Assembly: GCA_027943245.1 (NCBI GenBank)
Contig: JANDJZ010000095.1
Location: forward strand, 60,268-124,267
Direction: 5' to 3'
DNA: 64,000 nt
Source: Acanthamoeba sp. SK_2022b
Lineage: Eukaryota; Discosea; Longamoebia; Acanthamoebidae
The notes under the pieces are model-generated. The model did not search any database. It saw only the letters and a program-made list of their open reading frames with translations, and was not told the origin of the DNA. Position 1 is the stretch's first letter. Each line of letters begins with the position of its first letter. Below are positions 1 to 64,000 of the stretch, one piece after another. A program made the position numbers and the translations under genes.

Positions 1-892
1 AAGGTAGCGGCCGCGAAGGATCGTTGCAGAAGCTCGGCTTGGTGTGTGGTGATTGGAATTTTCGATCTCGCTGAGAAGTCGGGTGGTTGGTGATTGATGC
101 GCGAAGTCGATCGAAAGACGCTGTCTATGAAGCGGGTCGTTCGAGTTCGCTGTGGTGGTTGGTCGCTTAGCGCCAAAAGTGGTCTTGGTGGTTCGAGAGG
201 TTGTTGAAGCTTTACTCGGTTGCCTTCCCTGCTTTGGCTTACCCCACTTTCCCTCCATTCTGCTCCTTTTCTCTGTCGGCGGCATCTCGTTCCAGGCAGA
301 AGCCAACCACAGATCTCGAATTGTCCGCAGAAATCAATTTTGCTGACGTGGCCACCCCTCTCGCGCTTTTTTATCCTGCTTTTTTCTTGGAGCAGGTCGC
401 GGCGCTGCGATTTATCCCGACACCATAATATCATTCTCGGTAATTTTTGGGATTTATGGCGGCTTGCCGCTACGGAAAATTCCTGGACAGCCAACTGATC
501 GAAATCAGAGCGGAAGGTCGATCGCAGTACTAAGAAAATGCCAGATGCTACTCCAACCGCTGAAGCGAGAGCGGAGAAAGGTGTTTGGAAATTTCTACGT
601 TCAGGCTGCGGTCTTTCTTCAGGGAGCGGCCGTGCGGTTGTCTTTGCTTGTTCGGCCAGCGAAGGCCGGTCCTGGGGCTCAAAGCGTCTCTGGACGACTT
701 TACCCGAAAATCATAACGTGCGCTGTACGGCGCGTGTAGTGGGCGAGCACAGCTGGCAGCTCGCGACGTGCACTTGGACCTAATCAACACCACCAACAAA
801 GGACAGACTTACCAAGGTACAGACAATTAAAAAAGAAGCTTTCCGACGCGGCAATCTTTTCGTTTTCTTACGCATGTGCTAGAGACACAGAG
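1..892. other. 5' flank of the copine gene; no gene seen
   Basis: I see no convincing coding exon, RNA gene or repeat in this stretch. The overlapping open frames on both strands share no recognisable motif and look like the chance frames expected in GC-rich DNA. It probably holds the promoter and 5' untranslated region of the copine that starts at 893. A gene ending just left of the window cannot be excluded. Confidence 0.4.
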
Positions 893-2146
893 ATGGACGT
901 GGCCTGGCAGCCACAGTGGCAAGCGCAGTGGGGAGGGTTAGAGGCCGGCATGTACGCGCCATCGCAGCCAGCAACCGGAGTCGTGACGGCGGACATGACC
1001 CAGGGGCACACCCTTCAGAAGGCAGGCACAAAGGTGGAGCTGCACGTTGCCTGCAAGTACTTCCCCCCCCCCCCAATGCACCACTTCACCGCAGCCGTTC
1101 TCTTGGCTTTCGGCGTGGGTAGCTTAGTTCTTTCGAGAGCACCGAGCTCTCTCGGAGCTTTGGGGCTTCGTTGGCCTCTTGTGCTCACCTCCCCTTCCCG
1201 CAGAGACCTGGTGAATCTGGACACTTTCTCCAAGTCAGGTATGGTCGCGCTTCCGGCGTATCTGCAGCTTGTCTATTGATCTCCCTCTCCCTTCTCTTCT
1301 TCTCCTCTCTCCCATTGTCGATCAGATCCGATGTGCGTGGTCTACGCGAAGGAGAACGACAAGTGGAAGGAGATAGGCAGGACTGAGATCATCTGGGTAC
1401 AGCCGCAACATCGCCTCCAAGCGCTCGTTGTACCGCTCTGAGCGTGTGTGCGCACGTGCTTGCTTGCATGTTTGCTCACCGTTCTCTTCATCGTAAAGGA
1501 CAACTTGAATCCGAAGTGGGTCACATCGTTCAAGATCCCCTACCACTTCGAGAAGGTGCAGCCGCTTATGTTCAAAGTCTACGACATCGACGACAAGAAT
1601 GCCGGCCTCGACAAGCAAGATTTCATTGGCCATGCGGTACCCACCCGCACCCACGCAGCGCTCCCCCGACCTCACTCACTCATTGCCGGCGCCCAGGAAT
1701 GCCGCTTGAGCGAGCTGATGACATCGGGCGGCCAGACCCTCGTGCTGACCTTGGCGTGCGTAGAACCATGTGGCACGCCACACGCCGTCGGCGTTCACTC
1801 TCACATTTGCCAAACACACGACAACACACGCCCTGCAGGAACGAGCATAAACCAAACAGGAGGAACGGGAAGATCATGGTCATGGGCGAAGAGATCAACG
1901 ACAGCATCCCGCAAGACCAAATCGCGGTGCGCTCCCTGCGTGCAGGCGGCTGGACGAGGTTCTCCTGAAGATGGAGGACCGCTGGCACAGTCCGTGGGGC
2001 TGACGCGGCACTCGCACGAAACGCAGTCGCTGAATGTGAGGGACAAGTACGTGAAGACCAGAAAGGAGCACCACCGCTTCAAGTTCTCCGCGCATAGCCT
2101 CGATCGAAAGGACCTCTTTGGCAAGTCGGGTAAGCCCTCCGCATAT

Positions 2147-2212
<66 letters not shown>

Positions 2213-4557
2213 CACAGCAGTGCAGCGAGAGATGAGGCGTTCGCGAACGATGGCTCACGATTGTTCATGCGTGGGCGCAGATCCTTTCTTCGTCATTCTG
2301 CGAGCACGCGAGTCTGGACGGTCGGGCGAAGGCGACAACTGGGTGCCGGTCTACAAGTCAGAGGTACGTCCGTGGTTGTCGTACACAGGCTGTTGGCTGC
2401 CTTGTGTTCGAGCGCGGTTTGCGGATAATGTGTATTGTGGCGCGTGAGCGCGCGGTAACCGACGTGCCTCCCCACGCTTCGACCAACCAGACCATCAAAA
2501 TCACGCTGAACCCGAACTGGGCCCCGTTCGAGATATCGGGCGAAGACCTCAACAATGGAGATCCGAAGCGGCCTCTACTCATCCAAGTCTGGGATTGGAA
2601 CCGCAAGTACGTCGCATGCTTGCGTGCCTTCCCTCTCGCAAGTGACGGTCCTCCAACCAGAGCCGTGCATGTCTGGCGTTGCGCAGCGGAGCACATTCAT
2701 TCATAGGCCAAGTCGAAACGGACACGGACGAGCTCTACTCCAACAGGGGCGATTTTCCCATAATCAACAACAAAAAGAAGGCCAAAAAGAAGAAGTACAG
2801 AGATTCAGGTAAGGGCCTGTCCTCGGCTCGTTGCTTCTTGCGAGAGCTCACCATTCCGGGACAGGGCTACTGAGGGTGGAGACTCGCGGCAAGGAGCTGC
2901 GCGAGCACAAGATACCCAACCCCTACTACGGCTACAATGCCCACACGTAACTCTCCCCTCTCTATGATTTATTTTATGACCAACGTTTTCTTGAAAATAA
3001 TAAACCAAATAAAGAATAAAAATTATTGGTTGACACCGCGGTGCGTGTCACGTACAGATTCCTAGAGTACATCGCTGGTGGCTGCCAGATCAGTTTGATC
3101 ATCGCCATCGGTACGTCTGCCCTGGTCGCGCAGCAGGTGTGAACCAGTGTGGCCCACTGCTTTCCTCCACAACGCAACAGATTTTACAGCGTCCAACGGC
3201 AGTCCGAAGGACCCTGCGTCACTTCACTACCTCGATCCCAGCGGGGTATGCACCTTCCACCCACCCACACAGACATTACGACACCAAAAACAACCTTGAA
3301 ATTAAATCTAAAAAAAAAAAAAAAACAACAACGCACAATATCTATTGAAAAAAAAAAAAACAGAGAAAGCAAAATGAGTACGTGGCGGCCATCAAGTCCG
3401 TAGGCCAAATCCTGTCCGACTATGACACCGACAAGCGGTATCCGGTATCCACTCCCCCTTCCTTGCCATCGCAGCCTACCGGTGGAACGGGCCTCATGCG
3501 ATCTGTGGGGGGCGGGACGGGATCGGCGCAGCTCTATGGGTTTGGCGCTAAGAAGAGGGCCGAGGGCAAAGGCGGGCCGGCGCACCACTGCTTCGCGCTC
3601 AACGGCAACGAAGACGACGTACGCGATCGCTCCCCTCTCCTCTCGCGCTGCGCCAGTCCGCCTCTCCCGTGTGCGCTCACGCGGACCAAAACCTGGTCCC
3701 AGCCCGAGGTACAGGGCATCGATGGCGTGCTCCAGGCCTACGAAACGGCGTTCGAGCACTGGATCCTGTCGGGCCCCACCAACTTTGCCGAGGCACGTGT
3801 CACCATTCTGCTCACTCTCCTCCTCCCGCACGCCAGCTCACGCCCCTCTTCCTCTCTCTACTTATACTTATTGTGTTGCCTCGCAGATCATATCCACGGC
3901 TGCTGATATGGCCAAGAAAGCGGTCGCGGAGCAGGTCCAGAACCACTACATTCTGCTCATCTTGACCGACGGGTACACGCCCGCCCGCCGATCCCACTCC
4001 CTCCCTCCCCTTCTCATGTGACTCGCTACTCTCCCCGCCTTCTCCCCATACGGCGGCGTTACAGCATCATTTCGGACATGAGAGAGACCACGCGCGAGAT
4101 CGTTCGGGCTTCCGTTTTGCCGCTCTCGATCGGTAACCTCCTCCCCTCCCACATGCTTCACGTAGCGCACGCGCACGTCTCGTGCCTGACATACATGTGT
4201 GACGGACTCGCCGTGGCTGCAGTCATCGTGGGCGTGGGCAGTGCCGACTTCAAGGACATGGTTCGACCGCCAATCCTAATTCGCAGCCATCTCTCCCCCC
4301 CCTGTGTGGCGTGGTCGGGACCTCGTCCGCTGATCCACTTGGCGACCCCCCCCGCGTGTCTTTCCAGGACGTGCTCGATGCCGACGACAACCCGCTGGTG
4401 TACAACGGCCAGGAGATGGAGCGGGACATCGTGCAGTTCGTTCCCTTTCGCGAGTTCAGGAACAACCCCCAGCAGCTCGCCGAGGAGACGCTCCAGGTTC
4501 GCGATCCGTTACCCCCCCTCTCCACTTTCCGGGCAGGGTCGTGTGGTGGTCGTGGAC

Positions 4558-4627
<70 letters not shown>

Positions 4628-5126
4628 GTGTGGCTGACACGATCGAACGCGCGCGAGTACAGGAGATTCCGTGGCAGCTTACCTCGTTCATGGCCATCAA
4701 CAACATCAAGCCCAACCCACGCTCGGCCTTCCAGTACTGGCCTCCTCGCCCTTTTTGCTGTCGACACGATCGCGGTGCTGACCAACCGCTCGGCCCTCCC
4801 CCCTCCCTCTCTCCCGGCCTACAGGTACCCGTCGTCGCGAGGCTCGGTGATGGGCCTGCAGCCTCCGGCGAGCGTCGGTGTCCAGTTCCCCCCTGGCGGG
4901 CCACCGCTAAGCCAGGTATCGTATCGCCTCACATCGCCGCATAGGCCTCCCGCCCGCCTAGGCCGAGGCCCAGGCAGGGGCCACGACATTGACCCCGTTC
5001 CCCCTCCTTGGCGGTGATTGCAGGGCTACCCCGGCTTCGATCCCGCACACGCCGCCTATAACGCAGCGGTAAGCCCGCCTCCTCTCTCCCCTCTTCACGT
5101 CATGCCACCTGTTCTCACTCTTGCGT

Positions 5127-5209
<83 letters not shown>

Positions 5210-6004
5210 GCGTTTGCGCGGGCCAGCAGGGGCCGCCACCGCAGCAGCAGCAGCAGCAGCAGCAGACCCCGCCGCAATGGAACGGCGGCGGTCAGATGCC
5301 GATGAGCGGCCAGTACCCGCCTCAGCAGTCGTGGGGCGGCCAGCCGATGCCGCCGCAGTACCCCCAGCAGTATCCCCCGCAGTACCCGTCCCAGCAGCAG
5401 CAGCAATGGCAGGGCGGCCCCAGTGGACAACAGCCCTACTACCCGCAGCAGTACCCGCCACAGCAGCAGCAGTACCCGCCCCAGCAGTACCCGCAGCAGC
5501 AGCCGCTCGTGGCCCGAGACTCGAGCACGCCGCCCACCTCGCAGGGACACTACGTGCAGCCCCCGCAGGGCGGCCCTGCCTATCCCGATCACCAGCAGCA
5601 GCCACAGCAGTACTACCAGCCACAGCAGCCGCCCGCCTCGCAGGGACACTACGCGCAGCCCCCGCAGGGAGCGCCGGCGTATCCCGACCACCACCAGCAG
5701 TCGGTGGGAGCCCCTGGCCTGATCGCGGCCGACGGCGGAGCGAGACTGGACGCCCAGCTGGAGGAACTGCTGACACGCCTGGGCTATCTCAACTTCCGCG
5801 AAACGTTCCTGAAGGAGAAGCTCACTTACGAGGTACTACCTCTGCTCTACCCTCCCGGTGTTGATTTAACCCATTTTTTTGGGTTTTTTTTGCCACGCTG
5901 AGCAGGCGCTGAAGGAGTTTGGGAAGGACGACCTGAAGGAACTGGGCCTACCAGCGGGACCGCGCATCGCCATCTACAACGCCATGCACAAGACCGACGC
6001 TTGA
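893..6004 (+). CDS. Copine with C-terminal Gln/Pro-rich linker and SAM domain
   Basis: Calcium-dependent phospholipid-binding protein of the copine family, assembled from about 20 short exons. The first C2 domain runs from about 1030 to 1770 and includes DPMCVVY, NLNPKW and VYDIDDKN. The second C2 runs from about 2040 to 2760 with NPNWAPFEI and the loop VWDWNR. The copine A (von Willebrand-like) domain runs from about 2870 to 4740 with the MIDAS-type motif DFTASNGSP, then YGFGAKK and [11 protein letters not shown] Gln/Pro/Tyr-rich stretch (about 5225-5700) follows. The last two exons encode a SAM-like helical domain ([23 protein letters not shown]) ending at the TGA at 6002-6004. Usual copines stop after the A domain, so the tail is the odd part. 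Three (CA/TG)n tracts lie in its introns. Start ATG at 893 opens a frame that runs directly into C2. The family assignment is firm; individual splice sites are by eye. Confidence 0.88.
2148..2211. repeat. (CA)n microsatellite in copine intron
   Basis: Uninterrupted CA dinucleotide run of about 64 bases inside an intron between two exons of the second C2 domain. Confidence 0.95.
4559..4626. repeat. (TG)n microsatellite in copine intron
   Basis: TG run of about 68 bases in an intron near the end of the copine A domain, on the sense strand of the gene. Confidence 0.95.
5129..5205. repeat. (TG)n microsatellite in copine intron
   Basis: TG run of about 77 bases in the intron just before the Gln/Pro-rich exon, on the sense strand. 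Confidence 0.95.
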
Positions 6005-6499
6005 TGCACGCTGATACTCAAGGCCCTGGGACCCTGGGACACTGACACTGTGGCAAGCCTGCAGCAACAGCAGAGGGACTGACAGAAGCGGTGCGGCCAA
6101 ATGGAATCGGCAGCTGCATTTGACCGGGACAAAATCTTGCTGTCCTCAAAAACCAGCGTTCAATCCTGATCATGCCTTTGCTCTGTCCCACATTGGGCAA
6201 GGAAGGCAAAAAACTCAAGCAATTAAGAGATGTTGTCAACAGAGAGTGTTCAGAAAAAAGTAACAATGTCAGTGTCTTTTAATGCATAGATCTACCAAAG
6301 TTGAGCTGTAACAAGTCGATAGAAGACTCCCAACGTTTCGAAACCTGGTTCAGCTTCGGAGTTAACGGGACCCTGTGGCCGGAAAAAAGGAGGCATCGCG
6401 ATTGCGCCGGTCGAGAAAGCAAAATTCCCTTTCTTCCCGGCCAGATGGCGATCACAATCTTGGTTGATTTAGTCAAATTTTACACTTGGATCAATCGAA

Positions 6500-9230
6500 A
6501 ATGGTATTGCGCATTGTGCTTGATGTTGTAGGACATAAAACAGAGTTTGTGATGTTAAATCTATGATTGATTGTGACTTCACCCCCTCTCTGCTGTGGTC
6601 ACAACCTGTCCCACCACAGCAGCCAAGGTGTCTTCAAAAATGGGAGGCAAAACCCATTATATACCTGTCGAAAATTTCGTTTGCACCAATCTGTTTTGGA
6701 AGGTTCAGGTTTGGAGTTAACATGACATGTTTTCATTTCTATTTTTGGCATTTCAATTGACTTTTGCACTGATATAGAAAGACATTTTTTGATGCACTTT
6801 GGTTCCTCTATGTGGTTCTCTGCAGTGTGGGAGAAGCCTTGTGCTGCTGCTGCTGCCAAACAAACCTTTCCAATTGACAGTGATGTAGGTCAAGTTATAG
6901 CCACCAGCTGAAGTCTGTAAGAATAATCTCTAAAGAAAAATTCACTGATCTACTGATGCTACTAAAAATAACACCCTGTATGTGGTTCTTTGTATCAAAG
7001 AACTGGCCAATGGGGATCATCCCCACCCAGCCTATTGACCAATCATCTAATCGCAACTGTGAGTTTCCAAAAATAACTGCACCACCGGTTTGGAGGGGGG
7101 CGATTCAGCACAAATGATGAAGATTTTATTTGATTACACAAGATTTTAATATGCATGATGGAGCCAATAATACTTTTATTTTCTTTTTTCTGTGGTCCTC
7201 TGGGCCTGGGGGGGGTTGGACAGCAACCACTCACAGTGATTTCCTTAGCAACCAGTTCTGCCATAGGAACAAGTCCTGTATTGCTCTTAACCAGTTTAAC
7301 TTCATGGGGGGGGGGTGTTGAGTTGGGGTGGTCTCAGAATATACACAGTACTCATTGCACTGATGGCTGTATATAAAAAGAAAATAATATGAGAGAGATA
7401 AATATAAAAAGAGAGAGAGAGAGAGAGGAAGAGAGATGCAAGAGAGAGAGGAAGAAGAGGAGGTGATAGAAGTACCTCAAGCACCACCTTGCAAGGCAGG
7501 GAGGACCAATGTAACTCTGTTTGACTATGATACCATCAAGGAATTCTATGGGAGGTTACAGAGGTGCAATAAACTCACTCTGGGTGCACCACCATATCCA
7601 GACCACATGGATTGGTGGGTAGACTGGTGTGTGTTTGATGTCACCACAGCAGACCTCAACCAAGGCTATGCCTACCACACACCAACAACTCGCAGCAGAG
7701 GAAAGTGTGTAAATCTTTCTCTCAATATTTTTTTTATATTTTTTCTCTTCCTTTTTTTCATTGAAACAAAATACACCCTTAAGGTGGTTATTATGGTGGT
7801 TACCTTGGCGACAGGTCCTGTATTGCTGACAACATGATGATGTTTCTTGCCCCCTCCCCAAGGGTGCTGTTGAGCCACATCTTGGTGGCTTTTGCAGCCA
7901 AGAAGCCTGGTGTGCCCACCAAGTTTGGTAGAGGTCACCAACTCAGTTCACATTGGTGTGAGGCCTTTTGGTGAATAATTGCTGGCCAGAAGAACAAGAT
8001 TCACTCAAGATGTGTGAATCCACTCCATCTTGAGTTCAAATTTGCACAAGATAACCAGCAACAAGCGACCTGTGCCCACCTCTCTAAAACCATGGAGGGG
8101 TGTGGCTGTGGCTCAACACCACCATGCCTGAGCTTCCATGGAGCCAATTTATTTGGTGCACAACTTGCAGCTGCAGAGCAGCTTCACAAGCCACTACCAC
8201 ACAACTATGACAACTTTGAGGCAACCAACAACACCGACTGCAACATGCTGCACAAGTGCCCTCGCCTCCAGGTGGCAGGAGAGCCTCAGGCTGAAGGAGG
8301 AGAGGAGGAGGCAGTGGCCAGCACTTGACCTCTGATGAAGAAAAAGCACCATGATAATTAATAAATTGCATGCATTCTATCCACTTGGTGTTGACACTAG
8401 TAACCCTAGCAACAGGTCCAGTAGTGCACAAAACAGGCATGTCGACACAAAATCACTCAGACCCAATGTGCATCGGTACCAACCCTTTAAAGATGTTTGT
8501 GAAAAACCAGTCATACCAATTTAATCACGATGCATGTTGACCAATACATTTTGTCAAGTACAAAACATTCAATTTTCAACACTGTTTTACCTCAGGGACT
8601 GAATTTGAAGCTTTTTTATATATATATAGGCCTTGTACATATCTCCATGTTTTTAATCCATCTAAAGTGTACATTGTTACTTTTTTCCAAACACTCTGTT
8701 TTCTGCTTCACACCTTAGGGTTGGCCCCCTTTGTTGATTATCAATAGTCATTCAACCCCACAATTAACAGATTTTATCCTTCAAACATCTTCCATCACCT
8801 TGGTATTGAAGTAAGTACTGCTCAATGGGCACACTGGCTTTGTGTGGTGGATGCACAATGAAGGTGGGACATGTTCAAGAACACCATCCAAGCCAAAATG
8901 TGGCACAAGCAGTACAAGGCATGCAATGTGTGAAACAGGTGCCTTTCTCTTCTGTGTTGTCATTTGCATGTGTTTGCTTACCATGTCTGGTGATGTACTT
9001 CAGCTTGCCAAACAGAAGAGGCCTTATGCCAAAAGAGAGTCAGCCCAAGGTAGTCATGGCAGAGAATGTTGCTGACAAGATTTGAAAGCATTGTGTGGGA
9101 GATTGTGCATTCTTGTACCCAATGATGTCCCTTTGGCCCAGTGCACATGTACTAATCTTGTCTCCCTTATGCCTCCTCCAAGGTGCCCACAGGTTTCTCT
9201 GCAAATAATGCATGTAAGCCGGCTGTTTGA
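6500..9230. mobile_element. CpG-depleted island, probable decayed foreign or transposon DNA
   Basis: Base composition changes abruptly here. The sequence is richer in A+T and in TG/CA, and nearly free of CG dinucleotides (one in 7441-7740 by my count), while flanking genes are CpG-rich. Coding-like pieces survive, but I found no complete gene, terminal repeats or recognisable transposase. The best is 7436-7685 (+), with an acidic start, the motif DWWVDWCVFDV and a possible donor after it. A second lies at 8150-8328 (+). The motif around CCTAGCAACAGGTCC recurs in degenerate form near 7243, 7799 and 8399. What the island came from is unknown; a transposon or viral insert decayed by loss of methylated cytosines is my inference. 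Confidence 0.5.
7436..7685 (+). other. Coding-like exon remnant in the island, function unknown
   Basis: Open frame with a Glu-rich start (EREEEEEVIEVPQ), then an ordered-looking stretch with FDYDTIKEFYGRL, PYPDHMDWWVDWC and FDVTTADLNQGYAYH, then a possible donor at GTGTGTAA. The aromatic and Cys content looks more like real protein than chance. A further open stretch at about 7864-7974 (HILVAFAAKKPGVPTKFG) could be a following exon. I do not recognise the family. Codon use differs from neighbouring genes because CG-containing codons are nearly absent. Confidence 0.3.
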
Positions 9231-9239
9231 CTGAGTTGA

Positions 9240-9663
9240 CCTCAAGCACTTGTACTTGTCGCCATAGGCCTTGTCGCTGTTGATGTAGGTGTAGAACTTT
9301 GTGTCGGACACGGCCCTCAGCCAGTGGATTATCTTTTTTATGGCTAGCTCTTTGTTGATTCAATGTACAGCCCTAGTACCACCAAGGATGAGGGCAGAAC
9401 AAAAAGTGAAAAGAGGCATCCACGCACCTGTCGAGGGTCGAAAGAACCGGCTCCTGAAACACGGCGCAGATGTTGTCGCTTTTGAGTCCGTCTAAGAATG
9501 TCTGGTAGTGCCGACGTAGTGGCTGGAGATTGGGTGGGTCGATGTTCTGGTAGAGCAACCACTTGGTGATGTTAGAGCTAAAGAAGTGTTCATTGCTTGG
9601 AATGGTTTTCTCTTGGAATTGCCTGAGATCCAGAGCTGGGAGGTCTACTACGCCGGTTCTCAT
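9240..9663 (-). pseudogene. Broken or partial gene of unknown function
   Basis: Two stretches on the minus strand have the GC-rich third positions typical of genes here. The first (9663-9428) encodes MRTGVVDLPALDLRQFQEK and ends at a good donor (CAG|GTGCGTGG). The second (about 9350-9240) contains KFYTYINSDKAYGDKYKCL. They do not join in frame with the obvious acceptor. Recognisable coding ends where the CpG-depleted island begins near 9230. It lies head-to-head with the gene starting at 9805, and the upstream in-frame Met at 9813 would overlap that start, so Met at 9663 is more likely. I read it as a gene whose 3' part was lost or replaced by the island, but an intact gene with unusual splicing is possible. 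Confidence 0.35.
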
Positions 9664-9804
9664 CGCAACGCGATCGTAAGGTTTGCGAACGTCGGCCGTC
9701 GCCTCTTCATCTTGCAAAACGTATGACGTAGAGCGCGAAGACCACGCTTTTTTTATGGACGTAACAACATAAAACCCTCCCTCACCTCGAGCACTTCCTC
9801 CGCA

Positions 9805-10929
9805 ATGTCGCACATACGTACCGAGTTAGGCCCCAAGCAAGATGACGCGAGGGAGTGGGACTTTCCCGACTTCCTTCGTGACCTGTGTGAATCTATGGAC
9901 CAGGCTCACCCCATGCATCGACACTTTACAGTCTCGAGGGGCTGGGACGAGCTGCTAGCTTTCGCGCCCGTATGCGACATTGAGGAATGCCACGATCAAC
10001 ATCTCGACGATGACAAGTGCACCCAAATGAGCCACAACATGTGGGTGAGGCTCAGAACCTACGCGAGCGGCGAGTCGAAGCTAGTCAAGCGCTGCTGCAC
10101 GCCGACCCCCGACGGACGAAGTCTGACGCTAGAGAGCATTCGGATTAGGGAACGAGAAATCCAGGCGCTAGCCCCCATAGCTGAATTCGATTTCACGCGC
10201 TACCACCTCGCCACAGATGAGGGATGGGGTTTCGAGCTCTACATCGATGTGGTCAGACTGCCCGAGCAAGAAAATGAGTACGCCGTCGTGGGGACCATCG
10301 ACGTAAGAGAGCAGGCAAAGCTGGACGCTGCGATCGAGATCCTGCCGAAGGGCCTTTGCGTCATGCCGGTCCCCAGCAAGGTCTATCAGGTGCTCATGAA
10401 TAAGAAGAACAACCCCAACGCCGTTTCGGAGCGTCTCGGTGCCATCGCGCTCAAGTACGAGAAGTCGTCGTTCGTGCGCAAGGACCCGCTGCGCCACCAC
10501 AAGCTCGTTCAGGACACCAAAGTCAGGAAATGGTTTGCTGTCGTCAACCGAGGGACGTTTGCAGACAAATATGTGGGGCTGGACAAGGAGGATTGGTGGT
10601 ACCTGAGCACCATCAACATGGAGGATCTCGCCAAGTACGGCAACAACGAAGACACCGATGCGTTGCTAGTGGCACACTTGCGAGCGTTTTCACACTTCCG
10701 TGCGTTACACCCAAGCTTCATTGTGCTTGAATTTGCTGATATTTCTTCCTGACGCCCAGGTTACTACGAGCTGGCCAAGTCTTTGCGCACCAACCCAGAA
10801 AGTCTTGACCCGGAAGACTGGATTAGGATAAGCTTGCACAGCACTGAAGAGCTGTGCAAGTACGGCAACGTACCAAAAGATGTGGCCGTACACATGCTGA
10901 AACAAGCACTCGCAAATCGGGGCTACTGA
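9805..10929 (+). CDS. Unknown conserved-looking protein, two exons, internal duplication
   Basis: The first exon (9805-10699) is open for 298 codons. It ends at a donor GTGCGT and joins in phase to 10760-10929 after the acceptor CCCAG, giving about 354 residues with TGA at 10927-10929. No signal peptide or membrane segment is evident. A short unit is repeated: LDKEDWWYLSTINMEDLAKYG near residue 255 and LDPEDWIRISLHSTEELCKYG near residue 316. The repeats are rich in Trp and acidic residues and could form helical pairs. The N-terminal part has scattered Cys (CDIEECHDQH, KRCCTPTPDG) but no clear zinc pattern. I do not recognise the family and give no function. It starts head-to-head with the broken gene to its left. 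Confidence 0.7.
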
Positions 10930-11040
10930 GGGAGTGAGGTGTCGTCACAATAAAGGGTGCGTTTACCGCGTAAATAGGACTGTCACAGACCCGAGGAGGA
11001 TCACTACTGCTACCGACGTGAAAAAAAAGTGTATCTACAC

Positions 11041-12239
11041 TTAAGAGGGAGAGAACTCTACCAGACGGGCCAGGTCGAGCCAGGGATCGCTGGGCGTGGT
11101 GGGCGTCTCGGAATGGTCACAGGTGCGCAGGGCGTCGACCATAGCCGCCAAATCGGCCGAGTCTCTGCCCTGCACGCCGGCCGAGGCCGTGACCTGCGCC
11201 TGCTGCTCGGCTGGGCCATCGATGAACGCGACCGCCATGCCGCCGCCGATGTCGTCGTACACGATGCGCTGCTGGCTCGGGTTCGGGCCGTGGCTCTGCG
11301 GCGTCGTCACCGCCTCGATGATGGCGTGGCCCAGCGTCGCCGGCTCCGAGGGCGAGTGGCCATCGAGCGGAGACGACGCGGATGACGACGACGACGTCGC
11401 GGGCGACAGCAAATGATACGAAGACGATGGGGTGGGAGCAGACCCCGTGGAGGTGGGGTATTCTGGCGTGTCTGAGTAGGTGAGCGTCCTCAGCGTGAGC
11501 GGCTCGTAGGCGGCGCTGACGGTGTTGAAGACGGCCATCAGGGACGCCTTCTCGCGCGGGTGGGCCGTCTCGACGGCCTTGCGCCAGGCCTCGGCCCGCA
11601 CCCGAATGTCCGACATCATCGGCCTCGGTGACGGCGGCACCGGCACGTTCTCCTCCAACACCGCGTCCACCACCGCAAAGTGCCAGTTGGTCTGCACGCA
11701 CACGCACAAACACACGCGCGCATGGAGTCGGTTGCTGCTGAGCGTGTCGTATGTGATGTGGAGTGGGGGGGGGGGTTGTGTGAGGTGAGTCGAACCATGC
11801 GGCGAGGCCCGTAGAGGAACTGGTGTCGGGTGAGCAAGCGGAGGCTGCGGTTCCTGGCCGCCCATACGGCGTTGAGGGTGAACACCTCGCCCACCGGCAG
11901 CTCGTTGCGGGCCAGTATGCGGATGGTGAACGCCGCGAAGCAGGCGATGGCCGGCCGCGACACTATTCCCAGAGGCCGCCCCTGCAATTCGTCCTGCATA
12001 CACACAAACGCAAACGCAAACGAAGGTCAGCCAACGGAGTCGACATCCCTATTGGTGACAGCGAGGAGCAGTACCACGCGGTAGTTGAGGAGCGCGCACA
12101 TGGCGGGCGAGGAGCAGATGAGCAACGGGGACTCGATGTCCTCGAACCTCTCGACCTCCTTCACTCGCGTCACAAAGAACGGCTTGCTGTCGACCCACGC
12201 CACGCCATGTTCACACACAGCTAAGCCCCCACTTGCCTG

Positions 12240-12306
<67 letters not shown>

Positions 12307-13588
12307 CGCGAAGCACACACGCACACATGCACACATGCGCGCAGCACACACGCACGCATATGACGGACCTGATGTCGTCGACAACAAAGGGGACTGTGGT
12401 GAAGTCGTAGTCCTTGAGGAAGGGCAGCGTGGGGGTGAGCCGCTGCGCGATGTACGCGGAGGGGACGAGCGGGCTCGAGAACGTGAAGGGGGGCGAGCGG
12501 ACGGCCGACGACCCGACCGACGCCGACTGCTGGTCAAACAGCGAAGGCATCGACATCGACAACGACGACAAGGGCGTCGGAGAAGACAACGACAGCGAGG
12601 GCGTGGTGGGGTCGAGCAGTTGCTTAAGGACGCGCTGCATGTGTCGGCCCTTGGTCTGCTCGCTCTCCATCTTGCGCGAGGTGACCTCGTTGGTGGCGGC
12701 GAGCCGGGCCAGGCGGTCGTCCACGCCGCCCTGCCACGCGCGGAGGTCGGCCACCTCGCTCCGCACGTGCCCGAACTCGCGCTTCATCTCGCGCACCTCG
12801 TCCACGAGCAGCAGCAGCAGCGACTTGATCATGCCCATGCCGCCTTGCTCCTGCTCCTCATGCTCCTGCTCCTCCTCGACCGCACGTTGCTCCCGTGATC
12901 GTCGTCGCTGTGAGCGCTGCCCGTGCCCTTGGTGTTGCTGCTGCGTTGCGGGCGGGTATAGGTGGGCATTTACCGTCTCGAAGTAGGCAAACTCGTCGTC
13001 GTCGACGTCGGACTCGCCCTCCGAGTCGCCGCCGCTGTCGGAGAGCGACGCGGGGGGCAGAACGGTAGCGGCGTCGTGGGGACCGCTGTTGCCGTTGCCG
13101 TTGGCGGCGGCGCGGCGGCCGTCGTGGGGCGCCTCGGGAGGCGAGTAGGACGTGGACCGCTGCTTCTTTGCGGGGTTGCCTGCGTCGACGTGACCGGCGT
13201 GCTCCGCGTGCTGGTGCTGGTATGGGCGCTGGCCGCCAAACTGCGGTGACGCGAATGACGAGGCGTTGTCACCGCTGGTGGCGGCGCCCTCTCGCGAAGG
13301 GGCCTGTCCGGGCTCCTTGCGTGGCCGGCCCCGCTTGCGCAGCGGCGGCGGTTGACAAGTGTCCGCCCGTCCCGTCCTCACGCACCGACCACATGGCTGG
13401 GCCCTGAGTACAATAACAGAATTTTTATTTATTTTTTTAATATATATTTAAAAATAAAGAAATGTGCGGTCTGGGCACCTGTCGCAAGATGCGTGAGCGA
13501 GACGGCACGCAAGACAGGCCTTCGGGCGCCTCAGTGCGTTGTGAGGAAAGGTGCCAAGATTGCCCTGCTGCTGACTGCCTGCATACAT
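11041..13588 (-). CDS. Zn2Cys6 / AT-hook / PAS transcription factor, ERT1/AcuK-like (copy 1)
   Basis: Probable DNA-binding transcription regulator. The zinc cluster is split by an intron: KACLACRLAHASCDR (13540-13490), then QPCGRCVRTGRADTC (from 13396). The spacing C-x2-C-x6-C-x5-C-x2-C-x8-C is that of fungal ERT1/AcuK/Rds2 regulators. RKRGRPRK, a classic AT-hook, follows at once. Next come a long disordered Ser/Pro/Gln/acidic region, a predicted coiled coil around LLLLLVDEVREMKRE, the motif TLPFLKDYDF, and a PAS-like domain (PLLICSSPAMCALLNYR). The C-terminal exon (12003-11041) is mostly low-complexity. I chose Met 13588, which leaves 21 residues before KACLAC, as in the paralogues; Met 13639 is in frame further upstream. 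A (TG)n tract lies in the intron before the PAS exon. Target genes cannot be read from the sequence. Confidence 0.82.
12243..12304. repeat. (CA)n microsatellite in intron
   Basis: CA run of about 62 bases on the plus strand, that is (TG)n on the sense strand of the transcription-factor gene. It lies directly upstream of the PAS exon. Confidence 0.95.
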
Positions 13589-13730
13589 GTGAAAGTCCCG
13601 TAGTGAACAGGGCACAGCCTCTCTTTCTGCGCAACCCAACGGAACGCGTGATTTCCCAAGTCGGGTATTTATTTACATTCCGAGAAATCGTGCAGGAAAT
13701 GTTCCGCCCACCACTCACTTAACAGCAGGC

Positions 13731-15989
13731 TCAGCGCATCCACCTATCCGCAAGGCCGAGGGCACCTGGGGCGTAGATCGCCACCATCTGCTCGAGCGTG
13801 GGCGAAGGCAAGGCGTGGCTGGACGAGCCGAGAGCGGCCTGGACGAGCTCGTCTATCTCGTACGCGCTGGCTCTGCTGCCCGACCTTGGCGGCTGCGCTG
13901 GCGCTGGCGCGGTCTGCTCCGGCGTGGTGAGGTCTTCGATCACCGGGAAGAGCGAGGCAGAGTGGTGGATCTCATGGTGGCTGTGGTGTAGCTGCGTGCG
14001 CGCGGCAGATGGCAACCGCATCTCGACATCGCCCTGCCGCCCAAAGAGCAGCGAGTGCGGCAGCCGGGCCAGCAGGTACGCTCGCGTCTCGGGGTCGTGC
14101 ACGATGTTGGGCAGCGACTTCATGAGCGGCGCCGAGTCGAGGTCAGTCTCGAGCACGGTGTTCACTTGCATGATGCACCACACCGCCTGCGTGCGCGTCG
14201 ATATACCGGTGAGCACATGAACATGTGAGCGTTTGGGCGGAAGAGGCGATGTGAGGCCCGTACGAGGCGCTGGTGGCTGTATAGGAACTGATGCTGCGAG
14301 ACAGCCCGGATGCCGCGCCCCTGCTTCGTAGTCAAGACACCAGTCACAGAGATGGGCGCCTCGACAGGCTGGCGGGGTCGCATCAGCGTCAGCCGCACAA
14401 AGGCCACGAGGCTATCGGGTTCGGGCGTGCCGATGGAGCAGATTTGGTGCCCCTCGAGCTCGTGCTGCCGTTTGGTGTCAGACACGATTGCGGTCAGGCT
14501 ATTTAAGGGTTTGATTTCTGGTGAGTGAGCGTGTAGGCGCGGGTACCGCTCGATAGCCGAGGAGCTCACAGAAGGACGGCGACGAGTAGACGATGGTTGG
14601 CGTCTCTATCTCGTCCAGGGCCTGGGGCTCGTTGAGTTTCATGACCAGAAAGGGTTCCCTGCCACCGAACACAAAGATCACGTATAAATGAGTACATACG
14701 CCAAAATTGAAAAGATGAAATAAAAGAAATACGTATTTGAGAACCCGCACAAAATATCTCGCTTAAATAATGGCGAACGTCAAGGGTAGTCAGAACGATG
14801 TGTGGCTTCGGGGAAGTGTACCGTAGGTCTCGGAATAAGAGCGACGAGCTGTCGTAGCCTTGGAGGAATGGGAGCGTGTGTGCGATGAACCGCCCGACTC
14901 GGTTTGATGTCGCCGGCACGAGAGGCAGGTAACCGGCCCCTGAAGACGACGGCAGCTGCGATGGCTGTGCCTGTGACGAAAAGGCCGACGAGCGCATTGG
15001 GGAGCCCGAACACATGCGTTCCAGTCGGTTGGTCACGATCTTGAGAGTTGCGCTCATCTCGATGTTGGTCTGTTCTAGCTCACGGATCTTGATCTGGCAC
15101 TCCTCCTCGACCATGGCCAGTCTGGCCTGCGCCTGCTTCTGCGAGGCGTGCAGACCGAGGATCGTGCTGTGCAGTCGCTCGTTCTCCTGCTTCATATCGC
15201 GCATCTGTTCCACAACCAGCATGACCAGCGAGCGTAGCACCGAGTCCTCCGTTGCTGCTGATGCTGATGACGACGACCGATCAGCTCGCGCTCGCCGATG
15301 CCGTTGGCCACCAGCGCTTGGCATGGCCGGAGGAAAGGGCGGCTCGTTGAATCGGCGATGGCCAGAGACAGACGGCGGCGACGTCAGAGGCGACGAACTA
15401 AACTCCTCCTCCTCCTCCTCCACTTCCGAAGATGGTGAAGAGAGGTGGCTGGCCGCGGCGGTGACCGGCCGCGGAAGTAGTGGGGCCAGCGGACGGCCTG
15501 CAGCAGGAGCGTTCTGTGGGGGGCTGGTGCGGTCGAAGGTGTGACTCGGGACCTGCTGGCCCTTGGGCTTGTTTAGGTCGGTCATGTCCGCCGGCCGCAC
15601 GCAGGGTCGCTTGAGTGGCCGATCGTGTGAGGGCCCTGTCGCCATCAGGTGTGGGACGGTGGCTACGAGCGGTGGGGCGCCGTCGGGTAGAGGGCCGCTT
15701 GACGTTGCCTTGCGCGGTCGGCCTCGCTTTCGCGAAGGTGGCGGCGCGCAGCTCTCCGCTTTCCCGATCCGCACGCACCGACCGCACGGCTTGTTTCTGG
15801 AGCAAGCATGTCATGAATCATAACATCTATTTATTTAAATTGGAGAATATCACGATAAAAAATTAATGTCGCGAAAAGTCAAGCAACGTACCTGTCGCAC
15901 GATACGTGGGAAACTCGGCACGCGGCACAGGCCTTAGGTACGACTGCATCGTCACTCTGCTGTCGCTCTCCTGGGGTGGCCCCTTGCAT
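13731..15989 (-). CDS. Zn2Cys6 / AT-hook / PAS transcription factor, ERT1/AcuK-like (copy 2)
   Basis: Tandem paralogue of the gene at 11041-13588, same strand. The ATG at 15989 opens MQGATPGERQQ, followed by KACAACRVSHVSCDR; an intron splits the cluster and the next exon gives NKPCGRCVRIGKAESC, restoring C-x2-C-x6-C-x5-C-x2-C-x8-C. The AT-hook RKRGRPRK follows. Then come a disordered Pro/Ser/acidic region, a coiled coil starting LVMLVVEQMRDMKQEN (about 15240-15000), the motif TLPFLQGYDS, and a PAS-like exon with TPTIVYSSPSFCELLGYR near 14600. The last exons lead to TGA at 13731-13733. The first exon is too short to appear as a long open frame; I found it by searching for the missing first half of the zinc cluster. 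Likely nuclear. Confidence 0.82.
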
Positions 15990-16301
15990 CTTGTGGTGTG
16001 GTTAAGTTCTGGCTGGCTGTTTGTAGTCCTCGCCCCTTTTCAGCGGCGAGCGATTTTTCGGCCCAATCAAAATTCCGCTCGCGTTGCTTTCTCCTAGATA
16101 AAAGCGACGAGTGAGGGAACGACGTTCCTCGTGAAAGTGGATACTGTTGACCTCTGTGTTGTCGCCCATCTGAGAATGCAACCGATGACCCTTGCGGAGC
16201 AAACAATATATTTTTTTAGATAAAGGGGAGGGGAGACGGTGCGCGTATGGCTCACACACCAAAGATGATGGGCTCCTCTCGGGGCCTAGGCAGAGGACGC
16301 T
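15990..16301. other. Intergenic, no gene seen
   Basis: Upstream region of the second zinc-cluster gene and 3' flank of the secreted-protein gene at 16302. A minus-strand open frame here (16206-15952) overlaps the first zinc-cluster exon in another frame and has no recognisable motif. Confidence 0.5.
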
Positions 16302-16893
16302 TTAGTAATCGTATTCGAAGAAGCTATCCTTCGGGCACTGGACCGGCTTGAGCCAGCCACCCACCCACTTGAAGCACCTACGAGTGGTGATCTTAACGCA
16401 CTTGCCGTCCTTCTTCTCCTCCTCGGGCGGAGTAAAGTCCACGCGCACGTCCTCAAGGCTCTCACAATCGTCGGTTTCGAACTTGAAGTTGTACTTGACG
16501 TAGTCGCTGTCGTCCCAGTTCTCGTCGTCATCGCACGGCTTCGTAGGGGTGGTGCACTTAGGAGGCGTGGTGCACTTCTTCGGGGTGGAGCACTTGGGGG
16601 TGTTGCACTTGTTCTTGTTGCCGTCGTCCCTGTGGTGGTAGGTAGTGTCATCCTCTTCCTCGCCCCAGTAGTCATGACCTGCATTGAGGAATCGAATTTG
16701 AAACAGAGATGGGGCCGCATGAGCACATGGCAACACGCATCAGTCTATAACACCACCCACCTCGGATTTCAAAGTGGTTCGAGTCTTCATTGGCAGTGGC
16801 TTGGTCACTGTCCGCGGTGCCGTAGGTCCATGCGTGACAAGTGGCCAGGAGCAGGAGTAGCCCGAGGCCGGTCCACAAAAGGTTGATCTTCAT
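16302..16893 (-). CDS. Secreted Cys/Thr/Pro-repeat protein, function unknown
   Basis: Starts with a clear signal peptide (MKINLLWTGLGLLLLLA, then TCHA as a likely cleavage region). One intron (about 16762-16681) separates the first exon from a second open to 16302. The mature protein has an acidic stretch (GEEEDDTTYHH), then a run of short units of the form C-x-T-P-K (CNTPKCSTPKKCTTPPKC), then an acidic domain ending WVGGWLKPVQCPKDSFFEYD. The Cys/Pro/Thr repeats suggest a disulphide-linked or glycosylated extracellular stalk, but this is inference. No enzyme motif is visible. It might be a surface, cyst-wall or secreted protein. Confidence 0.72.
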
Positions 16894-17346
16894 TAGGGGG
16901 CTTTAGTACGAAAAGGTAACCGTTGACAGAGGGGTCGAGACGAGGCAGGCTGGGCTTGCTGGCGTGCCGAGAGCTGTTCTGATAACTTTTTTGCTCTTGG
17001 CTTGCAGGTATGTATGCGGGTGCGGTGACTCGAGCCGCGCGGATGTGCGGAGAGGAACACCCCAATGAGCTGGGGAGGTGCACACCTTTGCTCTTTTATA
17101 GCTATAAGTGCGCCTGCAGACGCCATTCGCCATTGGGCAACGCACGCTTCACCATTACCAGATCACCAATAGCCGAATTTTCTTGCCTATTTAAATAAAT
17201 AACAAATTGTGCAGGACAGGGAACGATCAAGGATCCGGCATTTATTTTATTTATTTTACCTGTATACATGAATAAATATTTTATAAAGTATAAAGATATC
17301 AATAATAGGAAATAAATAAATTTATTTTTGCTGCAAGGGCGTGCCT

Positions 17347-18466
17347 TTAGTTGGACTTCTTCTTTCCGCCAGCAGAGGGAGGGGCCACGACCACCTTCTT
17401 GGTACTGTCGAGCCACTTGGTAAGCACTTGGGCGGGATCGGGCTGGTTGGTCACCGGCTGATTGGTCTGCAGCTCCTTCATCGCGTCGGCCGCTGGTGTG
17501 GAAGAAAAACGCCCACCGCCGTAAGACAACGCGTGCAGACGGTAGACGGTGGTGGGCGACACATACTCATGAGCTTGGGAAGCAGGACAGTCATGAGAAG
17601 GGTCACGCCGATCATAAGGACCATCGGGTTCTTGAGGAGTCCAAAGATCTGGAAGCCAGGACGATCCTGCGTAGATTCGAGGACAGCGAACGTTGAGTGC
17701 ATGCACGGACGCCTGATAAGCAGGAGAGAGAGAGAGAGCGCGCGCGCGCGCGCGAGCAGCCTCACCTCGACAAACTTCATCGGTCCGAGGGGAACGAGGC
17801 GCAGCGGATAAGCCAACGCCTGACTGACCTGTGATCATCCATGCCGAAGGCCTCACGGATGAGCCGCACTATCCCTCGCTTGAAGCGCGGCAACTTACCT
17901 GAGTCTCTGTGGCGACCCTGGCCTTGATCTTGCCGCTCTGGCGGCTGCTCACATCTACGCGAACCTGTATACGCCACGCAAAGCAGGGCGGTGTTTGGGA
18001 GGGCGAGAAGCACGGCAGACGAACAACAGACTAGCGTTGTACCTTGGGATAGGCCCAAGAGTTGGAAACCACCTCGAGGAGGTACGCGCCGGGAGGAACG
18101 TCGTTGCTGCACGCATTTGAAGAAAGAATTATTTAAGTAATTGCGCAAGAGCGTGAAGATGAAATGAATAGAGGAACGGATGGAGTACATGCGGAAGGAG
18201 CCGTCCTTGGTGGTGAGCACCTCCTGCTGGCCGCCGTTGCCGTAGAGGATGATGCGAGCGCGCGACGCGGGCAGCATCTGGCCCTCAGGCCCTGAGCCCG
18301 GCAAGAGTTGGCCCTCAATCTCATAAAATTTCGTCGATGCAGTTGCAGTGCTGGTTCCCTCGAAATCGTCCTCTGCAGCTGCCTCCACCGCTTTCTTGTT
18401 CGCCGATGCACCCAAGACAAGCCCAAGCAAAGCCAGCACCAGCAGCCATCGCATCTTTGTTCTCAA
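17347..18466 (-). CDS. EMC7: ER membrane protein complex subunit 7 (EMC7)
   Basis: Subunit of the ER membrane protein complex, which inserts membrane proteins. A signal peptide (MRWLLVLALLGLVLGASA) is followed by the lumenal beta-sandwich: FYEIEGQLLPG, ARIILYGNGGQQEVLTTKDGSF, then DVPPGAYLLEVVSNSWAYP. The family's LPYPL-like segment appears as AYPLRLVPLGPMKF. One membrane helix (NPMVLMIGVTLLMTVLLPKLM) and a Lys-rich tail ending KKKSN complete the usual EMC7 layout. There are five or more exons. One intron carries a (GA)n(GC)n purine/GC tract at about 17721-17755. Start is Met 18466 or Met 18454; both lie just before the signal peptide. The gene is divergent from CDK8, with about 65 bases between start codons. 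Confidence 0.88.
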
Positions 18467-18529
18467 TTTTTAAATAAAAGAAGAAAAGAAACACAAAACC
18501 TTGTCAAATCAAAATCAACTTTTATTAGC
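18467..18529. promoter_or_regulatory. Probable shared divergent promoter of EMC7 and CDK8
   Basis: Only about 63 bases separate the two start codons on opposite strands. The interval is A/T-rich (AATTTTTAAATAAAAGAAG). Both 5' untranslated regions and the core promoter must fit in or overlap this space, so a bidirectional promoter is likely. No specific transcription-factor site is claimed. Confidence 0.5.
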
Positions 18530-20697
<2,168 letters not shown>

Positions 20698-20897
20698 TGT
20701 ATCCGCTTCGAGACGACGAAGCGCACACCACGTGTACAAAGAATCATCGCAGGCACACTGTACCCCCAACAGCCACAGCGCTTTCGCCCAGCGGAAACAA
20801 TGCTATCTGCATCGCTCTCTTGGACCCCTCGCCCCCTTTCTTTGTGTTGTGTGTTGTGGATGGTCCCTGGTCTCTCTTGGCCCTATCTCGGCTGGCT

Positions 20898-22772
20898 CTA
20901 AAGCTGCTCGTCCTTTCGCGCGAGGGCGGCGTCGATGGCCTGTTTGGTGAGGACGGCCAACTGTTGGACGTCCACCTCGACGTTCTTGATGTAGGCGCAG
21001 TAGAGTCCCCATCGCCCGTCTCCGCAGTCGGCTATCGACTCCACTTCCTTCTCGACCTTATGGATAAACGTGTTCATCTTCAGCTTGCTCGCGATAGTCT
21101 GCCACCGTGACACGCCCACAGCATCGAGTTAGCGACGTGACATGACCAGATGACGTCGTGAGGCACCGAACCGCGAAGTCGACGAGCCAGGGGGCGCCGT
21201 TCGCGAAGGAGGCGGCGCTTAAGAGCGCGTCAGTGCCGGGGGCGTGGATCACGATCATGGAAGAGGTGCGTGGGAGGAACCACAGGTGGGCCAGCCCAGA
21301 ACCGTGCGTTCCAATGAGCACAGTTGTGCCCTGCAGGAGGCTCACCAGCTCCTTGGGCGTGAGTTGCTCCAACGCCACCTGCCAGAACAAACAATCATTA
21401 TCGTTAATCAATAGTTCATCAATAACAAATAATTTTGTTTTTGAAAATATATATAGCATCTCCAACATAAAGATACCTGATAGACGTCGGCCTCGTCTTT
21501 GAGCTCAGAGCGGAGCGTTTTGATGAGCTCGTCGATGTTGAGGATCATCCTGTCCTTGGAGCGCTTGATCACCACCACGCGCGGTCTGTTCGGCGGCGAG
21601 TCCATGGCCTGCGGCGTGCCGTCGCCCGCAAGGGCCGGGTCAGGGATGGCAAAGGTCGACGCCTGCTTGGTGGCGTGTTCCAGCGGCTGCGGAACGCCGA
21701 AGACTTCGAGCAGGTACTTGCGATAGGCGACCAGTGTGCGCTTGGACGGCGGAGGGAAGATGGGGAACTGGTCTTTGATGATGATCACCTCGCGAGCGCA
21801 GGCGCCGTCGATGATCTGGGGAGGCTCGGACGACTTGAAGTCGACTGGGTGGTTCTCGACGATCTCACCCAGAAGCATAGAAGGCTGTACAGATTTGGGG
21901 AACACCATCCGGATGTAGTCCTGGTTGCTGGCTCCCCACCGCTCCATGAATACAAGCCTGGACACACAACTTGTCAGTGTTGCCCACGGCTCGTTTCGGT
22001 GCTTGGCTGAGATCACCTGAAAGGCTTGTCGAGATGGTCGGTCTCCTTGAGGGCCATGAAGACGGCGTACATGCCCTGTACGAAGATGACGAAGATGACG
22101 GAAGAGAGGAGCGGTTGGGACACAAGCACGTAAACAGTCAATTAATTGTCTCTTGCTGTACCTCGTGCAGGTTGCCGAAACTCTCGCTGTGGAAGATGTA
22201 GATGAAAACTAACGTCTCATTCAACCTGCAACGTGTTTGAGTCAGAGAGAGCTGCGGGTTGGGGATTCAGAATCAGGGGTCCACGTACGTGGAGGTGCAG
22301 GTGAGCTGGGCCTTGGTCTTACTGAGGATGAGGCCCTTGGCCACGCCGGAGCGGTCCATGCGCACCGGAAGGTCGACCGTGCCACCGCCGGCCTTCACCT
22401 CCTTGTTAGGCATGTCGCGATGCCACACGTAGCCGGCCGTTGTGACAACCATGTCTAGGTCGTGCACCCAAACGTATCCCGAGGTAGCTTTGTATCTAAA
22501 AGTAGAGAGAGATTTAAGGAGTGATTTGTCAAAACGTGAAGAGTTCTTTACGGATTAGAGGAGAAGACCAAAGGGGTTGGGATCTCGAACCTATCCTGCA
22601 CGGTTGTGTTCGACTTGGTGGAAGGATTGCGCTTGAGAGGGGGCTTCTGCACCACCGGCAGGCTGGGGAGGATCTTCTTCGGCGGCTGTGGCTTGAGGAC
22701 GGAACAATTTAGAGCGAACCACGTCGGTACCACCACAACGACCAGGAGCAAACAGAACACGGACAGCTTCAT
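20898..22772 (-). CDS. GT61-family (DUF563) glycosyltransferase, type II membrane protein
   Basis: Probable Golgi or ER glycosyltransferase of the GT61 group (plant xylosyl/arabinosyl-transferases, animal EOGT/POMGNT2). A signal anchor (FCLLLVVVVVPTWFAL) starts at Met 22772, followed by a Pro/Lys stem. Mid-protein has RLVFMERWGASNQDY, GACAREVIIIKDQFPIFPP and PRVVVIKRSKDR. The hallmark is GTTVLIGTHGSGLAHLWFLP, matching the family's HGAGL(T/A)HxxFLP motif. The last exon ends EVDVQQLAVLTKQAIDAAL and TAG at 20898-20900. About seven exons. The acceptor and the sugar added cannot be deduced. Convergent with CDK8. Confidence 0.83.
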
Positions 22773-22933
22773 CTCCGACCCTGCGAGCTTCCTTTAATCT
22801 AGTCTTGCGAGCGGACACCTTTCCCTATTTCCCTTTTCGTTTCCCGCTTGTTCTCGAGATTATCATTTGGCTTTATCGTCATAAAGAATATTGGAGAATA
22901 TGAAGTGCCGTAGGGCATCGTGTGTCAGAGCAC

Positions 22934-23483
22934 TCATGCGTTAGCGAGGACCAAAAAGGCCAAGATGCAGATTGAGAGGCAGATGGCCACGAAGGCAACT
23001 AATGCCCAGAAGGCGGCCTCGGCAAACAGCAGAAACACAAAGATAAAGACAAACGGGATGAAGCAGATGCTCCAGAACGTCCGTCGGCCGTACCTGCGCG
23101 CCACCGTGTTGGTGGTGAGACTAACTTGGGACACGCCACAAGAGAACATGGGCCAGAGAGCAGCGCTGCAAAAACGTACGTGCCAGACTGGCCGAGACAG
23201 TGCTCGCACAAGGCCACGGCTGGTGACCGATACTTATCGGCCTGACAGCACTTGTACCAGGCTGAGGGATAAGGTGAGCTGAAGTAACCCCGAAAGAGAA
23301 GGGGTTCGTGACGGAGGCAAGTGTACCATGGATGCATTGGCAGAAGAAGAAGTCCTGGCAGGTGCATACGCAGCAGCCCGTTGGGCTCTCCTGTGCGTCG
23401 GTGAGCATTTGGCAGAGACCCCCGCCAGTCTCGGTGTATGTGCCCTGGCTCGTGTAGTCTACCGTCTTCTCCGTAGTTCCCAT
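22934..23483 (-). CDS. Small Cys-rich membrane protein, unknown
   Basis: Met 23483 opens an exon with CQMLTDAQESPTGCCVCTCQDFFFCQCIHGT. A second exon gives WYKCCQADKYRSPAVALCEHC and a third gives FWSICFIPFVFIFVFLLFAE plus a second hydrophobic span ending FLVLANA. It thus has a Cys-rich N-terminal half and two C-terminal membrane helices, about 140 residues in all. The paired CC and CxC motifs could bind metal or be palmitoylated. The layout recalls PLAC8-like proteins, but I do not see enough to assign it to that family. Confidence 0.6.
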
Positions 23484-23899
23484 TTCAACTGTCCATGAGG
23501 CCGGTAAGGTCGCGCCGGAGACCAGAACATTGAGAGGGATATAGGTGCGTACCGTCTTCCACGCCCATGATGGGTGACTGTGATAAAGTGTGCTATGCTA
23601 ACGAAAGGGCCAGCCGTTGGCTCATTTAAAACGCGGTTGGTCAAAACGCGATTGGTTGTATCCGCAGAGCTAAGTGCAGCGAAGCGGACTTGGGCCAGTA
23701 GCGGTCGTAGAAGTTTAAAATCAAGAATCACCAAGAAAACCCAAAAAAAAGCTGGTGCCAGCGTCATGGGTGGAGTTTTGCGACAGGACCGTTGTTCTTC
23801 GAAGTAACCCAACGACTAATGCACCATGCTCACATATAAGAAGGAGAGATGGCGCACTTCATCAGCCCCAGCTAGAAGGCATGCAAATATTGTGGGTCC

Positions 23900-24450
23900 G
23901 CCTTGGAAATAAAAGAGATAAAGAACAATAAGGCAAACATTAGAAAGGTAAAGATGATTTTTTGTTCCTAAGAAACACTTTTTGCTGGTACTGGCACCTC
24001 TGGGGAAAAAAAAGAGGCAAACTCTTTATTGTGCTGGCCCCTGATCCTTTTCTTCTTCTTCTTCTTTAACTGGTTGTACTGTTACTGTTTTAATGAGGGT
24101 GCCAGGTGGTTCCAGGTGTGTTTATGTGGTGGAGGGACAAATTAAGCTGCTAGAATGACCAGCTGACAAACCATTATATTATGAAAGGCTTAAAAGCACA
24201 AGCTAATTTTAAACTGACAATATTGAACAAACAAGGCAGTAATGCATATGCCCAGGAAGTGGTAACTCTTGCACCATTCAATGCTATGATACAACTAAAG
24301 GGTGAGCCACATCCACAGTCATTGGAGAACCATGCACTCTCCAAAATCTTAGGATCCTTCACCAGGGAACTAGCAGCAGAAGACTGGCCAGCACCACATG
24401 CAGTTCATTGATTGTTGATGAGGAGGAGTGGGTTATTCACCCATCTTACC
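23900..24450. mobile_element. CpG-free island, probable decayed insert
   Basis: From 23941 to 24420 I count no CG dinucleotide at all in 480 bases, though C and G are both common. It carries one open frame (24181-24411, +) starting MKGLKAQANFKLTILNKQG that I do not recognise. Normal CpG-rich sequence resumes near 24450. No repeats or target-site duplication were found by eye. It resembles the islands at 6.5-9.2 and 52.6-55.3 kb. Confidence 0.45.
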
Positions 24451-24817
24451 TCGCCTTGCCTTTAAATGATGATCTCACGCATAAGGCGCCCACCTTAGCA
24501 GGCTCGCTGGGTTATGGCGCCTTCGACACAGCGCAGCGGGCCTGAGAAAGTTCTGGGTACCGGAGTTGCAAGTGAAGTCACGGCTTTGCCGCCAGCCGCG
24601 GTCTGGTTTTCTACTGAAACGCCTCTCTCTCGATCAAAAGAAAACGTCCCATCAATCATTCAACCATTCACCTGCGTTGAACGTGCTCGATCGAAAGAGA
24701 AGCAATATCGATGTAAGAAGTCTCGCCTTCCACTCGGCCCCAACCCTCATCAATTGAAGAAGATATCGTAACATTCGAGGACTCGAGAGAGTAAGACTAC
24801 ACCAAGGACACAACAGC

Positions 24818-25162
24818 ATGAAGTACAATCGCTTCACCGATAGCGAGCGGCAGCAGAAGAAGAGGCGCGAGGAGCTTTCCCGTAAGTGCTTCCTCGTGTT
24901 CTGCTTGTGGCGAAGGAATGCCGTCATGACAGAGCTTGGCGTTGATGATCCCGCCGACCGTACCCTTACCAAGGAGCTGAAGCGACAGTGGCGCAATCTC
25001 GCGCCCGACGAAGTCGACGCCTACCTCAAGCTCACCCTACTTCTCCTCTCGTCTTCTCCGTCTTCTGAAAACCAACCTGGCTCCTTCCAGGACGACAAAA
25101 TCAAGCCCTACCCCTCAGCGCCATCTTCTCCATCTCCTGCCGCCCCCGAGACCTGCTTCTAA
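24818..25162 (+). CDS. Small HMG-box-like protein
   Basis: Single open frame of 114 residues. The central part fits a loose HMG-box pattern: an aromatic/hydrophobic first helix (CFLVFCLWRRNAVMTELG), then LTKELKRQWRNLAPDEVDAYL, which matches the family's helix with W and the L-x-x-(D/E)-E-x-x-x-Y signature. The N-terminus is strongly basic (RQQKKRREE). The C-terminal third is Ser/Pro-rich. A good GTAAGT at 24882 could be a donor, but splicing there would destroy the box. If real, a nuclear DNA-bending protein; the match is weak. Confidence 0.45.
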   Translation: MKYNRFTDSERQQKKRREELSRKCFLVFCLWRRNAVMTELGVDDPADRTLTKELKRQWRNLAPDEVDAYLKLTLLLLSSSPSSENQPGSFQDDKIKPYPSAPSSPSPAAPETCF

Positions 25163-25278
25163 TTGTGCATAAATGAATAGCCTCTTATTATTTAAATCCA
25201 AAAAAAATAATAAAGGAAAAGAAATCAAAGCACAACTTAAGAAAGCGCACAAGAAGAACCCACCTTGACCTCGTCAGG

Positions 25279-27428
25279 ATGGGCAACAATTTGGAACGGC
25301 AGGCAGGCGAGGGTTCGCCCACGCAAGGCTCGTCTTCGCCTACCAGGCGTGCAGCGGCTGCACTCACCTCGTCGTGGAGGCACAGCAGCCCAGACACCCC
25401 CACAAGGGGCAGTCCCGTCAGCAGGAAGAGCAGCTCCATCTCATCATCCTTATACGCCTCCACCTCCCTCGCGCCCCCATCTCCATCTTCTTCAACAGAA
25501 CACAGGCAACAGCGGCACAAGCATCGAGAAGACGCCAAGTCAGACAACGACACCTTCGACCCTTCCTCATCTCCACCGCTGCTCGATGCATCCGTCCTCT
25601 TGGGGCCGCGTAGCACCGCATCTTCGCCGGCGCAATCGCGAGAGGGATCCATCGTGTTGGAGCCCCTCCCAGGCACCCCCCAGGGCTCGTCCTCGCCCTC
25701 CACTCCCGGTGCCTCCTTTCACGCCCAGTCGCCCCTCGCCGCCCTGCCCCCCACCGTCCTCTCCCGCATCTTCTCCTCGCTCTCCTCCTCCGACCTCCTT
25801 CGCTGCGCCCTCGTCTCCAAGGTCCGCGCCCGTGTGCCCTGTGCGTGCGTGCGTGGCTGACGTCAGCGATGGCGGGCAGGAGTGGCTGGTGCTGGCGTCG
25901 AGGGAGGAGTGGTGGGAGAGGCTGGCCCTGAACGAACTCCAGAACGCCCGGCTGGTGAGCGCCCTGCTGCACGAGCGCACGGAGCTGCCGCACCTCAGCC
26001 ACGGCTCGTGGCGCGCGCTCTACTGGAAGTACCGCCGGAAGGAGGCCCTCACGCTCCACCCGCGCGTCGTCGCCCTCTACGACTACCGCGCCCGCACCGA
26101 GGGCGAGATCGACGTCGGGCGGGGCGAGGTCCTTCGCCTGCTCGCCAAGGACCGCGAGACCTGCTGGTGGCTCGTTCAGCGCATCGACAAGGCCCAGCAG
26201 CAGCAGGTAGCCGCGACGGAGGAACGGGAAGAGCGAGTCGACAAAGGAAGCGGCGAGAAGGAGAAGGAAGAGGAGGCCGAGAAGAAACCAGGCGTCGATG
26301 ATGATGATGATGATGGAGGTGAAGAGGAAACCAAGGAAAGCGAAGACCTGCGGGAAGCGGCGGTCGACAACAATGACGATGGAGGAGGGGCCGAGGCCGC
26401 GGGGGGCGACGGCAAGGAGGACGGCCACGCGAAGAAGACGCGGCAGGAGGCGCTCGCCGCAGAAGACGAGGCCGAGGACGGCGAGGAGGGAGAGGAGGGC
26501 CGCGACGGAGGAGGTGGCGCGACGAGCGTAGATGAACACGCGATGGCCGAGGAACAACCGCAGCGACTGGCGAAGGAGGCAAAGGAGGAGCAAGCCGACG
26601 GGGCGGCCAAGCCGGCGGCGGCTACAACGACGAAAACGATCGGGTGGGTGCCCTCGGGCTACCTCGACTACTGCCCGCGCAAGGCCAGCGCTCCCCGCGC
26701 CGAGTCGGTGGCCGACACGAAGCGCCACCACCACCACGAGCAGCAGCACCAACAGAAGGAGAGGAACAAGAAGGCGCCGTTCATGGTGCGGGCCAAGTTC
26801 GACTACGTCGCGGCGAACGCGCAGGAGCTGAGCTTCAAGAAGTACGACCTCATGGCCATCGACCTCCGTCCCAAGGAGCGGTACCCGGTGCCGTTCGACC
26901 TAGCCGGCGACGATGACGACGACGACCAGGAGGAGGTCGAGGCCGACGACGGGAGCGACGCGCGGGAGCACGGGGCCCCGAGGGGGCAGTGGTGGAAGGC
27001 CTCCCTCACCCGCCGCAGCACCACGGGCGGGACCACCACCGTCAGCGGCTGGATCCCCGTCAACCTCGTCACCGAAGAGGTGCGCCTACGCCTCCTCCCC
27101 GTGCGTGCGCCGTCCACACGAACGAGGCGCCTGACATGAGTGGGCGGGTGGGCTGGGCATCAGGTGGCACACGTGGTTGCGCTGTTTGACTACATGCCGG
27201 TGGACGACGAGGAGCTGCCTCTCAAGAAGGGACAGCGCGTGGCCATCCTCGCCGCCGACGAAAACAGGAAGGGCTGGCTCTACGCCCAAGGTGCGCACTC
27301 ACGCTCATCTCTCCTCTCTCCTGTCTTTGCGTGTTGTGTCCCAGCTCACCGCCAACGCCCCTCCTACAGGCAACGGGCGACGCGGCTGGCTTCCCGAAAA
27401 TTACGTCGTGGACGATGACGACGCCTGA
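25279..27428 (+). CDS. F-box protein with three SH3 domains
   Basis: Four exons (25279-25821, 25880-27079, 27164-27290, 27370-27428) join in frame to 642 residues. Residues 1-145 are disordered Ser/Pro-rich. An F-box follows at about 150-200 (LAALPPTVLSRIFSSLSSSDLL, then EWWERLALNE). SH3-1 begins RVVALYDYRARTEGEIDV at about 243. It is interrupted by roughly 150 acidic Glu/Asp/Lys residues and completes with WVPSGYLDYCP at about 435. SH3-2 begins MVRAKFDYVAANAQELSF at about 483, also with an acidic insert, and ends GWIPVNLVTEE. SH3-3 is HVVALFDYMPVDDEELPLKK ... GWLPENYV at the end. An SCF ubiquitin-ligase adaptor recruiting Pro-rich partners through SH3 is the natural inference. The combination is unusual. 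Confidence 0.85.
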
Positions 27429-27541
27429 TGGAGTTGGAGCGCTCGTATTCAATAATTTTTGTTTCATTTTAATTCATTGTTTATTTTAATTTTTTATTTT
27501 CATTTTAATAATTTATTTCACCATTGTGGAAGAGTTGGTCC

Positions 27542-28936
27542 TCAGTGGGCGTGCGAGCAGCGCGGGGTGGCGGTGTGCGTGCGGAGGCAGGCCAGCGAGC
27601 AGTAGTTCGCCCGGAGCAACACGGCCTGGCCGCACAGCTGGGTCTCCCAGACTCGCTCGGCCACTCCCTCGCCAAAGTACAAGCCTGTGCCTGCTCCCCT
27701 CCCCCGATCCACACACACACGCACACAACAGACGTCAACGCTTCGTTGCGCTGTGTGGCGCTGTAGCTGCTGATGCCATGACGGGGCGCGCGTACACTGG
27801 GCGCACTGTCGGCCTTTGGTGCGCAGCAGCTCCTTCAGCTCCGCGGGTATATTGTGTCGCTCCACGCTGTTGGCATCGGACATCGCCAAGACGCGACCTG
27901 CGCACATCGCCGCCGCCGCCATTCATTTGTCAGTCCAAACGTGCTGCAGCATGGTCTCGACAATCGTGCGCGTGGTGTACCTGCGGCGATGTCGAGGAGG
28001 CTCCCGGCTCGGTGGAAGGTGCCCCGCTTGAGTCGCAGGTGATCGGGCCGCTCGGCGATGGCGTCAGCCGTGAACTCGGTGAGCGAAGTGGCGAGCCGGG
28101 CGACGCACGAGGGCAGGGCGAGCAGATCCGGGTTGCCCCGCACCATGAGCGTGGCGATGCGCTGCAGGCCGGCCATCTCCTCGGGCAGGCTGCGGAGGTC
28201 GTTGTTGCACAGCGAAAGGCACAGCAGGTTGGGGAGGCGGCCCAGCTCCCGGGGCACCTCGCGCAGCCTGTTGTGGTCGAGCCGCAGGCCCTCAAGGCTG
28301 GTGGCCCGCCCCACCTCGCTGGGCAGCGACGTGAGGCAGTTGCGCTGGGCGGTGACCCATCGCAGGTTGGGCAGGCAGGTGAAGAGCTCGGGCGGCAGGG
28401 CGGTCAGGCGATTGCAGTCGAGGTAGACCACCCGCATGCTGCAGAAGAAGCACGACAGCTGTACTGAGGGGCTTCCCCCCGTTTGCCTTGTCGCTGCTCG
28501 GCAGTGGTGCTCAAGCGCCCGAACGGGCGTTGTGCATGTGTTGGTGCTACTTGGAGATGAGGATGGCGAGGTTGATGAGGTGCGCTCTTCGCTCAGGGTT
28601 TGCTCTACGAACCGTCGCTCCCACCGCTGGCGGTCTGTCTCTTCGGCGCTTGGCAGCAGACGCAGGTGATCACATGTGAGGTTGTTACTCTCGAGATCGA
28701 GCAGGGACAATCCGGGGAAGCTCTCCAGCAGCTCCTGCAGCAGGTTGGGGCTGTGCGACAGCTGGTTGTCCGCCAGCCACAGTCCAGAGACGTGCACGCT
28801 GGCTGCCGCTTTGAGCCGTTCGTAGGGCAAAGCCCGCAGAGCAAGCCCTGGCGGAGGTGAGTCTTGGAGCGGGAAAGAAGCTCCATCAGTTGGTGGGAGA
28901 ACCTACCTTGAAGGTGAAGCTCGTCCTTGAAGGCGT
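27542..28936 (-). CDS. Leucine-rich repeat protein, LRRC58-like (5' end unresolved)
   Basis: LRR units include VYLDCNRLTALPPELFTCLP, LEGLRLDHNRLREVPRELG and LCLSLCNNDLRSLPEEMA, of the 22-24 residue cytosolic type. An upstream exon adds VSGLWLADNQLSHSPNLLQ and LSLLDLESNNLTCDHL. After the repeats comes IPAELKELLRTKGRQCAQC. The last exon (LYFGEGVAERVWETQLCG, then LLRANYCSLAC) gives a C-x2-C ... C ... C-x3-C pattern resembling the Cys-containing C-terminus of LRRC58. A 30-base exon at 28936-28907 (DAFKDELHL) is supported by both splice sites. The exon with the start codon lies upstream and I could not fix it. Confidence 0.7.
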
Positions 28937-29626
28937 CTGTAAGAAAGAGAATGTCAATAGCAAAAGCGGAGAATGGGGAAGAGGAGAAGCGAACGAACGG
29001 GTGTCAAGTCGTTGAGAAAGAGGATCCGCGTTGGCCATCTTCTCACTTACGGTGGGTGATCCACTGTTCCCGTACTTGGAGGAGAAGACTTGGATCTAGT
29101 CATGAAGCAAGCCCAGCCCAGATGAACCTGTGGCCACTGCAAAAGGAGACCGAAATGTCTGGTGGCGAAGGAAAGGCGGAGAGAATGGCGCGAGCAGACA
29201 CAACGAGATGGGAGAAAGATCCTACTGGCTGTTGAAAAAGTCGTCAAGGCGGTCAAACATCCCCTGTGGCTCAAACGGAGAAAGTCTGGGCCAATCGCCA
29301 TTTAATGCCAAGTGGTGAACGAGCGAGAACGCTCCGATAAGGTCGCGCTCAAGGGGAGATTAGTGCGAGAGAACTCTGCGGCCAAGTGTACGCCACTGCC
29401 GCTTCGGTACTCCCGCTCCATGACCCGCTGGCTGTTTTGTTGGTAGCTGACGACCGTGGGCTTATCAAGGCCATTTTTCTCGTCATTCTTCTTCACTCTA
29501 CTTTGTGTACAACACATCCCCACCATCCAGTAACACTTGCCTCCAACTCACTTCTGAGTACGCTTTTCCTACACCGAACCCGCGGCCCTCGTGGCGTAGT
29601 GTCTAACATAGACCCCCCAGCAGAAG
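28937..29626. other. Intergenic and 5' region of the LRR gene; start exon not resolved
   Basis: It should contain the missing first exon of the LRR gene (-) and the promoter of the repeat protein (+). Candidate starts are ATG near 29037 (MANADPLSQRLD) and near 29258 (MFDRLDDFFNSQ), neither with a convincing donor. Nothing else is recognised. Confidence 0.4.
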
Positions 29627-30212
29627 ATGAACTTCACGATGGCTTCGCAGATGAAGGCTGGCAAGATTGCCAAGGACGCTCGTGCTTCGCAGCAGACGAC
29701 TGTCCAGAAGGGCTCTGGCGGCAAGCCTCAGGTTGGAGCTGATTCACTTCTTATCGCCAAGGCGACCTCCGCCCCCAAGGTGCAGTCCGGCTTCGTCGGT
29801 GCCCACAAGGGTGACGCCCGCACCGCGCCCAAGAGCGCCGCCAGCTTCACCAACGACCGACAGGCGGACGCCGGCGAGTTCGAGTCCAACGCTGCCCCTT
29901 CGTCGGCTGACACCGCCGCCTACAGAACTGATCGCGTCGGTAATTTTACCCCCCCCCCCCATTTTCGTCGAAACGAGGGGCTCGGCGTGCGACTGACCCA
30001 GTTGACTTGTCGACGCTTAACCTCCAGGTGAGCTGCAGTCCGGCGAGTTCGCTTCGGAGGCCGCCCCCTCTCAGGCGGACACTGCCGCTTCCCGTGCCGA
30101 CCGTGTTGGCGAGCTCCAGTCGGGCGAGTTCGAGTCCAACGCTGCTCCGTCGCATGCCGACACTGCTGCGTACCGCGCCGACCGCGTGGGTGAGATCGAG
30201 CACTACCAGTGA
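29627..30212 (+). CDS. Hydrophilic tandem-repeat protein, unknown
   Basis: Two exons; the intron starts at about 29940 (GTAATTTT) and ends in CTCCAG near 30028. The protein is about 165 residues, very rich in Ala, Ser, Asp and Gly, and almost without bulky hydrophobics. The C-terminal half is three near-identical units of about 23 residues with the core GEFESNAAPSSADTAAYR and DRV. The N-terminal half is Lys/Ala/Gln-rich (KAGKIAKDARASQQTTVQ). It looks intrinsically disordered, like stress or late-embryogenesis-type hydrophilic proteins, but without a family signature. Start Met is 29627, or 29639 in the same frame. TGA at 30210-30212. Confidence 0.68.
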
Positions 30213-30953
30213 GCCTGCTCCTGCGTGGCTCCCCTTCGTCGATGGTCTCCGCCGAAAGCACTCCTCTTGGTGGGCCACAACGACAACTGGGCGACAAAGG
30301 ATACCAGTGAGGAGGCAGACGAAGAGCAGGGTGTCGTTGTAAACTCTTTTGTTGATGTGTGACCTCGTATTTATGCTTGCAACCCCAATGAAAAGGCGCA
30401 GCGTGTACAACAACCCATACATTCGAGTATTATTATGGCTAATGACAAGATGAATACGCTGGCGATCGCAAACCCAAGCGGATTATGGAGGAAGAATTCA
30501 TTTATTGGCAAAAAACATAGAACACCACAAACGTACCACGCGCTGTGACAGCTGCCCAGTTCTGGGCGGGGCGGGCAACACCTATTTCGTTTCCACGGTT
30601 AGCGAAATGGTTGTTGAAGGGAGCGTAATCAGCGCTTAAGGCGTAATCAGTCTTCCGTGTATGTGTTTTCACAAGGAAATCAAAAATTCTAGAGCAATTG
30701 TTTACATCATGTGGTTGGTGATGAGAAAAATGGGTAAGGGACTAACCAGTGACAGCGATTGTAAGCCCGCTCGCCACAGTACAACGTAGTAGTGACCTGG
30801 TGCTCTTGGCGATAGGAAGGGAGAAGAACAAGAAAAGGCCGCCTTCGTTTGCTTCCGTTCGTGCTCAGCATTCCGATCCGTTGCTCCGCGACAATTAAAA
30901 ATAAAATATATTTTAGAGCGCTTTCGGCGGACGAGGCTCGTAAAGCTACCGCG
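30213..30953. other. Intergenic, no gene seen
   Basis: No coding exon or RNA gene recognised. It includes A/T-rich stretches and presumably holds the 3' end of the repeat protein and the promoter of the small membrane protein. Confidence 0.5.
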
Positions 30954-31316
30954 ATGTCGTACAATCAGCTCTACAAGCCTCTCGTGGAGGATCCCGAAGC
31001 AGGCACCTCATCCTCCAGCGGCAGCGCCCCACCATTGCGGTCCTACGCGCCCTCGGAATCGAGATGCGCCAAACTGGGCGGCGTAATCGAGAAGATTTTC
31101 TGCTGCTGTGGGCTGTGCCAGCGACTGCCGTGCTGCCCGCCTCTGAAGAGGGGATGCGCCGCCCTAGGAGCTAAATGGCAGCGATTGAAGGGGTTTCTCT
31201 TCCAGAGCTCGTCCGTGTGCCACATGGCGTGGCTGACCATATTCCTCCTGGCCCTCATCATCTTCGCCATCCTCATGGCCACTCTCCTCTCCAAGGTCGA
31301 TGATCCCTACAACTAG
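30954..31316 (+). CDS. Small Cys-rich tail-anchored membrane protein, unknown
   Basis: 120 residues from ATG 30954. The N-terminus has YNQLYKPLVEDPE and a Ser-rich stretch. A Cys cluster follows (IFCCCGLCQRLPCCPPLKRGC), then a basic region and one C-terminal membrane helix (MAWLTIFLLALIIFAILMA) with a short tail. The CCC/CC clusters next to basic residues are likely palmitoylation or metal sites. The N-terminal YxxL and acidic residues could be a sorting signal. Orientation with a cytosolic N-terminus is inferred. No family recognised. Confidence 0.66.
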   Translation: MSYNQLYKPLVEDPEAGTSSSSGSAPPLRSYAPSESRCAKLGGVIEKIFCCCGLCQRLPCCPPLKRGCAALGAKWQRLKGFLFQSSSVCHMAWLTIFLLALIIFAILMATLLSKVDDPYN

Positions 31317-31859
31317 GCCACTTCAAACCTACCCATCGTTTTTGAGGAAGAGCAGAGGAAGAGGAGCAAAAAGAGAAGCGCGAGGGCAGACACTTGTACA
31401 TTTTCCCACCATATCATGTAATATCAACCAACCGCTCAAGTGGCCGCCCACGACTGGTGCATCCTAGACTTGTCTGCTTTCCCTCAACGTACGGGCACAA
31501 CCCGAGTTTGCCGTCCTTGCTGCTCAGAATTCCTGTGCTGCGGCTGTACGACCTGTGGTTGGCCCTCGTTCGAAGTTGCCAATTTTTGGCGTCGGTCTCC
31601 CTTGCGTCCTTGGCCTCTTCCTCCGTGACGTTTTCCACAAGCAACTGGTACGGCACTGTCCGGGACCATACCAAGCGCTCGCACTCGCGCGCCTGAAACG
31701 GTGGCCCTAAATCCATTGCTCATCATTTCAATTTGTTGCAAATTTTCATTTGGTAATTTCATTTCATTAAAGATGAGGTGATGTTCGCTCATTCATCTTC
31801 TATCTACCACAAATCATTCACTGTTAATGCTGCTTGTTGCCGCGCCAGACAAACCAACC
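31317..31859. other. Intergenic, no gene seen
   Basis: No supported gene. A/T-rich near 31700-31800, consistent with a 3' flank and the promoter of the acyltransferase gene. Confidence 0.5.
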
Positions 31860-33610
31860 ATGCATCAGTCCAACATGCGTTTGGTGCTGGCGGGCCTCGC
31901 CGTGTATGCCGTTTGGGGCACGCCGCAGGCGTCGCTGGTCTACACCGTCCTCGGCCTCTTCTTTCTCTTCTGGTTCTGGTGGGCCTCTGCCGGCATGACC
32001 ATTCGGAGGAAGGCACGCCTCCCCGCTTCCTCCTTCTCCCACTCCCTCCTCTTGTGCATGTGGGGCGCTGACCTACCCACCTCTCCCTGCTGGCCGCTGC
32101 GTGCTCTGGCACCACTTCTCTCTCTTCGCTCTCTTTAGTTGCAAATCGCTACGTGGAGTGAGCCCACCGAGGGCAGCATCCACGCCAAGATCTCCCTGGA
32201 CGCCACCAAGGTCCGTCGCTCACGCCTCACGCCTCCTTCCGGAGCAGAACGCTCTTCTCGTCGTCGACTCATCCGCTCGCCTTGATTTTGTGTATGTCGT
32301 GTGCGTGTGTGCGACAGGTTCAAAGATACATTGACGAGAAGCGAAAAACCACCAAGCAGCACATCACCATCACCCACGTCGTCGGCAAGGGTACGCGCCT
32401 CGTCCCTCGATTGGCCCACCGAACTCGTGGCGTCGCCTGATCGTGTCGTGACACGATGCAATCCGTCCATTCGCAGCGCTTGGTTTGGCCCTGCGCGATG
32501 CTCCGGGACTCAACGGTCGCATCGTGCTCGACCGCTTCCTCTCGTTCAAGGTTCGGTTTCCATGTGTTTTAAACGTTTTATTTTTTTAAACTATTTTTTC
32601 TAATAATTGATTATAATTATAAATTTATAATTATAATCAATTACAAAATCAAAAAATAAAACTTTTTGTAATATACTTGCCGAAGGGAGACACGACTGAC
32701 GGACGCGCGTGCGCCTCCGCGTGCAGACGATCGACATCAGCTTCCTCGCGATGGTCGAGGGCGGCAAGAACCTGGCCAAGGTCAAGGTGAGCAACATCGA
32801 CAAGAAGGGCGTGGACCAGATCGCCACCGAGCTCGATGCCGGCAGCCAGCGGTTGCGCAAGGGCACGGACGAGAACTTCAAGAAGAGCATGGGCCCGCTC
32901 AAGCTGCTCCCGACGTGGCTCATCAGGTAACGCATCGCCACTCCTCCTCACCGACCGTTGGTCCCTCCGCTGACAGCACGCTTCGGCGGCAGGCTCGTGG
33001 TGAACACCGCCGCCTACGCTGCTGGCGCCCTGGGCCTCTCCATTCCCGCCCTGGGTACTCTCACCCCTTCTTGCGCTTTATTTATGAAATTATTAACATT
33101 TTATTTTTATTTTTTGTAAATTATATTTCGGATTTATTTTTTTAACCGAACGTGCAACGGCGTGTAGGAGTGGAGCCCCACCCGTTTGGTTCGTGCATCA
33201 TCACGTCCGTGGGCATGCTGGGCTTGGACGAGGCCTTTGCGCCCTTCACTCCCTTCGCCCGCGTCCCTCTTCTCGTCCTCATCGGTACGGGGCGTGCCCG
33301 CTTTTGATTGTCGCCACAAACGTTGCAATTGACGGTTATTGGCATTTTTGTGAAACGTTGTTTGGCCAGGTGCGATCCACGAGGGCGTCAAGGTCGAGGA
33401 GGGCGAGACCAAGGTGATCAAGAAGCTCAAGCTGTGCTGCACCATCGATCACCGCTTCCTCGACGGCGCGCAGGTTTCACTTCTGCATTGGCCTCGAAAG
33501 TGGCTCTCGTCTCCTTTTGTTGTGACCTCTTTCTCACTCCACAGGGCGGAGCCATGGCCAAGGTGCTGCGCGAGGTGTTTGCCAACCCGTCCCTGCTCGA
33601 CCAGGAGTGA
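31860..33610 (+). CDS. Membrane-anchored E2-type (2-oxoacid dehydrogenase) acyltransferase-like protein
   Basis: The catalytic fold of dihydrolipoyl acyltransferases, without lipoyl or peripheral-subunit-binding domains. The N-terminus has membrane helices (LVLAGLAVYAVWG and VYTVLGLFFLFWFWW). The core follows: ATWSEPTEGSIHAKISLDATK, YIDEKRKTTKQHITITHVVG, ALGLALRDAPGLNGRI, then GSCIITSVGMLGLDEAFAPF. The active-site block TIDHRFLDGAQ contains the family's DHRxxDG with the catalytic His, and GGAMAKVLREVFANP ends the fold. About nine exons. The first intron (32013-32138) appears to use a GC donor. This is not a standard E2. A membrane-bound acyl-CoA-dependent transferase of unknown substrate is the likely role. 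Confidence 0.78.
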
Positions 33611-33741
33611 CCGAGCGGTAATGCGTCCGTGTCACCTTCACAAATACAATGAAATCAATCATAATCACAAGCAAACAAGTTGCTGATGTTTTGTCCCAAG
33701 CATGCTGCTCTACTCTTACACAAAACGGTGAGACCGCTGGC

Positions 33742-35160
33742 TCAGAAGAACGGGAGCACTGAAGACAAGCGGGAAGCGCTGCTCGAAGTGTCCGCAGGAC
33801 AGGGATAGGGGTTGGGGCTCGGGACGCGGTTCGCCATGCTCTGTGATGATGCGAATGTCAGATGACTGAGCGCGCACGAGAGAGGAGAGGCTTTCTGGTG
33901 GTGAGATACCATGTTGAAGCCCACGTGTGAGTTCCACGTGTCGATGGTCGACTTGGCCACGGTCGACGGGAAGGTGAAAGAGTCGTCGAGGATGGTGATC
34001 TGCACCCTGCCCAGGCCCTCTGTTGGGTCAAAGATCACTGCGTAGGTGGTCGCCTGCGCCACATGGCACGACTTGACGGGTCAAGATGACCGTTGGGGAG
34101 CACTGAGCTGACTGAGTCAGCAGCATACCGTTGTGGGTCGAGCAAAGGCATTGGCGCCACCGCCAATAGCACCACGGAAGGAGTAGATGGTCGAGGTGGC
34201 CACGTTGAGATCCTCTTCGGGCAGCACCTCGAGAACGTCGAGCTCGCCACAGCCCTTGGGGCCGGTCCCGCGGCAGTTGCAACCGAACTGGGCTGTGTGG
34301 ACAATCTTGGCATTGAGGATCCAGAAGGCCGGCGCGTTGTTGTAGTAGCCGCCCGCGGGCCCCGAGTAGTTGGGCATCGACAAGCGCACTACGAAGGCCT
34401 TGGCTCCTCCTGACGCGCCCGCCCAGCCGTGGTTGCTCACCGGCCTGAAGAAGGGCCCTGTAGCATCAACCCAACAAACCTCCACCAATCAGCTTCAACG
34501 CAAAAAGCGCAAGGGAGGTGTGCCATACCACAGGCGGTGCCGGAGCACGCTTGAGCGGTGAGCGCGTTAACGGCGACTTCGTTAGCGAGGGAGCCTCCGA
34601 ACTGCTGTGCAGAGGCTGCCGAGATGGAGCCGTTGGCCGAAGCGTACGACTGCGAATTGCCGCCGCAGATGGACCACTCGCCGCTCGCCCCGCCTCCCAG
34701 GTTGTTGAACCACACAACGTTGGAAGTGGAGTCGGGCGTCCAGTAGGACTGCCTTGTCCAGTCGGAAGACGACGAAGCGTCATTAGGGTAGTACACGGCG
34801 AGATTGGACAGCTCCATGGGTCCACGGAAGGCCAGCGTCAGCTCTTCGTCGAAGGGCGCCAGGCTCGCCGACCTAACCTCACACGAGATAGGTCGTCACC
34901 AACAAACTTCACTTGAAAGCTCCGCTTGCGATCACAGTGGTGTGGGAGGGGGCGCACCTCTTGGTGGCCCGGGTATGGCAGGCCGCATCCCCCTTGGTGC
35001 AGGTGGGCCACTGGCCGGGCTCCATGAGCGTGACGTCGGGGTAGCAGCCCTCACCGCCTACGTCGGTGATTGTGAGAGTAGAGATCGCTCCCTCGCCGAC
35101 GCTGGCCAGAGCGAGGCTGAGCAGGACGAGGGCCAAGGCTTGTGGGCAAGGCTTCTTCAT
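33742..35160 (-). CDS. TOS1-like secreted glycosidase (DUF2403/DUF2401)
   Basis: Secreted protein resembling fungal TOS1, a wall-associated putative beta-glucan hydrolase. A signal peptide (ALALVLLSLALASVGEGA) follows Met 35160; Met 35178 is also in frame. The N-terminal part (TLTITDVGGEGCYPDVTLM, then GPMELSNLAVYYPND) fits DUF2403. The catalytic-type part has PFFRPVSNHGWAG, APAFWILNAKIVHTAQFGC, CGELDVLEVLPEED, then AVIFDPTEGLGRVQITILDD. The ELDVLEV block holds the acidic residues expected of the active site. Five or so exons; TGA at 33742-33744. Next to another secreted sugar enzyme on the same strand. A role in glycan or wall remodelling is inferred. Confidence 0.8.
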
Positions 35161-35511
35161 AACTAGCTTTGTGTTCACGGTTGGTGGTTGATCGAGGCGT
35201 TTGTCTTTCCGGGGCTAGTTGTTCTCTCGGCGCTTGTCGGCACATTTCTTTGCGCGCCGCGATTGGTGCGCTAATGGATAAGACGTCCTATCCGCCTGCC
35301 AACCATCTTCTTGACAACAATGTTAATTGTGTATGAAGGGCTTCTCCGTTGCGGAAATCGAGCTTGAACGTCCCGTGGGTGACAACTGCCTTGACACAGC
35401 CAGGAAGGACGCAGTGACCGTTTAGTCACGTTTTTTATCAAATGTTCAACTTGTATTAAGTTAATACAACAGAAGAGGCCAGGTGATAGGATAGGGCGGG
35501 CACAGGAGAGA

Positions 35512-37764
35512 TTAAGCGGAGTCATAGCCCACGGCAAGGATTACGCCAGAGGCGTCGGAGGTGACGTACAAGCACTCCCCGAACGCGCTGCAGCGGCCAA
35601 CATCCAGGCCGACGGGCCGGTGGGGCCAGTTATCGCCTGTCGACAAGCAGGAGCGCGCCCGTCAGCGCGTTGCCCAGGCGGGAGATCTACAACCCCGAAT
35701 AATTGGGGAATATTGAGGAGGGCACGCACCGGTGTCGCCCGGCCCCTCGTAGGCCAGGAAGGGCTCGTACTTGATGGGCATACCGCTCTTGTCGAAGAAG
35801 ACGTGTAGGACGCGATAACCCACGGGAGGGTCCCTGCAAGTGCGCGCGGGCGGTCGACCGCTCAGTTTGTTCCCGGCTGCATGTACAAGTGCCAACAAGG
35901 CCGTACCTGTCCCAGGATCCGTGTGCGCTCACAAAGGCGTCGCCATCGAGATCGGCGGGGAAGCGCGAACCGCCGTTCTGGTGAGTGAGTGTGTGAGATA
36001 ATAGGTTGAGCGTGCAAGCCCCGCTGTGGCAGGGACACGAGTCAACGCTGGGGGAAGACAAAGTAATGGGTTACCCTGTCGTAGAAAAAGATGTCGAGCG
36101 GGGCGTAGTGGGCCTGCATGTTGAGGCGAGGCTTCTGCACGTTGGTGGGATCCTGGCACCAAGCATCCCTGATCGAGGCCACAAGCACAACATTTAGCAA
36201 AATTATAATTATAATAAAAATACTAATGTAATGTTTAAATAAAATTAACAATAAACTCGAAAAAGAGGAATGAGTACGTGTGGGTGCCGTCGTGGAGGAA
36301 CTGATCGGTGGCCCATTGGGTGCCGGGCGGCTTGCCCGTGGTCAGGTTGTACTGGCTCCAGCAGTAGGGGTAGCCGTAGAACAGACCGGGGAGCTCGGGG
36401 TAGAAGAGGTTGAGCTCCTCGGAGGGATTGTTGTTGTGGATGTCGCCGCCGAGATCAGCCCTGAAGACGTTGTCGATGCCGTTCTCCACTCCCCACAGCC
36501 TACCCCGCTTGTCGAAGCTGTCTCACCACAAGCAAGCGCGCCTTCAGTTCATACGCGCCAGTACGCGCTGTGTGTTGTGCGCGTGTGTGATGTGTACCGC
36601 AGTCCGACTTCGTTGCGGAGGCCATCGGCGAAGATCTCGCCCTGTGTCCAGAGGAGCCCGCCCGTGGGTACCGAGGTGATGTTGAAGCGGTGGATCCTGG
36701 CTTGCTGCAGAGCGGGGTGCGCGCGTGTGTATGGGCACGCGGGATATGAGCGACAACATCAACAACATCAACGACGACGACGGAGGCAGGGCTTCTCAGC
36801 GACCAGGCGACGAGTAAAAGGCCGGGCGCCGTACGGTGGAGTTGGGGTCGATGTTGGATCCGCTTCCGAGCTGCACGTAGAAGCGGCCGTTGGAGTCGAA
36901 GGCGAGCGCACGGGTCACGTGGTCGCAGCATGTGGGGATGTTGTTCACCACCACCTGTTGCCCCCCCCCCGGTCAGGCGCAAGTAGTGGCCTCTGCCAGC
37001 GCGCTGCTTCGCTGGGGAGAGAGCTACCTCGGGAGCGCCGAGGCTCTTACGGATGCCCGCGCGGTAGGGCCACCTGTAGACGGTCGACGCGCTGCTGGCG
37101 TACATGTAGGCTGCATGCGCGAGGTTAGGAGGAGCAGTGACCAAGTGAGAGCGGCAACGCACGGCCATTGATCAGGACGGCGTGGTTGATCCCATCCGCC
37201 TTGGCCAGCACCGCCCTCTCGTTCTGGTCCGACACGCCGTTGCGGTTGTCGTCCCACAGCACTGCGCAAGCCACAGCGCGACCAATGAGGGGGCGGTGCG
37301 CGGTGAGTGGAACCCCACTGGGGCTTGCGCTATCCGTGATATGCGCGGCATGTTGGATTGGGGGGGGGGCAGTTACCGGTAACCTGCTCCAGGCCCAGCT
37401 CCACTACGAGGAGGTCGTTGTTAGTGGCGCGCGCCATGCCGCGAGGACCGTTCAGTCCATCGGCCCACACGAACGGGCAGAACCTGGTGCGGCAGGTTTT
37501 ATTGATTTAGTTCTGGCACTGTTGATGAAGTGGCCGAGGGTTTGTGGGGTTGGGGGCTCACCCGGCAGGAACGACGGCGTGGGGGAGAGGATTGGGACAA
37601 GCCCCTTCTACTTAGAGGTTTGTGGTTTTGGAGGAGTTCAACACAAGTTAATCAAGTGCGCTCTACCCTTCCGTTAACTCGTGCAGCAGCTTTGTACCTG
37701 CGGCAGCGAGCGCAAGCGCCAGCAAAATGGCCCCCCAAACTACTACACGTGCGGCCCTCAGCAT
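35512..37764 (-). CDS. Secreted glucose/sorbosone dehydrogenase-like beta-propeller protein
   Basis: Soluble quinoprotein-type sugar dehydrogenase fold. The short first exon (37764-37698) encodes a signal peptide, RVVVWGAILLALALAAA, and ends at a consensus donor. Later exons give FVWADGLNGPRGMARA, LWDDNRNGVSDQNERAVL, HVTRALAFDSNGRFYVQLGS, IFADGLRNEVGL, LWGVENGIDNVFRADLGGDI, LFYGYPYCWSQYNLTTG and FFDKSGMPIKYEPFLAYEG. They end in GVILAVGYDSA and TAA at 35512-35514. The ADGLxxxRGMA, NEVGL and FYGYPYCW motifs are typical of the L-sorbosone/glucose dehydrogenase group. About ten exons. Substrate unknown. The start exon was located by eye through its signal peptide and splice site. Confidence 0.8.
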
Positions 37765-38089
37765 GCTGTGTGCTGTCGTGGTGCTGTAATGTTATCGACC
37801 ACGCCGACACGGCCAACCACCCCTTTCCCGTTTTTGGAGCCAAAAAGCCAAAGAAAAAGAAGCCTCTTCTTCAGTCCCTTTCTGACTGGCAGGGTGGACC
37901 CACCAGCATCCCTACCAGTCTCGCTGGTCTCGCCGATATGCGGGCGTGCTCTTTTTTGCGATTGGCGCGCTCTATTACTTTCCGCGTCGGCCTGCCGTCT
38001 TTATTTCGATTTGTCCCCGCGGAGGAATCGCAAAATCATCACGCAACACGCGTGCCAGTTGCCGACCACATCGTTAGTGAGCACACATT
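37765..38089. promoter_or_regulatory. Divergent intergenic region
   Basis: Separates the start codons of the sugar dehydrogenase (-) and the third zinc-cluster regulator (+), so it presumably contains both promoters. No gene seen. No specific binding site can be asserted. Confidence 0.45.
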
Positions 38090-39818
38090 ATGTCCCAGAG
38101 CGCTAATCCACCACCCAGGCACAGGTGTGTGGCTTGCCGAGAGGCTCACACGGCATGTGACCGGTACTACCTTCGCGATGGTTCCCTCTCCTTGTGATGA
38201 GCTTTGCGCAAACGGGCACTGCCTTGTGACGCGCAGGAAACAACCGTGCAGCCGCTGCGTGAGGATCGGGAGGGCAGACGCCTGCCAGCAGCCGCAGGTG
38301 CTGAGGAAGAGGGGAAGGCCACGCAATCCATCCTCGGTTGCGCCACTGCAACCGCAAGCCCTGCCGCTCGTGCCCACAAGAGTCATCGAGCAAGCGCGCT
38401 CGCCCGCTTCGCTCCCGCGCGAGGAAGGTGAGGCATCCTCCCGTGGACTCTCGTGCAGCTCTGTTGCAGCTTTGCAATGGAACTAAAGCTGATCTGATCC
38501 ACGCTGACCGATGCTGAACGGATGCGTAGATGATGAAGACAACGAGCCTCCGAGAAGCGATGAGGATCTCTGCACCCAGATCGAGCGCTCCCTGGAAGAC
38601 TCGCTCGAGGAGGTGCCACCAGCCCCCTTTTCTCTCGTCATGCAGACGCAGATGCCTGACGGACTGGATTTTGATTGGCCAGTCCCAAGGCATGGGCCAG
38701 CTGCTGGTGCTGCTGATGGACGAGCTTCGCGAGGTGAAGCGACACAACCGAGAGATAGGAGACACTGTGGAGACCCTCAAGCGGAAGAGGGACCAATTGG
38801 ACAGCCGGCTTGAGATGATGCACCACGCGCAGCGAAGCCAGCTCAAGAAGCTGGCACATGCCCAGAAGCGCAGCTTACAGCAGATGCATGCCGTCCTCGC
38901 CCAGATCGGCTCCGATCGTGGCGCGCCACACCTACAGGACGGTCCCACGGCGCCCGGCCCGGTCCCTCCGCCCCCGATGCCCCTACCCCTGTCCCTATCC
39001 CTGCCCCCCGCTCCCGACCTGGGCAGGCCCGTGGCGATGCGAAACGTGTTCCGCTCCTCCGTGCTGCGACTCCTGCCGTTCCTGACCAGCTACGACTTCA
39101 GCAAGGAGGGCTGCATCATCGAAGACCTCGGGTATGGGGCTCCAGCTGCATTCCAGGGCGCTAATGAGCGGGTGAAGTGAGTGGAGGGTGGTTTTATGGG
39201 TCGAACCGCCTCTCACGCTTCTCCGACTGGCGCGTTATGGGGCACAGGCAGATGATGTTGGTGGCCCGCATCAACGAACCTCGAACGTTTGACGAGCTGG
39301 AGCCGGCGACGATCTTCTACGTCTCTCCGTCGCTGAGCTCGCTGCTGGGCTTCCAGCCCAGCGAACTGGTGGGCCGCAGCTCGTCTGATGTGTGCGAGGG
39401 CACGTTCGACGTCATGGTGGGCATCCTGGCCCAGATTGTGAGCATGTCGCCCACGCCAGTCGGGCGGGCGTTCGTCGTCGAGGGCCGCTACATCGCCAAG
39501 GAGCCAGGCCAGTCGGTCAGCGCACGCACCCGACATCAGATCCTCTACTCGTCATCAGGAACGGTACTGTGCCTTGATTCATCGTCTCCTCCTTGTTGTC
39601 GAAGATGAAAGGAGAAGCGACATAGACTCACACCTAATGATCTTGGGTCACAGAGCCAGTGGTTGCTGGCGGTGGTCGATGAGATACTGCCTCACGACCC
39701 GACCCTGCTGCCACCGATCCCCTACGGCCACTTCCTGACGGATCCGCACACACGCCGTTCGCTACGCGCTGCGGTTGACGCTCGGCTGGGCGTCTCTCCT
39801 GATTCCTCCTCTTATTGA
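38090..39818 (+). CDS. Zn2Cys6 / AT-hook / PAS transcription factor, ERT1/AcuK-like (copy 3)
   Basis: Third paralogue, opposite strand and about 22 kb from the tandem pair. ATG 38090 gives MSQSANPPPRHRC. Exon 1 (38090-38163) holds CVACREAHTACDR and exon 2 (38237-38427) holds KQPCSRCVRIGRADAC, so the C-x2-C-x6-C-x5-C-x2-C-x8-C cluster is again split at the same Arg codon. RKRGRPRN is the AT-hook. Exon 3 starts at 38530 in phase with acidic DDEDNEPPRSDEDL. The coiled coil begins LLVLLMDELREVKRHN. The linker motif LPFLTSYDF is kept. The PAS-like domain has TIFYVSPSLSSLLGFQPSEL and GRSSSDVCEGTFDVMVGIL. The last exon begins WLLAVVDEILPHDP and stops at 39816-39818. Confidence 0.83.
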
Positions 39819-39967
39819 CGCTATCCCTTCGTCTGTTTTGTACATACTTCTTCTCTGTATGGTATCTCTTCAATCTTACCCAAGCTTCCGCTCGAATTTC
39901 TTTGATTCGCTTGATCGTCTGAACCTCGGGCCACAAAGCTCACACGAAGCAAGGCCAGGTAGAAAAG

Positions 39968-40572
39968 ATGGCAACAGGCTGGTTCCAGAAGACGATTTCA
40001 GTGCGGGCCAAAGCTCGTGGGTGCCATTTGGTGACTGATGAGGTGGTTAGGGCGATTGGCAAAGAAAATCTGCGGCCATTCAAGGTGGGCCTGGCTCATC
40101 TCTTCATTTTGCACACCTCGGCCTCTCTCTCCATCAACGAGAACTACGATTCCGATGTGCGACGCGACATGGAAGATGCGCTGAACCGCATCGCACCTGA
40201 AGAGGGCGTTCGGTATCGGCACTCCATGGAAGGCAAGGACGACATGCCCGGTACCACCACCCACTCTGCTTTTATCGATTTTTATTTTCGCTTTGAATTT
40301 ACCTAATTTGAACAAATTCGAATTCAAAAACAAAATCAGCGCACGTAAAGGCATCGCTCTTGGGCGCCAGCGTGACGATTCCCATCACCGATGGCAGCTT
40401 CCACTTGGGCACGTGGCAGGGCATTTGGCTCTGCGAGCACCGCGACCACCCATGTACGTTAGACCAACCCTCTTGTAACCGTCGCAGGCGCCTGTGCAGC
40501 TGACCGTTGAGAACAACAACAGCCGCGCGCAACATTGTGGTGACGATCCAGGGCATGAAGCAGGACAACTGA
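39968..40572 (+). CDS. UPF0047 / YjbQ family protein
   Basis: Small conserved protein of the YjbQ family, members of which have secondary thiamin-phosphate synthase activity. Exon 1 has [20 protein letters not shown] with the conserved His and the NEN motif, then [21 protein letters not shown]. Exon 2 has [20 protein letters not shown] and [15 protein letters not shown], ending at a GTACGT donor. It joins in phase to [16 protein letters not shown] and TGA at 40570-40572. Total about 135 residues, normal for the family. Probably cytosolic. Convergent with the universal-stress gene. Confidence 0.88.
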
Positions 40573-40719
40573 TCCAGAATCTCCTGCTTGGCTTCACTCG
40601 ATGTAGCGTAGAGGCTGGATGGACATGAAGTTGATATTTATTTGTTGATTTATTGTTCTCCCCACTGGTCCTTTGCTCTTGTGTTGTTTGGCGCTCTGAC
40701 GATCGGCGGCTGCGCACTC

Positions 40720-41053
40720 TCAATCGAGGGAGCCCTCCTTCCGCTCGGCGATCAGGGTGACCGGGACATCGCATTCCTGCATGACGCTCAGCGACGGCGA
40801 GCCGAGCACAGCCCTTGTGGTTGTGGGGAGAGGAGGGTAGCGCAACGAGACGTCAGCACACCAACAACTCTGGTGCGGGGGGGGGGGGAGAGAGGGAGAC
40901 GCATGCGACGGCGGACCTTCTGAGCTCGGAGGCCTCAGCCCTCTTGCCCAGGATGACACTGCCGGCGTGTTGACGGTCGGCAATGCGGCACACCTTCTCG
41001 CCAAGCTCGTTGTTGGTCGTGAACTCAAACTCGCGGTACGCGCAGCGCCTCTG

Positions 41054-41108
<55 letters not shown>

Positions 41109-42114
41109 AGACTGGCCCTGGAACCACAGGCAGCCTTCTGCGCGACAGCGAGCCATGCCAGGTGGTGAGTGTGTGAGGCCGACGTACGCCGTTTCTCCGA
41201 CAGAGGCTCTGGAACTTGTCCTTCACGCGAAGCATCTCCTTCTCGTCTTCGAGCTTGCTATCGACGGCGCCCGGCGGCGTGAAGATGCCGTGGACCAGCA
41301 GCAGAGTGTGGCGGCGCGGGATGTTCCTGGTCGTTGATAATGCGGAGGAAGTGAGCCCTACAATCTACGTTTTCGCTAGCCCTACCCCAACCCGCATACC
41401 TGAGCGCGTAGCGGAAGGCCTGCTCGGAAGCGATGCTGGAGTCGATGCAGACGATGTCCACGTCGCTCTGTACATACCAACACGTTGTACAACGAAAGGT
41501 AAGCAGTTGTTCCTGCGTGTCTTGATGTGGGGACGCACGTTGAACTTGACGTCTGCGATGCGATCTTCGGGGAGCTCCTCCTCTCTCTCGGGCTTTCTAC
41601 TGCCTCCCCAGCCGAACCACGACCATCCTCGCCTACCGTTTTCCTCTTCTTCTCCTCCTATTTCTTCCTCTACTTCAGCGAGCCTGGGCCTGATCTTTTC
41701 CTTGGCCTTCTCTGACCTCAAGCGCACCTCGTCGTCGATCTCTTCGAGCCTCTGCCTCTGCCTCTCCTTCTGCTTCCTCCACTTCCTGTCGCCCCTCCTC
41801 GGCCGCTCGTCGGACTCGTCGTCCGAGAGCCAGCGGCGGCTGGACCGACCGGCGCGCTCGATGCCGTCGCCCAGGCCCTCAGTCAGCCGCTCGGCCTTGC
41901 GCCCGACGTCCTGGCTCCAGCCGCGCAGGCGCCCGCCCAGCTTCTCGACCTCGCCACTCAGGTCTTCGCCAATCTCGCGGCTTGTGCGCTTGACCTTCTT
42001 GCCCAGACGCTCGGGCAGCGGCGGCTCGTCGATCAGTTCTTCATCTTCATCCCATACGCCCTCGCGAGCCCGCTCCCAGTCCCTGTACACGAGATAGTGG
42101 TCAGGCAATGCCAT
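40720..42114 (-). CDS. Universal stress protein (USP) with charged N-terminal helical extension
   Basis: The C-terminal exons carry a USP domain: VDIVCIDSSIASEQAFRYAL, HTLLLVHGIFTPPG, GSVILGKRAEASEL, then AVLGSPSLSVMQECDVPVTL. The glycine loop expected of ATP-binding USPs (G-x2-G-x9-G-S/T) is only partly kept. The first exon encodes about 190 charged residues. These include an amphipathic stretch of roughly 11-residue periodicity (REIGEDLSGEVEKLGGRL, DVGRKAERLTEGLGDGIE) and a Glu/Lys/Arg-rich helix (RKWRKQKERQRQRLEEIDDE). Met 42114 is the only Met near the exon start. The extension could bind membranes or form coiled coils; this is inference. Confidence 0.72.
41055..41105. repeat. (TG)n microsatellite in USP intron
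   Basis: TG run of about 51 bases on the plus strand, (CA)n on the sense strand, between two USP exons. Confidence 0.93.
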
Positions 42115-42444
42115 TCGCTGCCCGCCCCCTCACGCCAGCACTGTCCCTACCTTCTTCTTTCTCTCCTGTCCATTGTAGTAGTATTGCTTCGTGTAGAGAG
42201 ATACGCAATCGACGGACCCGCTACCTCTCTTTAAGTGGACGTGAGGCGTCATGAAGGCGCGCAACCTTCTGGCCAGTTTTCACGCGCTTCTCGTCAACTG
42301 CACGACTGCTCCACCTCAACTCTCCCAGCCCAGACCTCGCGCGTGGACGTTCCGCGGTTCGCCGTAGCTTGTAGCATACAGCCTCATCAATTATTTATTA
42401 TTAAAATTAAATATTTATTTATTTGATTTTGCTTTTTTTCCCGT
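42115..42444. other. Intergenic, no gene seen
   Basis: Promoter side of the USP gene and 3' flank of IMPDH; A/T-rich near 42390-42430. No feature recognised. Confidence 0.5.
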
Positions 42445-44836
<2,392 letters not shown>

Positions 44837-45327
44837 CTCTATGCACGAAAGCGACCATAGTCAGATGATGAAACCGTAGATTAAAAATAAATTAATAAAA
44901 ATAAGATGTGTGCAGAATTGGCCTCTACTCGATGCAACGAGAGCGATTTGCACTCCGGTTGGTCAACAAAGAGTTCAAGATGAACACGAACAAACTGCAA
45001 GATCGCCTCCAACAAAGTCTGCAGAAGCACAGATCCTACTGCAGTTGCTGTAGGACACATCGAGTGGGCGTTATACCTGTGCACGGAGTATATGTAGAGG
45101 CTGTGGTGACGGAGTGGACCCGGGCACTAGAGGTAAGAGATAGAACGGAGACGGAGGGAGGAGATCCTTCCCGGAAGTGCGGAGGGTCAGAATGACACGG
45201 CAAGGACGGGCCAGCCCGTTTTTATATTTTTCTTTCTTTACTCCGGAGCATTCCACGGAGTTGAGTAAACATTCCAGAAAATAAAATTCGAACAAAAAAC
45301 TGCCATTGGCTCTCACTTCTCCACCCG
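44837..45327. other. Intergenic, no gene supported
   Basis: 5' flank of IMPDH and 3' flank of the PPR gene. A plus-strand frame at 44908-45195 has no motif and would be squeezed between two minus-strand genes, so I do not call it. Confidence 0.45.
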
Positions 45328-46734
45328 TCAAGCAAAGAGGCGGGGCAGCTCTTCGAAGATGGCCGGGCCCAGCGTCTCGTCGGTGCCCGCCACCGCGCAG
45401 GCAGTGGAGATACTGCACCGAAAGAGTGAGCGACTTTCCATTGCAAAAAATAAAATAAAATAAAATAAAAATATCAGGAAATACGAGTATTGTCTACCAA
45501 AAGCGTAAAGAACAAATAAATACAATGCAATAAAAACAAAAAAAAAAAAAAAAAAGAGGAAGAAAGTGTACCATTTGAGAGTCTTGGCGTTGGGCCTAAC
45601 GCCCAGTCGTTTCATCTCGTTGAGGATGGAGATGACCTTCTGCCTGAACTCCTCCTCGCCCAGGGTGGACCGGCCGGCGGCCGCAGCAGCGCCGGACGCG
45701 GCGGCGTCCTTGGCCCTGCGCCGTCGCTCCTCGAACCCGCTGAGCTCGATCAGCTCGTTGAAGAGCTTGAGGTTGGGCTGCACGCCCTCGCTCTCCATCT
45801 CCGAGAAGAGCAGGTAGGACAGCTCGGCGCGCTCCTTCTCTCCCTCCTCTCGCGCCGCTTGCTTATTGCTGCTGCAACAACAAAACAACAATAATTGCCA
45901 ACCAACCAATCAACACAACAGTTAAAACATTAAAGGTGGCAGGGAGGACGCGTGCCTGGCTGGCGGCTGCTTCTGCGCGAGCATGGCCTGCCGCTCTGTG
46001 CTCAGGACCGTGTCGACCATCACCAGATAGGTCTGCAGATTGGGCTTCACCTGTCGCTTCTTCATCTGCACGATGGCGTACACCCACGGCTGTCAGCTGG
46101 CTGGTGGTCTGCATGTTTGGACGAGGCGAGGCGAGGCGAGGCGAGGCGAGGCGAGGCGAGGCCAACCTGGTTGTAGAGGGCGGTGACCTCGCGCACGCGG
46201 TTCTCGCCGTACGCGGCGTGGAAGCGCATGAGCGAGTTGAAGACCGTGAGCGACGAGCCGAATCCCTCGTCCCGCATCCGCTGCAGCAGCCTGCCCAGCC
46301 GCCCTCGGTCCAGCTGCCGTGTCGTGCGCGGCTGCAGCTCGCCCCGGTCGACGCCGTTGCCGTCTACCGTAGCGTTGGCGCCTTCCTTGGTGGCGTAGAC
46401 CTTGAGCAGGTCAAACAGGATGTCGTCGGTCACCAACACGCCGTGCTTCTTGATCAGCTGCCACAGGTTGACCTGCTCGTCGGCCTCGCCTATGGCCTTC
46501 GTGCCCTTGCCCTGCGCCGCTGCGGGCTCGGTCGGCGGCGTCGAGGGGGGGAGGACGAACGCCTCGAGCCGGTCGGGGCCGGCGTAGGCGAACGAGTGGA
46601 TGGCCGCGTTGACGGTCTTGGCCGTGGGCTGGACGTTGTTCCGCCTCATCTCCTCCAAGACCGCCTTGAGACGACGCCCGTCAATCGCCTTCTCTCTACC
46701 CGCACAGTAGACCATCAGCGAGTAGTTGTCCTAC

Positions 46735-46800
<66 letters not shown>

Positions 46801-48343
46801 GTGTCAGCCTACAAGCAGTGTGTTGTTCAGTGGTCGTTGGCTGTGTCGAGTTACCTCGGTCAACTTGATGTTTTCCTCCTCCACGAGGAAGCGCACTACG
46901 CTGAACATCTCGTCGATCTCGCCCAGCGAGGCGTAGCAGCGCACGATCGAGCTGATGAGGATGCTGTCCAACGGCACGTTCGCCTTCTTCATGGCCCGCA
47001 TGAGAGCCTCCATTCGCCGCCGCTTCGACTGCAGGATGCGCCTCTGCTCCTTCTCGTCCATCTCGTAGATGTCGTCGCCAACGTCCTCCTCCTCCTCCCT
47101 CTTCCCCTCCTCCTCGGTCTCGGCCGCGGCCGGGGCTTCCGACCTTCCCTGGGCGCCCCTTGCAGCGGAGGCCCGAGTCCGGAAGTCGAGCGCCTCGCGA
47201 GCGCAGCACTCGAGCAGTATGGAGAAGGTGCCCTGGTCGGGCTGAACGCCCACCGTCTGCATCTGCTTGTAGGCATCGAGCACGCGATCGACGTCGTTGC
47301 GGCGGGCAAAGGTGTTCATGAGCCCGTTGTAGCCGGCGAGGTCCATCTCGATGCCGCGGTCCTTCATCTCCTGCCACACCTGGTCGGCCCTGGCGTCGTC
47401 GCCGCGGCTCGAGTAGGCGTTGTACAGCACGCTGTACGTGACCCGGTCCTTGTCGACCCGGCTGGCCTCCATGTCCCGCAGGACCTCCTCCACCTTGCCC
47501 AGGTAGCCCGCCTTGGCGAGGGCATCGAGCACCAGGTTGTACATGTAGACGTCCACCTTCCACCGCGGCTCTTCCATCGCGCCCGCTCTCTCCTTCCTGT
47601 GTGTTGTTTCGCAGCCGCGTCAGCCACTCACTCGACACTCGACACACGACACTCGACACACACGACGTACTTGGCCACGGCTTCGTCAAAGGCCTGGCGC
47701 AGCAGCTCCTCCTCCTGGCGTTCCCGGGATTTGAGCATGTTGTAGACGTAGAGCATGCCCTCGATCCTGCGCATCTTGCCCAGGCTGGCCAGGACGATGG
47801 TGAACTTGCGGCGCTCGTCTTCGTCCTCTTTGACCAGCAGCTCCCTGGCCTGACGCGCCTTCTCCTCGGCCGACTCCTTGCGCTTGGGCGCCGCCTTCTT
47901 GGCCTTGGCGCCGGCTTCGCGCTTGTCCCTCCTCTGCTCCTTCAGCTGCTGCTCGGCTCGCTCCTTGGCCCGCGTTCGCTCGTCCTCGAACGTGAGCTGT
48001 GGCAGCAGCGCCACGATCTTGTCCGACAGGATGGTAGGCTCTCTATGCACGTCGGTGGACGACAACGAGAATCAGCGAATGAAGACGGTGCAGCGCTCGC
48101 GGCCGAGACCACGTATGCGGGAGGCTGTTACCTGCGATCGCTGGTCTTGCGAAGAAAGCTGACAAACTGGCGAGCGGTGATGGGATTCTTGTTGCGCAGC
48201 AGGTTGGTGAGCTTCTTGACCATTACCTCGTTCTCCTTAGTTGGCAGCGATACGCGCGCGCTCGGCTCCGGAGGCCGGGCAACGTTTGCTCTACACGCAA
48301 CCAGCGCGGTCAAGGCACACCAAGCGGCGGGTGCACGCAGCAC
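45328..48343 (-). CDS. Pentatricopeptide repeat (PPR) protein, probably mitochondrial
   Basis: RNA-binding helical-repeat protein. The N-terminus from Met 48343 (MLRAPAAWCALTALVACRAN) is Arg/Ala-rich without acids, like a mitochondrial presequence. A Lys/Glu-rich coiled region follows. PPR units include YMYNLVLDALAKAGYLGKVE, TYSVLYNAYSSRGDDARADQ, GYNGLMNTFARRNDVDRVLD, VNAAIHSFAYAG, FNSLMRFHAAYGENRVREVT and LKLFNELIELSGF. Typical ends are EMKDRGIEMD, QMQTVGVQPD and EMKRLGVRPN. Acidic and Ala/Pro-rich inserts separate some units. The last exon ends ETLGPAIFEELPRLFA and TGA 45328-45330. About seven exons. Likely acts in organelle RNA processing or translation; the target is unknown. Confidence 0.82.
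45447..45471. repeat. (AAAAT)n short tandem repeat
   Basis: About five AAAAT units inside a PPR-gene intron. Confidence 0.8.
46122..46161. repeat. (GAGGC)n pentanucleotide repeat
   Basis: Eight tandem GAGGC units in a PPR-gene intron, just before the acceptor side of the next exon in plus orientation. Confidence 0.93.
46737..46797. repeat. (CA)n microsatellite in PPR-gene intron
   Basis: CA run of about 61 bases on the plus strand, (TG)n on the sense strand. Confidence 0.95.
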
Positions 48344-48777
48344 CTTTCAAGAAGAAATTGGAGTGTACGATTTGGAAGAGCCGGTGGCAAATCTTCGCAC
48401 GGGAAGGACAAAACGGAGTTTATTGACGCTGGCGGGAGGAGGCAGCTTGTGACAAAGATTAAAACGAATTAGAGATGATTAATGCAAATTAAAAGAGAAG
48501 TAGTACCTGTACGAAGCGAAGCGCTGCCGACGGACCTACGCACGGAGATGGAACATAAGAGAAGGGGCGGCAAGCCAAGGCAACGCGTTGGCGGAAGGGC
48601 GCCGACGTCGGAAGCAGCAGCCTGCTGCTCGCCCTCATCATCTTGTCGTCAAAAGAAAAGAAGAGGAAAGTTGCCAAGAAAGAGAAAAGCCATTCTTCTT
48701 CTCTCGCCAGTTTTTGTTCACATCACACCCTGATCATTCTAGTCACCACCTTGTTTCACCCACTCACCTCACCTCAC
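48344..48777. other. Intergenic, no gene seen
   Basis: 5' flank of the PPR gene, next to a retroelement remnant. No supported exon on either strand. Confidence 0.45.
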
Positions 48778-49035
48778 CTACTTGTTCACCCACCCACGCA
48801 CTTGGGATGAGTGGAAGTGATGCAGTTTTCTCTTCACTTCATCCACGCTGCAGAGGGGGATGATGAGATCATCAACATAGACTAACAGGATGATGGTTGG
48901 CTTGCCATTAGAGGCAATGTAGTTGGGGTCATATGCAGTGTGGCGATAGGCCCATAACCTGTAGCAAAAGTGAGAAAGGTGAGAAAACGACCATTCAGTC
49001 TGGCAGTTGACAACAGCGCCACACCTGTCATCCAT
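48778..49035 (-). mobile_element. Copia-type retrotransposon reverse-transcriptase fragment
   Basis: The minus-strand frame contains PTIILLVYVDDLII, the YVDD active-site box of Ty1/Copia reverse transcriptase, preceded by a typical DPNYI and followed by VDEVKRKLHHF, as in Copia elements. The frame is open only over about 85 residues. No integrase, RNase H or long terminal repeats were found beside it. Sequence to 49130 has the same low-CpG composition and may be more of the element. A degenerate remnant. Confidence 0.75.
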
Positions 49036-49130
49036 TGTGTACCCTTAACAGCTGAGGCATGATCCCATCCAATGCAGTTACTTCTCTGTCAGCTGACCCT
49101 GGCAAAGAGTATGGTGGTTCATGGACTATC

Positions 49131-49505
49131 CACTCTCCGAAGGCCACACAAGTGCGTCAAATGTATCCCGGGACTTGCTTTGGTGTGGATTCGCAGATGA
49201 GCCTGACCAAATCATCGCCCGAGCTATCAAGGAGTAGCGCTGGATAGTGAATATTGCTGTAGCCTTGGCAAATGCGCCATGCTCGCCCGCTCCTTGTGCA
49301 AGGGAGCGCAACGCATGAGCACACACGACACGCAGAGCCAGGAGCAACCGCGCCTGTTTGATTACATTTCGTTGCCCTATCCTCTTGTGCTTCAAAGAAA
49401 GAGGGACGTTGTTGCCAACAAGAAAGAGAAAAGCATTTTATAGTAATGGACGAGAGGGCCTCTCCACAGATGGTGGCGATCAGGCGGTAAGTCTGTAGCT
49501 TGAGG
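49131..49505. other. Intergenic, no gene supported
   Basis: Between the Copia fragment and the tiny secreted-protein gene. Partly low in CpG; possible further retroelement decay, not proven. Confidence 0.35.
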
Positions 49506-49825
49506 TTACCACTTCTTGATAACGATAAGGAAGTTCCACTCGAACTCGATGTTGAGGTTCTTGATGTCGATCTCCTTCTCCCTGCTCTCACGACCACGGG
49601 TCTCGATAGCATTCCTGATCTCGTTGTAGTGGTAGGTCCCAATCTCGCCTGCGGACAGTTAGTTCAACTCAGAAGACTCAGAAGCAGAAGCGAAGTGCGG
49701 TGCGTACCAGAGGCCAGCGAGGCGTCACCTTGCTGCGTCTGGCTTCCGCCGTTGTACTGCGCGAAGGTGGCGGCAACGAAGAAGCACAGGAGAAGAGCGA
49801 CGGCGATGAACTTGAAGCTTTGCAT
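49506..49825 (-). CDS. Tiny secreted protein, unknown
   Basis: Exon 1 from Met 49825 encodes a strong signal peptide (FIAVALLLCFFVAATFAQ) followed by YNGGSQTQQGDASLAS. The donor is TCTG|GTACGC. The second exon (49648-49506) continues in phase with GEIGTYHYNEIRNAIETRG, then KEIDIKNLNIEFEWNFL and a terminal KKW before TAA. Mature protein about 65 residues, no Cys. The C-terminal half, alternating Ile/Asn with aromatic residues, suggests beta strands. No family recognised. Confidence 0.66.
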
Positions 49826-50868
49826 TGCGATGATGGTAACGAAGCGAGCTGAGTTTTTAAGGGTGCTGTTGATTGGGGCTGTTCGAGGCTTGTTGATTGT
49901 TTTCTGATTGCCTCCTGACCCTGCTTTTAACGACCCGGCCCCTTTGGGTGGCAGGTGTTCCGCCCAACCAGACAATGCTGTCTCTCTTGCCTTTCTCGCG
50001 CATTGATTACACGGCCCACTGCCCAATCAAAAAAAAAAATCGCCCATAATTGTGGGCTCACAAGGCAACAACACCGGTCTTCTTGATGAAGGGGCGTGGA
50101 GGTTAGGAGGAAGAACGGACTTGCCTCCCTGGCACTCTTGCATCCCATGACGGACATGATCACGGAGATGGGGATATAAAGTTTGGGGGGGGGTTGTGAC
50201 GAGTTGTCCATTATTGGAGATCTGCCGCGACCCTTCTTGAGTGTAGCTGTTGGTCAAGACCCGCACCCCTTTCCGCCCGCAGCGCTCCATGTGACGCACT
50301 GTGAGACGTGTATGGCAGTTGGCCAATGTCCGAACTCCTTCAGAGCTGCAACTTGAGAAATTTGTGGAACAGCGCACTTTGCCCGTGGCCCATTCCACAG
50401 ATTGTGGAGTGCTGACCGGTTGCGACCTTGGCCAGGCCTCTTCGTGGCCGTGGGGCACGTCTCATCTTTCGTGTGATAAGCCATCCCCTATGCTCCCCTT
50501 CCTTGGTTCACAGAGGCTATGTCCGGGCTCGAGGCCAACCAATCAGGGACGGCCATTTTGAACGAGCTAGGCGGAGTGCAACGAGCGCCAAACTCCTGGG
50601 CTCGCTGGGAGTTAGGGAGACTCGGGCGTGCGATGGGTGAGTGAGCATCGCACGCGAGATGAACGTCGGTCGTGTGAGGTTCTCTGTCTCCTGCTCTCCG
50701 TTCCTCATTAAATACGACATGTCGTCTGCCACCCTTGTTCTCTCACCCATCCTGCCTCTGGAAAGCACCCCAGCCACTTCTCTCTTCCTCACGGTCATCG
50801 ATTCTTTCGCAGCAATCGATCGTTTCACTTCCTCGCCTTCACTCCCACTTCACACTCATTACACTCCC
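49826..50868. other. Intergenic, no gene supported
   Basis: Long open frames on both strands carry no motif. Probably holds the promoters of the secreted-protein gene (-) and the coiled-coil gene (+). Confidence 0.4.
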
Positions 50869-51266
50869 ATGGGATCGGTCACACTCCAAGACATCGCCAT
50901 CGAACAGGCCATGCACCAGAACGACACTGGCCTCGTCCTTGATGAGGTATCACGTTCCCCCCCCCCCCGTTACGGCACTGCAGTCTGCCTTCTACACGTT
51001 TTCCGTTCAGCGGCTAACCTATGCGACGCGTGTGTGTATAGGTTCAGCGCTTCTGTAAGAATACGCTCACCTTCATGACGGTCGAGCACGAGGAGAAGGC
51101 GATGGAGCGACGGCTAGCCAACTACGAGAACGTGTGTGTAAAGGCCGAGATGGTGTTGGCCATGCTGCGCAAGTACAACCAGAAGCTGGCCCAGGAGGAT
51201 CGTAGATGTGAAAAGCTCAGCCTCGCGCACACCCGCAAGCCCCTCGCGACGACCTCGAGGCGATGA
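50869..51266 (+). CDS. Small coiled-coil protein, unassigned
   Basis: Exon 1 (50869-50946) gives MGSVTLQDIAIEQAMHQND. The intron has a C-run, and exon 2 starts at 51042 with VQRFCKNTLTFMTVEHEEK, then MERRLANYENVCVKAEMVLAM and LRKYNQKLAQEDR. The second exon is almost all predicted helix with heptad-like hydrophobics. Size and layout resemble small complex subunits such as BRK1, WASHC3 or BLOC-type proteins, but no signature decides. An in-frame Met at 50641 exists upstream; I prefer 50869. The stop used (51264-51266) could be replaced by further splicing near 51210. Confidence 0.5.
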
Positions 51267-52040
51267 CACGCCTCTTGTAGGCTTCCTCCTTCATTCCCCT
51301 CTTCCGCTAGAGTATCATACACAACAGTACCATATTTGTTTGACGTCGTGGACCTCAGAGCGGTCTCAGACTCAAACAAACCCTTCTACCATTCTGTCTT
51401 GGGCGAGTGAAAAGTAAGTACTTGTAGAACGTCACACTTCCGCAGGCCCAAGCAGGTCTTCACAAGCATACTAGTTGCAGAATGGGGGGGGGGGACAGCT
51501 CTTTTGTGCCGCTCACTGGAACAGACGCAAGGTCGTTTAGCCCCTCCCGCAAGCAAGGCAGGGCTCGCGCAGTCTCACTGGCTTTCTTCACGCACTCACC
51601 GCGGTCAGCCAAAGGCGAATGAAGGAGTGGGGAGGAGGTACATGGGCACGGGAAGGTCGTTGGCCGGGAAAGTTGGACCGGCGGGAGTAACTGTGCTTGC
51701 AGGGGGGTCGCTCATCACGGGCGTGGGGGGCGGGGTGTGGTCCTTCTGCTGCGTCGGTGCATCTCCCATCTTGCTTGTGTTCTTCCTTTGCCTTTGCTTC
51801 TTTTTTATTGCCAAAGCTCACAGTGACGCGGCCACCAATCCTCCTGTGAGGATACGAGACCGCGAAACATCGTGCCGCTTCTCGCCTCGGGTGAAGAGGT
51901 TACACCGAGGACTGCGCCACAGTACTCACAGTGATGTGGCGGTAAGGGCCACTCGCTTTAAGGGTTGGGCGAGAGAGGAAGACAGGAAGTTACTCTTTCG
52001 CACTAATACACTCGACTACAATGTTGAATACGCCACGTTT
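51267..52040. other. Intergenic; right part resembles the 3' flank of the giant receptor gene
   Basis: No gene seen. A poly-G run lies near 51483. The last 70-90 bases before 52041 show patchy similarity to 55310-55395, the 3' flank of the receptor gene, as if copied together with the kinase fragment. Confidence 0.4.
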
Positions 52041-52370
52041 TTAGGCCATGTTGAGGCCGCTGGGAGCGCCACCGGCAGTGTCGTCGTCGCCGATCTCCTT
52101 GTCGAGGAAGGCCACCACGCGCTCCATGGTGGGCCTCTTGTCGGCCGACGCGTGCCAGCACTTCTTCATCACCTTGCGGAACTCGGCTGGACAGTCGCCG
52201 GGAATCTGCGGCCGCTTGCCCTCGAGCGACACGCCCATGAAGTTGCGCCCGGCGTAGGGCTCCTTGTGCGTCACCACCTGCTACATGGCCACGCCGAACG
52301 AGAACACGTCGGCGCGCTCGTCGTACTTGTCGCCGCGGATGATCTCCGGCGCCAGCACGGCGTGCCTCAT
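52041..52370 (-). pseudogene. Truncated copy of the receptor's second kinase domain
   Basis: Near-identical to 55396-55740, the last exon of the giant receptor. It encodes KEPYAGRNFMGVSLEGKRPQ through RPTMERVVAFLDKEIGDDD and ends GGAPSGLNMA with the same stop. Differences: three codons (DVL) deleted after GVSL, THK for TRK, Thr for Ser in the tail, a changed base that breaks the frame upstream of MVTHKEP, and a short deletion in the APEI-region. Similarity stops near 52370, so catalytic-loop and ATP-binding parts are absent. It cannot be a working kinase. Confidence 0.85.
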
Positions 52371-52609
52371 CGGGTGCCGTTTGGATGCACGTGTTCTAGG
52401 TGCATGGACTGCGATGCGTGGTCAACTGCCCGTTTCCTCACTGTCTTGCCTTGTAACAAGGAGCTGATCTGGAGTGCCACAACGAATAATAACTTTGCGG
52501 CCAAAATATATTAAATTAACTGTCGCCGGGCTTTTGTACTTTTTTTGTCGCCCCTCTCCCGCCCCCCAGGCAACTTCTGTCCCGCACACTGGCCGACCAC
52601 CGAATATTG

Positions 52610-55300
52610 ACATTTGTTTCCTTATTGTGGGGTGGCTAGCAACATGGAGCTGCTGCTGCAGAAAATACGTGGGCTCCATGCCACAAACGAGGGAATCATC
52701 ACTTGTGTGAGAAGCTTGATGAGGTTCTGTATTACTTGTACTACGTCACATCTAAGAACCCAGGAGCTGTTGATGAGCTTGTCCTTAAGGAAGTTGTCTT
52801 GACCATCAAGGGTACTCCCTTGTTTCATCAATATCTTCTTGGCCTTGTTGGTTTATATATCCCCTTCATGCAGTGAGCAGTATCATAAAAGAGTTCAGGT
52901 TCAAGGGCATACTGCACACCAATGTGTGGGATGTGTTCAATGACAAGCCTAACTGGATGTAAAGGACATGGGCTGACCGCAAGTGGCTCAATGATGAACT
53001 ATGTGCCATTGTGGACAAGTTCAAGTTGCTTGACAAGAACAATGCCAAGGCACAGAACAAGCTTGCAAAGTACCTTCACAATTTCAAAGTCATCCAGATT
53101 GGGCTTGGACAGGTTGAAGAGAAGACATTGAGCGAGCAGTCACACAAGCAGCAGCTTGAGGAGTGTATCTTTGAGATCAACCACTTGCTGTATCTGAAGG
53201 TGGCCAGTGTGAAGTTCAAACCAAAGGCACCTAAGACACCTGAGAATTTTGCAGATAGCTCAGGCAACAACTAACATGTGACACATATGCTCTCTGGGAA
53301 TGCAAGGTTGATGAAGAGGCACTGTTCGACATTGAGGCCCTAAATAAGTGCACCACATGCTCAGATGAAGAATATGCACTGAAGCTGCAGGCATGTGTGT
53401 AAGACTCTCAGCTGCTAACTGACCTGCAATAACCCCCCTTCCACCAATCATACAGTATCTGTACCTGAATCAGGATGCCACAGGTCAGGCTGGTATGCAT
53501 GCCCCCACACCCTCCTCTACTGTTGCCAGCACAAAGGAGGACACAATGGCCACAAGGCAGAACTCAACAGGCATGAGTGAACATCCTTCCAGGTCATGGC
53601 AACTGGCAGATGGTGCCATCAGGCAAGTGATCACCCACAATACCAAAGAAGGAGGCAAGCCAAACATGGGAGTTGTCACGTGTTTCAGTTGTATGTGGTA
53701 TGCCTTTGGAGCCATGAAAGAGCACAGAACCGCCAGCCAGGAAGATCTTTGTGCACCTTTCCCACTTGTTCCATATGATCCTCAGGTCACTGGCCAACAT
53801 GCCAGCTGCAGACCTGCAACTCAAGTGGTGCCACAAGGGCTCTGGCACAATCACTCTTGGTGCTTACAGGCGCGCCTTAGCCAGACTTGTTCTTCAAAAA
53901 GGTTGCTTGGGTAGTGTGGAAGGCAGTTGGATTTTATTCTTGCCTTTTTCATTATGCCACAATCTGACATGTTGAATCTGAGTATGTCATTTTTTACTCC
54001 CCTCCACAACACCATTGCTCCTGGTTTCAACAATCTCTTGGTATCTTGTCAGGATTCAAACTGATAACAGAAATCTGCCAGAGAAGCAACATATCACCAA
54101 CAGCAACATCAGCCTTGCTGGCTGGTGGCTCATGGATGCTGCGCACAAGATGTGTGCTACACCACTCACACCACCACAAGTGGTGTGATAGCACCAAAAT
54201 GCACTATTTACCTCTGCTCTGGCCTTGCGCAGGTCCCTTCCTCCCTCATTGAGAACTGGGATCTGGTGAAAGTGCAGCTCCAGTGTCTGCACAATGTCCA
54301 AGCTCAAGCTGAAGGGCTTACCTGTCTCTGGCCTGGAGCACTTGCCATGGCAGCATCACCCCGGACATCTTCCATGACACTGCCAACCTCTGGGCAGATC
54401 ACCCTGCCCTTGCCCCAAGCATAAGTGTCTTCTACTGCCTGAATTCTTAAAGAGGAGAGGCTCTGCCCTTGCCACATGGCAGATAGAACAGGAGCTATGC
54501 CAGAGGGTGACAGCATCTCCACCACTTCAGGTTGGCCTTCTATGAAGCTCAGTATCTCCACTGCTGCAAAGGTACTACTTCCTCACGCCATTGTAACTTT
54601 ACCATTTTGTGCTCAGTGAAATGACTTCTTATAATTACTCAGGAGCTTTTCCAGGCACTGGGCGTTTCTGAGCAGGCGGAAGAAGAGGCTGAGGAGACCA
54701 TAAGCCAGGATCTTCTTGCCTATCAACCTCCAGCCACTGCAGCTGTTGCACCATCTGCAGTTGTTCCAGGTTTGATGCTTGGTTGTTTCTTGTTTGGCGA
54801 AGTTCAGGCTACCCCTTCTGGAAGCCAAAGCCCACTCCTTAAGAGAAGAAGGCCCAACTTCTACCTTTCAGCTTAGCACATCCACTCATATTCAGCCTAT
54901 ATCATTGTCATCCAGGCTCTTGCCTAAAAAGCCAAGAGAGAGTGGAGGAAGAGAGTGGAAGAATGCCAGGGTAGTGGGCAGGAGCAAGTGAGAGTAGAAG
55001 GTGGGAGCTGCTTCATGCAACAGGCGGTTTGGCATGCTGACTGTGAAGGTATATGCAGGGGGCAGGTGGCTCCAGGCAGTTGAGAAAGTAATTGTGAAGT
55101 AGAGGTATAAGGTCAGGAGATACTTAACACCAATATAAATATATTTAGTGGTGCCTCTGAATAATCAATGGGCGGAATTTTCTGTCTTTGGTTTCACCAA
55201 GCCCTTCTTAATATTGGTGATGCATCTTATCTTAACACTATCATCATACACAGGCCATTGACTGCAACCACCGGTTGTCTGGCTGCTTCATGACTCACTG
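52610..55300. mobile_element. CpG-depleted island with decayed spliced coding sequence
   Basis: Composition as in the other islands. In 53101-53460 I count 2 CG against about 20 expected from base content. Coding remnants run on the plus strand. DEVLYYLYYVTSKNPGAVDE (about 52717) leads to an intron-like gap ending TGCAG (52876), then IIKEFRFKGILHTNVWDVFN, an in-frame TAA, and RTWADRKWLNDELCAIVDKF. From 53011 it reads KLLDKNNAKAQNKLAKYLHN to 53272, and a later frame has ALWECKVDEEALFDIEALNK. Stops and frame changes show it is dead. Family unknown; no reverse transcriptase or transposase motif seen. Confidence 0.5.
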
Positions 55301-55395
55301 GCTAACATAAGCTTTGGGGGGAAGAGTTTGGGTTACTGTTCGCTCTACAAGTGAGTACACTCGATGTTACAATTTGGCGCCGAATGCGCCACGCT

Positions 55396-57009
55396 TTAGG
55401 CCATGTTGAGGCCGCTGGGAGCACCGCCGGCAGAGTCGTCGTCGCCGATCTCCTTGTCGAGGAAGGCCACCACGCGCTCCATGGTGGGCCTCTTGTCGGC
55501 CGACGCGTGCCAGCACTTCTTCATCACCTTGCGGAACTCGGCCGGGCAGTCACCTGGAATCTGCGGCCGCTTGCCCTCGAGCACGTCCAACGACACGCCC
55601 ATGAAGTTGCGCCCGGCGTAGGGCTCCTTGCGCGTCACCACCTGCCACATGACGACTCCGAACGAGAACACGTCGGCGCGCTCGTCGTACTTCTCGCCGC
55701 GGATGATCTCCGGCGCCGTCCAGCACGGCGTGCCGCACCGCGTCATCGTCGCGTTCTCCTCCTTGATGCGCGCGAACCCAAAGTCGGCCACCTTCACGTT
55801 CCAGTTCTCGTCCACCAGCAGGTTGGAGGGCTTGACGTCGCGGTGCACGATGACCGGATGGAGCGAGTGGAGGTAGTTGATGCCCAGCGCCGCCGAGCGC
55901 AACATGCGCAGCTTCTGCTTCCACGCGAGCTTGACCGTGTTGTTGGCCAGGATGTCGCGCAGGCTGCCCTGCTTCATGAACTCGGTCACGATGCACAGGT
56001 TGGGCTTCTTCACGCACGCCCCGATGAACAGCACGATGTTGGGGTGGTGGAGCTCCGAGAGGAAGGCCATCTCGGCCCTGAACTCGAGCATGCGCCGCTC
56101 GTCGAGCTTCTGCTTGATGAAGCGCTTGACCGCCACCTCGACGCCCTTCCACTTGCCGCGGAACACCACGCCGTACGAGCCCAGCCCGACCTGCTTGCCC
56201 ACCTGGATCTCGTGGAAGTCGATGATCCATCGGCACAGGTTGGCCGACGTGAGGAACGTGTCCTCCTTGAACATCATGCCCTCGCCCACCGCTGTCTGCA
56301 TCTCACCGCGCCCGTCGGACGAGGCAGCGCCGCTGCCACTGGTGTAGCTGGCGTGCTCGACCTCCTTGTCCTTGTGCTTGCGGTCGTCGGACACGCCGCT
56401 CGACGGGCCGCCGCCGGACGACGACGACGTGCCCTCGACGTCCTTGTCGGTCACGCCACCGAAGAAACGGCCCTCCAGGCCCTTGACCTTCATCTCGTAC
56501 AGCTTCGCTCCTGTGTATATGTGGTGGGTGATGTGTGACGTGGCCATCATCAGTGAGGGAAGAGAGGGAGAGGGGAGTATCGGAGTCGAGGATGACGAAG
56601 AGATGGGCATACCTTGAGGCACGTCGGGCATCTCGAACTTGCCCAGACACACCACTCGACCCTGCTGCGCTCCTCCTCCGGCAGCGGCGGCAGCACCGGT
56701 TGAGGCGGCGCTCTTGGGCTCGCCCGCGGCCTCCCCTCCTCCGGCGGCGCCAGCAGTGGTGGGAGCGGCGGAGAGCTTCTCGTGGACGGCATGGCTCATG
56801 ACGATCTGGCCGCCGTGCGTCATGGCCGTGATGCGCGCCGCCGCGTTCACCACCGGCCCGATGTACTCCACGCGCCGCGTCATCGGATCGCGCACCGCCT
56901 TGGCCATGCCCAAGTGCACTCCCATCCTCACCCGCAGTCCCTTGTACAGCACCCTGTTCCCCCACACATAGCCACAGCCACCACCAGCACAACCGTGTGG
57001 TGAGTCGTT

Positions 57010-57088
<79 letters not shown>

Positions 57089-57853
57089 CACAGATGCATG
57101 AGGGGGGGGCCATACCGATCGTCGGTGTCGCCCCACTCCTCCGCCGCGCCGGGGTGCTCCAGCAGAGCCTCCGGCCACGAGGCCTCCAGCAGGGCCAGCT
57201 GCACATCGCAGCACCACGCCAGAGCGTCCGACGCGTGCTGGAAGGCCATGCAGAACGAGCCCTCGCCGCTGTTCCGATCGCGGATGAACACCACCTCGTA
57301 GCCCCGGTGCCGCCTCAACGCCGCCCTCAGCGTCTCGTTGTGGATCAGCGTGGCGTCGCGCATGGCCGCCGCGTTGAACTCCCACAGCGAGGCTGCGCGC
57401 GTGATGTCCGTGAACACGATGGCCACCTCGCCCTCGGGCGCCCTCACGGCGCCCGTGGCCATGTGCGCGGCCGAGAGGTTCTTGGAGGCGTTGGACGACG
57501 ACGACGAGCCCGTCGACGTCGACGACCCGTTGGTCGACGGCAGCGTCCACGACCCGTACAGGTTCTTCTTGGCCGCCCCTGTCCCCGCGCGGCCGCCGCC
57601 AGAGTCGCCCGAGGAAGAGGAGGTCGAGGTCTTGGAGGTGTAGGAGGTCACGCCGCCCGAGGTGGAGTCGCCGTGCATGGCCGACAGGCGGGTCATGATC
57701 TCGAGGAACGTGGGCCGGATGACCGGGTCCGTGTGCCAGCAGCTCGTGATGAGCTCCTCGTACTCGGCCGGACACGAGCCCGGCGCCTCTGGCATCTGCG
57801 GCCGGATGCCGTCGCGGATCACCGCCACCGCCACCGCCGCCGGACTGCCCTCG

Positions 57854-57923
<70 letters not shown>

Positions 57924-59821
57924 CACACACACAAATGAGAGAGAGAGAGAGAGAAACTCGTGTCAGTAGCTGCTGCAAGCGAGGGTGGCGTGATTGGCGG
58001 GGGGGAGTGGGACCTCATGCCAAAGTAGGGCTGCTCGCGAGTGAGCAGCTCCCACAGGATGATGCCGAACGAGTACACATCGGCCAGGATGAGATCCACC
58101 TCGCCCGACTCGTTGAGCACCTCCGGCGCCGTCCAGTGCACGCTGCCCGCGATCTCCTTGTTGTTGTTGCCGCCCTTCTGCTGCACGTCCTCCTTGAGCT
58201 TGGTGAGGCCAAAGTCGCTCACCTTGACGTTCCACTTGGAGTCCAGCAGCAGGTTGAGCGACTTGAGATCCCTGTGCACGATCCCTGTGCTCGTTGTAAC
58301 GGATGGTGTGAGTTGTTGTTGTCCCTTTGTGATAGATACGGCTCGTATGATGATGGATGATGGGTGTACCGGAGGAGTGGAGGAAGTGCATGCCCTTGGA
58401 GGCCTGGTAGGCCATCTTGGCCTTGAGCACGAACGGAATCTCTGGAATCAGCTCGTTGTGCAGCAACTGCCTCCCAGCCACAATTATCATGATACATGAT
58501 GATGATGAAGATGGTCGCCACATAGAATATAATGATCAAATTGATCGTTAGCGCCACTGGCTGATCGTAGTTGCAAGAGCAAACCGGAGGCGGGAGGAGG
58601 GAGGCGGGGAGACGCACGTCGTAGAGGGAGCCGAGCGACATGTACTCCATGACGATGCACATCTTGGGCGCCTTGGTCGACGCCGCCATGAACAGCACCA
58701 CGTTCGGATGCCGCAGCGAAGTCATCACTCTCACCTGCATTCCGTTGGGTTTGCGCCAAGATGGTTGGTGAGGCGCTGTCGGTGGGAGCATGTGGTGAGG
58801 GGGAGGGAGAGGTCACACCTCGTCTTGGAAGTTCTTCTCCATGTCCTTGGTGATCTTTTCCGAAGCGATGACCTTGACGGCCACCTCGGTGCCCTTCCAC
58901 ACGGCCTTGTGCACCTCACCGTATCCGCCTGTGCACGCGCCAAGGACAACAATGAGACCTTGAACTCTCACGCCCATTCGTAACCCAGAGTGGTGGGGCG
59001 GGGCGCAGGCATACCGGCGCCCAGTTGTTCGCCGATTTCGAGTTCGTCGTAGTTGATCTCCCAGTCGTCCGACTTGCTGTTCCTGAACCGCAGCGCCACC
59101 ACGACCACGGCCACCAAGCACGCGACCACCACCAGGACGACCACCGCCACTGGGATGACCGTGGCTGTGTAGACAACAACACGCGTTGGACCACGCGTGT
59201 GAGGGAGCGGTTTGAAAAAGACGAGAATGGGCAGAGGTGAGGTGGACGAACCGACGACGGTGACAGTGGCATCCGAGGAGGAGCTGCTGGCGTCGAGCTG
59301 CTCGCAGTACTGGCCCTTCCTCCCGGTGTCGCACACGCAGGCATTGTTGACGCAGGCGCCCATGTCCGAGCACAGCGCGCCGTCGTTGATGCACCCGTAC
59401 AGCTGGCTCACCGCCACCCCGTCGCACGAGAACGCCTTCATCTGGTTGAGCAGCCGGCGCTGCACCGTAGGATCACCTGAGGCCAGAATGAAGCCTTGCC
59501 TGCCATCACCCAATTTGTGGCGTGCCACGATTAGGTCAGTTGTGCGCTCGATGGAGGAATGAATGGAATGACTCGGCCACCACCACGAGCAGAGTACGCT
59601 CGGGCGTGGTGTTTTTACCTATTCGCGATCTGCTGCGAGGCGGCGCTGGTCTGGGTCCAGTAGATGAAGGAGGCCAACGCCTGCGCCTTGCTGCAGTCCT
59701 CCATCCTGCGGCTGTGGTAGATGAACGAACCGAATGTCGCCAACGGCCAGCTCTCGCTGCCTCCGCCTGCTCTCCCACCACCACAGCGTCGCACCAACAA
59801 CCAACTTCGTTGGTCACCGCA

Positions 59822-59888
<67 letters not shown>

Positions 59889-62750
59889 GAGAGAGAGAGA
59901 GAGAGCTGGAGCGGGGGAGTTGGCCACGCACTGAGGATGATGCCGTTGAAGGCCGGGTCGGCATTGGCTGCAAAGTAGCTGCTCACGGCGCTCTCGATCG
60001 ACGTCGAGTTGGCCCGCACCACGGTCCCATCGCTTCGCCGCAGGCTCGCCAGATCCAGCGTGCGCGTCTGTCATGATTTGCATAACCCCCCCCCCCAATC
60101 CGCCCAATTTACACAATGAGCTGATGCCAATGCCGTGCATCAATGACGAACTGATGAGAGAGAGCACGCGAGGTATGCGCACCAGGACGACGTCGTATTG
60201 GGTGGCGAAAGCGAAGCCGTAATCCGTGGCTGCCAGGTTGTTGGCAAGGTCGGTGATGCCGTTGGAAAAGACCGTCGTGTTGCTCGACGCCACCGGGAAG
60301 CTCACCAGCGATCCGGCGCCCACCTGGGCCGCAAATTGGGGCACCGTGGCGTTGAGCATGGTGGTGAAGAGCTGCGTGGTGGCCGTCGCCACCGTCTGCA
60401 CCACCACGCGGATGGCCTGCGTGGGCAGCGCGGCGGCCACTTCGGGCGCGTTGAGGGCCTTGATGCGCTCGTCGTCCCACATGGTGATATCCCTGCGTAG
60501 AAGGGATTTTTGTGCGTGTGAGCCAAGTCGTTATGCGTACAGGCAGCAATCATGAAGATCGGAAGGGCGATGGCAAGGGGGGTACCCGAGATAGATGGCA
60601 GCAATGGTGTCAAAGTCAAGCACCAGCTCCATTCCGTCCAGCTCACGCATGTTGTAGCCTGTTATGTTATTCCACCGGTTGCGAGTGGTGAGACCACTCA
60701 TCGTTATTTGTCAAATCATATAATTAATATTCTCTATTCCAAAGACTAGAGGAGGGGGGGGGGCACCTGGCACGATGGCGTAAATCGTGGCGGGCATGAG
60801 GGCCACGTCGTCGATCTTCGTGTACCACTCATCCTCGAGGCCGTCGCTCGTCATGCCAAACTGTTCGTCGAACGTGCTCAGCTGCTGCTTGGCCTGCAGC
60901 GACGTCGAGCCAAAATACTTGAACGTGGCCTGGGTGGTCGAGTAGCCGACCGTCCACCCCGAGTAGATCGGAAGCGGAGGGCCCGTTGCGATGAGGTACG
61001 ACGTGTTTGACGCCAGTTCGCCGTTGCACTCGACCTTTCTGAAGACGTCGATGATGTTCTTCCGCAGGCTCACGTCGATGGGCACCGCTCCGTTGGAGAT
61101 CGCCAGATTCGAAGCCCTTTAACGTGCGCGCGGGCGATTGTCAGGTCAAACAGTGCAGCGTATGTGTAGCGGGGGCGTGGACAGGAGGAGCGGCGCGTAC
61201 TCGTCGTTGGTGAGCGTCCACGCAATGAAGCGCAGCAGCTCGGCGATGTTGGTGCAGTCGAGCGCCGTCGCGCTGCGATTGATGGCCAGGAAGGAGAGGT
61301 AGGCCAACGGCCACGAATCGTTGCCGCCGGCATCGACGATGTCGATGGTGAGCTGGCCAGCACTGATGTTGGCCGCGAACTGGCTCATGGCCGCTTGCAC
61401 TGAGTCCACACTGGGCTCCACGCGCTGGCCGGCCTTGTTGATCATGTTGACCCACGGCAGGCCATTGGCCGTGCAGTCGGTGAGCCTCACGAACGTCATC
61501 CCGTTCGTCGTGTTCTAGATGCATACAAAAACATCAATTAGATAGTATAATTAAAAAATATTTAATACAATAATCCAATTTTGATAGATAAACAGATAAG
61601 AAATAAGAACTCGAATTGTCCATCACGTGGTCAGATCCAATGGCAACATGTTTTTTGAAGGAAGAGGTTCACGTGCCTTCACCCACGCAATGCGATCGCT
61701 GCCCTTGGGTCCGGCCTCGAAGGCGTGACCGGCCAGGGCGGGCGGCATTAGGGCGAACGAGTCGTTGGCGGCGGCGAGGGCCGTGCGGAAGCTCTCGCTG
61801 AAGCTCGACAGGGCCGCCTTGAGAACGGCGGCAAACGAGAGCTGAGTGTTGACGTTGTAACCCAGGACGATGTTGGTGGCGGGCAGCTTGGCAGCGAGGG
61901 CCGGCGTGTTGAGGTCCTTGATGCGCTGGTCGTTCCACATGGTGATGTCACCCGCCCAGATGGCGCCCAGCACGTTCCGATCAAGCACCTATCGTTGCCG
62001 TGCACGGCCAGCGCACGTGAGAGCCGTCCACACACGACCACCCCCCCCCCCTTGAAGGATCAGGAAAAGAGGGGAGCGTACAATGCGGTCGGTGGAGTTG
62101 AGGGAGGGGAGGTTGTAGGTGACCACCATGGCCTGGCCGAAGAGCGGGAACTGGAGCAGGTTGGCGTAGGTGCTCGAGTTGGTGGCCGTTATCCCGCGGT
62201 CCGTGCATACGAAGTCCTATCACATGGAGAATAAGAATTGATTTAGGGCAGGCTATCTATATCGATTGATGGTTGAGGCCTTGGCCTTTCCACATGGTGG
62301 AATGGTGAAGATACAAAGGGCCACGAACCACATCTAGGCGGTTGTAGGCGGCGAGGCCCGCCTCGGATGTGGAACCGGAGTAGGAGATGCTGGACACATT
62401 GGGAAAAAGTGGTAACAGTTTAGATCGTATCCGTATGAAGCGCGACCTCAAGTACGTGTCCCCCAACCTACTGGCCGGAGTTGAGATGTGTCATGTACCC
62501 AACATCATCGCGAACGTAAAGGTAGGTCTGATCCCACGCGTCGAACACGGCCTGAGGGTTGGACGTACCGCCCCCGTACAACTGAACACTGAACGCTGCT
62601 TCGCGAGAGCAACAAGAAAGCCAGAGGTAAGCGACCGAGCAGTGGCTAGTTTGATCTTCCAGTGCTGTGTGTGTTTGTACAAGACGGCGTACCGCCAGAG
62701 TGCAGGAGGAGGAAGGACAGGATGACCACAACTCTCAAGGCGCACTTCAT
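55396..62750 (-). CDS. Giant receptor: two PstS-like domains, EGF, TM, kinase, nucleotide cyclase, kinase
   Basis: Signal peptide from Met 62750 (CALRVVVILSFLLLHSG). Two extracellular phosphate-binding-protein-like modules follow: LYGGGTSNPQAVFD, ISYSGSTSEAGLAAY, DRGITATNSST, AIWAGDITMWNDQRIKDLN, then AAIYLGDITMWDDERIKALN. An EGF-like knot (CINDGALCSDMGACVNNACVC) precedes one membrane helix (VIPVAVVVLVVVACLVAVVV). Kinase 1 has VAVKVI, HRDLKSLNLLLD, SDFGLTKL and WTAPEVL, so it looks active. A class III cyclase domain begins EVAIVFTDITRAASLWEF and ends near GPVVNAAARITAMTHGGQI. Kinase 2 has VGLGSYGVVFRG, VAVKRF, HRDVKPSNLLVD, ADFGFARI and WTAPEII. About 20 exons. A ligand-sensing surface receptor, probably in the plasma membrane; ligand unknown. 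Confidence 0.88.
57011..57087. repeat. (TG)n microsatellite in receptor intron
   Basis: TG run of about 77 bases on the plus strand, (CA)n on the sense strand, inside the cyclase-coding part. Confidence 0.95.
57855..57932. repeat. (CA)n microsatellite in receptor intron
   Basis: CA run of about 75 bases, (TG)n on the sense strand, followed by a short GA tract. It lies in the intron that interrupts the C-lobe of kinase 1. Confidence 0.95.
59823..59887. repeat. (CA)n microsatellite in receptor intron
   Basis: CA run of about 65 bases, (TG)n on the sense strand, followed by GA repeats. In an intron of the second extracellular module. Confidence 0.95.
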
Positions 62751-63683
62751 GGCGAGAGGTGGTGGCTGGGTGTGGTAAGTAGCGGTAGTGTACACTGGTG
62801 TGGCAGGGTGAAAGTGTGATGGGTGCGCGACCACACACGGTTTTATGGCTGGACACTCCTCGGGTACGTCAACACCCATCACGGGCCGGGTGAATAAGGG
62901 GACATTGGCCATTCCTTGTTCCATAAAATGATTCGACCAATCACGTACGTGGTCACGGGGGGTCTGTGCTATGGTCGCTTGGGTCGTTTCCGACGTGTCG
63001 ATAATAATCGATGATTCGCGCGCGCGTGCACAGGGAACCTGGAGAGGCGCACCGCAACGCTTCTCTATTGGACCAAGAGGCTTACCAAGAATATTCTCAC
63101 AGAGCGCCCGCAACCTCGACACTGAGGGTTCACTCCGTCCCAGTGGCCCTGAGCACAGGCACGTGTATCCCTCATTTTTGACTTCCAGCTCACGTCATCG
63201 TCGTGAACACGTCGCGTTCCACACAACAGAGTTTTACACGCCTTCTGGCACACACGAGCGGTTGACCGCTGGCGGCAGTGCCCCTTATAACCTGCACACG
63301 TGCAACGTTTTTGACACCGTTAAGAGGTTTTCCCGCATGAAAGCCACAAACCACCTCGTGCTGCGCCGGCACTCTCCCTTGCAGCAGACCGCGCGCATCA
63401 GTTGCCTCGCCTTTCCGGAGCCTTCACCAGCTCTCTGTGCGTCGGCATCATTCGGGAAAACCTTAGCCTAAAGCACCCCTTTTACGCGGCTCTCCTCTCT
63501 CTGTCCCTCTTGTAAGCCTCTTGTTCGTTCATGAGGGAGTTGCGCAGAGACCTCAATGCCTAGGTGTCCCCTTTGGCGCAAACAGCTTGCTCGTTTCCCA
63601 CGTGAGCGCGAGTTCACTGTTCAATGGTTCACTAGGTGGCGGAGTTCATGGGGGCGACGAGCAAAAACAATAAATTGGGGGGG
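62751..63683. other. Intergenic, no gene supported
   Basis: 5' flank of the receptor and 3' flank of the partial gene to the right. A 166-codon plus-strand frame (62971-63471) has no motif and probably arises by chance. Confidence 0.4.
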
Positions 63684-64000
63684 CTATTGAGCGCCGTCGC
63701 CGTCCGGGGCCCGGAGGAGGTCCAGCGGCATGAAGCCCGCAGCGTCTCCTCCCGCCCCGCCGCTCACTCCGCTGCCTTCGCCCGCGGGTGTTGCGGACGT
63801 GGACGACGACAGTGAGGGAGACGGTTGGATGCCGATCGTGGACTGCGGCGGCGGCGAAGGCTGGCGCTGGGCTCCAGTCGCGACTCCGGTGGCTGCGGCG
63901 GGGCGGTGCTGGCCGTAGACCTGCTGTCGCTCCACCTCGAGCCGCTGCTGGGCGTCCTTAATGCGCTGCTGTCGCTCCCGGTCCAGTCGCTCCCGCTCCT
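63684..64000 (-). CDS. C-terminal part of a coiled-coil protein (runs off the window)
   Basis: Only the 3' end is present. The frame enters from the right as an Arg/Glu/Gln-rich helix (RERLDRERQQRIKDAQQRL, then EVERQQVYGQ). It changes to a disordered Ser/Pro/Gly tail (PSPSLSSSTSATPAGEGS) and ends FMPLDLLRAPDGDG before TGA at 63684-63686. The charged part looks like a long single helix or coiled coil. No domain identifies it. Confidence 0.6.
   Translation of the reverse strand, partial: ERERLDRERQQRIKDAQQRLEVERQQVYGQHRPAAATGVATGAQRQPSPPPQSTIGIQPSPSLSSSTSATPAGEGSGVSGGAGGDAAGFMPLDLLRAPDGDGAQ

Follow-up and report, generated by a model that had tools for sequence, protein, structure and literature searches.

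The locus described here raises the question of whether a single amoebal protein can carry phosphate-binding domains of bacterial type outside the cell and two kinases with a cyclase inside it, with signalling by phosphorylation as well as by cyclic nucleotide, a possibility raised in an earlier note on this DNA. We have analyzed it within a stretch of 64,000 nucleotides from Acanthamoeba sp. SK_2022b (hereafter the window).

Gene model and receptor architecture

The gene span given in the earlier note was right. On the minus strand, with an ATG that begins at 62750 and a stop codon that ends at 55396, the spliced model joins 20 exons into 5193 nt coding for 1730 amino acids, free of internal stops (Table 1). 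All the introns (19/19) are GT-AG, with lengths of 82-169 bases; the exon ends were picked by eye, and the end of exon 3 has a one-residue ambiguity (two in-frame GT donors). The Pfam search of the window protein gave PBP_like_2 (E 1.2e-16) and PK_Tyr_Ser-Thr (2.7e-129), each in two stretches, and Guanylate_cyc (3.4e-13). The domain order is two tandem PstS-type domains, an EGF-like stretch, a membrane helix (the one strong helix by hydropathy), a kinase, a cyclase-fold domain and a second kinase, which is the intracellular arrangement proposed before. The profile check suggested for the exons at 59.5-62.7 kb was likewise positive, the binding domains spanning about 62.7-59.4 kb. The EGF match falls below the cut-off in the window protein and passes it in the relatives P0133 and P0130. 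Both kinases are assigned to the TKL type on the basis of PK_Tyr_Ser-Thr as best Pfam match, and their catalytic motifs are complete.

Table 1. Positions of the receptor gene and of its predicted features in the window.
Feature	Residues	Exons	Position	Strand	Basis
Whole gene	1730 aa	20 exons	55396..62750	(-)	Spliced model
Probable signal peptide	1-19		62694..62750	(-)	Hydropathy (hydrophobic N-terminus)
First PstS-type binding domain	20-366	1-7	61017..62693	(-)	PstS 8ods, E 6.3e-17; Pfam
Second PstS-type binding domain	369-700	7-12	59415..61010	(-)	PstS 1qul, E 1.3e-18; Pfam
EGF-like cysteine-rich stretch	about 709-739		59298..59390	(-)	Sub-threshold (EGF_TEN E 0.016, EGF_2 0.078)
Membrane helix	about 751-779	12-13	59091..59264	(-)	Hydropathy
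Kinase 1 (TKL type)	799-1059		57676..59033	(-)	Pfam; Lys, HRD, DFG, APE present
Class III cyclase-fold domain	1136-1375		56464..57447	(-)	Pfam and alignment; FTDI kept
SGEGSFC motif	1195-1201		57250..57270	(-)	Stands where the EGD[SA]F hairpin is canonical
Kinase 2 (TKL type)	1457-1712		55453..56220	(-)	Pfam; Lys, HRD, DFG, APE present

The comparison with relatives supports a single gene encoding both the ectodomain and the intracellular part, because full-length viral homologues (P0002) are each encoded as one protein and assembled protist transcripts (P0134, P0135) join kinase and binding domains. On the same evidence, two separate genes are unlikely.

The kinase-cyclase-kinase receptor architecture is already known, having been published in 2013 and 2015. 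In A. castellanii 67 such receptors, described as nucleotidyl cyclases, were reported, with others in giant viruses, and the family was defined by an extracellular receptor domain, a single membrane helix and a cyclase between two kinases (Clarke 2013; PMC4053784). According to the relevant passages of the Physarum genome paper, 66 of the 67 A. castellanii cyclases are of this build, and Physarum has 43 more (PMC4758236). The window protein has all these parts in place. P0001, its closest relative in A. castellanii, shows 68% identity across 94%. Where the passages concerned in both papers speak of nucleotidyl cyclases and leave the ectodomain unnamed, we find an ectodomain of PstS type and a cyclase domain from which catalytic residues are missing. 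In our literature search, supplements aside, none of the matches listed states that the cyclase domain of these receptors is inactive; nor is PstS named for them among the matches listed. What is new is the loss, from the cyclase-like domain, of residues required for catalysis, so that the receptor probably signals by phosphorylation alone.

The cyclase-fold domain

Class III cyclases need both metal-binding Asp. We take the other assigned roles to belong to a base-reading pair (Lys/Glu and Asp/Cys) and to a transition-state Asn and Arg. In the window protein the first metal Asp is retained (residue 1149, in FTDI) and the second is absent, SGEGSFC replacing the GD motif; the base-reading Lys and Asp are gone as well (EVV for EVK, VEY for MDY), while the transition-state Asn and Arg are present (NAAARI at 1282). 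The absence of the second metal Asp and of the base-reading residues makes cyclic-nucleotide signalling by this receptor appear unlikely. Of the dual signalling first proposed, the phosphorylation half is consistent with the complete kinase motifs and the cyclic-nucleotide half is left unsupported. The loss would be partial, since the Asn and Arg are kept, and nucleotide binding or a low cyclase activity is possible.

The altered motif extends to the paralogues in the source genome. We found 90 loci there, 89 of them with an alignable cyclase motif: the canonical GD motif appears in 0/89, GEGSFC is exact in 75 and varied in 14, and the first metal position is Asp in 89/89. P0001 and P0183, the two A. 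castellanii members seen with a cyclase region, both carry the altered motif, and none of 14 aligned giant-virus proteins has Asp at the second metal position. A canonical motif hidden by an intron at the hairpin was considered for the paralogues L072, L073 and L074, which by appearance seem split there, and discarded: the flanks read FIR and DRNSGEGSFC, with nothing canonical.

In a tree of 77 sequences, the 25 with the altered motif (24 database proteins and the window protein, close to A. castellanii and giant-virus members) formed one clade against 52 canonical ones, with a support of 100/100 and recovery in 100% of 200 bootstrap trees, a result that holds for the included rows only. These were 77/116 rows (window included) of at least 140 residues and with a motif matching one of two patterns defined by us, after an alignment that retained 115/137 segments (over 90 residues); outside it stayed the rows with neither motif (among them some GD-less bacterial cyclases and degenerate repeats in other proteins) as well as the P0003 and P0183 segments, which are short.

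Giant-virus receptors resemble the window protein in combining a binding domain with a kinase and a cyclase-fold domain on a single chain, with the altered motif. They are found in mimivirus, Niemeyer virus, moumouviruses, megaviruses, cotonvirus, pithovirus, mollivirus, medusavirus and Pandoravirus. The mimivirus protein is 45% identical to the window protein over 99% and that of Pandoravirus 36% over 90%; over the cyclase segment, 13 viral proteins have identities of 45-70%. The Pandoravirus protein differs in having no Guanylate_cyc in its Pfam list, AGAGCMC at the motif and a second kinase cut short. A search of viral models with the model of P0137 placed four large proteins on top (two named Pandoravirus kinases), the rest being mostly kinases.

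Among the alternatives, the one that survives best, although we consider it unlikely, is that the cyclase works despite its changed motif: the Glu of GEGSF would act as second metal ligand and other residues would select the base, so that signalling would be dual after all. The constant first Asp and the retained Asn and Arg would fit such an enzyme, and so would the high conservation of the altered motif, whose segment is under purifying selection (median dN/dS 0.26, maximum 0.84, 578 pairs from 35 loci). Adenylate cyclase activity has also been reported in A. castellanii, as cited in passages of PMC9283445 and PMC7235994, and the name nucleotidyl cyclase used in the genome papers implies an active enzyme. 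However, an Asp at the second metal position is missing throughout the aligned loci and viral proteins, the base-reading residues are lost together with it in the window protein, and family alignments place an insertion of variable length in the hairpin. The Glu itself sits one residue ahead of the expected position of the second Asp, and in the model of P0137 the immediately preceding loop (residues 576-580) has pLDDT under 50. By itself the motif is an imperfect guide, because GD is missing from certain cyclases that do not belong to the family as well, e.g., myxobacterial proteins with QGG.

Canonical receptors of the same intracellular build also count against a dead cyclase. Pelomyxa P0187 and the EukProt protist P0181 share with the window protein a cyclase domain and a pair of kinase stretches and differ from it in retaining the canonical residues (EVKTEGD), with SBP_bac and ANF_receptor as ectodomains. 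The activity reported in A. castellanii stands on the same side, although AcrA, another cyclase, is named for this amoeba in a passage of PMC4758236.

The PstS-type ectodomain and its ligand

Each binding domain, queried alone, matches solved PstS structures, and these separate matches rule out a chance similarity; in this the earlier note had read the ectodomain correctly. The predicted model of the A. castellanii paralogue P0204 gave TM values of 0.81-0.88 by target length against PstS chains (best seven), so the likeness to bacterial PstS is one of fold for this paralogue and of sequence for the window protein. Bacterial PstS differs from the latter, which has tandem domains mounted on a receptor and, among its phosphate contacts, the Arg and the Ser-Gly pair replaced.

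We take the phosphate contacts of PstS to be Thr10, Phe11, Ser38, Asp56, Arg135, Ser139, Gly140 and Thr141, a set that the window protein as a whole does not preserve. In the alignment the equivalents of Arg135 and of Ser139-Gly140 are replaced in both domains. That of Asp56 is present in the first domain only, the second having Ser with an adjoining Asp. That of Thr141 is found only in the second, in which Thr also takes the place of Ser139. In Balamuthia P0133 the run R.DGSGTT is intact in both domains. In the other 22 aligned rows, window included, the Ser-Gly pair is absent from both domains, and the Arg is kept solely by P0134, in its second domain. The paralogue L007 of the same genome retains RSDPSVTT in one domain.

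The proposal that the receptor senses phosphate has on its side the PstS kinship of both domains, the residual Asp and Thr and the better preserved sites of the Balamuthia relative and L007. Nevertheless we regard it as improbable: with the Arg and the Ser-Gly pair replaced in both domains, and Ser for Asp56 in the second, the ligand is probably not phosphate.

The capture of a bacterial module fared better. The first domain of the Balamuthia relative shares as much as 46% identity with stand-alone proteins of PstS type, and this supports a bacterial origin of the ectodomain. In a tree of 30 receptor domains and 40/120 stand-alone proteins (best matches to the Balamuthia domain; six rows long), the first domains need three changes and the second domains likewise three, with some of the deep forks weak. 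The six best PBP_like_2 matches (L001-L006) were left uncounted as stand-alone amoebal PstS-like genes: their long intronless frames look bacterial, as do, in L003, L004 and L005, the neighbouring genes recognised by eye.

A receptor kinase family and its biology

The reading that we hold to be likely is that of a single-pass receptor kinase of a lineage-expanded Acanthamoeba family, with a non-phosphate ectodomain derived from PstS, a non-enzymatic cyclase fold and two kinases that signal. A ligand in the binding-domain clefts would rearrange receptor dimers and kinase 1 would then be turned on; the cyclase-fold domain, whose relatives pair head to tail, may serve as a dimerising or nucleotide-sensing hinge and not as an enzyme, and kinase 2 would relay the signal through phosphorylation.

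Mammalian C1-C2 cyclase pairs share one working site, and by analogy the domain could heterodimerise with a canonical cyclase chain, which the present Asn and Arg, supplied by one half, would allow; we give this the least credit, given the lost base-reading residues and the fact that, among the matches listed for a canonical-cyclase query and for PF00211 (checked by eye, both lower bounds), all lie at or beside receptor loci, although an intron-split AcrA could escape.

For the family as a whole we lean, by a small measure, towards one founding loss in the ancestor of the Acanthamoeba, Balamuthia and giant-virus receptors, the fold being retained for a structural or sensing role between two working kinases while the captured and doubled PstS diversified and lost phosphate. 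The ancestral ectodomain may have been a phosphate-binding PstS from a bacterium, present twice, and in the expansion within Acanthamoeba the phosphate site would have been lost and the ligands probably diversified. This pseudocyclase reading covers the largest family of nucleotidyl cyclases reported in an amoeba, with dozens of copies.

Animal receptor guanylyl cyclases have a ligand-binding ectodomain, one helix, a degenerate kinase and then a working cyclase. The window protein points to the reverse, with a second kinase added, and if this is true the amoebal receptors are their mirror image, a dead cyclase between live kinases. Their ectodomain is a bacterial nutrient-binding protein converted into a eukaryotic receptor module, and as the Balamuthia relative retains the bacterial signature the change of ligand is directly testable. 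Should the cyclase domains prove dead, and should A. castellanii resemble the genome surveyed in this work, the published 67 nucleotidyl cyclases would be reduced to about one, and AcrA would carry the cAMP control of encystment.

Architecture and gene model

The window gene encodes 1730 residues over 20 exons (5193 coding bases) free of internal stops, and all 19 introns, 82–169 bases long, have GT...AG ends. Three of them contain simple CA or GT repeats. Pfam recognized two PBP_like_2 domains, one Guanylate_cyc domain and two protein kinase domains, and the catalytic motifs of both kinases are complete. The EGF-like stretch upstream of the membrane helix fell under the cut-off here and over it in relatives. 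The closest named match was in Acanthamoeba castellanii Neff (68% identity), which makes Acanthamoeba the probable source genus. What looks like a partial duplicate of the gene, in the same orientation and about 3 kb away, is 91% identical to its last ca. 350 bases (the end of kinase 2).

Features of the receptor gene and its surroundings (window coordinates)
Feature	Position	Strand	Details
Receptor gene	62750–55396	-	start ATG at 62750; stop TAA ending at 55396
Partial copy	52026–52375	-	
(CA)n/(GT)n run within intron	57011–57087		run length in the 63–78 base range
(CA)n/(GT)n run within intron	57856–57933		run length in the 63–78 base range
(CA)n/(GT)n run within intron	59824–59886		run length in the 63–78 base range

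This build is already known. The passages of Clarke (2013; PMC4053784) that bear on it report 67 nucleotidyl cyclases, each built from an extracellular receptor domain, a single helix and a cyclase flanked by two kinases, with the same architecture in a number of giant viruses infecting amoebae. The corresponding passages of the Physarum paper (PMC4758236) assign 66 of the 67 to the kinase-cyclase-kinase receptor family and count 43 in Physarum. The window gene is therefore one more member. Neither the PstS identity of the ectodomain nor an inactive cyclase is described in these passages of the two papers.

By Pfam, four relatives with the same intracellular build (P0187 of Pelomyxa, P0181 of an unnamed protist, P0130, and P0183 of A. 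castellanii) have different ectodomains: bacterial solute-binding in Pelomyxa and, among the four, also ANF receptor and 5'-nucleotidase C-terminal types. In the precomputed Pfam list, the metagenomic protein P0078 combines PBP_like_2 with PF00003, the class C GPCR domain; fusion of a PstS-type domain to GPCRs may also have occurred.

PstS-type domains and the phosphate site

Each binding domain alone matched solved PstS structures (6.3e-17 for the first, 1.3e-18 for the second). For the A. castellanii paralogue P0204, which likewise has two domains of this type, a fold model had pLDDT block means mostly of 75–96 over them and reached a TM of 0.88 (by target length) against PstS chains.

In the window protein, Arg135 (PstS numbering) is Asn in the first domain (by multi-row alignment) and Gln in the second, and Ser139-Gly140 is replaced in both; the second domain has Thr-Ala there. 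At the position of Asp56 the first domain keeps Asp, and the second has Ser with an adjoining Asp; the second domain also keeps Thr141. Besides Balamuthia, the Ser-Gly pair was found in none of the 21 other rows of the binding-domain alignment, in either domain; several viral members retain just the Ser, and the protist protein P0134 keeps the Arg135 equivalent in its second domain. At L007, a paralogous locus of the same genome, one domain reads RSDPSVTT and the next has a GSGATLP start and TDFGSSDAV; about 3 kb further along the same strand is a cyclase locus, L094.

Balamuthia P0133 has the R.DGSGTT run in both of its PstS domains, with Leu at the Phe11 equivalent in the second. Its first domain matched PstS at 2.1e-48 and stand-alone proteins at up to 46% identity, the few named ones being from Anaerolineales, Chloroflexi, Myxococcales and Roseomonas; 111 of 120 such proteins have a similar signature. 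The ectodomain data fit a history in which a bacterial PstS would have been captured, then doubled, and would have lost its phosphate site later, during expansion. A single capture is not proved by the binding-domain tree. Intronless bacterial-type PstS genes (L001–L006) were also found in the assembly, some with bacterial-looking neighbours; their contigs are probably contamination or food bacteria.

The altered cyclase-fold domain

The hairpin that holds the second metal Asp, normally GYEVKTEGD[SA]FM, is GYEVVFIRDRNSGEGSFCM in the window protein; A. castellanii P0001 has GYEVVFAGDRSGCSGEGSFCM and mimivirus P0002 has GYESFIYRDHNSGEGSFCL at this place. Among 115 segments from 97 proteins searched, the Acanthamoeba, Balamuthia and giant-virus members, and those from transcripts of unnamed protists, have this altered motif in common. 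Most other segments keep GD; it is missing, with deviations of different kinds, from some bacterial cyclases and from some repeats within other proteins. In a tree of 77 segments, leaving out rows that matched neither motif pattern, the 25 altered ones, of which 24 come from database proteins and one from the window, fell on one side of a single branch (support 100/100; 200 of 200 bootstrap trees).

The first half of the domain, searched against the whole genome (44.9 Mb, 1129 contigs), gave 115 exon matches, from which 90 loci were taken; they are loci and not genes. The first metal Asp is present in all 89 loci where it aligned. Where the motif position aligned, 75 of 89 have exact GEGSFC and 14 a variant; none of the 89 has GD with a small residue after it and then an aromatic or aliphatic one. 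L009, on another contig (C572:3851–4174), is identical in DNA to the window gene over 321 bases of the cyclase exon, and may represent another haplotype or else a duplication of very recent date. L011 and L012 have 98% protein identity to the window gene. A few weak loci, such as L098 (28% identity), may lie outside the family. At L072, L073 and L074 a predicted intron appears to split the hairpin between FIR and DRNSGEGSFC, a position uninterrupted in the window gene. The best match of a canonical Pelomyxa cyclase domain was a census locus (47% identity), and among the matches listed for this query (compared by eye) or for the PF00211 profile none lay outside the census loci, both lists being lower bounds. 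AcrA, present in A. castellanii according to the Physarum paper (PMC4758236), was not found by these searches and is possibly split by introns.

Over 578 pairs from 35 ungapped loci (dS 0.1–1.5), the median dN/dS of the cyclase segment was 0.26 and the maximum 0.84, with 0.62–0.65 in three pairs that set the window against distant loci. These values indicate that the domain is maintained by selection despite its incomplete catalytic set. The transition-state Asn and Arg are retained in the window protein, which argues against random ruin of the domain and leaves room for nucleotide binding.

Proposed working of the receptor

From what is observed, the parts of the receptor and its absent residues, we infer the signalling steps. 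Ligand would close the binding domains and so rearrange the receptor dimer, a change that would pass from kinase 1 through the cyclase-fold hinge to kinase 2. The output of the receptor would most likely be phosphorylation alone.
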